The notes under the pieces were generated by a model. It was given only the letters and a program-made list of their open reading frames with translations. It was not told where the DNA came from and did not search any database. A program made the position numbers and the translations under genes. A stretch of 64,000 bases of DNA, taken from assembly GCA_002708765.1 (NCBI GenBank), contig PAPD01000011.1:16858-80857 (forward strand), given 5' to 3'. The stretch is from Gammaproteobacteria bacterium. Its GTDB lineage: Bacteria; Pseudomonadota; Gammaproteobacteria; Pseudomonadales; Azotimanducaceae. Of this stretch, positions 1 through 64,000 are shown piece by piece (positions within the stretch are counted from its first letter, which is position 1; every line of letters starts with the position of its first letter).

Positions 1-291
1 GCTGGCGCGGCCAGAGAGCGGCTATATTCTGGCAATTTTGATTTTGTGGGGGGGCATCACCTCATTGCCATAAGACAAGATCATGTCGAAATCGGTGTTA
101 TCTATGCTAACAGAGTCAGACAGATACAGGCTCGTACGGTCGTTTTTGTGGGACACAATTCTCCGAGCCGTGATTTATGGTTGTCACTCCAGGGTAATGG
201 ACCTAAGGCACATATGATTGGTGATGTAAGGGGTCATAACAGTATCATGTCAGCGATTCATGCAGGGAACACCCTAGGCCGCAACATCTGA
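1..291 (+). CDS. NADH:flavin oxidoreductase / 2,4-dienoyl-CoA reductase-like protein, C-terminal fragment
   Basis: The reading frame is open from base 1 to the TGA at 289-291, so this is the 3' end of a gene whose start lies outside the window; the GTG at 46 is internal, not a start. The visible residues look like the last part of the pyridine-nucleotide-disulphide (FAD/NAD-binding) domain found at the C-terminus of old-yellow-enzyme/dienoyl-CoA reductase fusions: a strand ending in TVVFVGHNSP, then MIGDVRGHNSIMSAIHAG, matching the family pattern of 'IGD-R----AI-EG' that closes the FAD site. It converges on the thiolase-like gene, with only two bases between stop codons. The family call rests on about 95 residues, so a related flavoprotein such as a trimethylamine dehydrogenase homologue is possible. 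Confidence 0.6.
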   Translation, partial: AGAARERLYSGNFDFVGGHHLIAIRQDHVEIGVIYANRVRQIQARTVVFVGHNSPSRDLWLSLQGNGPKAHMIGDVRGHNSIMSAIHAGNTLGRNI

Positions 292-293
292 AA

Positions 294-1448
294 TTAGCTT
301 GACAGTATCGTGACTCCGCTTATCCCGGGGGCGCCATAAACGTGCGTATACGCGATTTTTGGATCATTTGGTACCTGCCTTGCACCGGCCTGTCCACGAA
401 GCTGCAGAACGTTCTCGTAAACTTGCCTAAGTCCTGAGGCTCCGATAGGTTCTCCATTGGCAATGCAGCCGCCATCAGTGTTTATGGGAAGGCGTCCATT
501 TATCTCGGTTTCTCCTTTTTGAAGCATTTCTTCTTGTTCGCCATCTTCGCAGAATCCGTTCTCTGCCATGTGCATTATTTCTGCCCCTGACTCTGTGTCC
601 TGAAGCTGAGCTACATCGACATCCTGGGGGCCGACTCCTGCTTTTTCGTATGCTGCTAAGGATGCATCAACAGTCGGACCAACATTTTCTTCCTTTGGCA
701 GCCAGGAGGACTTGACTTCAAAACTGCCAAATCGACGCGATCTCATCACAGCCGCTTTTAAAAATATTGGCTTATCCGTATATTTTTTTGCGTGTTTTGC
801 TTTGCATAAGACCATTGCTACTCCTCCTTCTCCTGGGGAGCAAAACATGTATTGCGTAAGCGGATACGCCAGCATTTTAGATTGCAAAACTTCTTCGGTG
901 GTAAAGGCTTGTTTTCGCCAAGCCATGGGATTCAGGGACCCGTTTCGAGTAGCTTTGGCTGCCACCAAAGCCAACGTTTTGTGAGAAATACCGAACTTGT
1001 TCATATAACGGTTAATTTTTATCGAAAAGAACTGCGGGTTAATTGCCATGCCGCTGCCTCCATACCAGTCGAGTCCTCCATCAACAGGATGAACTGGCTC
1101 ATTACTTGCAAATGCTCCTCTTGGATGTTTGTCGAATCCGATAGCTATGCCTAGATCATAGACTCCAGAGGTAATGGCATTATAGGCCGTAGCTAGTGCT
1201 GTTCCTCCTGTGGCGCAGCCGTTGGCGACATTAGTGAATTGCAAGCCTGTCAGCCCCAGCATGGAAACCATTTTGTCCGGATTCCCCGCTGCCGCACTTC
1301 CACCTACGGCGAATTCCATATCGTTCCATTTTAGGCCAGCATCTTTACAGGCCTCTCGAACCGCCACTGCCCCTTGCTCCATTCCCGTCACGCCGTCGTG
1401 CCGCCCGAACGGATGCATTCCTATTCCAACTATGGCTACATCATTCAT
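294..1448 (-). CDS. SCP-x-like thiolase / lipid-transfer protein-type acyltransferase
   Basis: A 384-residue thiolase-superfamily protein of the SCP2-thiolase/'lipid-transfer' type, expected to work on acyl-CoA, often beside a DUF35 protein. The nucleophile region is ANGCATGG (Cys78). The usual thiolase GHP motif reads GEPIGASG, with Glu333 where the catalytic His normally sits, and the C-terminal CxG loop is replaced by VYGAPG. I recall this GEP variant as a recognisable subgroup rather than damage, so the chemistry may be thioester transfer or retro-aldol cleavage rather than classical thiolysis. The gene follows the DUF35 gene by 16 bases on the same strand, so both are probably co-transcribed and form a complex, as in sterol side-chain aldolases (Ltp2/ChsH2). 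That comparison is inference. Confidence 0.8.
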   Translation of the reverse strand: MNDVAIVGIGMHPFGRHDGVTGMEQGAVAVREACKDAGLKWNDMEFAVGGSAAAGNPDKMVSMLGLTGLQFTNVANGCATGGTALATAYNAITSGVYDLGIAIGFDKHPRGAFASNEPVHPVDGGLDWYGGSGMAINPQFFSIKINRYMNKFGISHKTLALVAAKATRNGSLNPMAWRKQAFTTEEVLQSKMLAYPLTQYMFCSPGEGGVAMVLCKAKHAKKYTDKPIFLKAAVMRSRRFGSFEVKSSWLPKEENVGPTVDASLAAYEKAGVGPQDVDVAQLQDTESGAEIMHMAENGFCEDGEQEEMLQKGETEINGRLPINTDGGCIANGEPIGASGLRQVYENVLQLRGQAGARQVPNDPKIAYTHVYGAPGISGVTILSS

Positions 1449-1464
1449 CGCAGGTCTCCTTTAT

Positions 1465-1890
1465 TTAATCTATGGGAGAAAAAGCATAGGTCATCACTTC
1501 TTCACCTTCCCCATTTGTATAAAGATGTTCTAGTTTTAATTCCATATTCATGCCTTCGGAAAGTTTAGCAGGTTCGTTTTCAGTGAGCCTAGTCTCTACG
1601 ATAACTTCGGGAAGTTCTACATAGCCGACTCCGAATGACTTGAATTTTTCCGGATCATTTTCTCCAAGATATGGTGGTGATTTCGGTGGAAATCCCTGGA
1701 CGGTCCATGCCCATAGCTTTCCTTGATCCCCCAATTTAGCTTTTTCAATTCTTGTCCCAGCGCATTTCGGACATCCTGGCATAATGGGAAAGGTATAATT
1801 TTCGCAGTCTAAACATTTCCCCCCGACGAGGTAGGGCTTACCATCAGATATGTTTAAAACAAATTCGTTGATAGAAATTTGCTTGGTCAT
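1465..1890 (-). CDS. DUF35 OB-fold / zinc-ribbon acyl-CoA-associated protein
   Basis: A 141-residue DUF35 protein. The N-terminal zinc ribbon is visible as CLDCENYTFPIMPGCPKC, i.e. CxxC-x11-CxxC, followed by an OB-fold with the segment LWAWTVQGFPPKSPPY typical of the family. DUF35 proteins pair with thiolase-fold partners and help them bind acyl-CoA; here the partner is encoded immediately downstream. It is the first gene of the two-gene unit and diverges from the acyl-CoA dehydrogenase starting near 2066, so the 1891-2065 spacer should hold promoters for both units. That spacer contains two TATACC hexamers (1923-1928 and 1933-1938). Confidence 0.85.
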   Translation of the reverse strand: MTKQISINEFVLNISDGKPYLVGGKCLDCENYTFPIMPGCPKCAGTRIEKAKLGDQGKLWAWTVQGFPPKSPPYLGENDPEKFKSFGVGYVELPEVIVETRLTENEPAKLSEGMNMELKLEHLYTNGEGEEVMTYAFSPID

Positions 1891-2065
1891 GGAATACTCT
1901 GTTTTTTTGGTCGAATTATTCTTATACCCTAGTATACCATTCGTTGGAATAAGTGATTGAGCTATTTGTTCGGTGTCGGCTACATTCTTTTATGACAACC
2001 GGGACGTAAAAAGCGCAGAATACAGGTAAGTGATTAACACAACATAAATGCAGAGGTATATTGCA

Positions 2066-3232
2066 GTGGATTTTTCATTCTCCGATGAACAGCAAGCGAT
2101 TCGAGATTCGCTAAGCATGATATGCAAGAAGTTTCCATCCGAATATTGGTTAGATTGCGATAAAGCTGGCGAATTTCCCGAGGAATTTGTTGCTGCTATT
2201 ACGGATGGTGGTTGGTTCGGGATTGCGATGCCGGAAAGCTATGGAGGGTCGGGGCTCGGTATAACAGAAGCTGCTATCATGGCTCACACTATTTCTAGAT
2301 CCGGTGCTGGTTTCACTGGAGCCTCAGCTGTTCACTTGAATCTTTTTGGCCCGCACCCCATCGTCGTTTATGGTACCGAAGAACAAAAACAAAAGTTCTT
2401 GCCTCCCTTGATTAAGGGAGAAGATCGAGCTTGTTTTGGAGTGACTGAGCCTGATACTGGTCTAAATACCATGAAACTGAAAACTGAGGCTGTCAGAGAC
2501 GGAGACAGCTATATCATCAATGGCCAGAAGCTGTGGACGACCACCGCGCAAACTGCAAACAAGATCCTGCTAATTGCCAGAACCAGTCCTATTGATTCGG
2601 AAACTCGGCCCACCGATAGCTTGTCTCTTTTCTATACGGATTTGGATCGTGATCGCATAGAAGTTAGAGAAATCGAAAAAATGGGGCGGAGTGCAGTCGA
2701 CTCTAATGAACTTTTTATTGATGACCTAGTGGTGCCAGTAGGGGACAGGATAGGAAATGAAGGTGAAGGCTGGAAATGTCTTTTGCATGGTATTAATCCC
2801 GAAAGAATTCTGATTGCCGCGGAATCGGTTGGGTTGGGACAGGCAGCTTTGGAAAGAGCATCAAGGTATTCGAAGGAAAGGGTTGTGTTTGACCGGCCGA
2901 TCGGACAAAACCAGGCGATTCAGCACCCCCTGGCGGTTAACTGGATGGAGCTGGAAGCCGCTCTGGCTATGGTTTTTAAGGCCGCCTCTTTGTATGACCA
3001 GGGCAAGAACTGCGCTCTTGAGGCTAATGCAGCAAAATACCTTGCCGCCGAGGCAGGACTTTCAGCGTGCCAGCAGGCTGTGCGAACCCATGGGGGGATG
3101 GGGTACGCGAAAGAGTATCATGTGGAGCGTTATTTACGTGAGATAATGATTCCGATAGTGGCGCCGGTCAGCCAGGAAATGGTTAAATCCTTTGTGGCTG
3201 AGAAAGCTTTGGATCAACCGAAGAGCTATTGA
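2066..3232 (+). CDS. acyl-CoA dehydrogenase
   Basis: Flavin-dependent alpha,beta-dehydrogenation of an acyl-CoA. The family body is clear: GTEEQKQKFLPPLIKGE, CFGVTEPDTGLNTM and QKLWTT for FAD and substrate, then RTHGGMGYAKEYHVERYLR near the end. The common C-terminal catalytic Glu (YEGT loop) is absent; that region reads APVSQEM. A Glu in NPERILIAAESVG falls where isovaleryl-CoA dehydrogenase keeps its base, suggesting the base comes from that helix. I prefer the GTG at 2066 over the ATG at 2048: AGAGG at 2052-2056 is nine bases before the GTG, and the protein then begins MDFSFSDEQQAI, the usual family start. Its stop overlaps the start of the enoyl-CoA hydratase gene (TGATG), so the two are translationally coupled. 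Confidence 0.88.
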   Translation: MDFSFSDEQQAIRDSLSMICKKFPSEYWLDCDKAGEFPEEFVAAITDGGWFGIAMPESYGGSGLGITEAAIMAHTISRSGAGFTGASAVHLNLFGPHPIVVYGTEEQKQKFLPPLIKGEDRACFGVTEPDTGLNTMKLKTEAVRDGDSYIINGQKLWTTTAQTANKILLIARTSPIDSETRPTDSLSLFYTDLDRDRIEVREIEKMGRSAVDSNELFIDDLVVPVGDRIGNEGEGWKCLLHGINPERILIAAESVGLGQAALERASRYSKERVVFDRPIGQNQAIQHPLAVNWMELEAALAMVFKAASLYDQGKNCALEANAAKYLAAEAGLSACQQAVRTHGGMGYAKEYHVERYLREIMIPIVAPVSQEMVKSFVAEKALDQPKSY

Positions 3233-4050
3233 TGGAATATAAAGATTACAGATATTTGAAATTTGATCGCCTTGGAAAGGGCGTACTTTTGATTCAGATT
3301 AATCGACCCGAAGTCCTTAATGCAACAAATTCGAAGCTTCACAATGAGCTTACTTATGTTTGGGAGAGTGTGGCAAAGGATGAATTAACCAACGTCGTGG
3401 TTATAACTGGAATGGGCGATCGAGCTTTTTCAGCTGGTGGAGATGTTGAGCTTATCGAAGGAATGATAGGCAACCCGGACGAGATCCAAAGAGTCCAGAG
3501 AGAAGCCAGTGATCTAGTTTTTAATATGCTGGCCTTCGAAAAACCGGTGATATCTGCAATCAACGGGGTTGCGGTTGGAGCTGGACTTGCGGTGGCGCTT
3601 TTAGCGGATATTAGTGTTATTAGGGATGACGCGAAACTGACAGATGGTCACACTAGCCTAGGGGTAGGAGCCGGTGATCATGCTGCACTTATCTGGCCGC
3701 TTTTGTGTGGTATGTCCAAGGCCAAGTATTACTTAATGACAGCTGATTTTATTAGCGGCAAAGAGGCAGAAAGGTTGGGATTAGTAACTTTTTCTAGACC
3801 TCAGGACGAGGTGCTTCCTTCTGCTCTTGGTATAGCTGAGGAGTTGGCTAAGGGCAGTCAACCAGCAATTCGTGGAACGAAGCAGGCCCTGAACGGATGG
3901 TTGAGGCAGTCAGCTCCGATTTTCGAGAACTCTCTGAAAATGGAAATGCTGGGCTTTCTGGGGAGCGATATTTCTGAGGGATTGTCCGCATTAAAAGAGA
4001 AAAGGGCTCCAAAATTCCCTTCAGCGAAATTGTATTGGAATAACGAATAA
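3232..4050 (+). CDS. enoyl-CoA hydratase/isomerase family protein
   Basis: A crotonase-fold protein of 272 residues. The oxyanion-hole segments are visible as RAFSAGGDVEL and INGVAVGAGLAVALLADISV, followed by HTSLGVGAGDHAALIWPLL. The usual second catalytic Glu of hydratases in that last loop is not evident; an Asp-His pair sits there instead, so the reaction could be hydration, isomerisation or hydrolysis of a C-C bond. The ATG at 3232 overlaps the TGA of the preceding acyl-CoA dehydrogenase; the TTG three bases earlier is less likely. The pair forms a small beta-oxidation-like unit that ends convergently against the CoA-transferase gene with a 31-base spacer. Confidence 0.85.
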   Translation: MEYKDYRYLKFDRLGKGVLLIQINRPEVLNATNSKLHNELTYVWESVAKDELTNVVVITGMGDRAFSAGGDVELIEGMIGNPDEIQRVQREASDLVFNMLAFEKPVISAINGVAVGAGLAVALLADISVIRDDAKLTDGHTSLGVGAGDHAALIWPLLCGMSKAKYYLMTADFISGKEAERLGLVTFSRPQDEVLPSALGIAEELAKGSQPAIRGTKQALNGWLRQSAPIFENSLKMEMLGFLGSDISEGLSALKEKRAPKFPSAKLYWNNE

Positions 4051-4081
4051 AAATTCATTACCGCGCCATAGAAAAATCGGG

Positions 4082-5278
4082 CTATACGATGACTCCTTCC
4101 GTTTCCAGAGAGTCCAGTTTTTCTGTGTCGAAGGACAGGAATTCACTTAAAACAGAATTGGTGTCTTCGCCTAGCTGACGGACTTCTTTCAATTCAGGAG
4201 GATCAATATCTTGGAATCGGATCGGAGTCTGGAAGAAAGACACGTCTCCTAATTCAGAGTAAGTCTTCTTTTTCAAGGAGCCTCTGCTGAGCATATGAAC
4301 ATCATTTACTGACTCCGAAATTGTTTGCACGGGTGCGCATATGACTCCGCATTCCTGAGCAATTTTAAAAATTGTTTCTCTCTTTAGTCGACTTGTCCAC
4401 TCTGTTACAAGGTGGTCAACCTCATCTATATTTTCCCCTCTTGCTTTTGCACCAGAGAAACGAGGGTCTTCTTTGAGCTCCGGTTTCCCCATGGCATCAC
4501 ATATCTTTTTCCAGTGTCCTTCTCGAATGCAAATAATTGCTACATGTCCATCCTTTGCTTTATACACGTTATAGGGCGAGACAGTTTTTGCAGGGTGACG
4601 TGATCCTGCCCTGGGTAGTTCTTCACCTTCACTGTAAAATGACCCGATGGCAGTGGATAGCGTTGGAAAAGCGCAATCCTGCATTGATATATCCACTGCT
4701 GCGCCTTTTCCGGATACGGATCTAGCGAAAAGAGCAGTTACGATCCCGCCATAAAGGTGCGCGCCAGCCATGAAATCTATATATGCGGCAGGGGTCTTTA
4801 ATGGTGGACCATCTTCTTCGCCAGTAACGGACATGGCCCCGGACATCGCCTGGAGGGTTATATCCATGCCGAGAAAGTCTCGATAGGGTCCCTCCGATGA
4901 ACCATATCCGGTTCCCATCGCATATATTAACCTAGGGTTTTCGGCGATTAAATCGGTATATCCAAGACCAAATTTTTCCATGGTTCCCGGAGCGAAATTT
5001 TGCAAAACAACATCCACTTTTTTTGAAAGAGCCCGCACAATTTCCCTTCCCGGAGCTTTTTTTAAATCTATAGCGATACATTCTTTGTTAAAGTTAAGAT
5101 TATTAAAGGGAAAAAAAGAGATATCCTTGTTTTTTTTTGGTCTTATTGTTTCTCCAATCAAGGACTCGACTTTTATCACTCTCGCGCCTGCTTGGGTGAG
5201 CAAGAAACCGCAATAGGGGCCATTATAGACCTGCCCGAAATCCAATACGGTTATTCCTGCGAGAGGTTGTTGATTCAT
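4082..5278 (-). CDS. class III CoA transferase (CaiB/BaiF family)
   Basis: A 398-residue family III CoA transferase, moving CoA between carboxylic acids. The N-terminal Rossmann part VLDFGQVYNGPYCG and GARVIKVES are typical, and Asp139 in FLGMDITLQA is the catalytic aspartate that forms the glutaryl/aspartyl-CoA anhydride in this family. Length is normal. It follows the ALDH gene on the same strand after 58 bases that contain a perfect hairpin (5292-5318). An AGGGA Shine-Dalgarno-like stretch lies about six bases before the ATG, directly after the hairpin, so expression relative to the ALDH may be tuned by that structure. The substrate cannot be read from sequence. Confidence 0.9.
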   Translation of the reverse strand: MNQQPLAGITVLDFGQVYNGPYCGFLLTQAGARVIKVESLIGETIRPKKNKDISFFPFNNLNFNKECIAIDLKKAPGREIVRALSKKVDVVLQNFAPGTMEKFGLGYTDLIAENPRLIYAMGTGYGSSEGPYRDFLGMDITLQAMSGAMSVTGEEDGPPLKTPAAYIDFMAGAHLYGGIVTALFARSVSGKGAAVDISMQDCAFPTLSTAIGSFYSEGEELPRAGSRHPAKTVSPYNVYKAKDGHVAIICIREGHWKKICDAMGKPELKEDPRFSGAKARGENIDEVDHLVTEWTSRLKRETIFKIAQECGVICAPVQTISESVNDVHMLSRGSLKKKTYSELGDVSFFQTPIRFQDIDPPELKEVRQLGEDTNSVLSEFLSFDTEKLDSLETEGVIV

Positions 5279-5291
5279 TCCTGGTCCCTGA

Positions 5292-5318
5292 AGAGCTGTT
5301 CTCTATGAGAACAGCTCT
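5292..5318 (-). repeat. perfect 12-bp intercistronic hairpin upstream of the CoA-transferase start
   Basis: AGAGCTGTTCTC (5292-5303) and GAGAACAGCTCT (5307-5318) are exact reverse complements separated by TAT. The element lies between the ALDH stop and the CaiB start on the minus strand and ends just before the putative ribosome binding site. No T-run follows on either strand, so it is not a classic intrinsic terminator. It could be an mRNA-stabilising or attenuating hairpin, or a DNA operator. Confidence 0.75.
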
Positions 5319-5336
5319 AGGTAACAAAGCCTAAAG

Positions 5337-6755
5337 CTACAACTGCATAGACTTCAGTTCGGTAAATTCGGTAAGACCATGTGCTCCCAGTTCTCTACCT
5401 ATGCCAGATTGTTTGTAACCGCCGAATGGAGCCGCGACATTAAATGACCCACCATTAACGGAAACCTGGCCCGTTCGAATTTTTCTTGCTACCTTCTTTG
5501 CTCGCTCGTCATCTCCTGACCAGACAGCGCCTGACAACCCGAATATGCTGTCGTTTGCTATTTCTATCGCCTCTTCTTCGGTGTCATAAGGAATTATGGC
5601 TAGAACTGGACCAAAAATCTCTTCCTGAGCGATTACCATGTCACTTTTGACATCAGAAAATATAGTGGGTTGCACAAAATATCCGGTATTCCGGCCCTCT
5701 GGTGGTGTCGTGCCTCCCGTCACCAGGGTAGCGCCTTCTTCAATTCCTTTTTCTATATAACCAACTACTGTATCCAGTTGTGATTTGGACGCTACTGGGC
5801 CCATTACCGATCCTTCCTCGAATGCGGGTCCTACCTTAACGGATTCAGCGGCAGCCTTTGCTGCTTCAATAGCTTCGTTTTGTTTATCTCGAGGAACAAT
5901 AAGCCTTGAAAGCGCCGCACATACCTGGCCACTATTCATACATATACTTCCTCCTGCAGTTCCCGCTGCTTTTCCGACATCGGCGTCATCAAGCACGACC
6001 GAGGCCGATTTCCCGCCTAACTCCAGTCCAACGCGTTTGACTGTTTCGGCAGCAAGTGCTGCTACTCTGCGTCCCGCTTCTGTCGATCCGGTCAGGGAAA
6101 CAAGATCCACATCGGGGTGAGTACACATAGTTTCCCCGACTGTTCTTCCTGGTCCGGTTATCAGATTAAAAACGCCTGCCGGGAATCCGCATTCGTCCAT
6201 GAGTTGGGCGAAGAAATAGGCGGTTAGAGGTGTGTCTGAGCTTGGTTTGACTACCATCGTACAACCTGCGGCCAATGCAGGCATTACTTTCGCTACGATC
6301 TGGTGAAGTGGAAAATTCCACGGCGTGATAAAGGCGCATACTCCCACCGGCTCTTTGATTACCAATGAATTACCTATTTTTTCTTCTTTTTCCATTTCGT
6401 AGGGGATGTCTATGTATGAACCCACTACGCCCATTCCCATTCCACCGTGCACGGCTACACTTGTTTGCAGAGGTGTTCCTAGTTCTAGAGCGCAAAGCTC
6501 ACCTATTTTCTGAGCGTTCTCGTTAATCTTTTCTGATAGCTTCTTGATAAGTTCTGATCTCATCGAGGCGGGGCTTTCTCCCCAGCTTTTAAAAGCTTCT
6601 TTAGCTGCGGCGATCGCTGCATTTACATCTTCATCATTTCCGGAGGGAACCTCCCCACAAATCTCTTCCGTAGAGGGGTCGATTACCTGAATTTTTTCCG
6701 TGCCATTGGGTTCGATCCATTGACCATTGATATAGAATTTTTCGTGAGTTTGCAT
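5337..6755 (-). CDS. NAD(P)-dependent aldehyde dehydrogenase
   Basis: A 472-residue aldehyde dehydrogenase oxidising an aldehyde to the acid. The NAD-binding segment PWNFPLHQ, the general base Glu245 in LELGGKS and the nucleophile Cys279 in NSGQVCAALSR are all present, with the family end GGYKQSGIGRELG. It is the first gene of a unit with the CaiB-type CoA transferase, which suggests oxidation of an aldehyde to an acid followed by CoA activation by transfer. Nothing is missing or truncated. The gene diverges from the FAD monooxygenase at 6900 across 144 bases, which must contain both promoters. Confidence 0.92.
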   Translation of the reverse strand: MQTHEKFYINGQWIEPNGTEKIQVIDPSTEEICGEVPSGNDEDVNAAIAAAKEAFKSWGESPASMRSELIKKLSEKINENAQKIGELCALELGTPLQTSVAVHGGMGMGVVGSYIDIPYEMEKEEKIGNSLVIKEPVGVCAFITPWNFPLHQIVAKVMPALAAGCTMVVKPSSDTPLTAYFFAQLMDECGFPAGVFNLITGPGRTVGETMCTHPDVDLVSLTGSTEAGRRVAALAAETVKRVGLELGGKSASVVLDDADVGKAAGTAGGSICMNSGQVCAALSRLIVPRDKQNEAIEAAKAAAESVKVGPAFEEGSVMGPVASKSQLDTVVGYIEKGIEEGATLVTGGTTPPEGRNTGYFVQPTIFSDVKSDMVIAQEEIFGPVLAIIPYDTEEEAIEIANDSIFGLSGAVWSGDDERAKKVARKIRTGQVSVNGGSFNVAAPFGGYKQSGIGRELGAHGLTEFTELKSMQL

Positions 6756-6899
6756 TTGACCCCCTAGATTTGACTAAATTAATTCTCTTTGATGAGATAA
6801 AATCACAACTGGAAAATTTCCGCAACGGCTGTGGTCACGATTACAGTCGAGCTATTGCGATATATTGGTTATGAAAGCTAAAAATCGAGATAACCGAAA

Positions 6900-8102
6900 A
6901 TGTCTCTTAATTCTGGTTCGAAGTATTTACTAAATGTAGGGGTGGTGGGTGCCGGGATAGGAGGCCTCGTTGCTGCATTATGCTTTTCTAGAAAAAACTG
7001 CAAAGTCACCGTTATCGAAAAAACTGAATTGAAAGGAGAGGCTGGAGCTGGAATCCAGTTGAGTCCAAATTGCTTGAAAGTGTTGTTCGATCTTGGATTA
7101 GAGCCTCAACTTCGTCATTTCTCCTCGTGCCCTAAATCGATCGATATTAGTGATTGGAAAAAAGGCAGAATCATAAAAGAAACTCGCTTGAATCCTGAAT
7201 GCATGGGTAAATATGGGTTGCCTTATTACCACATTCATCGTGGTGATTTGTTACGAATACTCAGGGACCATGCACAAAAGAGAAATAACATCGATCTTGA
7301 ACTAAATAGCGAGGTGGTTGAGGTCACTGAGAACGATGAAAAGGCTACGTTGATCCTCGATTCCGGATTGAGCAGAGATTTTGATGTCATAGTTGGTGCG
7401 GATGGCATCAATTCTGCGGTGGCAAAGGTACTTGGTCTTTCTCATAGACCCCAGTTTACAGGAAACGTAGCGTGGCGAGCACTGGTACCGAAAACGGCTG
7501 TGGCTAGAGAGCTGGATGATGAAAAGGGTTCATTATGGTTGGGCCCTGGGAAGCATTTTGTACATTATCCGGTAAGAAAGGGAGATCTCGTGAACTGCAT
7601 ATGCGTTGCGGGGGGAAGAGACTGGAGAGACGAGTCCTGGATTACGCGAGCGGACCTAGCCGAGTTAACTAGTGAATTCAGTCAATGGAATCCGGCCCTT
7701 AGAGCGTTAATTAACAAGATTGAGGAAGGCAGCCTTTTTAAGTGGGCACTTTTCCACAGACCAAGTTTGTCTTGCTGGCACAAAAAACGTACAGTTTTGC
7801 TCGGGGACGCCTGTCATGCAACCCTACCTTTTTTAGCCCAAGGTGCTGCGATGGCGATTGAGGATGCTTCTGTTTTAAGTAGTTGTATGGAGAGAGACAA
7901 AGAGATTTCTGCAGCGTTCGCGACGTATCAGAAGTTGAGAAGGCCTCGGGTAGTTAGCATTCAAAGAATTTCTAGAGTCAATGAGTTGCTTTTTCACTCC
8001 AATAGACTGTTGGCCCCTCTAAGAGATCTAATTTTAAAAAACTTCTCCGGATATACGTTAAACAACGTATATAAATACAATGCGTTATCAGCTGGAGATT
8101 AG
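6900..8102 (+). CDS. FAD-dependent aromatic monooxygenase (salicylate/3-hydroxybenzoate hydroxylase-like)
   Basis: A 400-residue class A flavoprotein hydroxylase. The Rossmann FAD motif VVGAGIGGLVAAL is at the N-terminus, the mid-domain GADGINSAV motif binds FAD/NAD(P)H, and GDACHATLPFLAQGA with AIEDASVL is the second FAD motif. This arrangement is that of salicylate 1-hydroxylase, 3-hydroxybenzoate 6-hydroxylase and related enzymes. It sits alone on the plus strand between the ALDH unit and an MFS transporter read towards it. Substrate unknown; a UbiH-type hydroxylase is less likely because the C-terminal motif is of the salicylate-hydroxylase kind. Confidence 0.85.
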   Translation: MSLNSGSKYLLNVGVVGAGIGGLVAALCFSRKNCKVTVIEKTELKGEAGAGIQLSPNCLKVLFDLGLEPQLRHFSSCPKSIDISDWKKGRIIKETRLNPECMGKYGLPYYHIHRGDLLRILRDHAQKRNNIDLELNSEVVEVTENDEKATLILDSGLSRDFDVIVGADGINSAVAKVLGLSHRPQFTGNVAWRALVPKTAVARELDDEKGSLWLGPGKHFVHYPVRKGDLVNCICVAGGRDWRDESWITRADLAELTSEFSQWNPALRALINKIEEGSLFKWALFHRPSLSCWHKKRTVLLGDACHATLPFLAQGAAMAIEDASVLSSCMERDKEISAAFATYQKLRRPRVVSIQRISRVNELLFHSNRLLAPLRDLILKNFSGYTLNNVYKYNALSAGD

Positions 8103-8126
8103 CTGAGCTGTTAGCCTGCGCCTTTT

Positions 8127-9323
8127 TTATAATAGATGCCCAGATTTAGTGTCTTTGACCATTGTTTGCATAAAAATGAATAGCAAGATATAGATCAACG
8201 CGGCAAATAAATATGGACTTCTCGGATCGTATTGGTAAATGGCTCCTCCAATTATTGGCCCTATGGTAAAGCCTAGCGGGCCACATGATGCGGCCAACCC
8301 TGCAACCGCGCCTTGTTCGCGAGCTGATACGGCGAGAGATACTCCTGCCATGAGACCTGGTGCAGCAAGGCCCATTCCAAATCCCATAATTCCAAAAGCT
8401 GTTGTCAGTAATAATCTTGTTTCATATAGAGCCATCATGGAAAAGGCTATTATTAGCAAGGGCGTCGCCAATTGAAGTAGTGTGAGTGGCCGCAAATTTA
8501 TTCGCTGAACAATCAGAGTTTGGGATGCAAAGGCCATAATTCCAGAAACCGCCAAGGCAGATCCGAACACTTTTGTTGTTTCAGCAGTGGTTAGTTCTAG
8601 TGCGTCCTGAAATCTAAATCCCATTGTTTGTTGCACAAGCGCAAACCCTGTAAATAGACAAACACCGATGATAATAAAAGGAAAAATTCTTCTATCAGAG
8701 TAACGAAGGTTGGACGGTTTTAGATCGGGCGCAAATGTAATTGGTGACTTCGGTAGGTTTTTTAACACAAACAGGCCATTGATGAATGCAAAAACTCCGA
8801 CTAGCCAAAGTGGAAGCAACAGAGAAAAAACTGCGAGGCCGCCTAGCGCGGGTCCGATAATAGAGCCAAGGTTGTTTGCTGCCCCAGCTGCACCCATTCC
8901 TTTTGTTCTGGATGAGGGTTCCGTGATGTCTGCCATGTAAGCGGTTGCAGCCGGCATTGCGGCTGACATTATTGAGGCGTGAAAAATCCTAGCGCCGAGC
9001 AGACAAAAAAATAAGGGCAGGCCTGCTAGGGATCCCGAGATACCCATTTCTAGAATTATGTTAAAAAAGAACGTGCCTAGAGAAAAACCGAATAGCCCTA
9101 TCAGGATGATTGATTTTCGACCCGCCCTATCGCTCAACCTGCCCCATCTAGGGGTAGCTAGAAATACGGTAAGTGAAGAGAAAGCTATGATGCTCGTAAT
9201 CTGAAATTCTTGCAGCCCCAGGTGCCTTCCTAACGGAGTAAGTACCGGGAACAACACGGAAAACCCTATCCCCATAATGAACAGACATACTAGTAGCGTT
9301 CTCCGAGACCTCAGATGTTTCAA
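8127..9323 (-). CDS. MFS transporter
   Basis: A 398-residue protein with about twelve hydrophobic segments. The loop after helix 2 reads RWGRLSDRAGRKSI, the canonical major-facilitator signature (G-x3-D-x-x-G-R-R/K). The start codon is TTG at 9323. It follows the thiolase gene on the same strand after 57 bases and may be co-expressed, but its substrate (drug, sugar or organic acid) cannot be inferred. Its 3' end converges on the FAD monooxygenase with 24 bases between. Confidence 0.88.
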   Translation of the reverse strand: MKHLRSRRTLLVCLFIMGIGFSVLFPVLTPLGRHLGLQEFQITSIIAFSSLTVFLATPRWGRLSDRAGRKSIILIGLFGFSLGTFFFNIILEMGISGSLAGLPLFFCLLGARIFHASIMSAAMPAATAYMADITEPSSRTKGMGAAGAANNLGSIIGPALGGLAVFSLLLPLWLVGVFAFINGLFVLKNLPKSPITFAPDLKPSNLRYSDRRIFPFIIIGVCLFTGFALVQQTMGFRFQDALELTTAETTKVFGSALAVSGIMAFASQTLIVQRINLRPLTLLQLATPLLIIAFSMMALYETRLLLTTAFGIMGFGMGLAAPGLMAGVSLAVSAREQGAVAGLAASCGPLGFTIGPIIGGAIYQYDPRSPYLFAALIYILLFIFMQTMVKDTKSGHLL

Positions 9324-9380
9324 CTTAACACTCTTTAACGCCGAGAAGTTTCTTGATTAAATTCTCGAACTGCTCTGTTC

Positions 9381-10619
9381 TTAGACTCGCTCGATAATGA
9401 TCGCGGGAGCCATGCCACCTCCAGTGCACATGGTGATCAGACCGGTATTCAGGTCTCTACGCTCCAGTTCATCAAGCACCGTTCCTATCAATATCGAGCC
9501 GGTAGCTCCAATTGGGTGGCCTAGTGCCATTGCTCCGCCGTTAACGTTTACTTTGTCGATGTCAAGGTCAAGATCTCTTATGAACTTGGCAGCTACAACG
9601 CTGAAGGCTTCATTCACTTCGAAAAGGTCGATATCCTCTATAGTCATTCCGGCTCTAGAGAGAACTTTTCTTGCAGCGGGTACGGGTTCATTCAACATTA
9701 AAGTGGGGTTTCCACCAACTGTAGCAATAGCTCTAACTTTTGCCCGAGGCTTCCAGCCTACCTTGGAAGCATATTCTTTTGTCGACATAATCAGTGCCGC
9801 CGCTCCATCGACAACGCCCGAGGAGTTTCCTGCATGATGAACGTGCTTAATTTTCAGGTCTGGGTAGGCTCGTTTTACCAATTGATCGAAGGTTTCTCCA
9901 CTATCATCGATCGGAACCCCCATGAACTTGTCAAATACAGTATCGAGGCCTGAAAGTGTTTCGATAGTTGTTCCTGGTCTAGGAAACTCTTCTTTATCCA
10001 ATGCAATCGTTCCGTCGTCGTTCTTGACGGTTACAAGGCTTTTATCGAAGTGACCATTATCAATAGCAAATTTAGCTCTGTTTTGACTTTCAACGGCTAG
10101 AGAGTCAACGTCTTCTCTAGAGAAGCCCTCAATTGTCGCTATCATATCGGCGCAGATGCCCTGATGAGGTTGAGGATGGATGTTTCTCAAGTGCAGATTG
10201 CTTCCGTCAACTGTCCTATTATTGTCAGCTCGTGGAACGGTGGGTGTGTAGGACATCATCTCCACTCCACCGGCGACGCATAGTTCATCCATGCCGCTCA
10301 TTAGATTAGCTGCAGCGATATTTACAGAAGTGATACCTGATCCGCAAAACCGATCAAGAGTCATTCCGCAGGCTTTTTCACTCCAGCCTGCGTCGAGGGC
10401 GGCCATCCGTCCGACGCAAAAACCTTGTTTCCCTACTTGTGAAGAACATGCAACAACAACGTCGTCGATGTCATCGCTGTTGAGATTGTTCCTTGCTCCA
10501 ATTTCTTCGAAAACCTTAGCCAGCAACCTTCCCGGGTGAAATTCGGTTAGTGCTCCCTTGCCCTTTTTCCCTATACCTCTAGGTGTCCTGGCAGCATCGA
10601 TAATGTATGCCTCTGTCAT
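9381..10619 (-). CDS. acetyl-CoA acetyltransferase / thiolase (FadA/AtoB type)
   Basis: A 412-residue thiolase with the complete catalytic set: nucleophile Cys92 in DRFCGSGITS, His368 in MALGHPIGATG, and Cys398 in MCTGGGMAPA. It catalyses thiolytic cleavage or Claisen condensation of acyl-CoA. This contrasts with the SCP-x-like thiolase at 294-1448, which lacks the last two. The gene precedes an MFS transporter on the same strand. No partner hydroxyacyl-CoA dehydrogenase is adjacent, so its pathway partners must be elsewhere in the window or genome. Confidence 0.93.
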   Translation of the reverse strand: MTEAYIIDAARTPRGIGKKGKGALTEFHPGRLLAKVFEEIGARNNLNSDDIDDVVVACSSQVGKQGFCVGRMAALDAGWSEKACGMTLDRFCGSGITSVNIAAANLMSGMDELCVAGGVEMMSYTPTVPRADNNRTVDGSNLHLRNIHPQPHQGICADMIATIEGFSREDVDSLAVESQNRAKFAIDNGHFDKSLVTVKNDDGTIALDKEEFPRPGTTIETLSGLDTVFDKFMGVPIDDSGETFDQLVKRAYPDLKIKHVHHAGNSSGVVDGAAALIMSTKEYASKVGWKPRAKVRAIATVGGNPTLMLNEPVPAARKVLSRAGMTIEDIDLFEVNEAFSVVAAKFIRDLDLDIDKVNVNGGAMALGHPIGATGSILIGTVLDELERRDLNTGLITMCTGGGMAPAIIIERV

Positions 10620-10765
10620 TTTATTTTCCTCATTTTCTCCGCTGTCTATTCTAAAGTTGTTATCAGTATTTTGGAAATAAATAGGAACAATGAATGATCC
10701 TCCATCTACTAAAAAAACTATGGAGAGAGCTTCTTAGAGAATAATCAGTTGCACCTCATATCTAT

Positions 10766-13700
10766 TTACGAGATCTTGTTTCCAAGTGCGATGCGATAAA
10801 AAACTGGCACTGCGACTAGCGTGAGCAGGGTGGCGAACATTAGACCGCTCATGATCGAGACGGCCATCTCACGAAAAAAGGCATCAGTTAGTAGGGGAGA
10901 CATCCCGAAGATAGTTGTGAGCGCTGCGAGCATAACAGGCCTTAGCCTACTCAAACTGGCTGCCTCGAGAGTTGAGATCTTTTGCTGGCCCTCTGATAGC
11001 CGCTTATCCATTTCATCAACCAAGATAATGCAGTTTTTGATCAACATTCCTGCAAGACTGAGAACCCCGAGAAATGATGGAAAGGTGAGCGGTAGATTAG
11101 TGATAAGCAGTCCGACTGCGACCCCGCACAGAATCATTGGCACTGTCAGCCATATTACAACGGGTTGTCGAAGAGAGCCAAACATTAGAATTGTCATAAA
11201 AAACATAAGGCAGAATGCGAGTGGAATTCGTTGTCCCAGAGATTCGTAGGCCATTTTGTTGTTTTCAAATTCCCCGCCCCACTCTCGCGAGTACCCTGGG
11301 GGCAGTACAATGCTTTCGACTTCTTTCTTAACGGTTTCGAAATACTCGTTAACATTGTGACCTTTGGGTTGGTTTGCCTGAGCGGTGATTGTGCGGATAC
11401 CCTCATTCCGAAAAATTGCAGTGTTTGCCGCCTCTAGCTTGAAGTCATCTACTATGCGGATTATTGGCACGTAGCTTCTCTCTGCTTCGCTCCATGTCTG
11501 TTTGTTTTTTAAGCCGGAGAGATCGTTTCGATCCTGGAGGGGTGCTCTGGCTATTATCCTTAGTAATTTGTCCTCATCTCTAATTAGACCTACCTCCAGA
11601 CCTGATGAGTTATATGCAAGTGATTTTGCGAGGTCTTGTTTGGTAACCCCGGCGATCCTTGCATTTTCTTCATTGAAGCGAGGGACCAGTTGCAGAGATT
11701 GGGCTCGCCAGTCAGTTTTTCTATCGATCAGTTGGTGCTTCAGGTATACACCCAACGTTTCTTCGGATAATTGCCTTAAAATTTTTATATCAGGTCCCGA
11801 GTAACGCATCTCTATTTTGCTGCCTCCTCCCGGTGAAAATTCCGCTCGTCTGATCTGGATTTCGGAGTCTGGTCTTAAAGCTGTAAGTTTTTCTTGGGTT
11901 GTTTCCATTTGCTTATTCATTTCTTCTACGTTCTCTACGCTAACCATCATATGCGCGTATGCGGGATTGGGTTGCTCCGGTTGAGTGATCGCAGTAAATC
12001 TGGGTGGGCCTATGCCGATAAAGCTTGTTACGGACTTGATGCCCTCTGTTCCTAGTAGTAACTGCTCGAGAGGAGCTATGTCCTTGGCTGTCGAATCAAT
12101 ATCAGTGCCTTCCTGCAGCCTATAATCAACATAAAATAAAGGTGTATTGTTAGATGGAAAAAAGCCTTCTTTGACAAACTGCATTGAATATAGGCAACCC
12201 GAAGTTATCAGAAGAATGATAACGGATGTTCTCCATGCTTTTGAAAGACCAAGACTGATCAGTGCTTTATATGGTTTGAAATACCATGCATCGTAAAGTC
12301 TGTCTTCTGGAATTGCAGTTCCGGGTTTCAGTAAATAGCTGCCTAGTAGCGGAATGATGGTGATTGCCAGGATCCAGGATAATATCAATGAGATAGCAAC
12401 CACCTGGAAAAGAGAAATGAGAAAATGACCCGAATTGTCGTTTGAAAGACTAATCGGTGCGAAGGCAAGTATTCCTATGACCGTAGCGCAGAGCAGAGGG
12501 AACTGGGTTCTAGTAACTGATTCGGATGCAGCTTTTCGAGCTGACAATCCTTTTTTTACTCCGATGACCATTCCTTCTGCGATTACTATTCCATTATCGA
12601 CTAACATTCCCATCGCTATCATCAAAGCCCCCAAAGAGATTCTTTGGAGTTCTATCTGGAGAAGATTCATTATTTCTATGGTGCCGAGTACCGTAAGCAG
12701 TAAGACTGAACCAACTACCGTTCCAGCTCGCCAACCCATAAAGATATTCAGAGCGAGAAACACTGTGAATACCGAAATGACCAGATTTTTAAGGAAGTTG
12801 GTTATAGCATCTTCTACCACTTTGTGTTGCTGATATATTGGAAAAATATCTACACCGAGAGGCAACTGATTCTCGATGGTTTCGATTGTGTTGTCGACTC
12901 GCTCACCAACAGCGACCACGTTTTCGCCAGGTGTAACTGAAACAGCGAGAGTAACAATTTCTTGGCCGTTCATTCTAATGACTTCGAGAGGGTTCTCTAC
13001 TTTGGCTCTTGAAATTTCTGCAAGGTCTCCTAATGAAAAAATTTCTGTTGATCCGGATCTCCCGATTTTCATTTCTATCAGATCTTGAACTCCACTTTTT
13101 GCGTTCGATTGAGAAAATCGTAATCTTCTTCCAACAAACATCATTGAACCAGAGCTTATAACTTGGCTGTCTAGCCAGATTTGACTTGCTATTTCCTCGA
13201 CCGAAAGGCCCAAACGATTCAGTTTTGTTTCTTCAAACTCTAAATAGACAGCTTCTTCAGGTAAGCCTCTGGACATGACTTTTGCCACGCCCGGAATTAA
13301 TTTGACTCTTGTAGAAACCGATTTTACCAGATCATGGATCTCTGAGTTGGAGAATCCCTCCGTCTTGATCCCGTAAAGCACACCGAAGACATCACCGAAA
13401 TCGTCTTCAACTATTGGTGTATTCGCCCCTGGCGGGAGGTACATTTCCGCTTCGCGGATTTTTCTGCGTAGTTCGTCAAAGATTTGTGGAGTTTCATCTG
13501 ATCCGAATTTTTCTAGCAGTTCTACCTGGATTTCAGATCTCCCGGGTACTGATTTAGATCTCATTTCCTGAATGTATGGCAGTTCTTGGATAAGATCTTC
13601 GATTCTGTCTGTGACTTCTAGCTCTACTTCTTCGGCGTTTGCGCCAGGGTAAGAAGTGATTATGTAAGCCCACTTGATCGGAAATGGCGGGTCTTCTAGG

Positions 13701-13804
13701 CGCCCTATATTATTGATGCCGTGCCACCCACCAAACAGGCAAGCCAGAATAATGATCCACCCATAAATGGGGTTTTCCAAGGTAAACGCTGCTAGATCTT
13801 TCAT
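10766..13804 (-). CDS. RND family efflux permease (HAE1/AcrB-like)
   Basis: A 1012-residue inner-membrane RND pump: one N-terminal membrane helix, a periplasmic loop, a helix block, a second periplasmic loop and a C-terminal helix block, with near-standard length. The proton-relay helix reads GMLVDNGIVIAEGM: the first of the two aspartates seen in AcrB is kept while the second is Asn. The TM10 lysine is present in LIKNCIILVDEMD. It overlaps the adaptor gene by four bases (ATGA), and the tetR gene leads the operon. No outer-membrane TolC-like factor is encoded, so an unlinked one must serve. Confidence 0.92.
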   Translation of the reverse strand: MKDLAAFTLENPIYGWIIILACLFGGWHGINNIGRLEDPPFPIKWAYIITSYPGANAEEVELEVTDRIEDLIQELPYIQEMRSKSVPGRSEIQVELLEKFGSDETPQIFDELRRKIREAEMYLPPGANTPIVEDDFGDVFGVLYGIKTEGFSNSEIHDLVKSVSTRVKLIPGVAKVMSRGLPEEAVYLEFEETKLNRLGLSVEEIASQIWLDSQVISSGSMMFVGRRLRFSQSNAKSGVQDLIEMKIGRSGSTEIFSLGDLAEISRAKVENPLEVIRMNGQEIVTLAVSVTPGENVVAVGERVDNTIETIENQLPLGVDIFPIYQQHKVVEDAITNFLKNLVISVFTVFLALNIFMGWRAGTVVGSVLLLTVLGTIEIMNLLQIELQRISLGALMIAMGMLVDNGIVIAEGMVIGVKKGLSARKAASESVTRTQFPLLCATVIGILAFAPISLSNDNSGHFLISLFQVVAISLILSWILAITIIPLLGSYLLKPGTAIPEDRLYDAWYFKPYKALISLGLSKAWRTSVIILLITSGCLYSMQFVKEGFFPSNNTPLFYVDYRLQEGTDIDSTAKDIAPLEQLLLGTEGIKSVTSFIGIGPPRFTAITQPEQPNPAYAHMMVSVENVEEMNKQMETTQEKLTALRPDSEIQIRRAEFSPGGGSKIEMRYSGPDIKILRQLSEETLGVYLKHQLIDRKTDWRAQSLQLVPRFNEENARIAGVTKQDLAKSLAYNSSGLEVGLIRDEDKLLRIIARAPLQDRNDLSGLKNKQTWSEAERSYVPIIRIVDDFKLEAANTAIFRNEGIRTITAQANQPKGHNVNEYFETVKKEVESIVLPPGYSREWGGEFENNKMAYESLGQRIPLAFCLMFFMTILMFGSLRQPVVIWLTVPMILCGVAVGLLITNLPLTFPSFLGVLSLAGMLIKNCIILVDEMDKRLSEGQQKISTLEAASLSRLRPVMLAALTTIFGMSPLLTDAFFREMAVSIMSGLMFATLLTLVAVPVFYRIALGNKIS

Positions 13805-14838
13805 TCTAGTAGCCTGACACGCATTCCTTCTTGCAGTTGACTCGCTCCAGATACAATGATTTGTTCCCCAATGCTCAAGCCTGTCGAAACCGGCACACCC
13901 TCTATAGTCGGCGATAACGTCTTTATTTCCCGCCTTTCAACGGTCTCGGTCGTGTCATCGTAAACCCACACAGCAAGCGAGTTATCTGGAGTTGGGACGA
14001 TCGCAGATGCGGGAATGAAGATGTTTGCTGTGTTTGATCCTTTAGCATTGACATGGACCGAGGCTGTCATTCCGGGGAGTAGATTTATGGTCTCATTAGG
14101 ATCGATGATAAATGCTACTTCGTAGGTTTGAGCTAGTTCGTCAGCTTCGCCACGATTTTCATAGTATTTCATCTCGAATTTTTGATCCTTGGCGAAAGAG
14201 AAATTAGCCCATGCCTCCAGGATAGAATCAGTGCTTGCGGTTGCTACCATGCTTTCGGGAACACTGATAACTACCTGGAGTTTTTCTAGGTCGTGCAATT
14301 TGACAATAGCGACTCCAGGCCCGACATTTACATAGTTATCGAAATAACGTTCTGAAATATAGGCATCAAAAGGGGCAAAAATCTTGGTATCTCTAAGTCG
14401 CTTTCTTGCCTGCGCCAATTTTACACCCATTAGTTCATATTTTGCCTGAGCATCATCTACTATTGATTTTGCGATCCCGTTTTCCTGCAGTAGTTTTCGT
14501 TTTCTGGAGAGGTCTTGTCGTGACAACTTAAGCTGAACCTCGGTCTCCTGAACCGCAAGCAAAAAGTTGGTTGGATCCAGATTGGCAATTAATGTTCCCT
14601 GAGAAACATTCTCACCTTCTTTTACCGCAACATTAATTAGCCTTCCACCTACCTCAAACGAAAGGTCTGAAGTCTGAAAGGCCTCAACTCTTCCGGTGAA
14701 TTCTAGTTCGTCAAAGTCCGCAGAACCGGAAATGGTCATGATCTTCGCCGGGCGAATTTGCTGGGATTCGGGTGCCGGCGGTTTCCTGTTTTCGCAGCCT
14801 AGGGAAAACAGAATCGAAAGAAGGAGAAGGATTTTCAT
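13801..14838 (-). CDS. RND efflux periplasmic adaptor (membrane fusion protein), probable lipoprotein
   Basis: A 345-residue HlyD/AcrA-type adaptor linking the pump to an outer-membrane channel. The N-terminus MKILLLLSILFSLGC is a short signal peptide ending in a lipobox-like Cys15, so the protein is probably lipid-anchored in the inner membrane. A lipoyl half-motif (VAVKEGENVSQGTLIANLDP), a coiled-coil hairpin rich in Lys/Arg/Leu, and the returning DAYISERYFDNYVNVGPG half follow, then the beta-barrel domain. The start codon directly abuts the stop of tetR and the 3' end overlaps the RND gene by four bases, so all three are co-translated. Confidence 0.92.
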   Translation of the reverse strand: MKILLLLSILFSLGCENRKPPAPESQQIRPAKIMTISGSADFDELEFTGRVEAFQTSDLSFEVGGRLINVAVKEGENVSQGTLIANLDPTNFLLAVQETEVQLKLSRQDLSRKRKLLQENGIAKSIVDDAQAKYELMGVKLAQARKRLRDTKIFAPFDAYISERYFDNYVNVGPGVAIVKLHDLEKLQVVISVPESMVATASTDSILEAWANFSFAKDQKFEMKYYENRGEADELAQTYEVAFIIDPNETINLLPGMTASVHVNAKGSNTANIFIPASAIVPTPDNSLAVWVYDDTTETVERREIKTLSPTIEGVPVSTGLSIGEQIIVSGASQLQEGMRVRLLE

Positions 14839-15363
14839 TTACGTTTCTAATGCTCTTTTTTGAAGTAGTTTATGTATTTCTCTGGTCTGGCTGGTGGTCA
14901 TCGGGTTTATCTCCAGGATGTTTAGCCATCGCATCCCTTCAATTGCTAGCAACAGCAAAATAGCTTCGTCTTGGTATTCGCTGTTATTTCTAATTTCCCG
15001 AAAAAGCTCCTTTATATATTTTTTCGCGGGTACAAGAAGTTCTCTGTCTTCGGCGGCAGCAGCGACCAGAGCAAAAGATGCTCTTTTTTCTGCGATTGTC
15101 ATTTGGTTTTCTTCTTTTGCGATAGCACTTATCAGTTTTCCCTCGGTTCTGTGCTTCATTATCTTGTTGTCGTTTGTTTCAATTAGGTAGTCAACCATTC
15201 CTTTCAGAAGGGCTTTTTTGTTTTCAAAGTGGTAAAGGAGGCCTCCCTTTGAAACGCCGGCTTTTTTTGCTACTGCATCGAGAGTAAGATGGTTCGCTCC
15301 TTCTCTTTCGACGACCCGCAGTGCGGCGGCAAGTATCGTATTTTTCTTGTTATTTGATCGCAT
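14839..15363 (-). CDS. TetR family transcriptional regulator
   Basis: A 174-residue one-component regulator. The N-terminal helix-turn-helix is of the TetR kind: ILAAALRVVEREGANHLTLD, then KAGVSKGGLLYHFENKKALL. The C-terminal ligand domain shows no recognisable specificity. It is the first gene of the tetR-adaptor-RND unit, so it most likely represses its own operon and responds to a pump substrate. A 20-bp inverted repeat 17 bases upstream of its ATG is the likely operator. The divergent MDR reductase gene shares this 166-base spacer and may be co-regulated. Confidence 0.92.
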   Translation of the reverse strand: MRSNNKKNTILAAALRVVEREGANHLTLDAVAKKAGVSKGGLLYHFENKKALLKGMVDYLIETNDNKIMKHRTEGKLISAIAKEENQMTIAEKRASFALVAAAAEDRELLVPAKKYIKELFREIRNNSEYQDEAILLLLAIEGMRWLNILEINPMTTSQTREIHKLLQKRALET

Positions 15364-15380
15364 ATCTTTCTTTAGCTAAG

Positions 15381-15400
15381 TATACCGGCTAGATGGTATA
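15381..15400. promoter_or_regulatory. candidate TetR operator
   Basis: TATACC (15381-15386) and GGTATA (15395-15400) form an inverted repeat with an 8-base spacer, in the divergent spacer just upstream of the tetR start. Size, symmetry and position are those expected of an autoregulatory TetR-family operator. Function is inferred. Confidence 0.5.
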
Positions 15401-15529
15401 GTAAAAAGCTGAAAGTTTAAAGCCGAAAGGGTAGACTAGGTGTCAGGGAATCTCGGCGATGATAAACGAAAAAGATTGGTAGCAAGAATTGCGGAGTCCT
15501 TTCAAAAATTTTAGAAGGAGATTGGTATT

Positions 15530-16525
15530 ATGACAACTAATCGTCAATGGTTAATTGATGGCAACCCTAGAGGAAGAGCCTTGTTGTTGTCTGATTTCAT
15601 GGAATCAGATGAACCTCTTACTCCTCTTAATGATGGAGAAGTTCGGATTAAGGTCGAGGTTCTGAGTTTTGAACCGTCGCAAAAGGGTCAGCTGGAAGTG
15701 ATTTCCGGTTATTCATCAGGCGGAACTAACGGAGCAGTTATGGGCGCGCGTGGTATTGGTGAAGTTGTTGAGAGCAAAGACTCGGGATTGCATGTAGGCG
15801 ATAAAGTTCTGGGAGCTCTTGGTTGGCAGGAATTTGCTACTTTGTCTTCGAGTGAACTTCAGGTTCTTCCTGATGATGAGATGCTTACCGCTCATCTTGG
15901 GCCGCTGGGGGCACAAGGCTTGACTGCCTACTTTGGTCTTTTGCGGATTGGCAAACCTGAGGTCGGGGATACGGTAATGGTTTCTGGGGCTGCAGGAGCG
16001 GTGGGCTCTGTAGTTGGCCAGATAGCCAAAATTAGCGGTTGCAGAGTGATCGGGTCGGCGGGCGGTGAGGAAAAAGTTAAGTGGCTTAAAGAGATTGGCT
16101 TTGATGCGGCGATAGACTACAAGTCTGAAAAAATAAAATCCCGAATAACCGAAGTTGCTCCGAAGGGCATCAATGTGTTTTTCGACAACGTGGGTGGACA
16201 AGTATTAAATGACGTTCTAGTGAGAATAGCGAGTCATGCGCGAGTGGTTATTTGTGGAGCTATCTCCCGCTATGAGCAAGAAAGTTTGCCAGCGGGCCCA
16301 GCGAACTATTTTAATGTCGTGTTTCGCCAGGCAAAAATAGAGGGTTTTTTGTTGCGGGGATATGAAAGCGATTATGAAGAAGCGATCGAAAGGTTAAGAG
16401 GCTGGCTGGAGAGTGGTGAAATCATCCACCGGGAAGATATCCAGCACGGATTCGAAAATATTCCAGCCACTCTTAAACGTTTGTTCGAGGGGGCTAATAT
16501 CGGAAAACAGTTATTAAAACTCTGA
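15530..16525 (+). CDS. NADP-dependent MDR-family oxidoreductase (CurA / leukotriene B4 dehydrogenase-like)
   Basis: A 331-residue medium-chain reductase without the zinc-ligand pattern of alcohol dehydrogenases. The cofactor domain shows SGAAGAVGSVVGQIAKISG, then an NADP-type loop. The motif YFDNVGG (here VFFDNVGGQVLNDVL) is typical of the prostaglandin reductase/CurA branch, which reduces alpha,beta-unsaturated ketones or enals. A strong ribosome binding site AAGGAG (15515-15520) lies nine bases before the ATG. It reads into the CocE-like hydrolase gene after 16 bases, so the two are probably one transcript. Confidence 0.9.
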   Translation: MTTNRQWLIDGNPRGRALLLSDFMESDEPLTPLNDGEVRIKVEVLSFEPSQKGQLEVISGYSSGGTNGAVMGARGIGEVVESKDSGLHVGDKVLGALGWQEFATLSSSELQVLPDDEMLTAHLGPLGAQGLTAYFGLLRIGKPEVGDTVMVSGAAGAVGSVVGQIAKISGCRVIGSAGGEEKVKWLKEIGFDAAIDYKSEKIKSRITEVAPKGINVFFDNVGGQVLNDVLVRIASHARVVICGAISRYEQESLPAGPANYFNVVFRQAKIEGFLLRGYESDYEEAIERLRGWLESGEIIHREDIQHGFENIPATLKRLFEGANIGKQLLKL

Positions 16526-16541
16526 GAGATATGAATCGAAA

Positions 16542-18335
16542 ATGAAGCCCATTAAGGTTCTGCTAGGTTTTATCTTTTTGGCGGCTCTCGTTGCATGGAT
16601 CGCATATCAATCGAGATATGAGATTACTCGGGTGCAGCAAGGGCTACCCGCTTTTAGTCATTCTGCGGGCGAGGAAAAGTCATATATGGTGCCAATGTCT
16701 GATGGCATATCGCTTTCCACTACGGTGCAGTTGCCGCGGGGGGTTGCACCATTCCCAGTAGTTTTGATAAGAAGCCCCTACGCTCGTTTCGAAGCTATTT
16801 TGAGGGATCAGGTGTGCGGGCGATTTGTGAGGTACGGGTATGGTTGTGTGTTCCAGGATACGCGTGGTCAGGGCCGATCCGAAGGGCAGTGGGATCCAGG
16901 TAATAATGAAGCCACTGATGGTCGAGATACGCTATCCTGGTTAGTCAAGCAGGACTTCCAAAATGGTAATATAGGTATGATGGGACCGTCTTACCTGACT
17001 TTGAATCAGTATGCTGCCTCATCCGCGGGTCTTCCTCCTGAGGTCAAAACTTTTGTTCCATCGGTTTTTGCAGCTGATATGCGAGAAGTTCTCTATAGCG
17101 ATGGCATGTTTCGTCATGAGACCTTTACTGCCTGGGCAAGTATGAATAGGACAACTAACACTGATTTCGAAGGCACCGGAGAAGAATATCAGAGAGCCTT
17201 ACGCCACCTTCCTCATGAAGAAGTAGATACCAAAATATTTGGCGTTGAAATGCCCTGGTACCAGCAAATGATTAGTGTAGAAGAAAGTGAGAACGCCTTT
17301 TATGGCAGTGAATCGGGAAGACAGATAAGCCTAGTTCCCGAACGACTGGAGATTCCTGTCCTTATGATAGGGGGTTGGTATGATGTTTTTATTGGCCCTC
17401 AACTTGAAGACTGGCAGCGTTTGGCCAGCAAGTCCAATAGTCGTTTTGTGTTGGGACCTTGGACCCACGCTGGAAGCACTGGAGAGGCGTTTGACATAGT
17501 TAACGCGGATGGTGGCCTTTTTCAGTGGAAAGAAATGTTGCTTTGGTTTGGGCACCACCTAAAAGGGGATCAGCTTAAGGCAAGTACAGGGCTACATGTT
17601 TACGTTATGGGAAAGAACGAGTGGCGTCATTATGAGTACTGGCCTCCTAAAACGAAAGGGAAGTATTTTCGGTTAGTTAACCCTATAGATCCCAATGTCT
17701 GCATGAAGGGTGAACTTATCTCGACATCAGTTGATGAAAGGCTTGAAGGGCCCGCTGTGAGTTATGACTATAACCCTAAAGATCCCGTTGCCACTCTTGG
17801 AGGTGCCGGGATGCTGGCCTTCCTTTTGCCAGGATATGAAGGGGCAGAGCCAGCAAATGTTTTTCAGGGTGAACCTTGTCAGCGTCGTGACGTTATTTCC
17901 TATCTTACGGACACATTGGAAGAAGGATTGATGATATCAGGAGAAATTGGCCTGAGCCTTAGAGTTTCTTCTTCTGCGCCGGACACTTCATTTACTATGA
18001 AGCTCATAGAAGTTTTTCCCGATGGGCGTGCCATCAATATTCGTGATGCTATTACCTCTCTTGGTTATAGAAACGATTCTAAGGAAAGGCAGAGCTATAG
18101 TCCCGGTAGCCGGATAACGTTAGGGATAGATTCCTGGCCCATAGAATGGTGGGTTAGCAAAGGTTCCAGATTACGGCTGGATGTTTCTTCATCTGATTTC
18201 CCCAAGTATCACGCTCACACAAACAGAGCAGGCCCCTGGGCTAAGCAAGTGGGCACTGATATAGCGGCCCAAACTATTTATGGTGGAATATTAGAGATCC
18301 CGGTAAATCAGACTGAAAAGGTTATGACGCCCTGA
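16542..18335 (+). CDS. CocE/NonD family alpha/beta hydrolase, membrane-anchored
   Basis: A 597-residue X-Pro dipeptidyl-peptidase (S15)/cocaine esterase-like hydrolase. An N-terminal hydrophobic stretch (residues about 5-22) followed by a charged segment marks a signal anchor, placing the catalytic domain in the periplasm. The catalytic triad can be read as Ser150 in MMGPSYLTLNQ, Asp281 in GGWYDVF and His309 in GPWTHAG. The family nucleophile elbow is normally GxSYxG; here Thr replaces the last Gly. The C-terminal jelly-roll domain is intact. The substrate could be an ester or acylated amide. Its last 14 bases overlap the convergent NHL-repeat gene. Confidence 0.88.
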   Translation: MKPIKVLLGFIFLAALVAWIAYQSRYEITRVQQGLPAFSHSAGEEKSYMVPMSDGISLSTTVQLPRGVAPFPVVLIRSPYARFEAILRDQVCGRFVRYGYGCVFQDTRGQGRSEGQWDPGNNEATDGRDTLSWLVKQDFQNGNIGMMGPSYLTLNQYAASSAGLPPEVKTFVPSVFAADMREVLYSDGMFRHETFTAWASMNRTTNTDFEGTGEEYQRALRHLPHEEVDTKIFGVEMPWYQQMISVEESENAFYGSESGRQISLVPERLEIPVLMIGGWYDVFIGPQLEDWQRLASKSNSRFVLGPWTHAGSTGEAFDIVNADGGLFQWKEMLLWFGHHLKGDQLKASTGLHVYVMGKNEWRHYEYWPPKTKGKYFRLVNPIDPNVCMKGELISTSVDERLEGPAVSYDYNPKDPVATLGGAGMLAFLLPGYEGAEPANVFQGEPCQRRDVISYLTDTLEEGLMISGEIGLSLRVSSSAPDTSFTMKLIEVFPDGRAINIRDAITSLGYRNDSKERQSYSPGSRITLGIDSWPIEWWVSKGSRLRLDVSSSDFPKYHAHTNRAGPWAKQVGTDIAAQTIYGGILEIPVNQTEKVMTP

Positions 18336-19344
18336 ACCATCTTCGATGACTAGGTCCATCTTTGCCGCGTTTCTCTCCAGCGTGCTCGGGGTAGACGGAG
18401 GCAACATAAAGATCGCCCTCTCTATCCATTGCTAATTGATGAATGTACACAGATATTTTCTCTACGCGTTCTATGATATCGCCAGTATCTTCGTCAACAA
18501 TTACGAGATCACTCATTTTATCGCTTGCGTAGATCCTCTTGTCGTATGTCGCTAGGCTTAAAGGGGTGATATGTGTCCACTCATCTATGTATTCTCCTTG
18601 AGAACTCAGTCGCTGGATCCGATGAAACGCATTTTTTTCTGGTTGGATTCGTTCCTCAGCTATCTGGCCAGGCACGGTCATATAATCATGGAAGTTTCCG
18701 CCCACTAGGTCCGCTACCAGTATTCGACCTTTGCTATCTTGAGTGATTGCATGTGGTGTATTGAATTCCCCTGGCTTACGACCCCACCTGCCTTGTTCTC
18801 GCAGAAACTTCCCGTCAGCATCAAACCAGACTAGACGAGAGTTCCAATAGCCATCGGCGACGACTATATTTCCATCATCTTGCACTAGTACAGCGGTTGG
18901 ACCATTGAAATGGGTTTGGTCACAACCCCACTCTCCAAATGTCCCAAGTTCTAGGAGGAGCTCTCCGTCTGGGCTGTATTTCCTGACCGTATGTCCATCT
19001 CGATCGGTCGTCCAGAACATTCCGTCTTTTTCAATGTAAATAGTATGGCCACCAAGCGCAAACCCTGGTTGATCTGATGGCCCCCACTTACCCAGATATT
19101 TTCCTGCCTTTGAAAACATTGAAACACTGCTCTTCCCCATTTTTTCTTTCATGGCTAACGGATGAGTTGCCCAGTGTTCTATGTCGCGTGTAAAGAGATA
19201 GATAATTCCCTTATCATCTACCGCGACTCCGGAACCCATTTCAAATTCCATGTTTTCTGGATAGTTTGGCCAGTCAGCTAGCTGATATTGATTCCGTGAT
19301 GCCAGGCTTTCGGTGCTATTTTCTACGTCGTGATCACTGCACAT
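18322..19344 (-). CDS. NHL-repeat protein related to peptidyl-alpha-hydroxyglycine amidating lyase
   Basis: A 340-residue beta-propeller made of NHL repeats: GSGVAVDDKGIIYLFTRD, FNGPTAVLVQDDGNIVVADG and FNTPHAITQDSKGRILVADL are three of the blades. The repeat style and the segments after them resemble bacterial proteins labelled peptidyl-alpha-hydroxyglycine alpha-amidating lyase. No signal peptide is obvious, so true lyase activity on secreted peptides is doubtful; it may be a lactonase-like or binding propeller. It is transcribed towards the CocE-like hydrolase and diverges from the ALDH operon at 19498. Confidence 0.75.
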   Translation of the reverse strand: MCSDHDVENSTESLASRNQYQLADWPNYPENMEFEMGSGVAVDDKGIIYLFTRDIEHWATHPLAMKEKMGKSSVSMFSKAGKYLGKWGPSDQPGFALGGHTIYIEKDGMFWTTDRDGHTVRKYSPDGELLLELGTFGEWGCDQTHFNGPTAVLVQDDGNIVVADGYWNSRLVWFDADGKFLREQGRWGRKPGEFNTPHAITQDSKGRILVADLVGGNFHDYMTVPGQIAEERIQPEKNAFHRIQRLSSQGEYIDEWTHITPLSLATYDKRIYASDKMSDLVIVDEDTGDIIERVEKISVYIHQLAMDREGDLYVASVYPEHAGEKRGKDGPSHRRWFRAS

Positions 19345-19375
19345 TCTATATCTCTCCTAATAATCTTGACAGTAT

Positions 19376-19403
19376 CTAGACAGATTGAAGATCGGCTGTC
19401 TAG
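19376..19403. promoter_or_regulatory. inverted repeat in divergent promoter region (candidate operator)
   Basis: CTAGACAG (19376-19383) and CTGTCTAG (19396-19403) are exact reverse complements separated by 12 bases, in the 153-base spacer between the NHL-repeat gene and the ALDH-ACAD-CMD-cyclase operon. It is a plausible regulator-binding site for one or both; no regulator gene is adjacent. Confidence 0.4.
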
Positions 19404-19497
19404 GACTGCAAGCGAATTTCCGCTTTTCATCCTTTGGCATGGCCAATTGGCTCGGTTTTTCCTATCATGGAGTTTTATAAAAGTAAGAAGGAAAGAC

Positions 19498-20907
19498 ATG
19501 AGTACATACAACTTATTGATCAATGGGCAGCTGGTTTCTGGCTCTGAAACTATGCCGGTGCTGAATCCTGCCACAGAAGAAGTTCTCGCAGAATGCCCGC
19601 GTTCTTCGGAAGAACAGCTTAATGAAGCGGTGTTGGCAGCGAAAATGGCTTTTCGTTCTTGGAGCGAAACTTCCATCGACGATAGAAAAGCCGTCGTATT
19701 GAAAATAGCCGATATTGTGGAATCAAATGCCCAGGAACTGGCGCAGCTATTGACTGAAGAGCAGGGGAAACCTATAGGTGATGCAACCGGTGAGGTTTAT
19801 GGTATGGCCGCTTTTTGTAGATACTTCGCGAGTCTTGATCTTCCGGTAAAGGTTATCGAGGACAGCGATGGTCGCAAAGTAGAAGCTCACAGAACCCCTC
19901 TGGGTGTGGTAGGTGCTATTGTTCCATGGAATTTTCCTCTGATCCTTTTAGCTTTCAAGTTGCCGCCAGCACTTATTTCCGGTAATACAATTGTAATCAA
20001 GCCAGCCCCTACTACCCCTTTAAGCACTCTTAAACTTGCTGAACTGATCAAAGATGTTGCTCCACCAGGAGTAATAAACGTGATAACGGACCTTAATGAT
20101 CTTGGCGCTGCGCTGACAGCGCACCCGGACGTCAGGAAGATATCTTTTACTGGTTCTACGGCTACCGGATCAAAAGTGATGGCTGGGGCAGCAGGTTTGT
20201 TAAAAAGGATTACGCTGGAGTTGGGTGGCAACGATGCCGGGATCGTGTTGAATGATGTTGATCCTAAAGAAGCAGCGCCCAAAGTTTTTGATAGCGCTTT
20301 TCAGAATACTGGCCAGGTCTGTATTGCGATGAAACGTCTTTATGTTCATGAAGACATATATGAAGAGATGTGTGACGAGCTTGCTGCTTTGGCTAACGAT
20401 ACCGTAATTGGGAATGGGCTTGAGCAGGGCACTAAGCTTGGACCACTGAATAACAAGGCACAATACGAGCGAGTTAAGGAACTGATAGAAGAAGCAAAAT
20501 CGGATGGTAAAGTTATTGCCGGTGGCGAAGTCCCCGATCAACCCGGTTATTTTATCCGTCCGACTATCGTTCGGGATATAAAAGAAGGATCCAGATTAGT
20601 GGATGAAGAGCAATTCGGTCCAGTTCTTCCTGTAATGAAATTTTCAGAAGAGTTAGAGGCGGTTGAACGAGCAAATGCAACACCATGGGGCTTAGGAGGC
20701 TCTGTTTGGTCCACTGATCTTGACAAAGCCCATGCTCTGGCAGAAAAAATGGATGCGGGCACTATCTGGATTAATAAGCATTCAGAGCTGGATCCTACCA
20801 TTCCATTTGGCGGTTCTAACCAGTCTGGTTTGGGCACCGAGCTTGGTGCCGAGGGCCTAGAAGAATTCACGCAACTGAAAATTATAAACATGGCTAAGGC
20901 CTCCTAA
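19498..20907 (+). CDS. aldehyde dehydrogenase, first gene of the ACAD/CMD/cyclase operon
   Basis: A 469-residue aldehyde dehydrogenase with Glu241 in TLELGGNDAG as base and Cys275 in TGQVCIAMKR as nucleophile; PWNFPLILLAFKLPPAL binds NAD(P). I chose the ATG at 19498 because AGAAGGAAAG lies just before it and the protein then starts MSTYNLLINGQL in family style; an earlier in-frame start at 19330 would add 56 unrelated residues and overlap the divergent gene. Nineteen bases separate it from the next gene, an acyl-CoA dehydrogenase. Its aldehyde may be an intermediate linked to the two dehydrogenases downstream. Confidence 0.92.
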   Translation: MSTYNLLINGQLVSGSETMPVLNPATEEVLAECPRSSEEQLNEAVLAAKMAFRSWSETSIDDRKAVVLKIADIVESNAQELAQLLTEEQGKPIGDATGEVYGMAAFCRYFASLDLPVKVIEDSDGRKVEAHRTPLGVVGAIVPWNFPLILLAFKLPPALISGNTIVIKPAPTTPLSTLKLAELIKDVAPPGVINVITDLNDLGAALTAHPDVRKISFTGSTATGSKVMAGAAGLLKRITLELGGNDAGIVLNDVDPKEAAPKVFDSAFQNTGQVCIAMKRLYVHEDIYEEMCDELAALANDTVIGNGLEQGTKLGPLNNKAQYERVKELIEEAKSDGKVIAGGEVPDQPGYFIRPTIVRDIKEGSRLVDEEQFGPVLPVMKFSEELEAVERANATPWGLGGSVWSTDLDKAHALAEKMDAGTIWINKHSELDPTIPFGGSNQSGLGTELGAEGLEEFTQLKIINMAKAS

Positions 20908-20926
20908 AAAAAGATGAGGGTGTTTT

Positions 20927-22135
20927 ATGACGAATAATCTAGATGTTTTTCGTGAAGAAGTAGAGGTCTGGGTTGCTGAGCAATTCCCGAAGAGTCTCGT
21001 CGGATCGACAATGGGCTTGGAGGGCGAAACGAGTGAGGAAGCGAAAGCTGATTTTGAGTTGTGGCGACAACGGCTAGCTGACAAGGGTTGGGGCGCTCCC
21101 ACTTGGCCCAAGGAATATGGTGGTGCGGAGCTTTCCGATGCCGAGGCCAAAATAATCAGTCAGGAGATGGGTAAGCAGGGCGCTTTTAATCCTATCCCAC
21201 TTATGGCGGGCATGGGTGTTACCATGGTGGGACCGACTGTTCTCGAATATGGAACCGAAGACCAGAAAGCACGACACCTGCCAGGTATTGCTTCGGGAAA
21301 AATCAGGTGGTGCCTTGGCCTTTCCGAGCCAAACGCAGGATCTGACCTGGCTTCTCTTTCGACCAGAGCTGAAGATGATGGTGACACTTATGTGATCAAT
21401 GGTCAGAAGATTTGGACATCAGGAGCAGATATTTCTCAGTGGTGTGGGGCTCTTGTAAGGACCGATTCTTCAGTAGGGAAGCGGGATGGAATAAGTTTTG
21501 TGATGCTTCCTATGGACCAAAAGGGGGTCAGTACTAAGCCAATCCAATTGATATCCGGAATATCTCCGTTCTGCGAGACTTTTTTTGATGATGCCAGAAC
21601 TGACAAGAAAGAGCTACTGGGTCCCCTGAATGAAGGGTGGAGCGTAGTAAAAAGATTGTTGCAGCATGAGCGGCAAAGTCAGACTCAGGCACGAAGCCCT
21701 AGCGCTTCAAGTAACAAGCCTTCATTGCAGGAGCTAGCAAAAACATATGTTGGTGTTGATTCGGCAGGGCGACTAGATGATCCTGATCTGCGAGTTAGAC
21801 TGATAGAGCATCTTATGGATGTTCAGTCTCACTCGTTGACAGTAGGAAGAATTACAGAGGAGGCAAGGGGTAAGGTAGAAGTCAGTGCTGCAGCCTCCAT
21901 CCTGAAGAATTCTGCTACTCGTGTGGCGCAGGGTAATTCCGAGTTAACGTTAGAGCTGATGGGGAATCAGGGAGTTGGCTGGGAAGGAGAAAATTTTAGT
22001 GCCGATGAGCTGAGTAACGTCCGTGATTGGTTGTGGGGTAAAGCTATTTCTATATATGGTGGTTCCTATGAGGTTCAGAACAATATAATTTCAAAGAATA
22101 TTCTCGGGCTTCCCGAGACCACACAGAAAGGATAA
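20927..22135 (+). CDS. acyl-CoA dehydrogenase, probable subunit of a heteromeric enzyme (first)
   Basis: A 402-residue acyl-CoA dehydrogenase. The N-terminal WGAPTWPKEYGGAELSDAEA, the FAD segments GLSEPNAGSDLASL and GQKIWTSGA, and the C-terminal YGGSYEVQNNIISKNILGLP are those of the large FadE group that handles bulky acyl-CoAs such as steroid side chains. The C-terminal loop is GGS rather than YEGT, so the usual catalytic Glu is absent; a Glu in LLQHERQS may substitute. The next acyl-CoA dehydrogenase gene begins three bases after this stop. Adjacent unlike ACAD genes are the hallmark of alpha2beta2 enzymes (ChsE1/ChsE2 type), so a heteromer is likely. Confidence 0.88.
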   Translation: MTNNLDVFREEVEVWVAEQFPKSLVGSTMGLEGETSEEAKADFELWRQRLADKGWGAPTWPKEYGGAELSDAEAKIISQEMGKQGAFNPIPLMAGMGVTMVGPTVLEYGTEDQKARHLPGIASGKIRWCLGLSEPNAGSDLASLSTRAEDDGDTYVINGQKIWTSGADISQWCGALVRTDSSVGKRDGISFVMLPMDQKGVSTKPIQLISGISPFCETFFDDARTDKKELLGPLNEGWSVVKRLLQHERQSQTQARSPSASSNKPSLQELAKTYVGVDSAGRLDDPDLRVRLIEHLMDVQSHSLTVGRITEEARGKVEVSAAASILKNSATRVAQGNSELTLELMGNQGVGWEGENFSADELSNVRDWLWGKAISIYGGSYEVQNNIISKNILGLPETTQKG

Positions 22136-22138
22136 TCC

Positions 22139-23257
22139 ATGGCGGCGTTGACTGAAGTGCAATCTATGATCCGTGACCAGGCAAAGACCTGGATAAGAGA
22201 GGAGTCCCCGGTCGAAAAATTTCGTCAGATGAGGGATTCCGGGAGTGATTTACGTTATGTGCCTGAGACTTGGTCAGGAATGATTGAAATGGGATGGCCA
22301 GGCATTATTATTCCCGAGCAATATGGTGGGTCAGGGCTGGGATATCTGACTTTTGGCCTGGTATTAGAAGAGATTGGCAGACATTTAACAGCGTCACCGC
22401 TTTTTGCGTCGGCATTGGTTGGGGCCTCGGGTATTCTTATTGGGGGTAATGAAGAACAGAAGCAAAATCTGCTGCCCCGGATTGCAGACGGAAGTGCGAT
22501 TATAACGCTAGCGGTTGACGAAGGGCCTCGGCACGATCCATATCGTATGGAGATGGAAGCTAAGAAAAGCGGATCCGGATTTTTACTCGAAGGAACCAAG
22601 ACATTTGTCCAGGAGGGCCTAGCCGCGACAGATTTTATAGTGGCCGCAAAAACCAAAAAAGGAATAACTTTGTTTGTTGTCCCGGGCAATGAGAAGGGGA
22701 TTTCTCGTGAACCTATAAACACGATGGATAGTAGGGGGTATGCGAGCCTGAGCTTTAGCAATGTGCAAATCGAATCCACAAACGTATTAGGTTCTTTGGA
22801 TGAAGGTTCAGATCTGCTCGATAGAATTCTTGACTGCGGACGAGCAGGATTGAGCGCGGAAATGCTTGGAACCGGTGCCCAGGCATTCGATATGACACTT
22901 GATTATCTGAAGACAAGAGAGCAATTTGGCCGCGTAATTGGATCGTTCCAGGCGCTGGGACACAGGGCAGCGGATTTGTTTGGGAAAATGGAACTCAGTC
23001 GATCTTGCATGGAAGCTGCTCTGAGATCTCTAGATGATCAGGCAAGTGATATCCCTGAAAAGGTGTCTCTTTCAAAGGCAAAGGTTGGAGACTTCTTGTA
23101 TGAAATGTCCAATCAACTTATCCAGATTCATGGCGGGATTGGGATGACGGATGAATTCGATGCCGGTTTCTACCTTAAAAGGGCCAGAGTTATAGAAGCT
23201 TGCTTCGGTAACAGAGCTTTTCACAAGGATCGGTACGCTAGGCTGTTTGGTTTTTAA
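22139..23257 (+). CDS. acyl-CoA dehydrogenase, probable partner subunit (second)
   Basis: A 372-residue, more divergent acyl-CoA dehydrogenase. GWPGIIIPEQYGGSGLGYL and the C-terminal QIHGGIGMTDEFDAGFYLKR are family landmarks, but the middle FAD/substrate loop is degenerate (TLAVDEGPRHDPYRME). Neither catalytic-base position is filled: the helix site reads CGRAGL and the C-terminal loop reads EACFGN. This is the expected look of a non-catalytic or half-site subunit in a heteromeric ACAD with the product of 20927-22135, from which it is separated by three bases. It is followed after three bases by a CMD-like gene. Confidence 0.87.
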   Translation: MAALTEVQSMIRDQAKTWIREESPVEKFRQMRDSGSDLRYVPETWSGMIEMGWPGIIIPEQYGGSGLGYLTFGLVLEEIGRHLTASPLFASALVGASGILIGGNEEQKQNLLPRIADGSAIITLAVDEGPRHDPYRMEMEAKKSGSGFLLEGTKTFVQEGLAATDFIVAAKTKKGITLFVVPGNEKGISREPINTMDSRGYASLSFSNVQIESTNVLGSLDEGSDLLDRILDCGRAGLSAEMLGTGAQAFDMTLDYLKTREQFGRVIGSFQALGHRAADLFGKMELSRSCMEAALRSLDDQASDIPEKVSLSKAKVGDFLYEMSNQLIQIHGGIGMTDEFDAGFYLKRARVIEACFGNRAFHKDRYARLFGF

Positions 23258-23260
23258 TAG

Positions 23261-23668
23261 ATGTCTGCGCCTTTGCTAAGTAACCGAATACCTCTAGGTA
23301 AAGTGCAGCTATCTGAGAATCTTCTTGAAAAATATCAGGCGTTTCTTCTATCTACGATCGATTCTAACCACGTGCCTCCCGAAATTCTTCTTAGTTGTAA
23401 AACGAGAATAAGACAAATACACGGTCTGGAAGAAGAAAGTATAGATGGATTAGATGTTCCGGTTATCAGTTCTTCTTTAGATGAGTCTGCCCAGAAAACT
23501 GCTCTTGTTATCGCAGAGAAAATTACTTTTGATGTTCATGGAATAGATGATGGCGAGATGGATGAATTGAAAAGATTTCTTGGTGAACCTGGATGTGTCC
23601 AGTTGATTACAGCGCTGGCTTTTTTTGATGTAGAGAGCCGCCTAGAGCGGGTCTTGGGAGCATTCTGA
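23261..23668 (+). CDS. CMD/AhpD-like protein lacking the redox cysteines
   Basis: A 135-residue protein resembling the carboxymuconolactone decarboxylase/AhpD fold: LPPEILL-type helix (here VPPEILLSCKTRIRQIHG), then DESAQKTALVIAEKITFD and ELKRFLGEPGCVQLITALAF, which match the conserved helices. The CxxC motif expected after the 'R-R-x-x-x-G' helix is missing; the segment reads HGLEEESIDGL. It overlaps the next gene, a second CMD-like protein with a CxxU motif, by one base (TGATG). Pairing of a redox-dead and a redox-active CMD paralogue suggests a heteromeric assembly. The family call is moderately certain; function unknown. Confidence 0.6.
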   Translation: MSAPLLSNRIPLGKVQLSENLLEKYQAFLLSTIDSNHVPPEILLSCKTRIRQIHGLEEESIDGLDVPVISSSLDESAQKTALVIAEKITFDVHGIDDGEMDELKRFLGEPGCVQLITALAFFDVESRLERVLGAF

Positions 23669-24195
23669 TGTCGACTAGACCTAGATTGGAATCAGCTATT
23701 GAGGGTGAGTCGCCGAATTTCTCCAATGTGATGCTACATTCGGAGAAAATATTTCAGAAGTTCACTGACCTCTACGCTGAGTTCTGGAGAAAAAGTTCGG
23801 TTAGTCTTGAAATCAAAGAGATGACCCGGATCAGGAATGCGCGCTTAACCGATTGTGGGTACTGAAAAAACGTAAGGTTTGATTCTGCTCGTGAAGCGGG
23901 ACTAACAGAGGAAAAACTGAACAATGTAAAAGATGGCTATGAGAAAAACCTAGATGAAAAATCTGTTGCTGCTCTGAGGTTGACGGATGAAATTATCGGG
24001 ACCTCGAGCGTTCTGGATAAAGAAAAGGTTATGGATGTAAAAAACAATTTTAGAGAAGAAGAATATGCTGAGATCAGCCTTGGGGTTGGGCTTTTTCTAG
24101 GCATGTCCAAGGTATTGATTGCTTTTGGATTGGAGCCAGAAGACATGCAAACTACCCTGTTACCGACACCGGGGTCCGAGCAAAAGAAAGTCTAG
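23668..24195 (+). CDS. CMD/AhpD-like candidate selenoprotein (CxxU, in-frame UGA at 23863-23865)
   Basis: The frame from the ATG at 23668 runs 65 codons to a TGA (23863-23865), then continues open in the same frame for 109 codons to the TAG at 24193-24195. Before the TGA the protein reads RIRNARLTDCGY and after it KNVRFDSAREAGL, which together match the CMD/AhpD redox helix in which CxxC lies exactly here. The TGA occupies the second Cys, giving Cys63-Gly-Tyr-Sec66. The later part, ALRLTDEIIGTSSVLD, fits the second conserved helix. A SECIS-like hairpin lies 24 bases downstream. Sec-containing AhpD-like proteins are known from metagenomic surveys, as far as I recall. Alternatives are a TGC/TGT-to-TGA nonsense mutation or base-call error. 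Flanking genes are one base (overlap) and three bases away, so the whole span is one cistron of the operon. Confidence 0.75.
23863..23905 (+). promoter_or_regulatory. candidate bacterial SECIS element (UGA plus downstream hairpin)
   Basis: After the UGA, TTCTGCT (23883-23889) pairs with AGCGGGA (23895-23901) over seven base pairs, two of them G-U, around the loop CGTGA (23890-23894). Below an A/C mismatch three more pairs extend the stem to 23879-23905. The loop begins 24 bases after the UGA and has G in its second position. Known bacterial SECIS elements place the loop roughly 16-37 bases after the UGA and carry a G in the first two loop positions. Activity needs SelB, not visible here. Confidence 0.6.
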
Positions 24196-24198
24196 AAC

Positions 24199-25803
24199 AT
24201 GACTGATAAAAAAATTGAAGAAATGTTAATCGGCAAGGTAAGGCATAATCTGAAAACTCACCTAAATATTATCTGCGGATTTTCTGAGTTGATCCTTGAG
24301 GACCTTGAAGACAATAAAAAAGAAGCCGTCGAATTAGTGGGCTTCGAAGCTAATCTTTCGGAGATTAATTCCTTCGGCGGTTCCATTACCGCATCTATAG
24401 AAAGGTTTCTTGATAAAGAATTTTTTTTGGCAGGTTCGTTAAGAGATCTTCTGAAAAAACAGTCCTTGCATCTTTCAGAAGATATATCTGCCAGTATAGA
24501 AGGAATTGAGAGTCGTATTAAGAAAATCCGTAATGAAGAAAAAGAACAAATCACAGATGAAATTGCCGTTGATCTAGCTCGTATTGAGAATGCTAGTGAA
24601 TTGTTAAAAAAAAATATATCCAGTTTGGTTAAAGAAGACATTGGTTCTCCGGATGATTTGTTAAATGCGGGGTTGGTCTCTGAAGCTGATATAGAAGGGC
24701 TTCAAAATTATAATCTTTTCCTACAAGATGATCTTGAACCTGCGCCTACGAAATATCCGAGCAGAATTCTTGTTGTCGATGATAACCCTGCGAATCTTGA
24801 GTTTCTGAAAAGAAAATTAGCGGCCGTTGGGCATGTGACATTGTTGGCTAGCTCTGGCGAAGAAGCAGAAAAAATGCTGGAGGGTTCGGAGCAGATAGAT
24901 TTGATCTTGCTGGATATTTTGATGCCAGGGGTTTCAGGTTACGAGATTCTTGCTAGGAATATAAAAAGCCTCAAAAAGAGAAATATTCCGGTTCTAATGG
25001 TTTCTTCCCTTGGCGAGCAAGAAACTGTTTATAGGTGCTTGGAGAAAGGTGCCGAGGATTATGTGACAAAGCCAATCAATTTCGTCATTTTGTCCTCCAG
25101 GATAAATTCAGCGTTAGAACGAAAGCATTTGCTTGATAGAGAAGAAGAACATCTGAGAGAAATACAAGAAGAAAAAGAACGATACGAGAATCTGTTGCTG
25201 AATATCCTTCCTCAGCCGATAGCGATGAGAATGAAAGCGGAGGAATACCTAATAGCAGACTATGTCGATGGTTGTTCTATTCTTTTTGCAGATATAGTTG
25301 GGTTTACTAGTCTTGCGGAAAAAATGGGTGCCTCGGAGATAGTAGCTTTATTGAACAAGTTGTTTTCGCACTTTGATGAAGAATGTGAAGTCCTGGGTCT
25401 AGAAAAGATAAAAACAATCGGTGACAACTATATGGCAGCGTCGGGAGTGCCTAACGCAAATCCAGGTCATCCTGCTCTAGCGATTGAAATGGGACTTAGA
25501 ATGCTCGAGTATGTTAAATCTATGGATCCTGTTATGGGTTCTGATCTGGAACTTAGAATAGGAGTGCATTCTGGTTCGGCCGTAGCAGGTGTGATAGGGA
25601 AAAAGAAATTTGTATATGATCTTTGGGGAGATGCAGTAAATACAGCTCAGAGAATGGAAAGCCATGGTATTCCGAATCAGGTTCATGTTTCTGATGCGAC
25701 TGCCAAGCTGGTTGCAGGCAAGTATGAAGTTCGTAGCCTTGGATTAAGAGAAATTAAGGGAAAGGGACTTATGGAAACGTTTATCGCTGATAGACTCGAA
25801 TAG
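24199..25803 (+). CDS. class III adenylate cyclase with receiver domain and degenerate DHp-like N-terminus
   Basis: A 534-residue cytoplasmic signalling protein. Residues about 10-35 (VRHNLKTHLNIICGFSELI) mimic a histidine-kinase H-box with His16, but no ATPase domain follows. A receiver domain spans about 188-305 with phospho-acceptor Asp239 in LLDILMPG and KP at 291-292. A coiled-coil linker (310-335) leads to a class III cyclase domain: metal Asp365 and Asp409, and Lys405 plus Asp474 at the purine-selecting positions, which indicates ATP rather than GTP. Cyclic AMP output controlled by phosphorylation of the receiver is expected. It begins three bases after the CMD selenoprotein candidate and precedes the hybrid kinase by 19 bases, so both are in the same operon. 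Confidence 0.88.
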   Translation: MTDKKIEEMLIGKVRHNLKTHLNIICGFSELILEDLEDNKKEAVELVGFEANLSEINSFGGSITASIERFLDKEFFLAGSLRDLLKKQSLHLSEDISASIEGIESRIKKIRNEEKEQITDEIAVDLARIENASELLKKNISSLVKEDIGSPDDLLNAGLVSEADIEGLQNYNLFLQDDLEPAPTKYPSRILVVDDNPANLEFLKRKLAAVGHVTLLASSGEEAEKMLEGSEQIDLILLDILMPGVSGYEILARNIKSLKKRNIPVLMVSSLGEQETVYRCLEKGAEDYVTKPINFVILSSRINSALERKHLLDREEEHLREIQEEKERYENLLLNILPQPIAMRMKAEEYLIADYVDGCSILFADIVGFTSLAEKMGASEIVALLNKLFSHFDEECEVLGLEKIKTIGDNYMAASGVPNANPGHPALAIEMGLRMLEYVKSMDPVMGSDLELRIGVHSGSAVAGVIGKKKFVYDLWGDAVNTAQRMESHGIPNQVHVSDATAKLVAGKYEVRSLGLREIKGKGLMETFIADRLE

Positions 25804-25822
25804 AAAACTGGGTTATTTTCTT

Positions 25823-28822
25823 ATGCAGATCAGAACTCTTGTATTAATTCTCTCGGCGCTAGGTACTATTCTTGTAGCAGTGGTCGTCGGTTATTTTTCT
25901 TTCAAAAGAGAGCAAGCACAAAGTGACGCAGATATTAGTATGCGTTGGGCGGTTTATTCCAAATCCATCGATCGCGTGGTGGAAGATGCATTCGATCAGA
26001 TGCGGAGACTTGGACCCGAAGGAGAAAGACCTTCTTTCTGGACCTCAGAAAATCTTAGACGCATCGATTTTTCTGGGGAGAGATCTTTCACTCCTGAGCT
26101 CGATAGAAAATTAGAGAATTTTTTTGCCTCCTCCTTAAAGAAAAGCGACATACTTTTTTTTACTGTTATCGATGCTGGAACACTAGATCAGGTAGTGTGC
26201 AAAAAAACACCTTTCGTTCCGGAGTACGATCCTTGCAATGAAGGTTACGATACCCTTTACATTGATGTTGGTTTACCTCTCGATTTTTACAAAATGATTC
26301 TCCATTCCAAAACGTCATGGTCTGGTTACATGCTTCAAACTACTGAGACCGAAGACAGAAACAACTTGGTCTATGCATTCCCGGTCACAGTAGATGGTGG
26401 AATTAAGTTCATTGTTCAAGTGGTTAAAGCGCTTGATCCAGCTATTACGAAATTTTCGGGGGAGATGCGTATTAATGCTGCGATGATTAACATGAAGAGG
26501 GATCCGGAGTTCTACCTAGAATCGCAACCTATGACCTCACAACTTCTAGGTTATGCCTATGATTACGATGCTCTTGGTGTCGAAAATTTAGGGAGGTTGG
26601 CGGAGTCGTATGGGCTTATAAAGTCAGAGGAAAGATCATCTCGTGGCCTTGCGGATCTCGAAATGTTTAGAAACAGTTATATGCTTTTTAATTCTTTGGG
26701 TGTAGAAGCAATGTTTTTCCCCCTATCCCGAGATATTACTTCCCCACTTCAAGGGACCGTAATAGCTTTATACCGCAATGTCGAAGAACTTATTGCAAAA
26801 AAGGAAAGGTACACGGGAAATATGATCGCTGTATCTGTTGCTTCGGTGTTATTCGTTCTTGCTCTTATGTTTTTGATACAGCGTTCGCTTCTGTCTGGTC
26901 TAAGTAGCGCAATTTTTGTACTGAAAGAACTCACCGATGGGAACACGGATGTCGAAATTCGTAGAAAAAACTCTTTTTTTCAAAGTGAAAATGATGAAGT
27001 GGGGAGGCTTGTTTCTGCTCTGTCCGATTATAAGGATAGGCTCCTGGAGCTCGATCTGGTTCGAAAGAGGCAGAGAGAGGAAAAAAAGAAAAGAGATCAC
27101 ACTATTATTCAAAAAATGGGCGTTCTGGCTAACCAGCTGGAAGGAGAAGCACAGATTTTGTTGAGGGACGATATTAACAGAATTGATGAAATGTCTAGAG
27201 ATTCGGCTGTAGAAGAAGGCGATGAATTGATGACAGTTGCCTTTGACAGAATGTCAGACCAGGTTGCTGAGTTGATTCAGGCGAGGACTAAAGAACTGGA
27301 ATCGGCGGTTGCCGAAACGGAGGAAGCAAATCTTGCTAAGAGCAAGTTTTTGGCAAATATGAGCCATGAACTTAGGACTCCTCTAAATGCGATCATAGGT
27401 TACAGTGAATTGTTAGCTGAAGATGCTGAAGATGAAGGCCTGGATTCGATGTTGGAGGACTTGAAAAAGATAAATGATTCCGGCAAACATTTGCTTAGCC
27501 TTATTAACGATATATTAGATATCTCTAAAATAGAAGCAGGCAAGTTGGAGATGTTTGTTTCGGAGTTTGAAGTTAACTCTGTTATCAATATCCTTCGAAG
27601 TGTGGCGGTTCCATTGGCTGAGAAGCAGAGCAATCAGCTTAACTTCGAGATTGCCAGCGACCTTGGCGTGATGAAAAGCGATGAGACAAGGCTGCGACAA
27701 TGTCTATTGAATCTTTTGAGTAATGCGTGCAAGTTTACAGAATCTGGCGAGGTGAAATTAACGGCCGAGGTAGACAATATAAACGGTGATGAGTTTATTG
27801 TTTTTTCCATATCGGATACCGGAATCGGGATGAATCAGGTCCAGCTTGAGAAAGTCTTTAACGAATTCACCCAGGCTGAGGATGATACTACTACTAAGTT
27901 TGGTGGAACAGGTTTAGGCCTGAGCATAACAAAGCAGCTAGTCGAAATGATGAGCGGTTCCATTTCCGCAAGCAGTTCTCCTGGTGAAGGTTCTACCTTC
28001 CGTATAGAAGTCCCCAGGATTGCAGCTAGCAGAGACCATGTGTCTTCCGAAATGAAGACATCGGAATCTATTAATAACGAACGTAATCCGCCATCAAATG
28101 GAAAGAAAAGAGTGTTAGTTATTGATGATGATGAAAAAGTCCATGAGTTGCTTGAAAGAAATCTAGGGAAAGATTATTCACTTTCCTTTGCGAAGGATGG
28201 AGTTCAGGGAATGGAAAAAGTGCGTGCTGATCGGCCAGACCTGATTATTCTCGATGTCTTGATGCCCAGAAAAGATGGTTGGACTGTCCTGGATGAAATG
28301 CAGTCTGACCCTGATTTAAAATCAATTCCCGTAATTATGCTTAGTATGATGGATGATGATGGAAAAGCTTTGCCGCTTGGAGCATCTGCGCATTTTACGA
28401 AACCGGTCGACAAGAAGATTCTAGCTGCCGAAATAACAAAATTATTTGAAGAAGGCACAAAAGGAAGAAAGGTTTTAGTCATCGACGATGATCCCGATGC
28501 GAGAGATCTGATTTCCAGAGCTTTGATCACGGAAGGGTTTAGCGTGTCTCATGCAGCTAATGGGAAAGAAGGGCTTTCTATGCTTTCCGGAGATCTGGAT
28601 CTGATAGTTCTAGATCTTTCCATGCCAGTCATGGATGGCTTCGAGTTTTTGACCCGTTACAACGCCTTAGATGGCAACAAAGATTGTAAAGTCGTCATAT
28701 ATAGTGGGATGGACTTGGATGAAACTTTAAGGTCGACTCTCTCATCGCTTTACGCTGGGTTCGTCGACAAAAAATCCTCAGATATTTCACAGGAGTTGAG
28801 AAAGCTGCTTTCCGAAACATGA
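25823..28822 (+). CDS. hybrid sensor histidine kinase with two receiver domains
   Basis: A 999-residue membrane kinase: one helix at about 5-25, a periplasmic domain of roughly 300 residues with two cysteines near QVVCKKTPFVPEYDPC that could be redox-active, a second helix at about 333-355, then a HAMP-like linker, a HisKA domain with His515 in MSHELRTPLNAI, an ATPase domain (NLLSNACKF, DTGIGM, GTGLGLSI), and two receivers with Asp811 and Asp931. The natural partners are the receiver-cyclase encoded 19 bases upstream and the single-domain regulator encoded convergently right after it. The periplasmic sensor has no family I recognise. Confidence 0.92.
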   Translation: MQIRTLVLILSALGTILVAVVVGYFSFKREQAQSDADISMRWAVYSKSIDRVVEDAFDQMRRLGPEGERPSFWTSENLRRIDFSGERSFTPELDRKLENFFASSLKKSDILFFTVIDAGTLDQVVCKKTPFVPEYDPCNEGYDTLYIDVGLPLDFYKMILHSKTSWSGYMLQTTETEDRNNLVYAFPVTVDGGIKFIVQVVKALDPAITKFSGEMRINAAMINMKRDPEFYLESQPMTSQLLGYAYDYDALGVENLGRLAESYGLIKSEERSSRGLADLEMFRNSYMLFNSLGVEAMFFPLSRDITSPLQGTVIALYRNVEELIAKKERYTGNMIAVSVASVLFVLALMFLIQRSLLSGLSSAIFVLKELTDGNTDVEIRRKNSFFQSENDEVGRLVSALSDYKDRLLELDLVRKRQREEKKKRDHTIIQKMGVLANQLEGEAQILLRDDINRIDEMSRDSAVEEGDELMTVAFDRMSDQVAELIQARTKELESAVAETEEANLAKSKFLANMSHELRTPLNAIIGYSELLAEDAEDEGLDSMLEDLKKINDSGKHLLSLINDILDISKIEAGKLEMFVSEFEVNSVINILRSVAVPLAEKQSNQLNFEIASDLGVMKSDETRLRQCLLNLLSNACKFTESGEVKLTAEVDNINGDEFIVFSISDTGIGMNQVQLEKVFNEFTQAEDDTTTKFGGTGLGLSITKQLVEMMSGSISASSSPGEGSTFRIEVPRIAASRDHVSSEMKTSESINNERNPPSNGKKRVLVIDDDEKVHELLERNLGKDYSLSFAKDGVQGMEKVRADRPDLIILDVLMPRKDGWTVLDEMQSDPDLKSIPVIMLSMMDDDGKALPLGASAHFTKPVDKKILAAEITKLFEEGTKGRKVLVIDDDPDARDLISRALITEGFSVSHAANGKEGLSMLSGDLDLIVLDLSMPVMDGFEFLTRYNALDGNKDCKVVIYSGMDLDETLRSTLSSLYAGFVDKKSSDISQELRKLLSET

Positions 28823-29194
28823 TCAGTTATTTTTTTTGACCAGATTCTCTATTTTTTCTAGCAGTCGTTTGAAATCGACAGGTTTGGTATCGAAATCGTC
28901 CGCTCCTACATCGAATGCTTTTTGTCTGTCTTGCTCAAGGGCGTGCGCTGTTAAGGCGATTATGGGGATATGTTCTGTATCTGGGTTCTCTTTTGCTTTT
29001 TTTGTTGCTTCCCAACCATCCATTATTGGTAGACCTATGTCCATGAGCACAAGATCAGGTTTTACGGAGGCGAGCTTTTCCAGGCCCTCGACGCCGTCTT
29101 CTGCGAACTCTATCGAATAGCCTTTTTTTATAAGACGCCTGGATAGCATATCTCTGTTAAGTTCGTTGTCTTCTACTATAAGTATCGTTGTCAT
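28823..29194 (-). CDS. single-domain response regulator (DivK/CheY-like)
   Basis: A 123-residue stand-alone receiver domain: acidic pocket VEDN at the N-terminus, Asp52 in LVLMDIGLPIMDGW as phospho-acceptor, Thr in ALTAHAL and Lys in DTKPVD. There is no output domain, so it works as a phosphate shuttle or sink or by protein contact. Its stop codon directly abuts the stop of the hybrid kinase on the other strand, and that kinase is the most likely donor. A strong inverted repeat lies 13 bases before its start codon. Confidence 0.92.
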   Translation of the reverse strand: MTTILIVEDNELNRDMLSRRLIKKGYSIEFAEDGVEGLEKLASVKPDLVLMDIGLPIMDGWEATKKAKENPDTEHIPIIALTAHALEQDRQKAFDVGADDFDTKPVDFKRLLEKIENLVKKNN

Positions 29195-29206
29195 GTTTTT
29201 CTAAAA

Positions 29207-29238
29207 GCATTTCTTTGAGTGGTAAGGTAAAGAAATGC
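29207..29238. repeat. 10-bp inverted repeat upstream of the response regulator
   Basis: GCATTTCTTT (29207-29216) and AAAGAAATGC (29229-29238) are exact reverse complements separated by 12 bases. On the minus strand the hairpin is followed by TTTT, so it may be a weak terminator for the upstream LLM unit; it could also be an operator for the regulator gene. Confidence 0.5.
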
Positions 29239-29312
29239 CAAGCTACTTTCAAGCCGATTCTTTGAAGCGGATCGCAGAAAAGAAAGAAGTGATGTTTCTC
29301 TAAAGGTTTGAT

Positions 29313-30296
29313 TTATTTCGTAGAGGATATCGCAGCTTCCATAGTTTCAACCGCTACTTTATTTCGATCTTCACCCCAAGGCATAGGCATTAAGATCGAG
29401 TGATCGACTCCTGCTTCTGCATAGGATGAGACAAATTGTTTTACCTCTGAAGGTGACCCGATAAAATCTATCGCTTGAATCATTTCCTCAGAAATAGCAG
29501 CCAGGGCTCCTTCCCTGTCCCGATTTCTCTGTTTTTCTCTGAGCTCCGAACCCTCGTCAGCAAAACCCGCCTCGCTAAACATTCGCGCGTACCCATCAGC
29601 CATTGCATAGTTGAACAAGTCTCTTCTCGCTGAACTCTGAGCTTTTTCAAAGTCGGTAACTGACGCGTGCACGTAAGCATAGATCTTCGCGTTGCCTCCT
29701 TCTCTGACTCGTTTGATCGAAGGTTCTACATGCGTTGCCGGGAGATAATTCAGCAATACGCCATCAGCGATTTCTCCAGCTAGTTTTAACATCTGTGGGT
29801 TCAGGGCAGCCATTATGATCTTTGGTTTTTTTTCTACCGGTTTTATTCCTAACCTAAATTTTTTTGTGCTGAAGTAATCTCCTTCAAAGTTAACCTGCTC
29901 GCCTGAAAAACATTCACGAAGCAACGCGACGTACTCTCTCATTAGTCGAATAGGTTTTTCAGCCGCATCTATTCCGTGCTGTGTTAAAATTCCGGGAGCT
30001 GAAACTCCGACGCCTAATAGTGTGTTAACTTCGGGGTTCAGTGCTTGAAGTGATGCTGCTGACATGGCAGCGAGAGTAGGTGACCGAAGCTGAATAGGTA
30101 TAATGCCAGTACCTAAATCTAGTTTGGGTGCAGCCATGGAAGCAGCACCCAGAAGTGTAAAAGCATCAGTTCCGGTGGCTTCTACAGTCCAGAAAGATTC
30201 GAAACCTAGTTCTTGGGCTTGCATTGCCACACCCGGAGCTTTCTTGGTTCCTAACACCCCCAGACTCCCAAAGGTGACGCCCATTTCAGTTTTCAT
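29313..30296 (-). CDS. LLM-class flavin-dependent oxidoreductase
   Basis: A 327-residue luciferase-like TIM-barrel protein using FMN or F420. Landmarks are ELGFESFWTVEATGTDAF at the first strands, LDLGTGIIPIQLRSPTLAAM (the cis-peptide region of the family) and LAGEIADGVLLNYLP near the end. It is the last gene of a minus-strand series with a VOC protein and an MFS transporter. Its substrate is unknown. It is one of five LLM paralogues in the window, all different enough to have separate roles. Confidence 0.87.
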   Translation of the reverse strand: MKTEMGVTFGSLGVLGTKKAPGVAMQAQELGFESFWTVEATGTDAFTLLGAASMAAPKLDLGTGIIPIQLRSPTLAAMSAASLQALNPEVNTLLGVGVSAPGILTQHGIDAAEKPIRLMREYVALLRECFSGEQVNFEGDYFSTKKFRLGIKPVEKKPKIIMAALNPQMLKLAGEIADGVLLNYLPATHVEPSIKRVREGGNAKIYAYVHASVTDFEKAQSSARRDLFNYAMADGYARMFSEAGFADEGSELREKQRNRDREGALAAISEEMIQAIDFIGSPSEVKQFVSSYAEAGVDHSILMPMPWGEDRNKVAVETMEAAISSTK

Positions 30297-30362
30297 AGGA
30301 TTCTCCGAGGCTAGTAAGACTCACAAAATTTATTCTGATTTACTGAACTATTTCTATATTTT

Positions 30363-30902
30363 TTAGCTCGGTAATTCCGCCATTGATCTGAGCGGTTTCG
30401 TTCCATCCCATGTATCAGCGGCTTTTTTTATCAGGCCAAATAAACCTACTATTCCTTCATTTCGCTCAATTAATTCGATCATATTGCCAGACACCTCCGC
30501 TGTGTCAAAGTAGCAGATATTAGTGTTTGTCCCCATATCCATGGCGATCTCGTATTTTTTTTCTAGCGCAGATTTGTCCGCTTCATAATCATCAGACCAT
30601 ATTCCGATATGATGAAAGCCAGTTTTTTCAGGAGAGATAAGGTCGTGGTAGACATTGGCCTCCCTTGATTTTACTTCAATTAGTTCTATCTGGCCTTCCT
30701 TGCTCTGAGCCCAGGCGAGCCTCATCTGTAATGTTCCATTTCCACCTCTATACCTGAATCCTTCATAATCTTCGGAATTCATTTCGTTAAGGAAAAATGG
30801 ACCGACTCCCAGATCGTTCGCCCAGAATTCTGCTGCTTCTTCAAGCTTGGGTACGTGCCAGGCATACTGAAAAGGGGCTCCCGGAGCGCTCAATTTAATC
30901 AT
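30363..30902 (-). CDS. VOC-family (glyoxalase/dioxygenase fold) protein
   Basis: A 179-residue vicinal-oxygen-chelate protein. The N-terminal FQYAWHVPKLEEAAEFWANDLGV is the typical first beta-alpha-beta module with a metal-ligand His16, and HHIGIWSDDYEADKSALE is the second module with another His. A Glu in NMIELIERN completes a plausible metal site. It may be a dioxygenase, an epimerase or a binding protein. It lies between an LLM oxidoreductase and an MFS transporter on the same strand, so a shared substrate is likely but unproven. Confidence 0.82.
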   Translation of the reverse strand: MIKLSAPGAPFQYAWHVPKLEEAAEFWANDLGVGPFFLNEMNSEDYEGFRYRGGNGTLQMRLAWAQSKEGQIELIEVKSREANVYHDLISPEKTGFHHIGIWSDDYEADKSALEKKYEIAMDMGTNTNICYFDTAEVSGNMIELIERNEGIVGLFGLIKKAADTWDGTKPLRSMAELPS

Positions 30903-31031
30903 CTCTATCTCGCTTTTAAGTTTGCTTTTGTTATGTTGATTATATGGCTAAAAAGTTATCGGTATAAACACCAAAAATAATACTTGTTCACGCTGGTTAT
31001 TCATCTTTGTATTCCCTGAGAAAACAATTTT

Positions 31032-32360
31032 TTACTCTTCTTTCGCCCATTTTTCGGTATTTTTCATTGTAATCGCATAGTGTTTTCTTCCTTTTTGGAG
31101 GAGCAACACCCCGATAATTCCGAAGAAACAGGTCATTGTGATCATTGAATAACGGACTCCTTCTGGTCCCGGGAAGATATATTCGTTGAATGCCCCGGCG
31201 AGCGGTGGACCGAACATCATTCCGGTAGCACCGGTAAGCATGTAAATTGCGGCAACTCGGGCCCGCAGATGTGGGGGGGTTATTACCGGCAGCGCTCCTG
31301 CGGCTATACCGAAGGGAGAATTTACTGCGGCGAGTGCGGGGGCATAGAAAATGAAGGCCCATAGAGGAGATGGAGCAACTTGGATTATAAGGACAGCTGG
31401 AATGGTGGCTATTCCACCGAGCATACCTGCAGTTATATTGGCGTCACGGTAACCTTTGTTACTTAAAACTTTCGCAATGTAGGCTGCAAGAAAAGGTCCC
31501 AAAGGCCCGAAAAAAATAAAAATCCAGCCGAAGATCTGGGACGCTTCGGCAGCGTTCATATTGTGAACTCTGACAAAGAAGGTAATGCTCCAGAAAACAA
31601 AGGCGTAACCGGTCAACACCAGGGAGAGGTTTCCGAGATGATGGAAAATAATGGTCTTGAAGTTTTGTCTGTAAAAATCCAGTAAGTCTTCTGTATCACT
31701 TAGTGATTCCGAAGTTCGTTGAAAGGGTCTGCGCGCTGGTTCACGTATTACAAGAATCATTAATGATAGAAATATGCCTGGTAATCCGAGATATAGGAAG
31801 GTCTGTTGCCATGGCGCCAGCTCGCCTACAAGAGGAAGCACAAGAGGGGGTGATTCTCCAACGATTTCCAGGACCAATCCTCCGATAACGAAAGCGATCC
31901 CGGTACCAATTATCGGGCCAGCCTGGAAAATACTTATAGCTAAAGGTACGTCTTCTCTAGGAAAATAATCGCCTAGCAAAGAAGTAGTAGTGGGCGATAG
32001 AGTTGCCTCACCAATCCCTACGCCTATTCTAGCTAAAAATATTTCCCAGTAATTCTTGGTCAGACCGCAGGCCATGGTCATGAAAGACCACACGAATATT
32101 CCGATAGCAATGATATGTTTTCTGCTTTTTTTATCTGCCATTGCCGCGATTGGTATGGCTGCAAACGCATAAAAAAGGGCGAAGACCCCATAGAGCCAGC
32201 CAATTTCGGTATCTCCGACACCCAGGTCCTTCTGCATTGGCTCAACCACGATGGCTACAACTTGGCGATCGATAAATGCGACCAGTGATGCAATAATCAG
32301 GACAAATACGACAAACCAGGCATACCGCCTTGAAGGGTAAGGGGGAGAGTTTTTGGTCAT
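31032..32360 (-). CDS. MFS transporter, spinster-like
   Basis: A 442-residue transporter with about twelve membrane helices. The N-terminus YAWFVVFVLIIASLVAFIDR, with Asp-Arg at the end of helix 1, and GWLYGVFALFYAFAAIPIAA followed by MADKKSRKHII are typical of the spinster/sphingolipid-transporter-like branch common in bacteria that use hydrophobic acids. It leads a minus-strand series with the VOC and LLM genes and diverges from the SDR at 32468. Substrate unknown. Confidence 0.88.
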   Translation of the reverse strand: MTKNSPPYPSRRYAWFVVFVLIIASLVAFIDRQVVAIVVEPMQKDLGVGDTEIGWLYGVFALFYAFAAIPIAAMADKKSRKHIIAIGIFVWSFMTMACGLTKNYWEIFLARIGVGIGEATLSPTTTSLLGDYFPREDVPLAISIFQAGPIIGTGIAFVIGGLVLEIVGESPPLVLPLVGELAPWQQTFLYLGLPGIFLSLMILVIREPARRPFQRTSESLSDTEDLLDFYRQNFKTIIFHHLGNLSLVLTGYAFVFWSITFFVRVHNMNAAEASQIFGWIFIFFGPLGPFLAAYIAKVLSNKGYRDANITAGMLGGIATIPAVLIIQVAPSPLWAFIFYAPALAAVNSPFGIAAGALPVITPPHLRARVAAIYMLTGATGMMFGPPLAGAFNEYIFPGPEGVRYSMITMTCFFGIIGVLLLQKGRKHYAITMKNTEKWAKEE

Positions 32361-32467
32361 CTATCAGGTCCTGACGGTTTGAGTCGGCTAATTTCGCAGT
32401 AAAAGCCTTAGAAAAGCAAGGGGTTATTCTGTTTTAATAGGGCACAAGATTTTAAAAGGGAATAGAA

Positions 32468-33298
32468 ATGAGTGGAAGGCTAGAAGGAAAAGTAGCGGTA
32501 ATCACTGGTGCGGCGAGCGGGTTCGGAGCTGGTGCCGCGAAAAGGTTTGTTGAGGAAGGCGCGAAGGTGATTTTGGGCGATATTCAGGATGATGCGGGAA
32601 GCAGGATTGCTGAGGAACTTGGACAATCTGCAATTTATGTGCATTGCGATGTGACTCAGGAAGAAGAAGTAGCAAGTATGGTGGATGCCGCTCTAGACAA
32701 TTTTGGGCAATTAGATGTGATGTACAATAACGCTGGTGTGGTTGGGGCCGTGGGCCCGATAGCGACCACCCCGGCGGAGGAATGGAATCGAACTGTTGAT
32801 ATTCATTTGAATGGATGCTTTTACGGTTGCAAACATGCGGCGAGAGTTATGATTCCTCGAGGAATGGGTTCAATTGTTAGCATGTCTTCAACAGCCGGAA
32901 TCAATGGCGGCCTAGGTCCCCATGCTTATACTGCTGCTAAGCATGCGATAATTGGAATTACTAAGAGTGTTGCCTGTGAGTTAGCTCAGCATGGAATTAG
33001 GGCCAACTGTATATCTCCAGCCGGAATGGCCACACCTATGGTAGCGGCTACGTTTGGCGATCACACTGACTTAGAAGCTACTAGAGAAGCCCTGGCTCAG
33101 GCATCTCCGCTTAAAGGTCGCCCTGGTCTGCCTGAAGATGTGGTTAATGCAGCTCTTTGGCTCGCTAGTGATGAATCCGGTTATACAACCGGATTAACTT
33201 TAACAACGGATGCCGGTCAGACTATCGGGAGTTCGAACGGCACTCCTTTTCATGAATACCAACCTTTTATGGCTGAAGCTGGTAAAAGAGGAGTCTAG
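32468..33298 (+). CDS. short-chain dehydrogenase/reductase
   Basis: A 276-residue classical SDR: cofactor loop TGAASGFGAGAA, Asp at the end of strand 2 (ILGDIQDD), which favours NAD, NNAG at strand 4, and the catalytic Ser-Tyr-Lys set in SMSSTAGI and YTAAKHA. It oxidises or reduces a secondary alcohol/ketone. It is a monocistronic plus-strand gene between two MFS transporter units. AAAAGGGAA lies immediately before the ATG as a reasonable ribosome binding site. Substrate not inferable. Confidence 0.92.
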   Translation: MSGRLEGKVAVITGAASGFGAGAAKRFVEEGAKVILGDIQDDAGSRIAEELGQSAIYVHCDVTQEEEVASMVDAALDNFGQLDVMYNNAGVVGAVGPIATTPAEEWNRTVDIHLNGCFYGCKHAARVMIPRGMGSIVSMSSTAGINGGLGPHAYTAAKHAIIGITKSVACELAQHGIRANCISPAGMATPMVAATFGDHTDLEATREALAQASPLKGRPGLPEDVVNAALWLASDESGYTTGLTLTTDAGQTIGSSNGTPFHEYQPFMAEAGKRGV

Positions 33299-33383
33299 TT
33301 CTCGAAAAATTAAAGCATAGATCAATTAAGTGAGCCGCACGAGCGATCGATTCTGGTGGGGGTCTCGGTCGCTGGCTTTGCCG

Positions 33384-34535
33384 CTAATCTTGCCTCTTAT
33401 ACCATGCGAATAGCATTAGTCCTGCCATTATAGTAACTCCGAGAGACATCAATCCTAGGGCTCCCCAAATCTGGTAGATAATACCGCTCATGCCGGCTGT
33501 TGCAGCTGCAACCGCACTACCAATCGCCCCAAAGAGGCCTTGACCAGTTGCGGCAGCATCTTCTCCGCTGGCCTTTGCAATCGCTACCCGCGTCGAGGGC
33601 ATCGTATATGCGTCAGCGATGGAATGGATAGCTAGCGGGACACATATAAGCCACAGGTTCTTCAAAAACAAATCTGTAAGACAGCCGTAGATAATCATGC
33701 AGATCATTGCCGCAACTATGCCATTTGTGCCGACGAGTAAAGGACCTTTTTTTTCAGCTAGTTCTCCTGCAATGGGAGCGATAAAAATTATTGGTATACC
33801 AAAAACAGTGAGAGTGAGACCGATAAATGCCTGACTTGCCCCTAGATCATCGAGAAATATAGACCATATGCCTTCAAATATACCCACTGTTATCCAGAAG
33901 CAGATTCCCATTGCTATAGCGGATTGCATTTCTGGCTTCTTTAGCAAATCCGACATCACCCCTGTCTTGGGAATATTCCGGGAACCGAGTATCTCGATCC
34001 TCCAGATCATTGGAACAAAAATAGTCATCAAGACCGCAAGCATAAGAAAGCTGGAATTAAAACCAAAGGCCCAATTAAGGATTGTTGCTAGGACCGGTCC
34101 TAGTAAGAAACCGCCAGTTTCGTAGGCTGTAAGCACACCCAAAGCCCTTCCTGTTTCAGGGTGATGGTTTATTATCACGAATCTGCGAATAGCCGGCATT
34201 ATCATTCCCGATCCAAACCCCAAGGCTGCTCTCGAAATAATCCATCCCTCTATCGTGGTGGCGAAGACCATCCATATGCTGCTTAGGATAGAAAGAATTA
34301 TTCCTATCCGGATCATTCTCTGGCCGTGACCCTGATCTGCTAATTTCGATAACAGTATCTGCGAAAGGAAAGCCGCTGCAAAAGCGGCGGCACCTATGAG
34401 ACCTATTTCAGTGCTGCTGAATTTGAATGCATTCCGGATTTCTGCGGTTAGTGCCAGAATGGCGCTGAAGCCTATATTCAATACCGCTGACAACCAATAA
34501 AGGCTTAACAGTTCTCTGGTTTTATGATTCCTCAA
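33384..34535 (-). CDS. MFS transporter
   Basis: A 383-residue twelve-helix transporter. The loop after helix 2 reads LLSKLADQGHGQRMI, a loose version of the major-facilitator signature, and the second-half loop is GELAEKKGPLL. The start at 34535 is a TTG; no nearby in-frame ATG exists and no clear Shine-Dalgarno was seen, so the exact N-terminus is uncertain. It follows an LLM gene by 15 bases on the same strand and is the last gene of a unit with LLM, hydrolase and LLM upstream. Confidence 0.85.
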   Translation of the reverse strand: MRNHKTRELLSLYWLSAVLNIGFSAILALTAEIRNAFKFSSTEIGLIGAAAFAAAFLSQILLSKLADQGHGQRMIRIGIILSILSSIWMVFATTIEGWIISRAALGFGSGMIMPAIRRFVIINHHPETGRALGVLTAYETGGFLLGPVLATILNWAFGFNSSFLMLAVLMTIFVPMIWRIEILGSRNIPKTGVMSDLLKKPEMQSAIAMGICFWITVGIFEGIWSIFLDDLGASQAFIGLTLTVFGIPIIFIAPIAGELAEKKGPLLVGTNGIVAAMICMIIYGCLTDLFLKNLWLICVPLAIHSIADAYTMPSTRVAIAKASGEDAAATGQGLFGAIGSAVAAATAGMSGIIYQIWGALGLMSLGVTIMAGLMLFAWYKRQD

Positions 34536-34550
34536 AATTTTAATCAGGTT

Positions 34551-35471
34551 TCAAATTTCTGGGTATCTTTGGTGGAGAATACTGCTAACCTCGGAAACAA
34601 TATCTATGCTTTCCTCTTTGGAGTTTCCTCTAGCTTCAATATTAATAATGCGAGCACCCGCTTCAATATAGGGCGAAAGAAAGTCGCCGATTCTCTCCGC
34701 GGAGCCGTAAGGGCTATAACGTTCGAATTTCTCAAACGGGACTTTGTAGATATCTTCCATTCCTCTTGCAACATGTGTTCTGGCGTCCTTTCCTACTCCA
34801 GCCCATAGCTGAATTCCGTGAATCCAGGTTTTATTTTCAGATTTCGTTCGGGTCTCTTCAATCGTGGATACGCAGTTTCTGAATCTGTCGGGAGAGACCC
34901 AGACGCCTAACCAGCCATCACCAAATTTAGCTGTTCGTCTGATAGCAGCTTTGGAACGTCCGCCGATAAGGATGGGAATTTCTGGTTTAGGAGGAGGCCT
35001 GATCTGCGCCTTGCTGAAATTGAAAAAATCAGAATTATGAGAAACCTTTTCGCCAGTCATAAGCTTTCGGAGAGCTTCCAGCGAGTGATTGGTATGGTTG
35101 CCTCTTTTTGATGGGTCGACTCCACAAATCTCCATTTCATGGCGGTCTTCTCCTCCAATACCTATACCAAACACAATTCGTCCTGGAGCAGATACGCTGA
35201 GAGATGATAGTTGCCTTGCAACGACTACCGGGTGTCTTAACGCGAGAAGATAGACACCGGTTACGATAGTCATTTGAGGCATTATTGCGGCTAGTGTGGC
35301 AGAGTTGATTAAGGCGTCCATTCCTAGACCGGTGTGAAAGCTAATGTGATCTGCTACGAACAAATGGTTTATATCAGAGTTGCTGATACGATCGGCTAAA
35401 AGGGTTCTCGCCTTAAAATCTCCCTTCAAGAGGTCGTCAGATCCAGTTATCCCAATGCTGAGTCTTTTCAT
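34551..35471 (-). CDS. LLM-class flavin-dependent oxidoreductase
   Basis: A 306-residue luciferase-like protein. FVADHISFHTGLGMDAL, MTIVTGVYLLALRHPVVVAR and the FMN/F420 region RIVFGIGIGGEDRHEMEICG are family features; IPILIGGRSKAAIRRTAKFGDGW marks the second phosphate-binding turn. It lies between an alpha/beta hydrolase (upstream, 55 bases) and an MFS transporter (downstream, 15 bases), all on the minus strand. It is likely part of one transcription unit for an oxygenated or reduced hydrophobic compound. A TATACC hexamer occurs at 35493-35498, upstream of the start. Confidence 0.87.
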   Translation of the reverse strand: MKRLSIGITGSDDLLKGDFKARTLLADRISNSDINHLFVADHISFHTGLGMDALINSATLAAIMPQMTIVTGVYLLALRHPVVVARQLSSLSVSAPGRIVFGIGIGGEDRHEMEICGVDPSKRGNHTNHSLEALRKLMTGEKVSHNSDFFNFSKAQIRPPPKPEIPILIGGRSKAAIRRTAKFGDGWLGVWVSPDRFRNCVSTIEETRTKSENKTWIHGIQLWAGVGKDARTHVARGMEDIYKVPFEKFERYSPYGSAERIGDFLSPYIEAGARIINIEARGNSKEESIDIVSEVSSILHQRYPEI

Positions 35472-35526
35472 GGCAATAGTTCCATTATTTTGTATACCAG
35501 TCTTTTAATTTCAGGACCGACCGTTT

Positions 35527-36420
35527 CTATAGCTCGGAAATCTCAGTGTTTATAATTTCCGTTATTTTCTCGGGAATTTCCATCGGCAGGAAATGCGTAT
35601 TCTTGGGGAAGTAGATTTCCCTTGCGTTCTGGAATTCGTTAACCAGATTCTTCCAAGTGGGAGAGGAAGAAAAGTCCATGGTCTCCTTGCTAGGATCTCG
35701 CTCTTTCGCCCTTACTATCAAGACAGGGAAGCTAAGCGTTTTCAGAGATTCGTAGATCTTTGCATTTGTTCTCGAAGAGGAATATACACTTGCTTCGATT
35801 TCAGGTGGACAAGCGAGGGAGTAGCCGGGCCCGTCAGGATTTTTTATCAATCCATATCGGCAATAATCTTCAAATATTTCGGGATCGAAAATTCCATATG
35901 ACCCCTTATTTTTCAATCTTTCCATCATTTCTTCTAGGGAAGAAAATTGATCTCGGCGTTTTGCGATAGGATGATTATCAATTTCTTCGAGCAAAACGGA
36001 ATTCTGTTGCTGAAAGGAATCGGGATCCGGGATTACTGGATCGATAGCGATGATTTTTTTAAACTTGCTGGGTGTTGAAGCGGCAGCTCCAATCAGGGCG
36101 TGCCCCCCCATGCTGTGTCCGATTGCGACTAGATTTTTTAGTTCCAGTTCCTTGATAAACTCCTCCGTGTCCGACACGACTTCGTCCCAGTGAGATATTT
36201 TCAGCTTTTCGCTTTGACCGTGGCCCCTCTGATCAAGGCTTATGGAGTGATGCTCGCCAAGGGCGTTGATTATCTTATCCCATACTCTTGCGTGGAAGCC
36301 TGTAGCATGAACGAAAAGAAGAGTTGGGCCCTTGGTTTTTAAGTGAGCATTTCTTTCGAAATAGCTAAGACGAGCTGAAGACAGGGTAATACTTTTTTCA
36401 ACGCCTTCCTGAATTCTCAA
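35527..36420 (-). CDS. alpha/beta-fold hydrolase
   Basis: A 297-residue hydrolase. FVHATGFHARVWDKI carries the oxyanion HxxGF motif, GHSMGGHALIG is the nucleophile elbow with the catalytic Ser, and NTHFLPMEIPEKI supplies the C-terminal His. The acid is probably the Asp in VRAKERDPS. The start is TTG at 36420, with GAGGAAAAG seven bases before it. It sits between two LLM oxidoreductase genes on the same strand, which suggests hydrolysis of a product made by one of them, such as an ester or lactone. Substrate unknown. Confidence 0.87.
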   Translation of the reverse strand: MRIQEGVEKSITLSSARLSYFERNAHLKTKGPTLLFVHATGFHARVWDKIINALGEHHSISLDQRGHGQSEKLKISHWDEVVSDTEEFIKELELKNLVAIGHSMGGHALIGAAASTPSKFKKIIAIDPVIPDPDSFQQQNSVLLEEIDNHPIAKRRDQFSSLEEMMERLKNKGSYGIFDPEIFEDYCRYGLIKNPDGPGYSLACPPEIEASVYSSSRTNAKIYESLKTLSFPVLIVRAKERDPSKETMDFSSSPTWKNLVNEFQNAREIYFPKNTHFLPMEIPEKITEIINTEISEL

Positions 36421-36450
36421 TTACTTTTCCTCATTAGGGCTACTAATTGT

Positions 36451-37287
36451 TCAGAGCGCTTCCGGAAGCTCTTTCATGACTTCTTCGAGCTTGGTTATGT
36501 GTTCAGAAACCTTTAGCCCACCGCCTAAGGTGCGAAGGCACAGGTGAGAGAGGCCGAGTTCTTTCCATCGGAGCACTCTTGTTTTCCATTCCTTTTCTCT
36601 TTCTCCGACAACAGCAACTCCGGCCTCTTCTCCGATCTCTTTTGGACAGCGACCTATTTTTTTTGCTGTGTCGGAAATTTTCTCTCTTAATCCGTGTATA
36701 TCTTCAGGAGAACATAGCACAAACCAGCCGTCGCTTATTTCACCGATTCTTTTTATAACAGCCGGGGATGGGATAGACCTTGCTCCGATCCACATAGGAA
36801 TAGGTTGCTGGATAGGTAAGGGGTTCAATCCTGCACCTGAAATTTCATGATAATCTCCTGAAAAGTTGACCTGGTGTTGTGACCACAGTTTCTTTAATAA
36901 ATGCATTTGTTCTGAGCAACGCTTTCCCCGATTAGAAAATTGCATGCCTAGGTATTCGTACTCTTCCTGGCTCGAGCCCACGCCTATTCCCAGTCGCAGA
37001 CGACCAGCTGACAGGTTATCAAGTTCTGCGGCTTGCTTGGCAAAGTGGACAGTCTGTCTCGCGGGTAGGATAATAACGGAAGGAACGAGCTCTATCTTTT
37101 CAGTGATTGCCGAAATGTGCGCCAACATCATCATTGGCTCGTTAAGGTATGCGCTGCCAGGACGCATAACCTGGTCGGGTATTCTTAAATGCGTAAGCCC
37201 CAACTCTTCAGCAGCTTGAGCAAAGTCCCTGATGGCAGAGAAATCTCCGGCCATTTCTCGTACTGGTAATGAGACACCAACTTTCAA
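36451..37287 (-). CDS. LLM-class flavin-dependent oxidoreductase
   Basis: A luciferase-like protein of 278 residues from my preferred TTG at 37287, where AAGG lies eight bases upstream and the protein begins MKVGVSLPVREM as LLM proteins usually do; a TTG at 37314 would add nine residues. Landmarks are ELGLTHLRIPDQVMRP, GRLRLGIGVGSSQEEYEYLG and PMWIGARSIPSPAVIKRIGE. It heads the minus-strand unit LLM - hydrolase - LLM - MFS. The cofactor could be FMN or F420. Confidence 0.85.
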   Translation of the reverse strand: MKVGVSLPVREMAGDFSAIRDFAQAAEELGLTHLRIPDQVMRPGSAYLNEPMMMLAHISAITEKIELVPSVIILPARQTVHFAKQAAELDNLSAGRLRLGIGVGSSQEEYEYLGMQFSNRGKRCSEQMHLLKKLWSQHQVNFSGDYHEISGAGLNPLPIQQPIPMWIGARSIPSPAVIKRIGEISDGWFVLCSPEDIHGLREKISDTAKKIGRCPKEIGEEAGVAVVGEREKEWKTRVLRWKELGLSHLCLRTLGGGLKVSEHITKLEEVMKELPEAL

Positions 37288-37434
37288 TTGGAAAACCTTA
37301 TTTTCAAGTTTCAATCCTGTATTAATGCAATATCGTTATTTTAATGTGAACCGAAAAATTTAGGATGAGGACACCTTTTTCCTGCTCGCGTCTTTTTAAA
37401 AACTGACTCTCCGCAATATTTAGTAGATTGGTCA

Positions 37435-37448
37435 GGATATTAATATCC
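37435..37448. repeat. 14-bp perfect palindrome
   Basis: GGATATTAATATCC is its own reverse complement. It lies 13 bases beyond the stop of the truncated hemoglobin gene, in the promoter region of the LLM unit that starts at 37287. It could be an operator; no T-run makes it a terminator. Confidence 0.4.
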
Positions 37449-37461
37449 ACACAGGGTCCTT

Positions 37462-37899
37462 CTAACCAATCGCTATTATATCTGGGCCATCGTTCTTTGG
37501 TTTAGAATCTTCACAGTTTCGAACTGTTTCTGCTACCCTGAAAAGAGGATCTTTCAGCATTTGCTTTAATTCTTCAGTAGCCTCGATTTTTATGAGGGCC
37601 TCGTCCATACAGGCTAGCCACTGATCACGTTCTTTAGGACCTATTCGAAACGGCTCGTGTGGCTCGGTCAGACAGATCGTTCCTTTTACCGCTAGATAGA
37701 CGGGAGGTCCCCCCATCCATCCGGTAAGGTAAGCAGCTAACATCCTCTTGACATGATCAAGGTTGTCCGCATGCATTGCTCTGATTTCCGATGCCAGAGG
37801 AAGTTCTTCCATTGCATCATAAAAAGCATTCGCGAGGTCTTTTATTCCTTGATCACCCAGAATTTCGTATGGTGTTTGTGGTTCTTTGCGGTCGGTCAT
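37462..37899 (-). CDS. group II truncated hemoglobin
   Basis: A 145-residue GlbO-type truncated globin that binds heme and handles O2, NO or peroxide. Tyr27 (AFYDAM) fits helix B10, the proximal His is His81 in EPHEPFRIG, and Trp94 in ERDQWLACM is the TrpG8 hallmark of group II. It is a single gene on the minus strand, divergent from the cupin/LLM/TauD operon across 168 bases. Its place beside many flavin and iron oxygenases suggests oxygen or NO protection, though that is inference. Confidence 0.9.
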   Translation of the reverse strand: MTDRKEPQTPYEILGDQGIKDLANAFYDAMEELPLASEIRAMHADNLDHVKRMLAAYLTGWMGGPPVYLAVKGTICLTEPHEPFRIGPKERDQWLACMDEALIKIEATEELKQMLKDPLFRVAETVRNCEDSKPKNDGPDIIAIG

Positions 37900-38067
37900 A
37901 GCATCTAAATGAATTTGTTTGATACCCGTAGGTGATAAAAAAGAGCTTAATCTATCTTGCCTCTAATTTTAACAAAAGATCTTGTGTTTTTAACTATAAC
38001 AATTGTGCTTTTGATTAATGTATCCTAGTTCCGACAAAACGTTTGTTATTTTAAAGGAGGCACGTGA

Positions 38068-38424
38068 GTGGGTGTTACCGTTGAAAAGGTTGGTTTTTCT
38101 TCACGAGAGGAGGCTATCCTCATTGCAAAGTCTGAAGGGCATTTCAACAGAGATGGGGCAATGAAAAGTGGAGATCTGGAAGATATTCATTGGCACAAGA
38201 CGGGTTTGCATATATATGTATTGTCTGGAACTTTTGAAACTCTGGATGTTGAAAGCGCTAGGACTCTGGTGGCGGGCAGAGGTGACCTGATAAAAATACC
38301 TAGAAGAACTCTTCATGCTGCTTGTTGTCCGGATCCTTCTACTTATTTGGTGGGTTTTGAGTCGGAGGACGCCGCTAGAAATTTTCGACCAGAGCTCCCT
38401 GAAGACTTGTATAAGAATGCTTGA
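38068..38424 (+). CDS. small cupin-domain protein
   Basis: A 118-residue single-domain cupin. The first metal motif is visible as DIHWHKTGLHIYVLSGTFETLD, giving two His ligands, followed by GRGDLIKIPRRTLHAACC with the final His. The start is GTG at 38068, supported by a very strong ribosome binding site AAGGAGG (38054-38060) seven bases upstream. It precedes an LLM oxidoreductase by 49 bases. It may bind a metal and a small ligand or act as an accessory isomerase; no specific reaction is evident. Confidence 0.8.
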   Translation: MGVTVEKVGFSSREEAILIAKSEGHFNRDGAMKSGDLEDIHWHKTGLHIYVLSGTFETLDVESARTLVAGRGDLIKIPRRTLHAACCPDPSTYLVGFESEDAARNFRPELPEDLYKNA

Positions 38425-38473
38425 GTTGAAATGCAGTTTCAGAGTGTTGTTAATTAACTAGAAGGAAAGAGAT

Positions 38474-39493
38474 ATGAGCCAGTTAAAGATCGGATTGCAA
38501 TTAGGCTATTGGGGCGCGGGCCCGGACCCGAAAATGGTGCAAATAGCGCAGGAAGCGGAAAAGCTAGGCTATGACGCAGTTTTTACAGCAGAGGCGTGGG
38601 GTTCCGATGTCTTTACACCGCTTGCATGGATTGGCGCTCATACGAAAACAATCCGTCTTGGAACTGGGATTGCCCAGCTTTCAGCTAGGGCGCCTACGGC
38701 TACTGCGATGGCTGCACTTACTCTGGATCATCTATCGGGAGGACGGATGATTTTAGGGTTAGGTGTTTCTGGACCCCAGGTAGTGGAGGGCTGGTACGGG
38801 CGTCCGTTTGGAAAACCATTGGCTCGTACTAGAGAATACGTAAATATCGTAAAGCAGGTATTTCGCAGAGAAGCTCCTGTTCAAAATGAAGGCGAACACT
38901 ATCCTCTTCCCTATACAGGAGAGGGTTCATGGGGTTTGGGTAAGCCGCTTAAATCCATTACGCACCCGCTTCGCGAGGACTTACCCATATTTTTGGGAGC
39001 TGAAGGACCAAAGAATGTCGCTATGACTGCCGAGATAGCCGATGGGTGGTTACCTCTGTACTATTCTCCATATCGCCAGGAAGTTTATGCTGATCAGATC
39101 AAAAATGCCAAGCCTGGCTTCGAAATCATGCAAGGCGTGACTGTCATTATAAATGAAAATGTAGAGGAAGCCTTGATTCCTTTGAAACATAGTCTCGCTC
39201 TTTATATCGGGGGGATGGGAGCTAAATCAAGAAATTTTCATAACGAGCTTGTCAAACGGATGGGATTTGAAGAGGAAGCCGAAAAAATTCAGGACCTCTA
39301 CTTGGCGGGGAAAAAAGATGAAGCTATGCGAGCGGTGCCGACCCAGTTGGCCGATGAGATATCATTAGTGGGATCAGTTGAACGAATAAAAGACAGATTA
39401 AATGCATGGCGTGAAACCCCTGTATCGTCGTTGCTTGTTTCGACTAGAAGCATGGGTGAATTGAGAACCTTTTCGGAGCTTGTGCTGGGTTGA
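38474..39493 (+). CDS. LLM-class oxidoreductase, F420-type subgroup
   Basis: A 339-residue luciferase-like protein of the branch usually labelled 'LLM class F420-dependent'. Features are LGYDAVFTAEAWGSDVFTPL, IRLGTGIAQLSARAPTATAM, MILGLGVSGPQVVEGWYG and LPIFLGAEGPKNVAMTAEIA. It is close in pattern to the protein at 52693-53751. The TauD-like dioxygenase start overlaps its stop (TGATG), so the two are translationally coupled. If F420 is really used, the organism must make that deazaflavin, which is unusual for Gammaproteobacteria. Confidence 0.87.
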   Translation: MSQLKIGLQLGYWGAGPDPKMVQIAQEAEKLGYDAVFTAEAWGSDVFTPLAWIGAHTKTIRLGTGIAQLSARAPTATAMAALTLDHLSGGRMILGLGVSGPQVVEGWYGRPFGKPLARTREYVNIVKQVFRREAPVQNEGEHYPLPYTGEGSWGLGKPLKSITHPLREDLPIFLGAEGPKNVAMTAEIADGWLPLYYSPYRQEVYADQIKNAKPGFEIMQGVTVIINENVEEALIPLKHSLALYIGGMGAKSRNFHNELVKRMGFEEEAEKIQDLYLAGKKDEAMRAVPTQLADEISLVGSVERIKDRLNAWRETPVSSLLVSTRSMGELRTFSELVLG

Positions 39494-40395
39494 TGATAGG
39501 ATTTTTTCAAGCAGAAACGACGAATCCAGAGGAATGGTTGCAAGATAATCGAAAAGAAATAGACCAATATCTGAAAGATAGTGGAGGTGTGTTGGTTCGA
39601 GGGTTAAATCTGAGAAGCGCTGAAAGTTTCGATAAGTTTGTAACGGCATTTGGACTTGATTCGTTTTCTTACCGTGAATCGCTATCAAATGCGGTCCGGG
39701 TTGACCTTACTCCCAGAGTTTTTACTGCTAACGAGGCTCCCGGGAACATTGAAATTCACCTACACCACGAGATGGCACAGACTCCTTATTCGCCTCAGAT
39801 TCTATTTTTCTGCTGTATCAGGGCGGCTCAGTTTGGAGGAGCTACTCCTGTTTGCAGGTCAGATCTTTTGTTCGAAGCTTTCGAAAGAATTCATCCAAAA
39901 TGGACCAAAAAACTTGCTCGCGAAGGAATAATCTACACGACTTTAATGCCTGGAACTAATGAGGAAAAATCAGGGCAGGGAAGAAGCTGGAGGTCAACAT
40001 TGAGGGTTAATTCGGCCGATGAAGCCGAGAAGAGATTAACGACTTTAGGTTTTTCCTCTGAATGGCGGGGGAAGAAACTGGTTGTGCGCTCTCCTGTATT
40101 ACCGGCGGTTATAGACCTTCCCGGCGGTGGTCGCTCATTTTATCATCAGTTGATCGCTGCTCACATGGGTTGGCCTTGGATTCACGATGACCCAGAGTTG
40201 GGGCTCAAATTTGGCTCGGGAGCGATTATTCCCTCCCGTCTGCTGGATAGTATGACTGAACTCTCACAGAATTTTACTCAAGATCTGGATTGGGAGGATG
40301 GCGATTTTGCGATGTTGAATAACAAGATGATAATGCATGGTCGCAGGCCCTACTTCGGTGAGGGAAAGCGACATGTTCTGGTTAGTATGTCGTAG
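39493..40395 (+). CDS. TauD/TfdA-family Fe(II)/2-oxoglutarate dioxygenase-like protein
   Basis: A 300-residue dioxygenase of the TauD/SyrP-like group. The facial triad can be read as His and Glu in EIHLHHEMAQTP and the distal His in MLNNKMIMHGRRPYFG, with the following Arg as 2-oxoglutarate ligand. Glu in place of Asp is seen in many members. I chose ATG at 39493 (overlapping the TGA of the LLM gene) over the TTG at 39490. A strong terminator follows 18 bases after its stop and ends the operon cupin - LLM - dioxygenase. Confidence 0.87.
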   Translation: MIGFFQAETTNPEEWLQDNRKEIDQYLKDSGGVLVRGLNLRSAESFDKFVTAFGLDSFSYRESLSNAVRVDLTPRVFTANEAPGNIEIHLHHEMAQTPYSPQILFFCCIRAAQFGGATPVCRSDLLFEAFERIHPKWTKKLAREGIIYTTLMPGTNEEKSGQGRSWRSTLRVNSADEAEKRLTTLGFSSEWRGKKLVVRSPVLPAVIDLPGGGRSFYHQLIAAHMGWPWIHDDPELGLKFGSGAIIPSRLLDSMTELSQNFTQDLDWEDGDFAMLNNKMIMHGRRPYFGEGKRHVLVSMS

Positions 40396-40412
40396 TCATA
40401 TTCTTGCAAAAA

Positions 40413-40438
40413 AAAAACCCGGCTTTAGCCGGGTTTTT
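40413..40438. terminator. bidirectional intrinsic terminator
   Basis: AAAAACCCGGC (40413-40423) pairs perfectly with GCCGGGTTTTT (40428-40438) around the loop TTTA, giving an A-tract/T-tract hairpin that works on both strands. It lies between the TauD-like dioxygenase and the TonB receptor, which converge here. The 11-mer TTCTTGCAAAA occurs on both sides of it (40401 and 40437). Confidence 0.92.
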
Positions 40439-40452
40439 CTTGCAAAATAGAC

Positions 40453-42822
40453 TTAGAATTCGTAAGTGAATTCCATGCCATAGCTTCTGGGTCGGTTTAC
40501 TGTTCCCGCTGCGAACAATGTCGCTATGGGATAGAAGACTTCAAACCGTTCGTCAGTACAGTTTCTGCAGTAAGCTGAAACTGACCAATTTTCGTTGGCG
40601 TAGTATCCAACAGAAGCACTTACTTCATCGGTTTCATCGATTCTGGCATTACTCAGATTCAATAAGCTCGCTTCTCTTTCATCGATCCTTGTGTATTTAA
40701 CAAATGCTTCTATAACACCTGTTTCAACCGGAATGGTCAAGGTTCCACCCACACCCAGAGTGAACTCTGGTGCATTTCTTGGTGTAAGAAACGATGCGTC
40801 TTCGATGATTTCCTGTGCATCGTTCGGGTTGATGTCGGTAAAGAACTCCTCGTATTCGGCATCAAGAGATCCATAATTCAAAAATCCTCTGAAGTACTCA
40901 TTAAATACGAAGACAGTTTCGATTTCGACACCCTTGTATTTTACGCTAGCCGCATTGTCGAACACAGTCGCAACAGTTTTGGTGTCGGGATCGAGTGCAA
41001 CAAAGGACTCCTGCTTGTCTTTAAAATCGTTGTAGAAATAGACAGCGTTGAAACGAAGGCGGTCGTCAAAGTGCTGACTCTTATAGCCAAGTTCCCAGTT
41101 ATCTGCTGTTTCAGGATCATATACGTCTCTGACAAAGTCCCTGATATTCTGGTTGACACCAAAGAAGCCACCAGAGTGAAAGCCTTGAGAGAACATTGCA
41201 TAGACCATGGAGCTGTCATTGATGTTATACGTTAGACCAAGCTTGACGGAAGTGTCTGTCCATTCTTCAAGGAGATCTGCATAGCCATTGTCACCAAAGG
41301 CAGTCGGAAAGTTTCTTAGCCATTCTCGAGCCTTGGTAGTCAGATATGCTTGACCAGCGATGAAGTCTTTTTCTTCTTCGGTCCATCTTACTCCAGCTGT
41401 GGCAGTCCACTTTTCATTAAACCGGTAATCCATCTGTCCGTATACTGCAATCGAGGTGGTATCCTGATTCTCATAGAGAACCTGAGCTACCTCTGTTCCA
41501 AGAGGAATGCTTGTCAGGCCTTCGTCACAAGCAACTGTAAATGCTCCTGCGAGACACGCTGCGTAAAGCCCAGGGTCCGCGACAACAGCGCCAAACAGGA
41601 ATGCCCAGAACTGGTCTGCGGTGCTCCAATCCTGCGTGAAATCCTGATTGAAGTAATAAACACCTGCGGAAAAGCTGACCTTGTCATAGTTTCCATCAAT
41701 TCTAAATTCCTGACTGGTTTGCTCGAAGTCGTTTTTGCGCTCGATAGTAATGAATGGGTTAGGGGAAGCGTCAAAATCGTAGAAACGATATTCGTCCAGC
41801 TTCCTGTGCCCTGTGATAGAAACCAGAGTCAGGTTGTCATTGAGGTCGTACTTCATTGTTAGGGTCATGGCATCGGTATCTAACTGACTAAGACTATCTT
41901 TATCATTATCGGAAAAATCGGGGGTATCCAAAGAGTTCCGGCAGCCACCGAAAACAATACAATTAAGAAAACCACCGCTGTAGTCATTTTCGGGCGATCC
42001 GGGTGGAGGTGCTGGTAACAATCCGGGTGGCGTATTGTAGTTGGTATTATAGAAGGCCATTATCGCATCATCCCTGAACGCCTCTACGGTTAGCAACGCC
42101 TCAAATCTGTCATTCGGTTCGAAAAGGAAAGTCAATCCGAAGTTCTGATAATCACGATCCCCTGATTCACTGCCAGTTACGATATTCGGCATGAACCCAT
42201 CGAAGTTGATGTCGGTGGCAAAAAACTTCATAGCGATAGTATCACTTAGCCTCGTATTAAGAACTGCCCGAGCTTCAAGTTGTCCGTCCTTACCTGCGGT
42301 TAGTCTGACTTTGCCTCCTGTTTCGCCTGTTGGCCTGCTTCTGACAACATTGATAACCCCACCCACAGTATTCTTCCCGAATAAAGTGCCCTGCGGTCCA
42401 CGGAGTATTTCTACCCTTTCCAGGTCAAAATTTTCCATGACCTGGCCCGCCATTGAGCCAAGATAAATACCATCAACAACAACGGCTATCGGAGCATCCA
42501 GAGAGTTATCATCTGTTCGCACTGGACTGATTCCTCTAATGTTAACAACACCGCCACCGCCACCTCGGGCGCCGTCTTCTTCAAATATCACGTTAGGTGA
42601 GTAGCCGGTAATTCCTTTAAGATCTCTGATCGAAGTGTTTTGAAGTTCTGAAGTTAGAGCGGTCAGTGACACAGGAATGTCCTGAGCTGATTCCTCTTGT
42701 TTACGAGCAGTTACAATCACCTCTTCTAATGTCGCTCCTTCATCATCTCCGTAAGTCACGAAAGAAAATGAAGTTCCCACGAAAGCAAAGAGCGAAAGCA
42801 ACGTAAATTTCATTAATTGCAT
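40453..42822 (-). CDS. TonB-dependent outer-membrane receptor
   Basis: A 789-residue outer-membrane beta-barrel that takes up a ligand using TonB energy. The N-terminus MQLMKFTLLSLFAFVGTSFSF is a signal peptide; LEEVIVTARKQEESAQDIPV is a TonB-box and plug start; RGPQGTLFGKNTVGGVINV is the plug signature; the last residues MEFTYEF end in Phe as required for barrel assembly. A Ser/Pro-rich external loop follows at about residues 280-310. The best match in style is the large receptor family of marine Gammaproteobacteria and sphingomonads; ligand unknown. It is transcribed alone from the 347-base divergent spacer. Confidence 0.93.
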   Translation of the reverse strand: MQLMKFTLLSLFAFVGTSFSFVTYGDDEGATLEEVIVTARKQEESAQDIPVSLTALTSELQNTSIRDLKGITGYSPNVIFEEDGARGGGGGVVNIRGISPVRTDDNSLDAPIAVVVDGIYLGSMAGQVMENFDLERVEILRGPQGTLFGKNTVGGVINVVRSRPTGETGGKVRLTAGKDGQLEARAVLNTRLSDTIAMKFFATDINFDGFMPNIVTGSESGDRDYQNFGLTFLFEPNDRFEALLTVEAFRDDAIMAFYNTNYNTPPGLLPAPPPGSPENDYSGGFLNCIVFGGCRNSLDTPDFSDNDKDSLSQLDTDAMTLTMKYDLNDNLTLVSITGHRKLDEYRFYDFDASPNPFITIERKNDFEQTSQEFRIDGNYDKVSFSAGVYYFNQDFTQDWSTADQFWAFLFGAVVADPGLYAACLAGAFTVACDEGLTSIPLGTEVAQVLYENQDTTSIAVYGQMDYRFNEKWTATAGVRWTEEEKDFIAGQAYLTTKAREWLRNFPTAFGDNGYADLLEEWTDTSVKLGLTYNINDSSMVYAMFSQGFHSGGFFGVNQNIRDFVRDVYDPETADNWELGYKSQHFDDRLRFNAVYFYNDFKDKQESFVALDPDTKTVATVFDNAASVKYKGVEIETVFVFNEYFRGFLNYGSLDAEYEEFFTDINPNDAQEIIEDASFLTPRNAPEFTLGVGGTLTIPVETGVIEAFVKYTRIDEREASLLNLSNARIDETDEVSASVGYYANENWSVSAYCRNCTDERFEVFYPIATLFAAGTVNRPRSYGMEFTYEF

Positions 42823-43169
42823 GATTCCCCCAAAAAAAACCTGGATTCTAGTTTGTTATAATTTAGTCCATTACTGAACATGCCAATGTTTTGTTAAAAA
42901 TGGTTCCAAGTCAACGCTTTTTCACAAAATAAAGGAGGTTTCTCACCTTTTTTCGGGTTTTTCTTTCGAGTCGGTCTTGGGTTATTCTTTTTCTGTTTTT
43001 TGATGGAAATCAAACCATTGGATCGAGCCTCCTTAAAAGAGGTATCCTAGGCCCTGCTCGGTGATCAATTAGGATAGATTCTTGGAGCTGCCTAGCGGTT
43101 ATGTTGGGAGTATCTTGACGGACACGTCTTAGTGAGTGATCGCTTTTTCAATATTTTCAGGAGTAAAAA
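42823..43169. other. divergent intergenic region, TonB receptor / SDR
   Basis: A gene-free stretch of 347 bases that must hold promoters for both flanking genes. AAAGGAGGT (42931-42939) can pair with ACCTTTTTT (42945-42953), with two G-U pairs, around a 5-base loop. I see no convincing promoter boxes, small open frame or RNA gene. Confidence 0.5.
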
Positions 43170-44069
43170 ATGACAGATGTAAGGTTTGATAACAGGGTTG
43201 TCTTGATTACGGGAGCTGGCAACGGCTTGGGAAAATCGTATGCCCTGGAAATGGCTAAACGAGGAGCGAAGGTCGTTGTCAATGATCTAGGGGGCTCAGC
43301 TTTCGGTGATGGCTCGGACCAGTCAGCGGCAGATGTTGTGGCAGAAGAAATCAAGTCAGAAGGCGGAAACGCGGTTGCGAATTATGATTCTGTAGTTGAT
43401 GGAGACAAAATCGTTCAGTGTGCACTTGATAATTTTGGTCAGATTGATGTTCTGATTAATAATGCGGGGATATTGCGGGATAAAACCTTTCATAAAATGA
43501 CTCGGGAAGACTGGGATTTGATCTATGATGTTCACGTGAAGGGTGCTTATGCTGTTACTCACGCTGCCTGGCCCCACCTAAGAGATCAAAATTACGGCCG
43601 TTTAATCTTTACGGCGTCCGCCGCGGGAATTTATGGGAATTTTGGACAAACTAATTATTCAATGGCCAAGCTTGCCTTGCATGGGATGTCTCAAACGCTT
43701 GCGTTGGAAGGAAGAGGGAAAAATATTTTCGTTAACACTATTGCTCCTATTGCGGGCTCCAGACTTACCGAGACCGTCATGCCAAAGGAATTGGTAGAAG
43801 CATTAAAACCAAGATTCGTTATGCCGTTGGTCCTCAAACTTTGCGACGAAAATAGTGCTGAGACGGGTGGCCTCTATGAGGTTGGTGCTGGCTGGATTGG
43901 CAAGGTTCGGTGGGAAAGGACCAAGGGTTATGCGTTCAGCGTTTCCGAAGGCTTTAGCCCAGAAGACGTTAACGAGGTATGGGAGCAAGTCATCGATTTC
44001 GAAAACTCGGATCATCCGGCCTCTATCACTGATGCAAATAAACCTCTTATCAAGAACCTAAAAAGCTGA
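43170..44069 (+). CDS. SDR family 3-hydroxyacyl-CoA dehydrogenase-like (MFE-2 type)
   Basis: A 299-residue SDR similar to the dehydrogenase domain of peroxisomal multifunctional enzyme 2. GAGNGLGKSYALEMAKRGAK and VVNDLGGS are the cofactor motifs, NNAGILRD the structural one, and TASAAGIYGNFGQTNYSMAK carries the catalytic Ser, Tyr and Lys. In beta-oxidation it would oxidise a 3-hydroxyacyl-CoA. The C-terminus overlaps the convergent DedA gene by 20 bases. The ACAGATG start is preceded by AGGAG at 43157-43161. Confidence 0.88.
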   Translation: MTDVRFDNRVVLITGAGNGLGKSYALEMAKRGAKVVVNDLGGSAFGDGSDQSAADVVAEEIKSEGGNAVANYDSVVDGDKIVQCALDNFGQIDVLINNAGILRDKTFHKMTREDWDLIYDVHVKGAYAVTHAAWPHLRDQNYGRLIFTASAAGIYGNFGQTNYSMAKLALHGMSQTLALEGRGKNIFVNTIAPIAGSRLTETVMPKELVEALKPRFVMPLVLKLCDENSAETGGLYEVGAGWIGKVRWERTKGYAFSVSEGFSPEDVNEVWEQVIDFENSDHPASITDANKPLIKNLKS

Positions 44070-44571
44070 GGAATTGGAAACTGCTGACACCCTTCACTAA
44101 AAGATAAAGACCAAGGGCCCAAAAAAAACATGCCGTGAGGTCATATGTCAGAAAACGTTTTACAGAGAGTTTTGCCAAGCCTGCCATGATGGGCGTGATT
44201 GAACGAACGGCGGGAGTGAACCTCCCGATAAAAATCGCCCATGATGCATTGGATTTCATGAGTTTCTGGATTTTCTCTTTTTTGTCGATATGTTTGCAGA
44301 GTAATCGGGTTTTCCAGATACCGTCTCCCGACATCCGCCCTAATAAAAACCCGGTCTGATCTCCTGCTGCTGCTCCACAGAACGCAAGAAACGTGATGCT
44401 GTTAATCTCTGCGGTTCCAGAGCTATAAAGCAATGTTGATACTGTCAAAAGGAGAATGCCGGAGACCAGCAGGCCGATGAGGGCGCATGATTCGAGGAAG
44501 GCCAGCACCGGAATAACCATTATTACCCATGGAGAAGAGTTAGTTATGAGGTAATTCTCTATCTCCGTCAC
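44050..44571 (-). CDS. DedA family membrane protein
   Basis: A 173-residue DedA/SNARE-associated protein with four to five hydrophobic segments. The conserved motif FIGRFTPAVRSITPIMAGLAKLSVKRF is the DedA signature, which in known members moves undecaprenyl phosphate or other lipids. The start is GTG at 44571. It lies 18 bases after the ChrR-like anti-sigma gene and is likely in the rpoE-chrR operon. Its first half is a short, glycine- and leucine-rich re-entrant region. Its placement in the sigma operon suggests a role in membrane stress. Confidence 0.87.
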   Translation of the reverse strand: MTEIENYLITNSSPWVIMVIPVLAFLESCALIGLLVSGILLLTVSTLLYSSGTAEINSITFLAFCGAAAGDQTGFLLGRMSGDGIWKTRLLCKHIDKKEKIQKLMKSNASWAIFIGRFTPAVRSITPIMAGLAKLSVKRFLTYDLTACFFWALGLYLLVKGVSSFQFLSFLGS

Positions 44572-44589
44572 TTACGAAAACTCGTTTGA

Positions 44590-45249
44590 TTAGCTTGGAG
44601 AAAAGCTCAGGAACGGGTTTAACACTTTCCTTATCCCCGTCAATTTTATCGGGGCTTCCAGAACTGAAAGACAGACACATTCTTCGTTTCTGCCCGCATA
44701 CGGTCGGTGGACATCTCCTTTGTTTCTTACAAGGAAATCTCCTGGCTGGTATAACCCATCTTCATCCGAAAAACTGCCTCTTAATACTACGGTAATTTCG
44801 GTGCCACTGTGTTTGTGTTCTGGCGCTTTTCCACCTGGACTAATTCTATGCAGCGACAATTCATAGTCCTTCTCACCGACACTGATACCTGCGACTTCGA
44901 GTCCATTTGTTAGGTTTTTCCATTGAAGTTCTTCTGCAGGGAGAAGGTTTCTGACAAACTCAGGCAAACCTGATGCCACAGGGTCAATTGTTCTTGCAGG
45001 CTCTTTTAATTTTGTAGCGTGAGTTCCCTTATCAATGCATTCCATCACTTTATCGAACAGTTCTTCTGAAACGTCTTCTTTTTCTAAGGACTCCAGGAGG
45101 TCCCCTCCTAAGAAACCGAGCGCCTCAACGGTGCCAGAGCACTGATTACAAAACTTCAAATGGGCGGTGACCGAGATACATGGTGCCGTGCTCATTGCGC
45201 CGGAAACGTACTCTACCAGAGTGGTCTCATTAGGGTGTTTGCTGATCAT
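44590..45249 (-). CDS. chrR: ChrR-type zinc anti-sigma factor with C-terminal cupin
   Basis: A zinc-dependent anti-sigma factor that holds the adjacent ECF sigma factor inactive until singlet oxygen or related stress. From the ATG at 45249 (AGAGGA nine bases upstream; a TTG at 45258 is too close to it), the N-terminal ASD ligands are His5, His30, Cys34 and Cys37 in HLKFCNQC, matching the spacing of Rhodobacter ChrR His6/His31/Cys35/Cys38. The C-terminal cupin has His145, His147, Glu151 and His181, with the same spacing as the ChrR metal site. The upstream sigma gene ends at 45255, five bases before. Confidence 0.92.
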   Translation of the reverse strand: MISKHPNETTLVEYVSGAMSTAPCISVTAHLKFCNQCSGTVEALGFLGGDLLESLEKEDVSEELFDKVMECIDKGTHATKLKEPARTIDPVASGLPEFVRNLLPAEELQWKNLTNGLEVAGISVGEKDYELSLHRISPGGKAPEHKHSGTEITVVLRGSFSDEDGLYQPGDFLVRNKGDVHRPYAGRNEECVCLSVLEAPIKLTGIRKVLNPFLSFSPS

Positions 45250-45254
45250 GTTAG

Positions 45255-45863
45255 TCAATCCTCTTTCTCATAGGTCGATCTCAACCCGACCTTCATTTTT
45301 TTTAGTGCTAGTCTTATCCTCGACTTCACAGTTCCCAGAGGTAACCCAAGCTCGTCCGCAACTTCCTGGCCGGACATGTTTTTATAGTACATCAGCGAAA
45401 GTGCTTCTTTTTGTTCTGAAGAAATCTTGCCTAGTTCTTTGGAAATGATTTTTTCGTTTCTTAATTGAACCAGGTTGGATTCAAGAGACGCTTGTCCCCC
45501 TATATCATAAATATCTTCAGCGTTTAAGGATTCCGGCCGCTGGCGGTTCTGCTTCCGCAACCAGTCAATTCTCGTATTTCTTGCGATTGTATAGATCCAG
45601 GTGCTGGCCGAAGCCTGGTTTTGCGAATAGCTTGGGGCTTTTCTCCATACCTTGATCATCGTTTCTTGTACCAGTTCCTCTGCTATCTCGGAGTTAACGC
45701 CACCAGCTTTCATCAGAAAAGATTTTAAATAGGGGGAGAAGTGGGAAAAAAGCTGACTGAAGGCAGACCTGTCCTTGCGTTCTCCGATCTTTCGAAGACA
45801 CTCGTTCCAGTCCACTTCTATTAACAATCCGGCTCCACGGGAGGGTTTGATCCGCATACTCAT
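45255..45863 (-). CDS. rpoE: ECF sigma factor, RpoE/ChrR-linked (ECF11-like)
   Basis: A 202-residue ECF sigma factor. Sigma-2 spans about 35-100 (ELVQETMIKVWRKAPSY, STWIYTIARNTRIDWLRK) and sigma-4 about 140-195 (ALSLMYYKNMSGQEVADELG, LGTVKSRIRLALKKMK). It is encoded directly before the ChrR-like anti-sigma gene, the classic pair for singlet-oxygen response. A TGATCT-N18-TAAAGA element about 24 bases upstream of the start matches the RpoE/ChrR promoter type and points to autoregulation. A second ATG six bases into the frame is an alternative start. Its Cfa-like, amine-oxidase-like and lipocalin neighbours are the usual regulon members. Confidence 0.92.
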   Translation of the reverse strand: MSMRIKPSRGAGLLIEVDWNECLRKIGERKDRSAFSQLFSHFSPYLKSFLMKAGGVNSEIAEELVQETMIKVWRKAPSYSQNQASASTWIYTIARNTRIDWLRKQNRQRPESLNAEDIYDIGGQASLESNLVQLRNEKIISKELGKISSEQKEALSLMYYKNMSGQEVADELGLPLGTVKSRIRLALKKMKVGLRSTYEKED

Positions 45864-45886
45864 TATATCAGCTTGTCACTTACTAA

Positions 45887-45916
45887 TCTTTACGAACAAT
45901 TCATTACGGCAGATCA
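45887..45916 (-). promoter_or_regulatory. candidate ECF (RpoE-type) promoter for rpoE-chrR-dedA
   Basis: On the minus strand TGATCT (45911-45916) is followed after 18 bases by TAAAGA (45887-45892), which is 23 bases before the rpoE start codon. The Rhodobacter RpoE consensus, from memory, is TGATC at -35 and TAAGA at -10 with this spacing. Supports sigma autoregulation. Confidence 0.6.
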
Positions 45917-45942
45917 CGATTTCTGAAAAAATTTTCATATGT

Positions 45943-46977
45943 TCAAGCTCGAAGGCAATCACTACTTTTTTCACAGAGGTAGTGACCCACAAACCATTCT
46001 TCCCCACTGTTATAAGCGAAAAGTTCTTCGCAGGCCATCAGGAACAGCCGCCATCTCTGGAATTGGATGGTTGGATTGGTAGGATTAGAACCCGCAGATA
46101 ACGCTGTAATGACTGCATTTTTATTGGTGTCGACCCTTTCTAACCAGGCTCTCAAGGTTCTAGCATAATTACAGCCGTTTACCTGCCACTGGCTGATCAC
46201 GGAAAGGTGATTCTCGAACTTGGTGGGTAGATCAAAGGCTGGCATTACTCCTCCGGAAAAAAAATGTTTTGCCATCCAGTCTTCTTTACTTTCGTCTTGA
46301 AAGAAATAAGGCGTATTTTTGTGACAAAATATATGAAAAAAAAGGCGACCCTGTCCGCTCAGCCACGAGGATATTCGCTCAAACAACAAGGCGTAGTTCC
46401 GCATGTGTTCAAACATTTCGATAGAGACAATCCGATCAAATTTTTCTTCGATGGTAAAATTATTCATGTCGCAAGTGAGAACTGTAATATTCGATATTCT
46501 GTGATCTCTCGCTCTTTTTTCGATAAATTCCCTTTGCGCATTGGAGTTGCTAACAGCCATAATCTGGGAGCTAGGAAATTTTTTTGCCATCGCGAGTGTA
46601 AGCGATCCCCAGCCACAACCCAGTTCAAGAATGTTCATACCTTCTGTAATTCCAGCTCGTTTAATAGTCTTTTCGAGCATAGATTGTTCAGCTGAGTCTA
46701 TATCTTTTTCTCCGCCCTCGAAGCTCGCGCAACTATATTTCAGGGCCTCTCCTAACATGATCTCGAAGAAGCTCGATGGAACTTCGTAATGCTGATCATT
46801 TGCCAAGTTGGTTTCTAATGCTAGAGGGCCCTCGCTCATAGCTTCCACTATATTTTCGTAATTGTTTTCCTTTGACTGCTCTTTAACCAGTCTCTTGATG
46901 AGCAGCCTTCTGATACCATAACGAATGATGGAGTCTGGGATCCACCCTTTTTCTGCAGCATCAATTGCAGATATCAT
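45943..46977 (-). CDS. Cfa-like SAM methyltransferase (coclaurine N-methyltransferase-like group)
   Basis: A 344-residue SAM-dependent methyltransferase of the mycolic/cyclopropane synthase superfamily. YEVPSSFFEIMLGEALKYSCA is the substrate region with the conserved Cys, ILELGCGWGSLTLAMAKKFP the SAM site, and SIEMFEHMRNYALL the acidic helix, followed by FFHIFCHKNTPYFF. This combination is the coclaurine-methyltransferase-like branch that recurs beside rpoE/chrR loci. In Rhodobacter a related protein (UfaO) acts late in furan fatty acid formation; I infer a similar lipid role. Its start overlaps the stop of the longer Cfa paralogue by four bases. Confidence 0.85.
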   Translation of the reverse strand: MISAIDAAEKGWIPDSIIRYGIRRLLIKRLVKEQSKENNYENIVEAMSEGPLALETNLANDQHYEVPSSFFEIMLGEALKYSCASFEGGEKDIDSAEQSMLEKTIKRAGITEGMNILELGCGWGSLTLAMAKKFPSSQIMAVSNSNAQREFIEKRARDHRISNITVLTCDMNNFTIEEKFDRIVSIEMFEHMRNYALLFERISSWLSGQGRLFFHIFCHKNTPYFFQDESKEDWMAKHFFSGGVMPAFDLPTKFENHLSVISQWQVNGCNYARTLRAWLERVDTNKNAVITALSAGSNPTNPTIQFQRWRLFLMACEELFAYNSGEEWFVGHYLCEKSSDCLRA

Positions 46978-48227
46978 TTCAGTTGTCCGCGGAAAAAAGG
47001 TTTATGAAATTGCATCTGGACACAACCAATTGCTCTTTCCATAAATGCGCCCTCGCAATAGGCGAGGTAATAGTCCCACATTCGCTGGAATTTTCGATCG
47101 AAACCTATGGCAGCAATTTCCGAAACGTTTTGATTGAATTTCTCCCGCCACCGTTTCAATGTCTCCGAGTAATGCAGGGTAATGTCTTTCACTTCTAAAG
47201 GTCTGAGATCCGTGCTTTCTGTTGCGATTGAGGCCAGACCGGTGAGTGAGGGCAGGGCGCCACCCGGGAAGATATATCTCTGGATAAAATCGACTGATTC
47301 CGAAGCTCTTTTGAAACGCTGTTCTTCCATAGTAATCGCTTGCAGGACCATGATCCCATCTTCAGACAGCAGGCTGGAGCATCGCCTGAAGAACCCGGGT
47401 AGATTATTAAGCCCGACCGCTTCTACCATTTCTATTGAGACAAGCTTGTCAAACTCTCCTTCCAGTTCTCGGTAATCCTTGTTCAGCAGTGTTATCTGAT
47501 TTTGTAAACCTTTTTTTGAAATAAGTTTCTCTACATACTTATACTGTTCCTCCGAAATTGTAGTTGTTGTCACTCTGCATCCATACTTTTCAGCCGCATG
47601 AATAGCAAACGCTCCCCACCCACAACCTATTTCCATAAGATGATCCGAAGGAGATAGCGCGAGTTGCTGGCAAATTCGATCTACCTTGTTGAGAGATGCT
47701 TTTTCCAGTGTTTCGTCAGGACTTCGAAACTCTGCGCAGGAATAGGTCATTGTAGGGTCAAGGAATTTCTCGAAAAATTCATTACCCAGGTCGTAGTGGG
47801 CAACGATATTTTTTTTGCTTCCTCTGATCGTGTCCTGATTTAGCCAGTGAAAAAAAGACAGCCAGATTTTCTTCAAAGGAGTTGTGCTAGATCTCAGTTT
47901 TTCTAACGCCGCCCTGTTCAGCAGAAAAATTCTTACGAGTTTTGTGAGATCGTTTGTGTCCCAGTCACCTAGAATGTAGGCTTCACCGGCACCGACTCCA
48001 CCTCCTTTAACTATTCTTCGGTAGGCATCCTCAGTATTGATTTGTATGTGACAATTTAGTTCTGCGCTTTCGTCTCCAAAGCTTAGGCACTCTTTTTCAT
48101 CTGACAGGAGTATTTTCCCGATGCGGATCTTTCCCAGAAATTTGAGGAATATTCTCTTGGAGAGAGAGCGCTGTATTAGTGAATTGCTACTCCCTGAACT
48201 TTTTGGCCGAGCCGATTTAGGTTCCAT
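46974..48227 (-). CDS. cyclopropane-fatty-acid-synthase family methyltransferase (UfaM/tuberculostearic-type variant)
   Basis: A 417-residue CfaA-family enzyme that transfers a methyl group from SAM to the double bond of a membrane lipid acyl chain. The N-terminal lipid-binding part ends in GEAYILGDWDTNDLTKLV; HYDLGNEFFEKFLDPTMTYSCAEF carries the conserved Cys; LMEIGCGWGAFAIHAA is the SAM site; SIEMVEAVG keeps the Glu. The bicarbonate-site His of E. coli Cfa (LLHTIG) is replaced by Gln in LQAITM, as in methyl-branch rather than cyclopropane makers. The ATG at 48227 has AAGGA seven bases upstream and is preferred to a TTG at 48245. Confidence 0.87.
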   Translation of the reverse strand: MEPKSARPKSSGSSNSLIQRSLSKRIFLKFLGKIRIGKILLSDEKECLSFGDESAELNCHIQINTEDAYRRIVKGGGVGAGEAYILGDWDTNDLTKLVRIFLLNRAALEKLRSSTTPLKKIWLSFFHWLNQDTIRGSKKNIVAHYDLGNEFFEKFLDPTMTYSCAEFRSPDETLEKASLNKVDRICQQLALSPSDHLMEIGCGWGAFAIHAAEKYGCRVTTTTISEEQYKYVEKLISKKGLQNQITLLNKDYRELEGEFDKLVSIEMVEAVGLNNLPGFFRRCSSLLSEDGIMVLQAITMEEQRFKRASESVDFIQRYIFPGGALPSLTGLASIATESTDLRPLEVKDITLHYSETLKRWREKFNQNVSEIAAIGFDRKFQRMWDYYLAYCEGAFMERAIGCVQMQFHKPFFRGQLK

Positions 48228-48245
48228 AAACGCTTCCTTGATCAA

Positions 48246-48977
48246 CTAACTTCTTTTTTTTTTGGGGTGAGGGAAGAACTTGGCACCTTTGATCCAGAGA
48301 GCTGCGGCATTAAGGTAGATTCGGGCAGTAGTCTTCAAGGATTGCCATGTGTGGTTAAAGATCATCCTGTTGATAGTTTGACTTGATGCTGGCAGGCTTT
48401 TCAGTTCCAGTCTGGCGCTCATCACTGGTTCGTTCTGCTGTAACACTCTGATTCTCACTTTGATTTCGTCCCCTGGTAAATTGAAATCCCAATCGTATGA
48501 TAAATTCATTGGCATAAAAGGTGAAACGTGAAAATTCTTGACGTGGGTTACTCTGTTTCCTTTGGAAACATCCAGGACGTAGATGTGTCTTTCATTCCAT
48601 GGGGTATTATGAACATCCGCAACAATATAAAGAAGTTCGTTGCCCGGATTGAAACAGTAAAAGAGACTTATCGGGTTCATCGAGTACCCTAGTTGTCTAA
48701 ATGTTGTGAGCAGAAATATCTCTCCTTCGAATTTTTTTCCGGAAGATTCGAAAATCCGGTTTCTTATCGAACTTCCCAGGTTTCTGTTTCCGTAAAGAAA
48801 ATCTTCTTCGAAAAAACTTAGGAGGTTGTTTTTTCTGTAGTCGCAGAATACGGAAAGTTTGCAAAATTCTTCTATTTCATCCAGATGAAGATAAGCAAAC
48901 CAGACCGGATAATTCATAGCGTGTTTTGGTTTACTTCTTCCATGAAAAATCTGACCTTCGTAAATTTTACTTAGCAC
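48246..48977 (-). CDS. DUF1365 protein
   Basis: A DUF1365 family member of 243 residues from the GTG at 48977, chosen because AGAGG precedes it by seven bases and the protein then starts VLSKIYEGQIFHGR in family style; an earlier start at 49001 would overlap the upstream gene by 31 bases. Family landmarks are YPVWFAYLHLDEI, GYSMNPISLFYCFNPG and YVLDVSKGNRVTHVKNFHVSPFMPM. DUF1365 proteins almost always sit between a flavin amine-oxidase-like gene and a Cfa paralogue, exactly as here. Biochemical function is unknown; a helper role in fatty acid methylation or furan formation is inferred. Confidence 0.9.
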   Translation of the reverse strand: MLSKIYEGQIFHGRSKPKHAMNYPVWFAYLHLDEIEEFCKLSVFCDYRKNNLLSFFEEDFLYGNRNLGSSIRNRIFESSGKKFEGEIFLLTTFRQLGYSMNPISLFYCFNPGNELLYIVADVHNTPWNERHIYVLDVSKGNRVTHVKNFHVSPFMPMNLSYDWDFNLPGDEIKVRIRVLQQNEPVMSARLELKSLPASSQTINRMIFNHTWQSLKTTARIYLNAAALWIKGAKFFPHPKKKRS

Positions 48978-50203
48978 GATGACGCCTCTATTTCTTTGCA
49001 CACACGCAGAGCGCTTTGAACTCCATCTTCATGGAAACCATTTCCCCAGTATGCGCCGACGAAATGAGTTCTGTTTTTCCCCGAAATTTCGGAGTGCCTC
49101 TTTTGAGACCGGATCATCTCCTTGTTATAAAAAGGGTGCTCGTAATTCCTTGTCGCCAGAACAAGATCTGGATCTATTGTGTCAGGGTCGTTAAGCGTGA
49201 CCAGCACAGGTTTGATTGTCGAAAGGTTTTGTAACAGGTTCATGTAATAAGTAAGCGACACAGTTTCTTCGGAAGCATTCAAGTTGTAGTTCCAGGATGC
49301 CCAGGCAAGTCTTCTTATAGGCATTACCCGTTCGTCCGTATGCAGAATAATCTGGTTCGAGGTATATTTCATGTCGCCAAGAATGCTCGTTTCTTGATCA
49401 CTGGGTGACTCAAGAATTTGTAAAGCGTCATCGCTGTGAGTTGCTAGAACTATTTCATCAAATTCTTCGAGATAATCCTTCGCGACAACCTTTATTTTTT
49501 TTTCCGTTCGGAAAATGGCCTTCACCTCGCAATCCAGAACAACTGTACCTATTTTGTTTTCCATGGCTCTTACATAACTCTCCGACCCGCCATCGATCAC
49601 CATCCATTTGGGTCGGTTAGATAGTTGCATCAGTCCATGGTTTTGAAAGAAATTGATAAAGGCAGATATTGGAAAGGCTTTTATTGGTTCTCGTCCAGTC
49701 GACCAGATAGCAGCTGCCATTGGCAACAAATAGTTATCTTTGAATTCGTTCGAATAATTTTCTTCCTGCAGATATTCGCCGATGGTTTTTTCTTCGTCAT
49801 CCATATCAAATTTTTGAGCTGAACTATTGAATCTAAGTATGTCTCGCACCATCCGGATAAAGGCAGGACTTAATATGTTTCTGCGCTGCGCGAATAGGGA
49901 GTTCAAGTTTTTCCCTTTGTACTCCAGCCCTTTTTTTTTTACACTGAAGCTCATTTCTGTGGCAGAAGTAGAGCAATTCAATTCTTCGAGCAGACTTTGA
50001 AATTTTGGGTAGGTCCGGTCATTGTGGACAATGAAGCCTGTATCGACTTTCAAGTCCTGGTTATCAATTTTTAGGGAGTGGGTGTCGGTATGCCCCCCCA
50101 GCTTCGAATTTTTCTCCAGAAGATGCACCTCGTGTTTCCTGGACAGGTAGTAGGCCGTCGCAAGTCCGGAAATGCCGCTACCTACGACAGCAATGCGTCC
50201 CAT
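48971..50203 (-). CDS. FAD-dependent amine-oxidase-like oxidoreductase (UfaD-like candidate)
   Basis: A 410-residue flavoprotein. The N-terminus IAVVGSGISGLATAYYLS and VHLLEKNSKLGGHTDT is the Rossmann FAD site with an unusually early acid/His turn; IVHNDRTYPKFQSLL is typical of the amine-oxidase-like proteins near cfa, and AYWGNGFHEDGVQSAL near the end completes the FAD site. In Rhodobacter a homologous flavoprotein (UfaD) desaturates methylated fatty acids on the way to furan acids; I infer the same here. Its ATG overlaps the lipocalin stop by one base and its stop overlaps the DUF1365 start by seven. Confidence 0.87.
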   Translation of the reverse strand: MGRIAVVGSGISGLATAYYLSRKHEVHLLEKNSKLGGHTDTHSLKIDNQDLKVDTGFIVHNDRTYPKFQSLLEELNCSTSATEMSFSVKKKGLEYKGKNLNSLFAQRRNILSPAFIRMVRDILRFNSSAQKFDMDDEEKTIGEYLQEENYSNEFKDNYLLPMAAAIWSTGREPIKAFPISAFINFFQNHGLMQLSNRPKWMVIDGGSESYVRAMENKIGTVVLDCEVKAIFRTEKKIKVVAKDYLEEFDEIVLATHSDDALQILESPSDQETSILGDMKYTSNQIILHTDERVMPIRRLAWASWNYNLNASEETVSLTYYMNLLQNLSTIKPVLVTLNDPDTIDPDLVLATRNYEHPFYNKEMIRSQKRHSEISGKNRTHFVGAYWGNGFHEDGVQSALRVCKEIEASSC

Positions 50204-50760
50204 CAGATTACCTCTTTTAATTTTCTCTGCCAGCTAGAGAGTTCTATTTTCGATACATCATAACCGAGATCTTTTGAGAAATTCACCAGAACAGCTAGTT
50301 CATCTTCGTTGATTTCTTTTTCTCTGGACATTATCCAGAGATAGTCTCGTTTCTGACGAGCTATAACTACAACCCGCTTATCAGGGGACAGATACACGAT
50401 TCGGTAATCGGCTTTGATAGGCCACAGGAACTGCATTCCCCAGACAGCATTCCCAGTACCTTTTTTTATAAACGCTTTTGATTTGAAGTTCCTTTCATGG
50501 CCATCTGCTTGTCGCAGATAGGAGAACTCTGTTGAGACGGTGCCGTCCGGGTTGAGGCTGTATTTTTCGGTTGGGTTTATCGCTCCTCTTTCCAAAAAAG
50601 TAGGAATGCTTGCAATAACGTACCAGACACCCATGAATTCTTTGATGTCCAGGTATTTAATAGGCACCATATTTTCCTCCCCCAAATCTTTGCACCCCGC
50701 CAGACAGAAAACAACTATCATCAGGAGAGATTTCCGCTTGATTTTCTTTATCAATATCAA
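50203..50760 (-). CDS. blc: lipocalin family outer-membrane lipoprotein (Blc-like)
   Basis: A lipocalin of about 185 residues with a lipobox CLAGC at residues 19-23, so it is an anchored lipoprotein. GVWYVIASIPTFLERG is the lipocalin first strand (GxWY), and YRIVYLSPDKRVVVIARQKRDYLWIMSRE matches the Blc second conserved region. Bacterial lipocalins bind lysophospholipids or fatty acids and are stress-induced. The frame starts at TTG 50760 or TTG 50754; I cannot decide between them. It leads the amine-oxidase/DUF1365/Cfa series. A possible ECF promoter lies just upstream. Confidence 0.87.
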   Translation of the reverse strand: MILIKKIKRKSLLMIVVFCLAGCKDLGEENMVPIKYLDIKEFMGVWYVIASIPTFLERGAINPTEKYSLNPDGTVSTEFSYLRQADGHERNFKSKAFIKKGTGNAVWGMQFLWPIKADYRIVYLSPDKRVVVIARQKRDYLWIMSREKEINEDELAVLVNFSKDLGYDVSKIELSSWQRKLKEVI

Positions 50761-50766
50761 TATATA

Positions 50767-50796
50767 GCCCTACGTTCAGCGATATGCTTCGGATCA
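50767..50796 (-). promoter_or_regulatory. possible ECF promoter before the lipocalin gene
   Basis: On the minus strand TGATCC (50791-50796) precedes TAGGGC (50767-50772) by 18 bases, matching the -35 of the RpoE type exactly and the -10 weakly. However, its transcription start would fall almost at the lipocalin start codon, so a leaderless message or a different start must be assumed. Confidence 0.3.
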
Positions 50797-50831
50797 AGAA
50801 TTTTTAAAAGATATCAAAATTCAGGTTCTTT

Positions 50832-51491
50832 TCATGAGTATTTGGCCCGATAAAGGCTGACGAAGCAAAAATCTTCGAATTCATCCAGGTCAGGTACGGT
50901 TTTACATTTTTTTTGAAGTAAAAGCTTAAATTTAGAGAATGTGTTTTTATCATGAATCCTAGAATCAGCGACAATTGCGTCGCAGCAAATCCCTGACATC
51001 GTGTTAAGAACATCCAGATTTTCTCTATCGTACAGTACGTCTGCTGCGAGAAAAAGGTCGGCTTTTCTCTTTACTTCTTTTAAATTGCTGATGACTTCCA
51101 CGGACTTGATATTATTCAGTTTTGCGTTTTCCAGAGTTGCGTCTAAGGCATCTCCGTCGCTATCACAAGCGATCACTTTGCTAGCGCCTGCCATTGCTGC
51201 CGCTATGCCGGCAATTCCGGAACCGCTACCAAAATCCAGCACCACTTTATTTTCGCAAATCCGCGGATTATCCAGGAGGTATCTTGCGGTTACCTGGCCG
51301 CTAGCCCAGCAAAATGCCCAGTACGCTGGTGACTTCATTATGGCTAATGCTTCCTCGTCAGGTAGGCGTCCTCTCGGGTAGTCTTCTGATAGCAAGTGCA
51401 ACGAAATTTCCGGACATATTGGCAGTTGCCGAATTTCCAGTTTCGCCTGCCTTACGGATCTCTGAAGATTTTTTAGTAGGTTCAGGGGCAT
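50832..51491 (-). CDS. class I SAM-dependent methyltransferase (ETFB-lysine/METTL20-like)
   Basis: A 219-residue methyltransferase. YWAFCWASGQVTARYLLDNP resembles the N-terminal helix of METTL20/Nnt1-type protein methyltransferases; VVLDFGSGSGIAGIAAA is the SAM site and VIACDSDGDALDATLENAKL the acidic loop; FLAADVLYDRENLD the DxxY-like motif. The likely target is a lysine on a protein such as electron-transfer flavoprotein, but this is inference from the family. It precedes the lipocalin gene by 71 bases on the same strand and follows the MBL gene. Confidence 0.82.
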   Translation of the reverse strand: MPLNLLKNLQRSVRQAKLEIRQLPICPEISLHLLSEDYPRGRLPDEEALAIMKSPAYWAFCWASGQVTARYLLDNPRICENKVVLDFGSGSGIAGIAAAMAGASKVIACDSDGDALDATLENAKLNNIKSVEVISNLKEVKRKADLFLAADVLYDRENLDVLNTMSGICCDAIVADSRIHDKNTFSKFKLLLQKKCKTVPDLDEFEDFCFVSLYRAKYS

Positions 51492-51537
51492 ATATCAAAG
51501 AAGCGTTCGTGACGACCTTTTTTGTTCACTTTCTTGC

Positions 51538-52638
51538 CTAATAAAGATTCGCCATTTTTTCTTCGTCCGAGGCTTTATTGTTCGAAACTGTACTGTAGTA
51601 GTAATAATCATTTTCTCGAACTCGGGTTATTCTGCCTCTTTTCATCAGACAATGAAGGTGAGCGATGCATTCCCCTGTGGCCATGAACATTGAGTGACCT
51701 TCAAGTTTCCTGTCAAAAAGGGAAGGCAGCAAATCAACTGCTTTTTTCGGATTTTTGCAGTTCTCAATGATAATCGCCATTCGTTCCTCATGATGATCGA
51801 TAAGCTCCCTAAGCCGAAAATGCAGTCCGTAGAAGGGTTCATTGTGGGCTGGCAAAACCAGCATATTATCACCAATCTGGGTAAGGAATTTGTTGTGGGA
51901 CTCGATCCATCCCGAAAGCGGATCACCGAAGGGTTCGGTAGGTGAAACGCTTACGTTCGAAGTGATTACTGGCAAGACCTGGTCTCCGGATATAAGAACT
52001 TCCAGCTCATCGGAAACCAGACATATATGTTCGGGGGAATGACCGGTCCCCGAAACAATTTTCCAGAGCTTATTTCCTATCGAAATTTCTTCGCCGTCTT
52101 GCAGGCGTATAAACGAGTTGGGAATGGGCAGATCATCCTTGTCAGGCGCAAAATTGCTTTGCGTTCTTGCCATGGTCTCCATGTATTCGGGAGAGATACC
52201 TGCCAGCTTAAAATGTTCGCTGGTCTCCCACCTACTGCTGTCCCTAACCATGGTATTCATCACACGGGTTTGAAAATATTCACCGTGACTCATTAGGAGC
52301 GGTGCATTCCAGTATGAGGTCAGAAACCCGGCTTGACCGGTGTGGTCGGGGTGCATATGAGTGCATAGGATCTGGTCGATCGGTTTGTTTCCGAGACAAT
52401 TTTCAAATATCTCGTTCCAGTATTTTTTGGTTTCTGGTCCTCGTATCCCGGTATCTATTACTGTCCAACCTGTTTGTCCTTCGATCAGGTAGAGGTTGAT
52501 GTGATTAAGAGACATTGGCAAAGGCATTCTAAGCCAAAAGACTCCTTCAGCGACTTCGAGGGTTCTACCAAATTCCGGTGGTTCCTTGAAAGGGTATGTT
52601 ATTAGATCGTTCTTCATTTCTTTATTGTTTTCCTGCAT
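51538..52638 (-). CDS. MBL-fold metallo-hydrolase
   Basis: A 366-residue metallo-beta-lactamase-fold protein. The zinc motif CTHMHPDHTGQAG (HxHxDH) is clear; VVSGTGHSPEHICLVSDELE gives the third His, SGDQVLP the bridging Asp, and LPAHNEPFYG the last His. Its length, with a C-terminal helical extension ending in a winged-helix-like tail (RGRITRVRENDYYYYS), is typical of the group linked with acyl-CoA genes in marine bacteria. The start is ATG 52638; a TTG six bases earlier is also in frame. Substrate is unknown; thioester or lactone hydrolysis is plausible. Confidence 0.88.
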   Translation of the reverse strand: MQENNKEMKNDLITYPFKEPPEFGRTLEVAEGVFWLRMPLPMSLNHINLYLIEGQTGWTVIDTGIRGPETKKYWNEIFENCLGNKPIDQILCTHMHPDHTGQAGFLTSYWNAPLLMSHGEYFQTRVMNTMVRDSSRWETSEHFKLAGISPEYMETMARTQSNFAPDKDDLPIPNSFIRLQDGEEISIGNKLWKIVSGTGHSPEHICLVSDELEVLISGDQVLPVITSNVSVSPTEPFGDPLSGWIESHNKFLTQIGDNMLVLPAHNEPFYGLHFRLRELIDHHEERMAIIIENCKNPKKAVDLLPSLFDRKLEGHSMFMATGECIAHLHCLMKRGRITRVRENDYYYYSTVSNNKASDEEKMANLY

Positions 52639-52692
52639 ACACAATAATACACCATTTGGTAGAGGATTTTGTTTTTAGTATTTTTCGCTTTG

Positions 52693-53751
52693 TTACCTAG
52701 GTTTGGCTTGATCACGGTCTCGATTTATAATATCTGTTGCTTCTTCGAGGGCCCGGGTTTTTTCTTTCCAGTTTTTTCCTGAAGTACTAATTCTCAGAGT
52801 GGTAACTCCTGCTTTTCGAAACGCAGATAGACGCTCTTTAATCATTTTTTCGGTGCCTAGAAGGTTGGTTTTAAGTACCATTTCTTCAGGAACTCTTTTT
52901 ATTGCGTCCTCTCGTTTACCTTGCGCCCACAATTTTTGTACTTCAATGGCTGCATCTGTGTAGCCCGCTCTCCTGAATGCGTCGTTATAGAAGTTGGTTT
53001 TTGCAGAGCCCATTCCTCCAAGTGTAAAGGCCATAGCAGGTTTCCGTTCCTCGATCATTCGTTCAACGTTATCGCCTAACTCGAAGCTTCCGCCAACCTG
53101 GATGTCTAGGTCTGCTAGGGTGCGCCCCGAATTTGTGAGCCCGACTTTAAGTGGATCCAGAAAAATATGGGCGTGCTCTGGGACGAAGGAAGTCCCTAGC
53201 CAACCGTCTGCGATCCTTCCTGTCAGTTCAAGGGCTTTTGGGCCCAGTGTGGCCAGGTATATAGGAATAATTCTCTTCGGCTGAGAAAGCTTAAGGGCCT
53301 TGCCTTCGCCACCTGGTCGTGGCAGATGATAATGACGTCCGGTATACTCCAGTTTTTCTCCCGCTAGCCCTTTACGGATTATATCTGTACATTCTTTTAG
53401 GCGGGCCACCGGGTTAGCAAACGATGCTCCGTGGAGGCCTTCGACGACTTGTGGGCCGCTTACACCGAGCCCCAGGATAAAACGATCGTCAGATACTCTG
53501 GCCATGCTCTGCGCGGTCATTGTGATCATGGAAGGGACACGCGAGCTAATCTGTATTATCCCCGAACCCAGTTTTATTCTTTCTGTTTTAGCGGCCAGGA
53601 AAGCAAGAGGAACTATCGCGTCCATGCCCCATGCCTCCGCTGACCAGACAAAATCGACTCCCATTCTGTCAGCTTCGATGGTGTACTGGGTAACTTCTTC
53701 CCAGTCTTCTCCGCCATAATAAGCACTTCCTATCCCTATTCCGATTCGCAT
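52693..53751 (-). CDS. LLM-class oxidoreductase, F420-type subgroup
   Basis: A 352-residue luciferase-like protein close in pattern to that at 38474-39493: GVDFVWSAEAWGMDAIVPL, IKLGSGIIQISSRVPSMITM, FILGLGVSGPQVVEGLHG and PIYLATLGPKALELTGRIAD. It overlaps the DsbA-like isomerase stop by one base (TAATG), so the isomerase and LLM are translationally coupled. The two F420-type LLM proteins bracket 15 kb of the window. Confidence 0.87.
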   Translation of the reverse strand: MRIGIGIGSAYYGGEDWEEVTQYTIEADRMGVDFVWSAEAWGMDAIVPLAFLAAKTERIKLGSGIIQISSRVPSMITMTAQSMARVSDDRFILGLGVSGPQVVEGLHGASFANPVARLKECTDIIRKGLAGEKLEYTGRHYHLPRPGGEGKALKLSQPKRIIPIYLATLGPKALELTGRIADGWLGTSFVPEHAHIFLDPLKVGLTNSGRTLADLDIQVGGSFELGDNVERMIEERKPAMAFTLGGMGSAKTNFYNDAFRRAGYTDAAIEVQKLWAQGKREDAIKRVPEEMVLKTNLLGTEKMIKERLSAFRKAGVTTLRISTSGKNWKEKTRALEEATDIINRDRDQAKPR

Positions 53752-54362
53752 TAAACTTCCCTCCGCCGGGTCTTGATAGTGTGTTCAAGGTCCTGTAACC
53801 GGTCTTTGCCAAAGAAAATTTCATTGTCCACAAAAAAAGTTGGAGATCCGAATGTTCCTCTTTCGACGGATTGGGAAGTTAGCTCTATTAGATGGTTCTT
53901 TACGTCGGGTCGGGTTATGGACTCAAGAATCTCCCGCCCGGGTAGCTGAGATGATTGAAGTGCTTTCATAAGAACCTCGTCTTCATCCATTTTTTTCGGG
54001 TCGGCCCACATATGTTTGAAGATTTCGTCCACGTAATACGAGAACTGATCTGTGCCGAGCAAACTGACTGCTCCTCGCATTATCTTCAACGTGTTGACCG
54101 GAAAAAAAGGATTTCTCTTGAAACTCCTTATCTTATTTTTTTCTAGAAATCGCTGAGTTTCTATCTCCTGATATTCGGTCTTGTTCTTTATCCCTGCCAG
54201 TGTCTCGGCCGGCGAGGCATTGTTCGTCAATTTAAAGACTCCCCCCAGAAGTACCGGCACATAATCAAATCTCGAACCTGTTCTTGATTCGATTTCGGGA
54301 ATCACCAAGTGGCTTAGGTATGCATTCGGGCTCCCGAAGTCAAAGTGGAATTCTATTTTCAT
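53751..54362 (-). CDS. 2-hydroxychromene-2-carboxylate isomerase-like protein (DsbA/kappa GST fold)
   Basis: A 203-residue thioredoxin-fold protein of the kappa-class GST/HCCA-isomerase group. The N-terminal FHFDFGSPNAYLSHL carries the Ser (SPNAY) that binds glutathione, without the CxxC of DsbA. FGSPTFFVDNEIFFGKDRL is the cis-Pro loop and C-terminal end. These enzymes isomerise aromatic catabolic intermediates with glutathione. It is encoded just before the F420-type LLM on the same strand, with a one-base overlap, which suggests a shared aromatic or related substrate. Confidence 0.9.
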   Translation of the reverse strand: MKIEFHFDFGSPNAYLSHLVIPEIESRTGSRFDYVPVLLGGVFKLTNNASPAETLAGIKNKTEYQEIETQRFLEKNKIRSFKRNPFFPVNTLKIMRGAVSLLGTDQFSYYVDEIFKHMWADPKKMDEDEVLMKALQSSQLPGREILESITRPDVKNHLIELTSQSVERGTFGSPTFFVDNEIFFGKDRLQDLEHTIKTRRREV

Positions 54363-54416
54363 AGTCTAATCTCGAATGTAATTATTTCTTCGTAAAACCT
54401 CGGATCTCAGGTTTGC

Positions 54417-54725
54417 TTACTCTGGCTTGTCGCTCTTTTTCAAGCATTTCCATCCGTGGTTTTCCAGTTTTTCAGCAAGAAACTTTGCTTTTTCTTCGCA
54501 ATAACCTTCCAGGTTATCTGCTTTCCAAGGATAGGAGACAATTCGTTGAGCCGGTTTATGGTATCTGACTTTGCAAGGTAATTTCCAGCCAGCGTGATCG
54601 TATTCTACTTGTATCGATCTCTTGTCTGTCCCCGATATGCATTCGAATTCCTCGGCCCCTGCGTGTGTGGTGCAACCGAAAATTATTAGAATCAGGCTGC
54701 GTTTCAGAAAGAGGGTATTTGCCAC
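54417..54725 (-). CDS. small secreted or lipid-anchored protein of unknown function
   Basis: From the GTG at 54725 the protein has 102 residues and begins MANTLFLKRSLILIIFGC, a signal peptide that may end in a lipobox Cys. The mature part has Cys residues in ECISGTD, LPCKVRY, EGYCEEK and GWKCLKK, which could form two disulphides. I recall similar short periplasmic proteins in other Gammaproteobacteria but no function. The longer open frame to 54833 would overlap the carboxyltransferase gene by 98 bases and is probably not used. Confidence 0.6.
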   Translation of the reverse strand: MANTLFLKRSLILIIFGCTTHAGAEEFECISGTDKRSIQVEYDHAGWKLPCKVRYHKPAQRIVSYPWKADNLEGYCEEKAKFLAEKLENHGWKCLKKSDKPE

Positions 54726-54735
54726 CAGAATTGCC

Positions 54736-56286
54736 TTATGGCCGGTAGGAGAAACTAGATCTGCCTGGCTTAAGTGCGCCAAAGGCGATGTTAGCCCAAC
54801 GACAGAGATTCCTCCTGGTGTCCTGAGGATCAATAATGTCTTCTATTTCAAAGAATTCGGCTGATCTGAAGGGAGACCTTAAATTGTTAAGCCGAACCTT
54901 GATTTTCTCCAGGGCTTGATCTGGATCCTGGCTCGCAGCGATATCAGCTTTGTAGGCTACTTCTATGCCACCTTCTATAGGCAAAGAGCCCCAGTCTCCG
55001 CTTGGCCAAGCATAGCGGAAGTGGTAGCTCCCGGGTTTGGTGTTTGCTGCTCCGGCTACTCCGAAGGCTTTTCTGATGATGACGCTGCAGAAGGGGACTG
55101 TAGACTGGCCTAAAGCCGCTAAGGCTTGTGAGCCGAAACGGATGGTTCCCGCTTCTTCAGATTCCTTTCCGATCAGGAAGCCAGGGCAATCTACAAGGTG
55201 CACCAATGGTAGATGGAAATTAGAGGCAAGATCGCAGTGCCGGATCAATTTTCTGCAAGAGTCCGCGGTCCAGGCCCCACCATAAATCATCGGATCTTCG
55301 GCAAAGAATGCGACCGCGATCCCATCCAGTCGCGCGAGACCAGTAATAATCGACTTGCCCCAGTTTTTTCCGATCTCGAAAGAGGAGTTTTTATCAAAGA
55401 CTGAATCAATAATTCTTCGCATCTTGTATACCTTCCTCGCATCCTTAGGAACGATGTCGGACAGCATTTCATCGCGCCTGCTGACAGGGTCTTTACATTC
55501 TATTCTTTCGGGTAGTTGGTCAACATTGTTGGGCAAAAAAGACAGGAACCGTTTCGCCATATCAAACGCCTCATCTTCTGATCCGGCTTCGTCGTCAATA
55601 GATCCGTTTCGAGTATGGATTCTACTAGATCCGAGTTCTTCTTTGCTGACTTCGCCAAGATTTGCCCAGTCAACCAGTGCTGGTCCTGCAATCATCATTT
55701 GGGCACTGTCTTTTACGATGACCGAGTAATGTGAACTGGCAACTCTTGCTGCCCCTATGCCCGCAACGCTTCCAAGCGCCAATGATATTGATGGAGCTCT
55801 TGCTAATTGCTCTACAACAAGCTCCCACCCGGCTACTCTGGGAATATAGGTTCTTCCTGCGGTTTCGATGGTCTTGACGGATCCGCCGCCGCCCATTCCA
55901 TCTATAAGACGAATATGAGGTAGCATAAGCTCGCTCGCGATTCCTTCTGCCTGGAGTCGCTTAGCTCCAATTGAAGCGTCAGCTGAACCACCTCTTACGG
56001 TAAAGTCGTCTCCGGATACGGTGATCTGCCTTCCCTCTATTTCAGCGAGGCCAAAGACGAAATTCGAAGGCTTAAAATTCTTTAGTCTTCCCTCGTCATC
56101 GTACTCGCCTTGCCCAGCAAGTTTTCCAATCTCGTGAAAGCTGCCGGCATCGATGAGGTGCTCGATTCTCTCCCGGATCGTAAGTTTTCCGTGGTTATGT
56201 TGTAACTTTATTTTATCTCTTCCGCCCAGCATTTCGCTGAGAGAAGCTCGTTTTTCAAGTTCGGAAATCTCTTTCTCCCAGGTCAC
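54736..56286 (-). CDS. acyl-CoA carboxylase carboxyltransferase (beta) subunit
   Basis: A 516-residue biotin-dependent carboxyltransferase (propionyl/methylcrotonyl/geranyl-CoA carboxylase beta type), which moves CO2 from carboxybiotin to an acyl-CoA. GSVAGIGAARVASSHY and MIAGPALVDWANLGEVSKEELG form the N-terminal oxyanion region; RKAFGVAGAANTKPGSYHFR and WPSGDWGSLPIEGG the C-terminal one. The start is GTG at 56286. No biotin carboxylase or BCCP gene is adjacent, so its partners are elsewhere. It diverges from the phosphatase gene at 56370. Substrate specificity cannot be read. Confidence 0.9.
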   Translation of the reverse strand: MTWEKEISELEKRASLSEMLGGRDKIKLQHNHGKLTIRERIEHLIDAGSFHEIGKLAGQGEYDDEGRLKNFKPSNFVFGLAEIEGRQITVSGDDFTVRGGSADASIGAKRLQAEGIASELMLPHIRLIDGMGGGGSVKTIETAGRTYIPRVAGWELVVEQLARAPSISLALGSVAGIGAARVASSHYSVIVKDSAQMMIAGPALVDWANLGEVSKEELGSSRIHTRNGSIDDEAGSEDEAFDMAKRFLSFLPNNVDQLPERIECKDPVSRRDEMLSDIVPKDARKVYKMRRIIDSVFDKNSSFEIGKNWGKSIITGLARLDGIAVAFFAEDPMIYGGAWTADSCRKLIRHCDLASNFHLPLVHLVDCPGFLIGKESEEAGTIRFGSQALAALGQSTVPFCSVIIRKAFGVAGAANTKPGSYHFRYAWPSGDWGSLPIEGGIEVAYKADIAASQDPDQALEKIKVRLNNLRSPFRSAEFFEIEDIIDPQDTRRNLCRWANIAFGALKPGRSSFSYRP

Positions 56287-56369
56287 ATCCTGTCTCCTAT
56301 AAATTCGCCTGATCTGCCGCCCGTTATCAGATTCATGATCATTTTCCAGATACCCTTTGCTTCCTGATC

Positions 56370-57104
56370 ATGATATCAAGTAAATTAAAAACTCGCTTTA
56401 ATGATCGGAGAAGAACTATTTCCAAGCAATACCGACAGCATAAGTTTATCGTCCCAGAAGAGGCAACTGACATTTATCTTGTCAGGCATGGGGAATCGCG
56501 AGCAGCAATCGACGGTGAGCTTTTCCCGTTGTTAGAAGGGCAGGGTGATCCCGAGCTTTCTTCTGAAGGTCGATTGCAAGCAACTGCGGTGGGCGAAAGG
56601 CTGGCAAGACTTAATGTAGATTCCGTTTACGTTACCAGTTTGAAGCGAACGGCTGAGACGGCGGAACCTCTATGTAAGAAGCTGAATATTGTTCCTATAG
56701 TGGAACCGGATCTTCGGGAAGTTCATTTGGGCGATTGGGAGGGAGGTATATTCCGGGTGAAGGTCCACGAAAATGATCCGCTATACCAGAAGATGCAGAG
56801 GGAGCAGAGGTGGGATGTAATTCCAGGTGCAGAATCAATTGAATCCTTGAGATTAAGGATTGGTAATGCTTTGTCCGGGATGATACGGGATAATCCGGGC
56901 AGGCTGGTTGTAGCCTTCGTTCATGGAGGTGTCATCGGCCATATCCTGGCCGAGGCTACAAAATCCGAGGCTTTTGCTTTTAGTGGCAGCGATAATGGGT
57001 CGATATCAAGAATCGTGGCGGTTGATGGTAAACTAATTGTTAGAGCGTTTAATCAGGCAGATCACCTTACTTCCATAGCTTCGGGCTCTCATCTGCCAAC
57101 CTAG
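56370..57104 (+). CDS. histidine phosphatase (phosphoglycerate mutase-like) family protein
   Basis: A 244-residue histidine phosphatase: IYLVRHGES carries the nucleophile His (RHG), DPELSSEGRLQATAVG and LKRTAETAEPL are the phosphate-pocket arginines, LREVHLGDWEG the acid region, and FVHGGVIGHI the second His. It is likely a broad-specificity phosphatase or 2,3-bisphosphoglycerate-type mutase homologue. An N-terminal basic tail of about 25 residues precedes the domain. It is the first of a plus-strand pair with a PhyH dioxygenase 62 bases downstream. Confidence 0.88.
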   Translation: MISSKLKTRFNDRRRTISKQYRQHKFIVPEEATDIYLVRHGESRAAIDGELFPLLEGQGDPELSSEGRLQATAVGERLARLNVDSVYVTSLKRTAETAEPLCKKLNIVPIVEPDLREVHLGDWEGGIFRVKVHENDPLYQKMQREQRWDVIPGAESIESLRLRIGNALSGMIRDNPGRLVVAFVHGGVIGHILAEATKSEAFAFSGSDNGSISRIVAVDGKLIVRAFNQADHLTSIASGSHLPT

Positions 57105-57166
57105 GCTCTAATCGGGATTCCCTAGAGTTTTTGTGCGGGGTTTTTGCCTTGGAACGAATATATTTG

Positions 57167-57979
57167 ATGGATATTGCTGCGAAGATGGAAACGTTGTCAC
57201 GAGAAGACCTGCTTCATTTTAGACAAATGGGTTATCTTGTTTTGCCCCGGATGCTTGATAATATCCGGTGCGATGAGCTGCTTTCTTTTTCGAGACAGCA
57301 GCTCGAAGCGCTGACCCCGCCTCTCGAGTATGAGGTTGATGTCAGGTACCCCGGTTCTCCGATAGGCCAGAGTGGCGAGGGTTCCAAAACCGTTAGGAGG
57401 CTGCTTGAGGCTGCTTCAAGAGATCCTTCGCTGAAGAACCTGGGCCTTGATTCTCCCATATCAGCGGTGATCATAGAGCTTTTTGGTTCTGAGGACGAGA
57501 CGCTGATGTCACAGTGCCACCATAACTGTATCATGACCAAAGACCCTGGATTTAGCAGTGATACCCTATGGCATCAGGATAATCGCTATTGGTCGTTCGA
57601 GGAAGAGAACTTGATTTCTGCGTGGATCGCGCTGGGCCCAGAAAACAGTGGAAACGGGGGCTTAAAAGTAATTCCGGGTTCTCATGGCTTGGACTTCGAA
57701 TCAGAATGCTTTGATAAGGATTTGTTTTTCCGGACTGATTTGATCAAAAATAAAACGCTACTAAAGAATTGTAAGCAGGTCGAATTAGGTAAGGGCGACG
57801 TTCTTTTTTTCCATAGCAGGTTGTTGCACGCTGCAGATAGAAACCGAAGCGATGAAACTAAAGTATCCCTGGTTTTCACTTATCACCTTGAAAACAATCT
57901 TCCAATAAAGGGTTCTCGTTCTGACGGCTTGCCATCACTGAGGGTTGGAGCCATTCCATTAGCGATCAACGCTAAGTAA
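57167..57979 (+). CDS. phytanoyl-CoA dioxygenase (PhyH) family protein
   Basis: A 270-residue Fe(II)/2-oxoglutarate dioxygenase. LWHQDNRYWSFEEENLISAW gives the HxD iron ligands, GGLKVIPGSHG is the conserved turn, and FHSRLLHAADRNRSDETKVS supplies the distal His and the 2-oxoglutarate Arg. I chose the ATG at 57167; upstream in-frame TTG (57131) adds 12 residues without support. It oxidises a substrate of unknown identity. It lies after a phosphatase and before the KorAB genes on the same strand. A hairpin with a T-run at 58117-58159 may terminate it. Confidence 0.85.
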   Translation: MDIAAKMETLSREDLLHFRQMGYLVLPRMLDNIRCDELLSFSRQQLEALTPPLEYEVDVRYPGSPIGQSGEGSKTVRRLLEAASRDPSLKNLGLDSPISAVIIELFGSEDETLMSQCHHNCIMTKDPGFSSDTLWHQDNRYWSFEEENLISAWIALGPENSGNGGLKVIPGSHGLDFESECFDKDLFFRTDLIKNKTLLKNCKQVELGKGDVLFFHSRLLHAADRNRSDETKVSLVFTYHLENNLPIKGSRSDGLPSLRVGAIPLAINAK

Positions 57980-58324
57980 AAACGACAGCTGAAAAAAATG
58001 AAATAATCTGGCCCGAAGAATTTCCTTGGCTTCAGATAGTTAGTCAGAAAACAGTTGAGACCTAATTTAAGAGCTAGCTCCATATTAGGGTGAGGTTTCA
58101 GCTTGATCAAAAAGTAAAAAATCCGTCGGTAATCAAATTGTTCCGAGGGGATTTTTTTTGTAGAATTGCGCCTCGCAGGAGAGTTAAAAAAAGCGGCGAT
58201 ATAAGAAACCCAATGTTTTAAGAGTTCGATTAGCTAGAATATGGTCTATATAGCATCGGTAATGTGAAAATCTCGGAATAGATATCCAGGTTTATTCGCC
58301 TATAGAGAAAAGGGAAGAAAGCAC
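57980..58324. other. intergenic region before korA
   Basis: A 345-base stretch between the PhyH-like gene and korA, with no open frame of note and no RNA gene that I recognise. It contains the terminator-like hairpin listed separately and must hold the korAB promoter. GGGAAGAAAG just before the ATG at 58325 is a reasonable ribosome binding site. Confidence 0.5.
58117..58159 (+). terminator. probable intrinsic terminator
   Basis: AAAAATCC (58117-58124) pairs with GGATTTTT (58149-58156), and TCGG (58126-58129) with CCGA (58143-58146), with one unpaired base on one side and two on the other, and a 13-base loop. A run of eight T follows at 58152-58159. It lies 138 bases after the PhyH-like stop. 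Confidence 0.5.
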
Positions 58325-60193
58325 ATGTCGGCATTAGAGGAAACGAATAACCAGGTAGGCGTTGCAGAAGTTGCCGACGTTGTTGTTAGGTTTGCCGGAG
58401 ATTCGGGTGATGGGATGCAGCTGACGGGGAGCAATTTTACCGAAGCTACAGCGTTGTACGGCAATGATCTTGCGACTTTTCCGGATTTCCCCGCAGAAAT
58501 CAGAGCTCCCGCTGGCGCGACTTTCGGGGTGTCCGCGTTTCAGATTTATTTTGGGTCTCAGGATGTGACTACGGCGGGGGATGATGTGGATGTCTTGGTT
58601 GTAATGAATCCGGCTGCGCTGATTACTAATATTAAAGACCTTGTCCCCGGAGGAGTTCTGGTAGTAGATGTGGATTCGTTTACTGACAAAAACCTTACCA
58701 GAGCGGGTTATTCCGGAAGCCCGCTAGAGGACGATACGCTAGATGCCTATAGAGTTATTCCGGTTGAAATATCAAAGCAGGTCCTGGAAGCCGTAAAGCC
58801 TTACGGGCTTTCTCACAAGTTCGCTGTTCGCTGCAAAAATATGTGGACCTTAGGTCTCGTTATGTGGCTCTTTGATCGAGATAGATCTGTGACGATAGAA
58901 AATTTAAAGAAGAAATTTGCATCCAAGCCCGAAATCGCTGAAGCAAATATCGCAGCTGTGAATGCAGGGCATGCTTATGGAGAAACCGCTGAATTGCCTT
59001 CGGGCGTTGAAGTATATAAGGTCCCCAAGGCAGACGTGGCACCAGGGTTGTATAGAAATACTACCGGAACGGATGCGCTTGCTTATGGGTTGCTGGCGGG
59101 CGGCCAACTGGCAAATCTCCCAATTACTTTTGCTTCCTATCCGATAACGCCAGCATCAAGTCTTTTGCATACATTGGCGCAGCAAAAACACTTTGATGTG
59201 GTGACCTTCCAAGCCGAGGATGAAATTGCGGCGGTGTGTGCGGCGATTGGGGCCTCTTTTGCGGGTTCCCTCGGGATAACATCGAGTTCCGGGCCGGGAA
59301 TATCTCTAAAGAGCGAGGGAATTTCATTAGCGGCGGCAACCGAGTTACCGCTGGTAGTTGTTAATACTCAAAGGGGAGGGCCTTCAACGGGTCTTCCGAC
59401 CAAAACAGAGCAATCTGACTTCAATCAGGCCCTTTTCGGAAGGCATGCAGATACTACGTTACCGGTGATTTCAGCATCTAGCTCGGTAGACTGTTTTGAT
59501 GTTGCGGTGGAGGCATGTCGGCTCGCGGTCCAGTTCATGACCCCGGTCATGTTGCTGAGTGACGGTTACATGGCCAATGCATCAGAACCCTGGCTTGTTC
59601 CGGACATCAATTCTTATGAGCCTTTCCATGTGGACTTCGAGAAAGAGGCAGATGGCTTTAGTCCTGCTAAAAGAAATAAAGAAACTCTGGCCAGGGTCTG
59701 GGCAAAGCCAGGGACGCCTGGTTTGGAGCATCGGATAGGTGGCATAGAAAAAGATGTCAAAACCGGAGATATATCTTATGACCCTGAAAACCATCAGGAG
59801 ATGACGAATATAAGGAAGAAGAAAATAGAAGGGATATCCGAATTCATCCCAGAACAATCGATGGCGATGGGCCCGGACAAAGGAAAGTTGGTGGTTGTAG
59901 GTTGGGGATCTACATACGGATCTATCCATCAAGCGGTAAAACGGTGTCGCCAGGAAAAACTCGATGTTTCTCATATTCACGTTCGGTATCTTAATCCGTT
60001 ACCTGGTAACCTCCAGGATTTGCTTTCGGGTTTCGAGAATGTTCTGATTCCCGAGATGAATACGGGCCAGTTTGTGAACCTTATAAGATCAAAATTTCTG
60101 ATTGACGCGAAATCGCTCAGTAAGGTTTCTGGGCAACCTTTTAAGATCAGAGAAATTGAATTCGCTATCAAATCTGCGTTGGAGGTGAAATAG
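58325..60193 (+). CDS. korA: 2-oxoacid:ferredoxin oxidoreductase, fused gamma-alpha subunit (KorA type)
   Basis: A 622-residue subunit of a two-component 2-oxoglutarate or 2-oxoacid:ferredoxin oxidoreductase, converting a 2-oxoacid plus CoA to acyl-CoA, CO2 and reduced ferredoxin. The N-terminal gamma-like domain (about 20-210) begins VVRFAGDSGDGMQLTGSNF; the alpha domain follows (about 245-620) with TFASYPITPASSLLHTLAQ, FQAEDEIAAVCAAIGASFAG and TQRGGPSTGLPTKTEQSD. The stop abuts the korB start, so the pair is co-translated. The two-subunit type is the oxygen-tolerant form known in aerobic actinobacteria and haloarchaea. Confidence 0.9.
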   Translation: MSALEETNNQVGVAEVADVVVRFAGDSGDGMQLTGSNFTEATALYGNDLATFPDFPAEIRAPAGATFGVSAFQIYFGSQDVTTAGDDVDVLVVMNPAALITNIKDLVPGGVLVVDVDSFTDKNLTRAGYSGSPLEDDTLDAYRVIPVEISKQVLEAVKPYGLSHKFAVRCKNMWTLGLVMWLFDRDRSVTIENLKKKFASKPEIAEANIAAVNAGHAYGETAELPSGVEVYKVPKADVAPGLYRNTTGTDALAYGLLAGGQLANLPITFASYPITPASSLLHTLAQQKHFDVVTFQAEDEIAAVCAAIGASFAGSLGITSSSGPGISLKSEGISLAAATELPLVVVNTQRGGPSTGLPTKTEQSDFNQALFGRHADTTLPVISASSSVDCFDVAVEACRLAVQFMTPVMLLSDGYMANASEPWLVPDINSYEPFHVDFEKEADGFSPAKRNKETLARVWAKPGTPGLEHRIGGIEKDVKTGDISYDPENHQEMTNIRKKKIEGISEFIPEQSMAMGPDKGKLVVVGWGSTYGSIHQAVKRCRQEKLDVSHIHVRYLNPLPGNLQDLLSGFENVLIPEMNTGQFVNLIRSKFLIDAKSLSKVSGQPFKIREIEFAIKSALEVK

Positions 60194-61216
60194 ATGAATG
60201 CCCCAGTTCCTGAGCTTACGGTTAAAGATTTTTCTTCTGACCAGGAAGTGCGTTGGTGTCCGGGCTGTGGAGACTACGCTATATTAAAAACCGTCCAGAA
60301 GATGATGCCGGAGTTAGGTGTTGCCAAAGAAAATCAGGTTTTTGTGTCTGGGATCGGTTGTTCATCAAGATTCCCCTATTACATGAATACCTATGGGTTT
60401 CATACGATTCATGGGAGAGCACCATCTTTTGCTACGGGGATCAAAATTTCTAACCCGGATCTGGATGTGTGGGTTGTAACGGGGGATGGCGATGGTTTGA
60501 GTATCGGAGGAAACCATATGGTTCATCTTCTGAGAAGAAACGTGGATCTGCAACTCTTACTTTTTAATAACGAGATATATGGGCTGACTAAAGGGCAATA
60601 TTCTCCTACATCTAAAGTGGGAACGACTTCTCCGTCTACTCCACATGGGTCCTTGGATATGCCGCTGAAACCCTGTGTTTTTGCGCTGGGTAGTGGTGCA
60701 AAATTTGTTGCCCGAAGTATTGATACTGAGGCAAAACACCTTGGGCCGGTTCTGAAGCGCGCTCATTCCTTCAAGGGGGCCTCCTTTGTCGAAATATATC
60801 AGAACTGCCCAGTTTATAATGACGGCATTTTTGATCAGATCAAGGATAAAAAAACGGCCGCAGAAACACGATTGGTTCTGGAAAATGGTAGACCGCTGAC
60901 TTTTGGTGTTGATGGACAAAAAGGGCTTAGGTTGAATGCAAAAACTCTGGCATTGGAGATTGTTACGCTTGGTGAGGATGGAATAACCGAGGATGATCTG
61001 GTAGTCCATGATGAAACCAATAAAGTATTGGCTCAATTACTGGCGAATCTGAAACTTCCAGAATATCCGGAGCCCATCGGTGTAATATACTGCGACTCTG
61101 ATGCGCCCAGTTACACTGGTGAAGTATATAACCAGAGAATTGTCGTGAGAGAAGATAAAGGTGAGCCTGACCTTAATGCTTTGTTGAGAACAGGTCACAC
61201 GTGGACGGTAGAGTAG
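60194..61216 (+). CDS. korB: 2-oxoacid:ferredoxin oxidoreductase beta subunit (KorB type)
   Basis: The 340-residue thiamine-diphosphate-binding partner. WCPGCGDYAILKTVQKMM holds two of the cysteines for the proximal iron-sulfur cluster; VTGDGDGLSIGGNHMVHLLR, followed by NNEIYGLTKGQYSPTS, is the thiamine pyrophosphate motif (GDG-x25-NN); a further Cys is in IGCSSRF and one in YQNCPVYND. It starts directly after the korA stop. Whether it accepts 2-oxoglutarate, pyruvate or a branched 2-oxoacid is not decided by sequence alone. Confidence 0.91.
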   Translation: MNAPVPELTVKDFSSDQEVRWCPGCGDYAILKTVQKMMPELGVAKENQVFVSGIGCSSRFPYYMNTYGFHTIHGRAPSFATGIKISNPDLDVWVVTGDGDGLSIGGNHMVHLLRRNVDLQLLLFNNEIYGLTKGQYSPTSKVGTTSPSTPHGSLDMPLKPCVFALGSGAKFVARSIDTEAKHLGPVLKRAHSFKGASFVEIYQNCPVYNDGIFDQIKDKKTAAETRLVLENGRPLTFGVDGQKGLRLNAKTLALEIVTLGEDGITEDDLVVHDETNKVLAQLLANLKLPEYPEPIGVIYCDSDAPSYTGEVYNQRIVVREDKGEPDLNALLRTGHTWTVE

Positions 61217-61283
61217 TCCCTAGAATCCGAGTTATTTAGGCTTCAATACACTTATCCTAATACATTAACGCTATACTGTTACA

Positions 61284-62345
61284 ATGGCCGAATTTGACCC
61301 AAGTGAGAATATCGGGACTATCCCCGTTCAGGAAAAACATCAATTTGATATTTCCGGTTTGCAGTATTTTATGGAAAAGGAGGTTGATGGCTTTAGTGGG
61401 ACTCTTATTGTAGAAGAGTTTGCTGGCGGGCAATCTAATCCTACATATCTTCTTCATTCAGGAGGCCGACGGTACGTAATGCGTCGGAAGCCTCCAGGCA
61501 CCCTCCTTAAATCTGCTCATGCCGTTGATCGTGAGTATCGTGTTTTAAAAGCACTTGAAGAAACGAATGTTCCAGTGGCTAAGACTTTTGCACTTTGCAT
61601 GGACGAAGAAGTTATTGGTACAAGTTTTTATGTAATGGAGTATCTGGAGGGAAGAGTCATATGGGATAGTACTGCTGGGCCATATTCTCCTGAAGAGAGG
61701 GCAGGGTTCTGGAGTTCGGCCAATGACGCAATTGCAAGACTTCATTCTGTGGATTACGAGTCAGTAGGCCTTTCTGATTTCGGCAGGAAAGGAAATTATG
61801 TTTCCCGCCAGTTGAAGCGGTGGTCGGAGCAGTACGAGTATACTCGGCTTCAAAAGAATCCGTATATGGATAGCTTGATCGAATACCTGCCTAAAAACAT
61901 CCCCGAGGAAGATGGAACCGCTTGTACGATAGTTCACGGTGATCCTAAAATTGATAACATGATGATGCATCCAGAGAAAGACGAGGTGATTGGTATACTG
62001 GATTGGGAATTAAGCACGCTTGGGAACCCGGTTAGTGACTTTGCCTACATGTGTATGCGCTATCGGGATTCTTTAAAAGATGTCGATCTCAAAGCTCTGG
62101 GCATTCCCAGCGAAGAAGAATACCTGGCTTCATATTGCAGGAGTACTGGTAGATCCGGGATTGAACATTGGGATTACTATATTGCTTTTAATATGTTTCG
62201 GTTAGCTGCGATACTTCAGGGCATCGCCAAGCGTTTTGTTGATGGGACCGCGGCGAGCCAGAACGCTGAAGAGGCCGGTCAGGGAGCCTATGATCTATCC
62301 AAACTGGCTTGGGCCCAGATCGACAAGTCAGTAAAGATTGACTGA
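61284..62345 (+). CDS. phosphotransferase (APH/ACAD10-11 kinase-like) family protein
   Basis: A 353-residue aminoglycoside-phosphotransferase-fold kinase of the type related to human ACAD10/11. The nucleotide Lys is likely in YVMRRKPPG; TIVHGDPKIDNMMMHP is the catalytic loop with Asp and Asn, and GILDWELSTLGNPVSDFAY is the DFG-like metal loop. In such kinases the substrate is a 4-hydroxyacyl-CoA, which is then dehydrated, so it fits the acyl-CoA theme of the window. It starts 67 bases after korB. The ATG is preceded by no strong ribosome binding site. Confidence 0.88.
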   Translation: MAEFDPSENIGTIPVQEKHQFDISGLQYFMEKEVDGFSGTLIVEEFAGGQSNPTYLLHSGGRRYVMRRKPPGTLLKSAHAVDREYRVLKALEETNVPVAKTFALCMDEEVIGTSFYVMEYLEGRVIWDSTAGPYSPEERAGFWSSANDAIARLHSVDYESVGLSDFGRKGNYVSRQLKRWSEQYEYTRLQKNPYMDSLIEYLPKNIPEEDGTACTIVHGDPKIDNMMMHPEKDEVIGILDWELSTLGNPVSDFAYMCMRYRDSLKDVDLKALGIPSEEEYLASYCRSTGRSGIEHWDYYIAFNMFRLAAILQGIAKRFVDGTAASQNAEEAGQGAYDLSKLAWAQIDKSVKID

Positions 62346-62386
62346 CAGGGACGCAAGTCCAAGCTCTCCAAGGGTTCGAAGCTGGG

Positions 62387-62821
62387 CTATGTTTTTAGGG
62401 TGTCGATACGGAGAATCTGTCTGGGTGGTGGAAATCCCATCAGAAATTTTGCAACTAGTGGCAAAGGGTAAAGAGCTGCCACTCTTTTAAACTCTTCACC
62501 GCTGACCGGTATAGCAATGGCTTCAAACCTATCGCCATTAATTTCGACTTGAATATAAGGATTCTTTAGTGCGTTTTTATACCACCTTCTGGTCCAGTGA
62601 TGAGCAGATACATAAATTTTGTTGTAGGCTTCAAATCTGGCGAGCATTCGGCTTCTCGATTCTCCTGAATCGTCGGTGGTAGTTATTTTAATCATCGGTA
62701 TTCCTGTGCCATCACTTTTTTCGAAAGATGGTTGGTAGATCCCTAGAAATACTGATTCAAAGAGAACAACAAAACTTCCGTATGCTAGCGCTCCAATCGT
62801 AGACCACTTAAGCAGGTTCAT
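62387..62821 (-). CDS. DUF385 / deazaflavin-type nitroreductase-like protein with N-terminal membrane helix
   Basis: A 144-residue protein of the split-barrel family often called nitroreductase/F420-dependent quinone reductase. A single hydrophobic segment (residues about 8-28) precedes the fold, which is recognisable in [32 protein letters not shown], containing the phosphate-pocket region of the family. It probably handles a quinone or hydrophobic substrate at the membrane, with F420 or FMN. It overlaps the amidohydrolase by 14 bases at its own start. The family call is moderately certain. Confidence 0.65.
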
Positions 62822-63992
62822 TTGAAACTCGTTTAAGAGAATGCTCGGCTACTTTTACCCACCAGCTGGCTCCCAACGTAAGGATCTGATCATTAAAGTC
62901 ATATCCTGGGTTGTGAACCATGCAGGAACCTTCACCATCTCCGTTCCCGATCCAAATATAAGCTCCCGGTTTTTCCTTAAGCATAAAGGCAAAATCTTCG
63001 GAGCCCATTGAGGGGCGGTGATTGGAAATGAGTTGTTCTTCCCCGACCAGACTAATGGCCGCTTTTCCAGCAATCTCTGCTTCATCTTCGGAATTAATAG
63101 TGGGGGGATAACGACGTTCATAGTGAAAACATCGGGTCGCGCCAAATGCTTCGCAAATTTGCTGGCTAATTTCGCTCATCCTCTTTTCCAGCTCTTGCTG
63201 AATCTTTTCGGAGAAACATCGAGTGCAGCCGCTTATCTTTGCCTCGTTGGGAATCACGTTGTAGGTATCGCCAGCAGAAAACTGAGTTATCGATAACACG
63301 GCAGGATCCTGTGGGTCTAATTCTCTCGATATAATGTTTTGGAATGCGGCTACGATTTTTGCTCCGACTTGGATCGGATCTATTGAAAGGTGATGCATTG
63401 CCGCGTGACCGCCCTTTCCGGTAATCGTGATTTCAAAAATGTCAAAGGCTGCCATCATTGGTCCTGGTTTCACTGCAAAGTATCCTGTCGGTATGCCGGG
63501 TATGTTGTGCATCCCATAAATTGCACTGACGGGAAAGCGATCGAATAAACCTGCCTCAACCATTGCCCTTCCTCCACCTTCATTTTCTTCTGCGGGCTGA
63601 AAAACGAAATGAATCGTGCCTTCGAAATCGCCATGTTCTGCAAGGTATTTGGCGGCGCCTAGCAACATGGTAGTATGTCCATCATGACCGCAAGCATGCA
63701 TTAGTCCTGGCCGGGTCGATTTGTAGGCGAAGGTGTTAGCTTCCTGTATCGGCAAGGCGTCGAGATCGGCTCGTAATCCGATTGCCATGTTCCCCCTCCC
63801 CCTCTTTAGGGTTCCAACGACTCCTGTTCCTGCAATGCCTTCTTCAACTTCTATCTTCTATTCGCGAAGCTTATCGGCAACAAATTTTGCCGTTCGATGT
63901 TCCTCGAAAGCCATTTCAGGATGGGCATGAATGTCCCGCCTCCATTCGGTCATTTCAGCTTCGATTTCGGCTATTTCTTTAATGATTTTCAT
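62808..63992 (-). pseudogene. M20 family amidohydrolase interrupted by an in-frame amber codon
   Basis: A full-length M20D amidohydrolase (hippurate/indole-acetyl hydrolase-like) can be read from ATG 63992 to the stop at 62808 (394 codons), but codon 45 is TAG (63858-63860). The N-terminal part carries the family start EWRRDIHAHPEMAFEEHRT and the interrupted helix reads KLRE-stop-KIEVEEG, where relatives have Trp or Gly. The rest is intact: [21 protein letters not shown] (metal Cys and His), [12 protein letters not shown] (Glu base) and [12 protein letters not shown]. An internal ATG at 63788 would give a 326-residue product lacking the first 68 residues. A TGG to TAG mutation or base-call error is the simplest reading. 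Confidence 0.75.
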
Positions 63993-64000
63993 CTTTTGAA

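Follow-up and report, generated by a model that had tools for sequence, protein, structure and literature searches.

Does the TGA that interrupts a gene of the CMD/AhpD superfamily at this locus end translation or encode selenocysteine (Sec), and if the latter, with which partner does the selenoprotein act? The window, i.e. the whole stretch of 64,000 nucleotides that was analysed, contains on its forward strand a frame of 175 codons (23668..24195) that begins with ATG, ends with the stop codon TAG (24193-24195) and is continuous apart from a single TGA at codon 66 (23863-23865), exactly where the initial annotation had placed it. Read with table 11 the same stretch yields two ORFs of 65 aa and 71 aa, which are the two false short genes expected of automated annotation. 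The TGA occupies the second position of the redox pair in the CxxC motif (T-D-C63-G-Y-U66; surrounding residues RNARLTDCGYUKNVRFDSAREAG), and, as had also been claimed, family sequence continues on both sides of it without a shift of frame: the Pfam CMD profile (PF02627) spans the TGA from residue 30 to residue 86 with 25.5 bits (gathering score 23), and PA0269 from P. aeruginosa (2ijc/2o4d) can be aligned on either side, with a Cys opposite U66. Elsewhere in the window TGA is a normal stop codon that ends 14 of the 46 ORFs of at least 200 aa. In NCBIfam the window protein stays under every cut-off, scoring 20.2 bits vs. 310 for GroundWater_YciW (NF053654), 19.6 bits vs. 110 for GSU3128_fam (NF041047), and 17 vs. 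81.8 for peroxid_rel (TIGR01926); the best E-value among 36 family members is 1.8e-13 (NF053654) and, judged from these E-values, probably none of the members reaches a cut-off. These three families and AhpD_rel_CFYUT (NF041238) have the superfamily in common with the window protein, and all but one of the four carry the label (seleno)protein.

The initial annotation had proposed to look for conservation of the TGA in relatives, and this conservation is pronounced. We searched 58 genomes, i.e. the window's own and those of 57 relatives, and found an orthologue with 53-63% identity in 15 relatives (11 of 16 genus-mates, 4 of 20 family-mates and 0 of 21 order-mates). All 16 genes, including that of the window, have TGA at codon 66, with the frame and the invariant residues kept on both sides of it. 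In a scan of genome contigs, whose patterns left out the Sec codon, 94 loci were obtained, and codon 66 is TGA in 76 and TGC in four (L144, L152, L169 and L171) of the best 80; this set shares some genomes with the 15 relatives, and the counts are not additive. Nearly all of the 80 loci are metagenome-assembled, and their record titles name Gammaproteobacteria/Pseudomonadales, Dehalococcoidia or Chloroflexi, Actinomycetota (mostly Acidimicrobiia), one Myxococcales and one Acidobacteria. Two MAG titles, 'Klebsiella pneumoniae' (L153) and 'Bifidobacterium breve' (L183), look like mislabels; the family members there group by eye with gammaproteobacterial or actinobacterial-type sequences.

A Cys at this site in homologues, the other expectation voiced at the outset, is found in PA0269, in the four TGC homologues and in 6 of 15 more distant matches (20-33% identity), the remainder of which have TGA (7) or neither (2; L044, L045). 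Two of the TGC homologues sit in genomes with SelB, and Sec is therefore not indispensable. One of the six Cys matches is a second CMD-like gene of the window's genome (G000:C19:63395-63712; L002, L052), which has 29% identity, no in-frame stop and a CxxC motif (QCRSC), its best NCBIfam match being GroundWater_YciW, under the cut-off. Relatives moreover encode CMD/AhpD-like families of 22-29% identity with the motifs GC[RL]YU (L036, L037) and DCFTU (L038, L040-L043), and in all seven copies retrieved one TGA interrupts the frame, again at this CxxU site; no match of either kind is among the matches listed for the window's own genome.

Downstream of the TGA we found a hairpin (23883..23901, forward strand) that had been absent from the initial annotation. 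It consists of a 7-bp stem (23883-23889 with 23895-23901) and the loop CGUGA (23890-23894), with 24 nt from UGA to loop, and fits the printed limits for bacterial SECIS elements (5-nt loop, G at its second position, 7-bp stem, 24 nt spacing; PMC13188914). The hairpin folds as described in the window's own sequence, but is inconspicuous there: it contains two G-U wobbles, has a folding energy of -5.8 kcal/mol alone and -7.7 kcal/mol with its flank, and a z of -0.04 for a 49-nt stretch, and longer stretches prefer a rival fold. Rfam gives nothing at gathering score in the window, and a permissive search of 23600-24300 gave no match at the SECIS and one weak match elsewhere (24087-24142, E 0.094).

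The comparative evidence comes from 42 of 76 distinct TGA sequences, an essentially gammaproteobacterial set composed of the window, the TGA loci up to L148, and L150, L151, L153-L156, L159, L172 and L193. The loop begins with CGUG in all 42 (form CGUGN). Paired cells amount to 93.5% vs. 85.8% in shuffles and 37-60% if the partners are slid by 1-3 columns, double-changed cells to 34 vs. 11.3 in shuffles, and the covariation score to 0.320 vs. 0.164; none of 500 shuffles reached any one of these three values. Two of five covariation measures are not above the shuffles, namely pairs with any double change (3; reached by 282 of 500) and further pair types (6; 498 of 500). RNAalifold recovers the inner 5 bp unaided. 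The closing pair, at a synonymous third position, is C-G in 25 sequences and U-A in 17, the next-but-two pair, likewise at a synonymous third position, is C-G in 28, U-A in 12 and other in 2, and these two pairs together with the outermost one occupy ranks 1-3 of 34 third-position pairs, by a Fisher P that ignores relatedness. At the loop codon, Arg75, CGT accounts for 63 of the 68 Arg codons, its share being 8% at R54, 21% at R56, 5% at R59 and 23% at R70, i.e. at the other invariant Arg codons, and 12% among the Arg codons of the window's long ORFs. In 77 TGA sequences residue 75 is not Arg in nine and has another Arg codon in five, so that other lineages must use other hairpins. Computation thus supports the assignment of the element after UGA as a putative bacterial SECIS with compensatory synonymous changes.

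The search for the Sec machinery suggested by the initial annotation succeeded in part. The window's genome contains selA (571.6 bits; cut-off 267.9) and selB (427.2 bits; cut-off 242.25), adjacent with a 4-nt overlap on contig C15; the assembly, which has 61 contigs and is 93.6% complete, yielded neither selD nor tRNA-Sec. The sole SelD profile match, on contig C37, has 55.7 bits vs. a cut-off of 125 and was rejected, as it has nusB-, ribH- and pgpA-like neighbours and is probably ThiL (neighbours and identity named by reading of translations). For tRNA-Sec there are 13 sub-threshold Rfam matches (150 of 214 first-look candidates scored), eight of which are ordinary tRNAs according to ARAGORN, and ARAGORN found no tRNA-Sec on C15. 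A DNA search of the assembly with the tRNA-Sec of a relative gave no more than matches of some 14-29 bases (E of 0.75 or worse), while the tRNA-Sec genes compared from eight genomes of the genus and family are 82-97% identical over 67-93 bases; a search for the gene next to tRNA-Sec in two genus-mates, run without positive control, was likewise negative. In the genus-mates G007 and G013 tRNA-Sec is located about 10 and 21 kb from selB, and C15 stays colinear with G013 over some 14 kb before the two diverge. A segment missing from the assembly would account for the failure to find selD and tRNA-Sec, although this is no proof of such a gap.

Among the 58 genomes selB is over its cut-off in 35, tRNA-Sec in 33 and selD in 42. 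The selD genes of four relatives (G035, G028, G018 and G008; L093-L096) have one in-frame TGA each; Sec-containing SelD, likewise with an in-frame TGA, is known. The search covered 50 genomes with loci of the scan (50 of 80), and SelB is over the cut-off in 45 of these, i.e. in 43 of 46 of TGA type (the exceptions being those of L139, L145 and L155) and in 2 of 4 of TGC type, where the genome of L169 is without SelB and the one with L171 (Desertimonas flava) reaches 229, narrowly short of the cut-off.

Several independent lines thus converge, and UGA 66 in 23668-24195 is almost certainly read as selenocysteine, as the initial annotation had proposed and as TGA conservation, SECIS-like hairpin and the presence of selA and selB support. 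It is well supported by computation that SelB and tRNA-Sec decode this UGA, presumably directed by the hairpin 24 nt downstream. Readthrough by other means, i.e. insertion of Trp or Cys or a reassigned code, would agree with an assembly in which selD and tRNA-Sec were not found, but is very improbable in view of the long ORFs of the window that end with TGA, the placement of the TGA at a redox Cys, the hairpin, and selA and selB. A true stop or a fresh mutation, giving a pseudogene or two short genes, has still less to recommend it: standard ORF calling and the failure to find selD and tRNA-Sec speak for it, but TGA conservation (16/16 and 76/80), an intact frame with invariant residues before and after the TGA, and covariation in the hairpin speak against it. 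On the TGA counts together with the TGA stops elsewhere in the window we reject a pseudogene, a sequencing error and code reassignment.

The gene directly upstream (23261..23668, forward strand), whose nature the initial annotation had not noted, encodes a protein of 135 aa without a Cys pair, and the last base of its TGA stop is at the same time the first base of the selenoprotein's ATG. The window's protein has no Pfam match, being too diverged, but four of ten members of its family that were scanned pass the CMD gathering score (L150, L157, L160 and L164), and a profile-profile comparison aligns the family with the selenoprotein family (98.7%, E 1.8e-16, 145 columns). In line with this, the first 15 rows of a structure search with the model of this protein (pLDDT 82.5) are all AhpD/CMD structures, with Z from 11.9 to 7.5, and the next row has 3.9. 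A tree separates 34 of these proteins plus seven C-terminal domains of fusion proteins from 36 selenoproteins plus the seven N-terminal domains of the fusions with a support of 0.996. The upstream gene thus encodes a CMD-fold protein, in which the active site is degenerate: CxxC occurs in 0 of 71 proteins (the window's and those of 70 loci), of which 35 retain the first Cys and 41 have Glu at the second position; the window's protein lacks both Cys (IHGLEEE). Five residues, R49, H93, D97, L115 and R127, are invariant in the 34 aligned partners. One His is kept in 70 of the 71 and is Arg in the seven fusions, and is therefore unlikely to be catalytic, which weakens the idea that the partner donates a catalytic His.

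The partner lies directly upstream of the selenoprotein gene in 71 of the 79 testable loci, i.e. those with enough upstream sequence, and it does so in several phyla, always on the same strand, at -11 to +93 nt from the selenoprotein start and with a 1-nt overlap in 28 of the 71 (BLAST clustering detects it in 38 of the 80 loci, profiles in more). In seven of the remaining eight (L176, L179, L180, L182, L185, L187 and L188) it is fused to the C-terminus of the selenoprotein, the C-terminal half matching the partner profile with best E-values of 3.9e-11 to 6.4e-6 and the selenoprotein profile with best E-values of 2.2e-4 to 0.19; at the eighth, L148, the 19 kb that were read contain none. The four TGC-type loci likewise have the partner, and pairing therefore does not depend on Sec. 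The mirror-tree correlation of the two families is r = 0.755 (33 pairs, 0 of 2000 permutations), a value that we do not count as evidence of contact, since common descent gives the same.

Based on these findings we consider it probable that the locus encodes a Sec-containing CMD enzyme that acts as a hetero-oligomer with the upstream pseudoenzyme. Pairing, fusion and common fold suggest that selenoprotein and partner associate, in which case the partner, possibly made by coupled translation, would replace the second catalytic protomer of AhpD. It is rather unlikely that the selenoprotein alone forms a homo-oligomeric AhpD-like enzyme, with the upstream gene inherited alongside it as a relic or as a regulator without physical role. 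AhpD-like proteins are indeed reported to form homo-oligomers (PMC3141380), and both the divergence of the window's partner beyond a Pfam match and the solitary gene of L148 would be compatible with this, but pairing or fusion at nearly every locus across several phyla, the 1-nt overlap in 28 of 71 pairs and the five residues invariant in the partners speak against it.

As to the chemistry, the model of the selenoprotein (pLDDT 89.9, pTM 0.86) matches AhpD-like structures with Z 17.4-16.2 (Foldseek E 1.6e-5) and has a helix at 64-67 followed by a short strand at 69-71; another short strand (163-165) lies beside the conserved PTPGS tail. PA0269, an AhpD-like protein with CxxC and weak peroxidase activity (also 7xw1), shares this fold (2ijc_F, Z 16.8, rmsd 2.4, 141 aligned). 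Its relay has been described as Glu36, Cys48, Tyr50, Cys51 and His55 and the protein as a homo-hexamer (PMC3141380). Residues E36, C48, Y50 and C51 align with E51, C63, Y65 and U66 of the selenoprotein, but where PA0269 has Cys51 and the relay His55, the selenoprotein has Sec66 and Arg70. Membership in the CMD/AhpD superfamily (PF02627) is borne out by both profile score and Z 17.4, whereas the five-residue relay of AhpD (Glu, Cys, Tyr/His, Cys, His) is incomplete, its His being Arg70 in 16 of 16 orthologues and in 36 of 36 aligned members, and we therefore do not file the selenoprotein as AhpD proper. Invariant in these 36 members are E51, C63, U66 (Cys in two rows) and R70. We suggest that the selenolate of U66 would attack the substrate, that C63 would resolve the intermediate to a selenenyl-sulfide, and that a cellular thiol system would re-reduce the latter, the product most likely being a selenol-based enzyme that reduces hydroperoxides or disulfides.

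The genomic neighbourhood allows another view of the substrate. Upstream of the pair, on the same strand, are the genes of two acyl-CoA dehydrogenases assigned by Pfam, a larger one (20927..22135) and a smaller one (22139..23257), and in this genus an aldehyde dehydrogenase and a CocE-type hydrolase also lie beside the unit. The two proteins could thus constitute a CMD-type enzyme for a CoA-linked or halogenated substrate, similar to the debrominase Bmp8, rather than a peroxidase; the structure search listed Bmp8 with Z 15.7, and the replacement of the relay His by Arg70 points the same way. We regard this as improbable, since a Sec at the CxxC site speaks for redox chemistry and the neighbours vary by lineage: the dehydrogenase pair is present upstream on the same strand in only 11 of 80 loci and is therefore a lineage-level context, and besides the partner the genes most often found nearby encode short-chain dehydrogenases (in 15 loci), acyl-CoA dehydrogenases (in 14) and luciferase-like oxidoreductases (in 12), in a clustering that set aside a larger cluster of opposite-strand ORFs overlying the selenoprotein gene. 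As neighbours change between lineages, we propose no pathway for the redox enzyme favoured here, although in this genus the pair may serve an acyl-CoA dehydrogenase catabolic cluster. On its other side the selenoprotein gene is followed by genes for a response-regulator/nucleotide-cyclase protein, which starts 3 nt past the selenoprotein stop, a large hybrid histidine kinase and a response regulator (24199-29194), and these signalling genes recur behind the orthologue in the genus-mate G015 (L078).

In the literature searched, which does not include the account of selenoprotein neighbourhoods by Haft and Tolstoy (2025), we found no description of a selenoprotein paired with a degenerate CMD protein from a gene of its own. 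As standard gene calling splits the gene, mis-annotation is probable for this family, in which Sec dominates (76 TGA among the best 80 loci). Its natural Sec/Cys pairs could serve to test why selenium is retained, and it provides, moreover, an example from bacteria of a CMD protomer that has turned into a pseudoenzyme, both as two genes and as a fusion; this conversion is a step proposed in the evolution of sestrins (PMC11429811).

The components of this arrangement are known individually. CxxU selenoproteins of the AhpD/CMD superfamily have been reported since 2005, in line with the suspicion of the initial annotation that the family is probably not new: marine metagenomes from the Sargasso Sea (2005) and the GOS expedition (2008) contain the families 'AhpD-like 1', 'AhpD-like 2' and 'CMD domain-containing protein' (PMC1088965, PMC2398784), which belong to the same superfamily and have Sec at the second position of CxxC. 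By name, domain and motif, the features on which the comparison is based, the window gene may belong to 'AhpD-like 2' or 'CMD-like', both PF02627; the accessible portions of these accounts do not mention a paired CMD protein (PMC1088965, PMC2398784). Two-domain AhpD-like proteins with a degenerate half are likewise known, both from bacteria and as sestrins, in which one CMD-type half is catalytic and the other degenerate (PMC4674687, PMC11429811), an electronegative DDYDY-type hinge in the degenerate half being defining for Sestrin (PMC11429811). Searched against PDB sequences with E up to 1, a profile of the fused form gave AhpD/CMD proteins and apparent chance matches, and no sestrin; in structure, residues 77-218 of Sestrin2, which hold Cys125, match the selenoprotein model with Z 13.2 (rmsd 2.4, 137 aligned). 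It appears an even question whether the family represents obligate heteromeric selenoenzymes across phyla, composed of a CxxU CMD subunit and a CMD pseudoenzyme, and thus a split counterpart of the sestrin plan with Sec as catalytic residue. In contrast to sestrins, which carry two AhpD-like domains in one chain, the halves are encoded by two genes in the window and at most loci, with the degenerate one upstream, and the catalytic residue is Sec; in the fusions found in 7 of the 80 other loci the catalytic half comes first, as in Sestrin.
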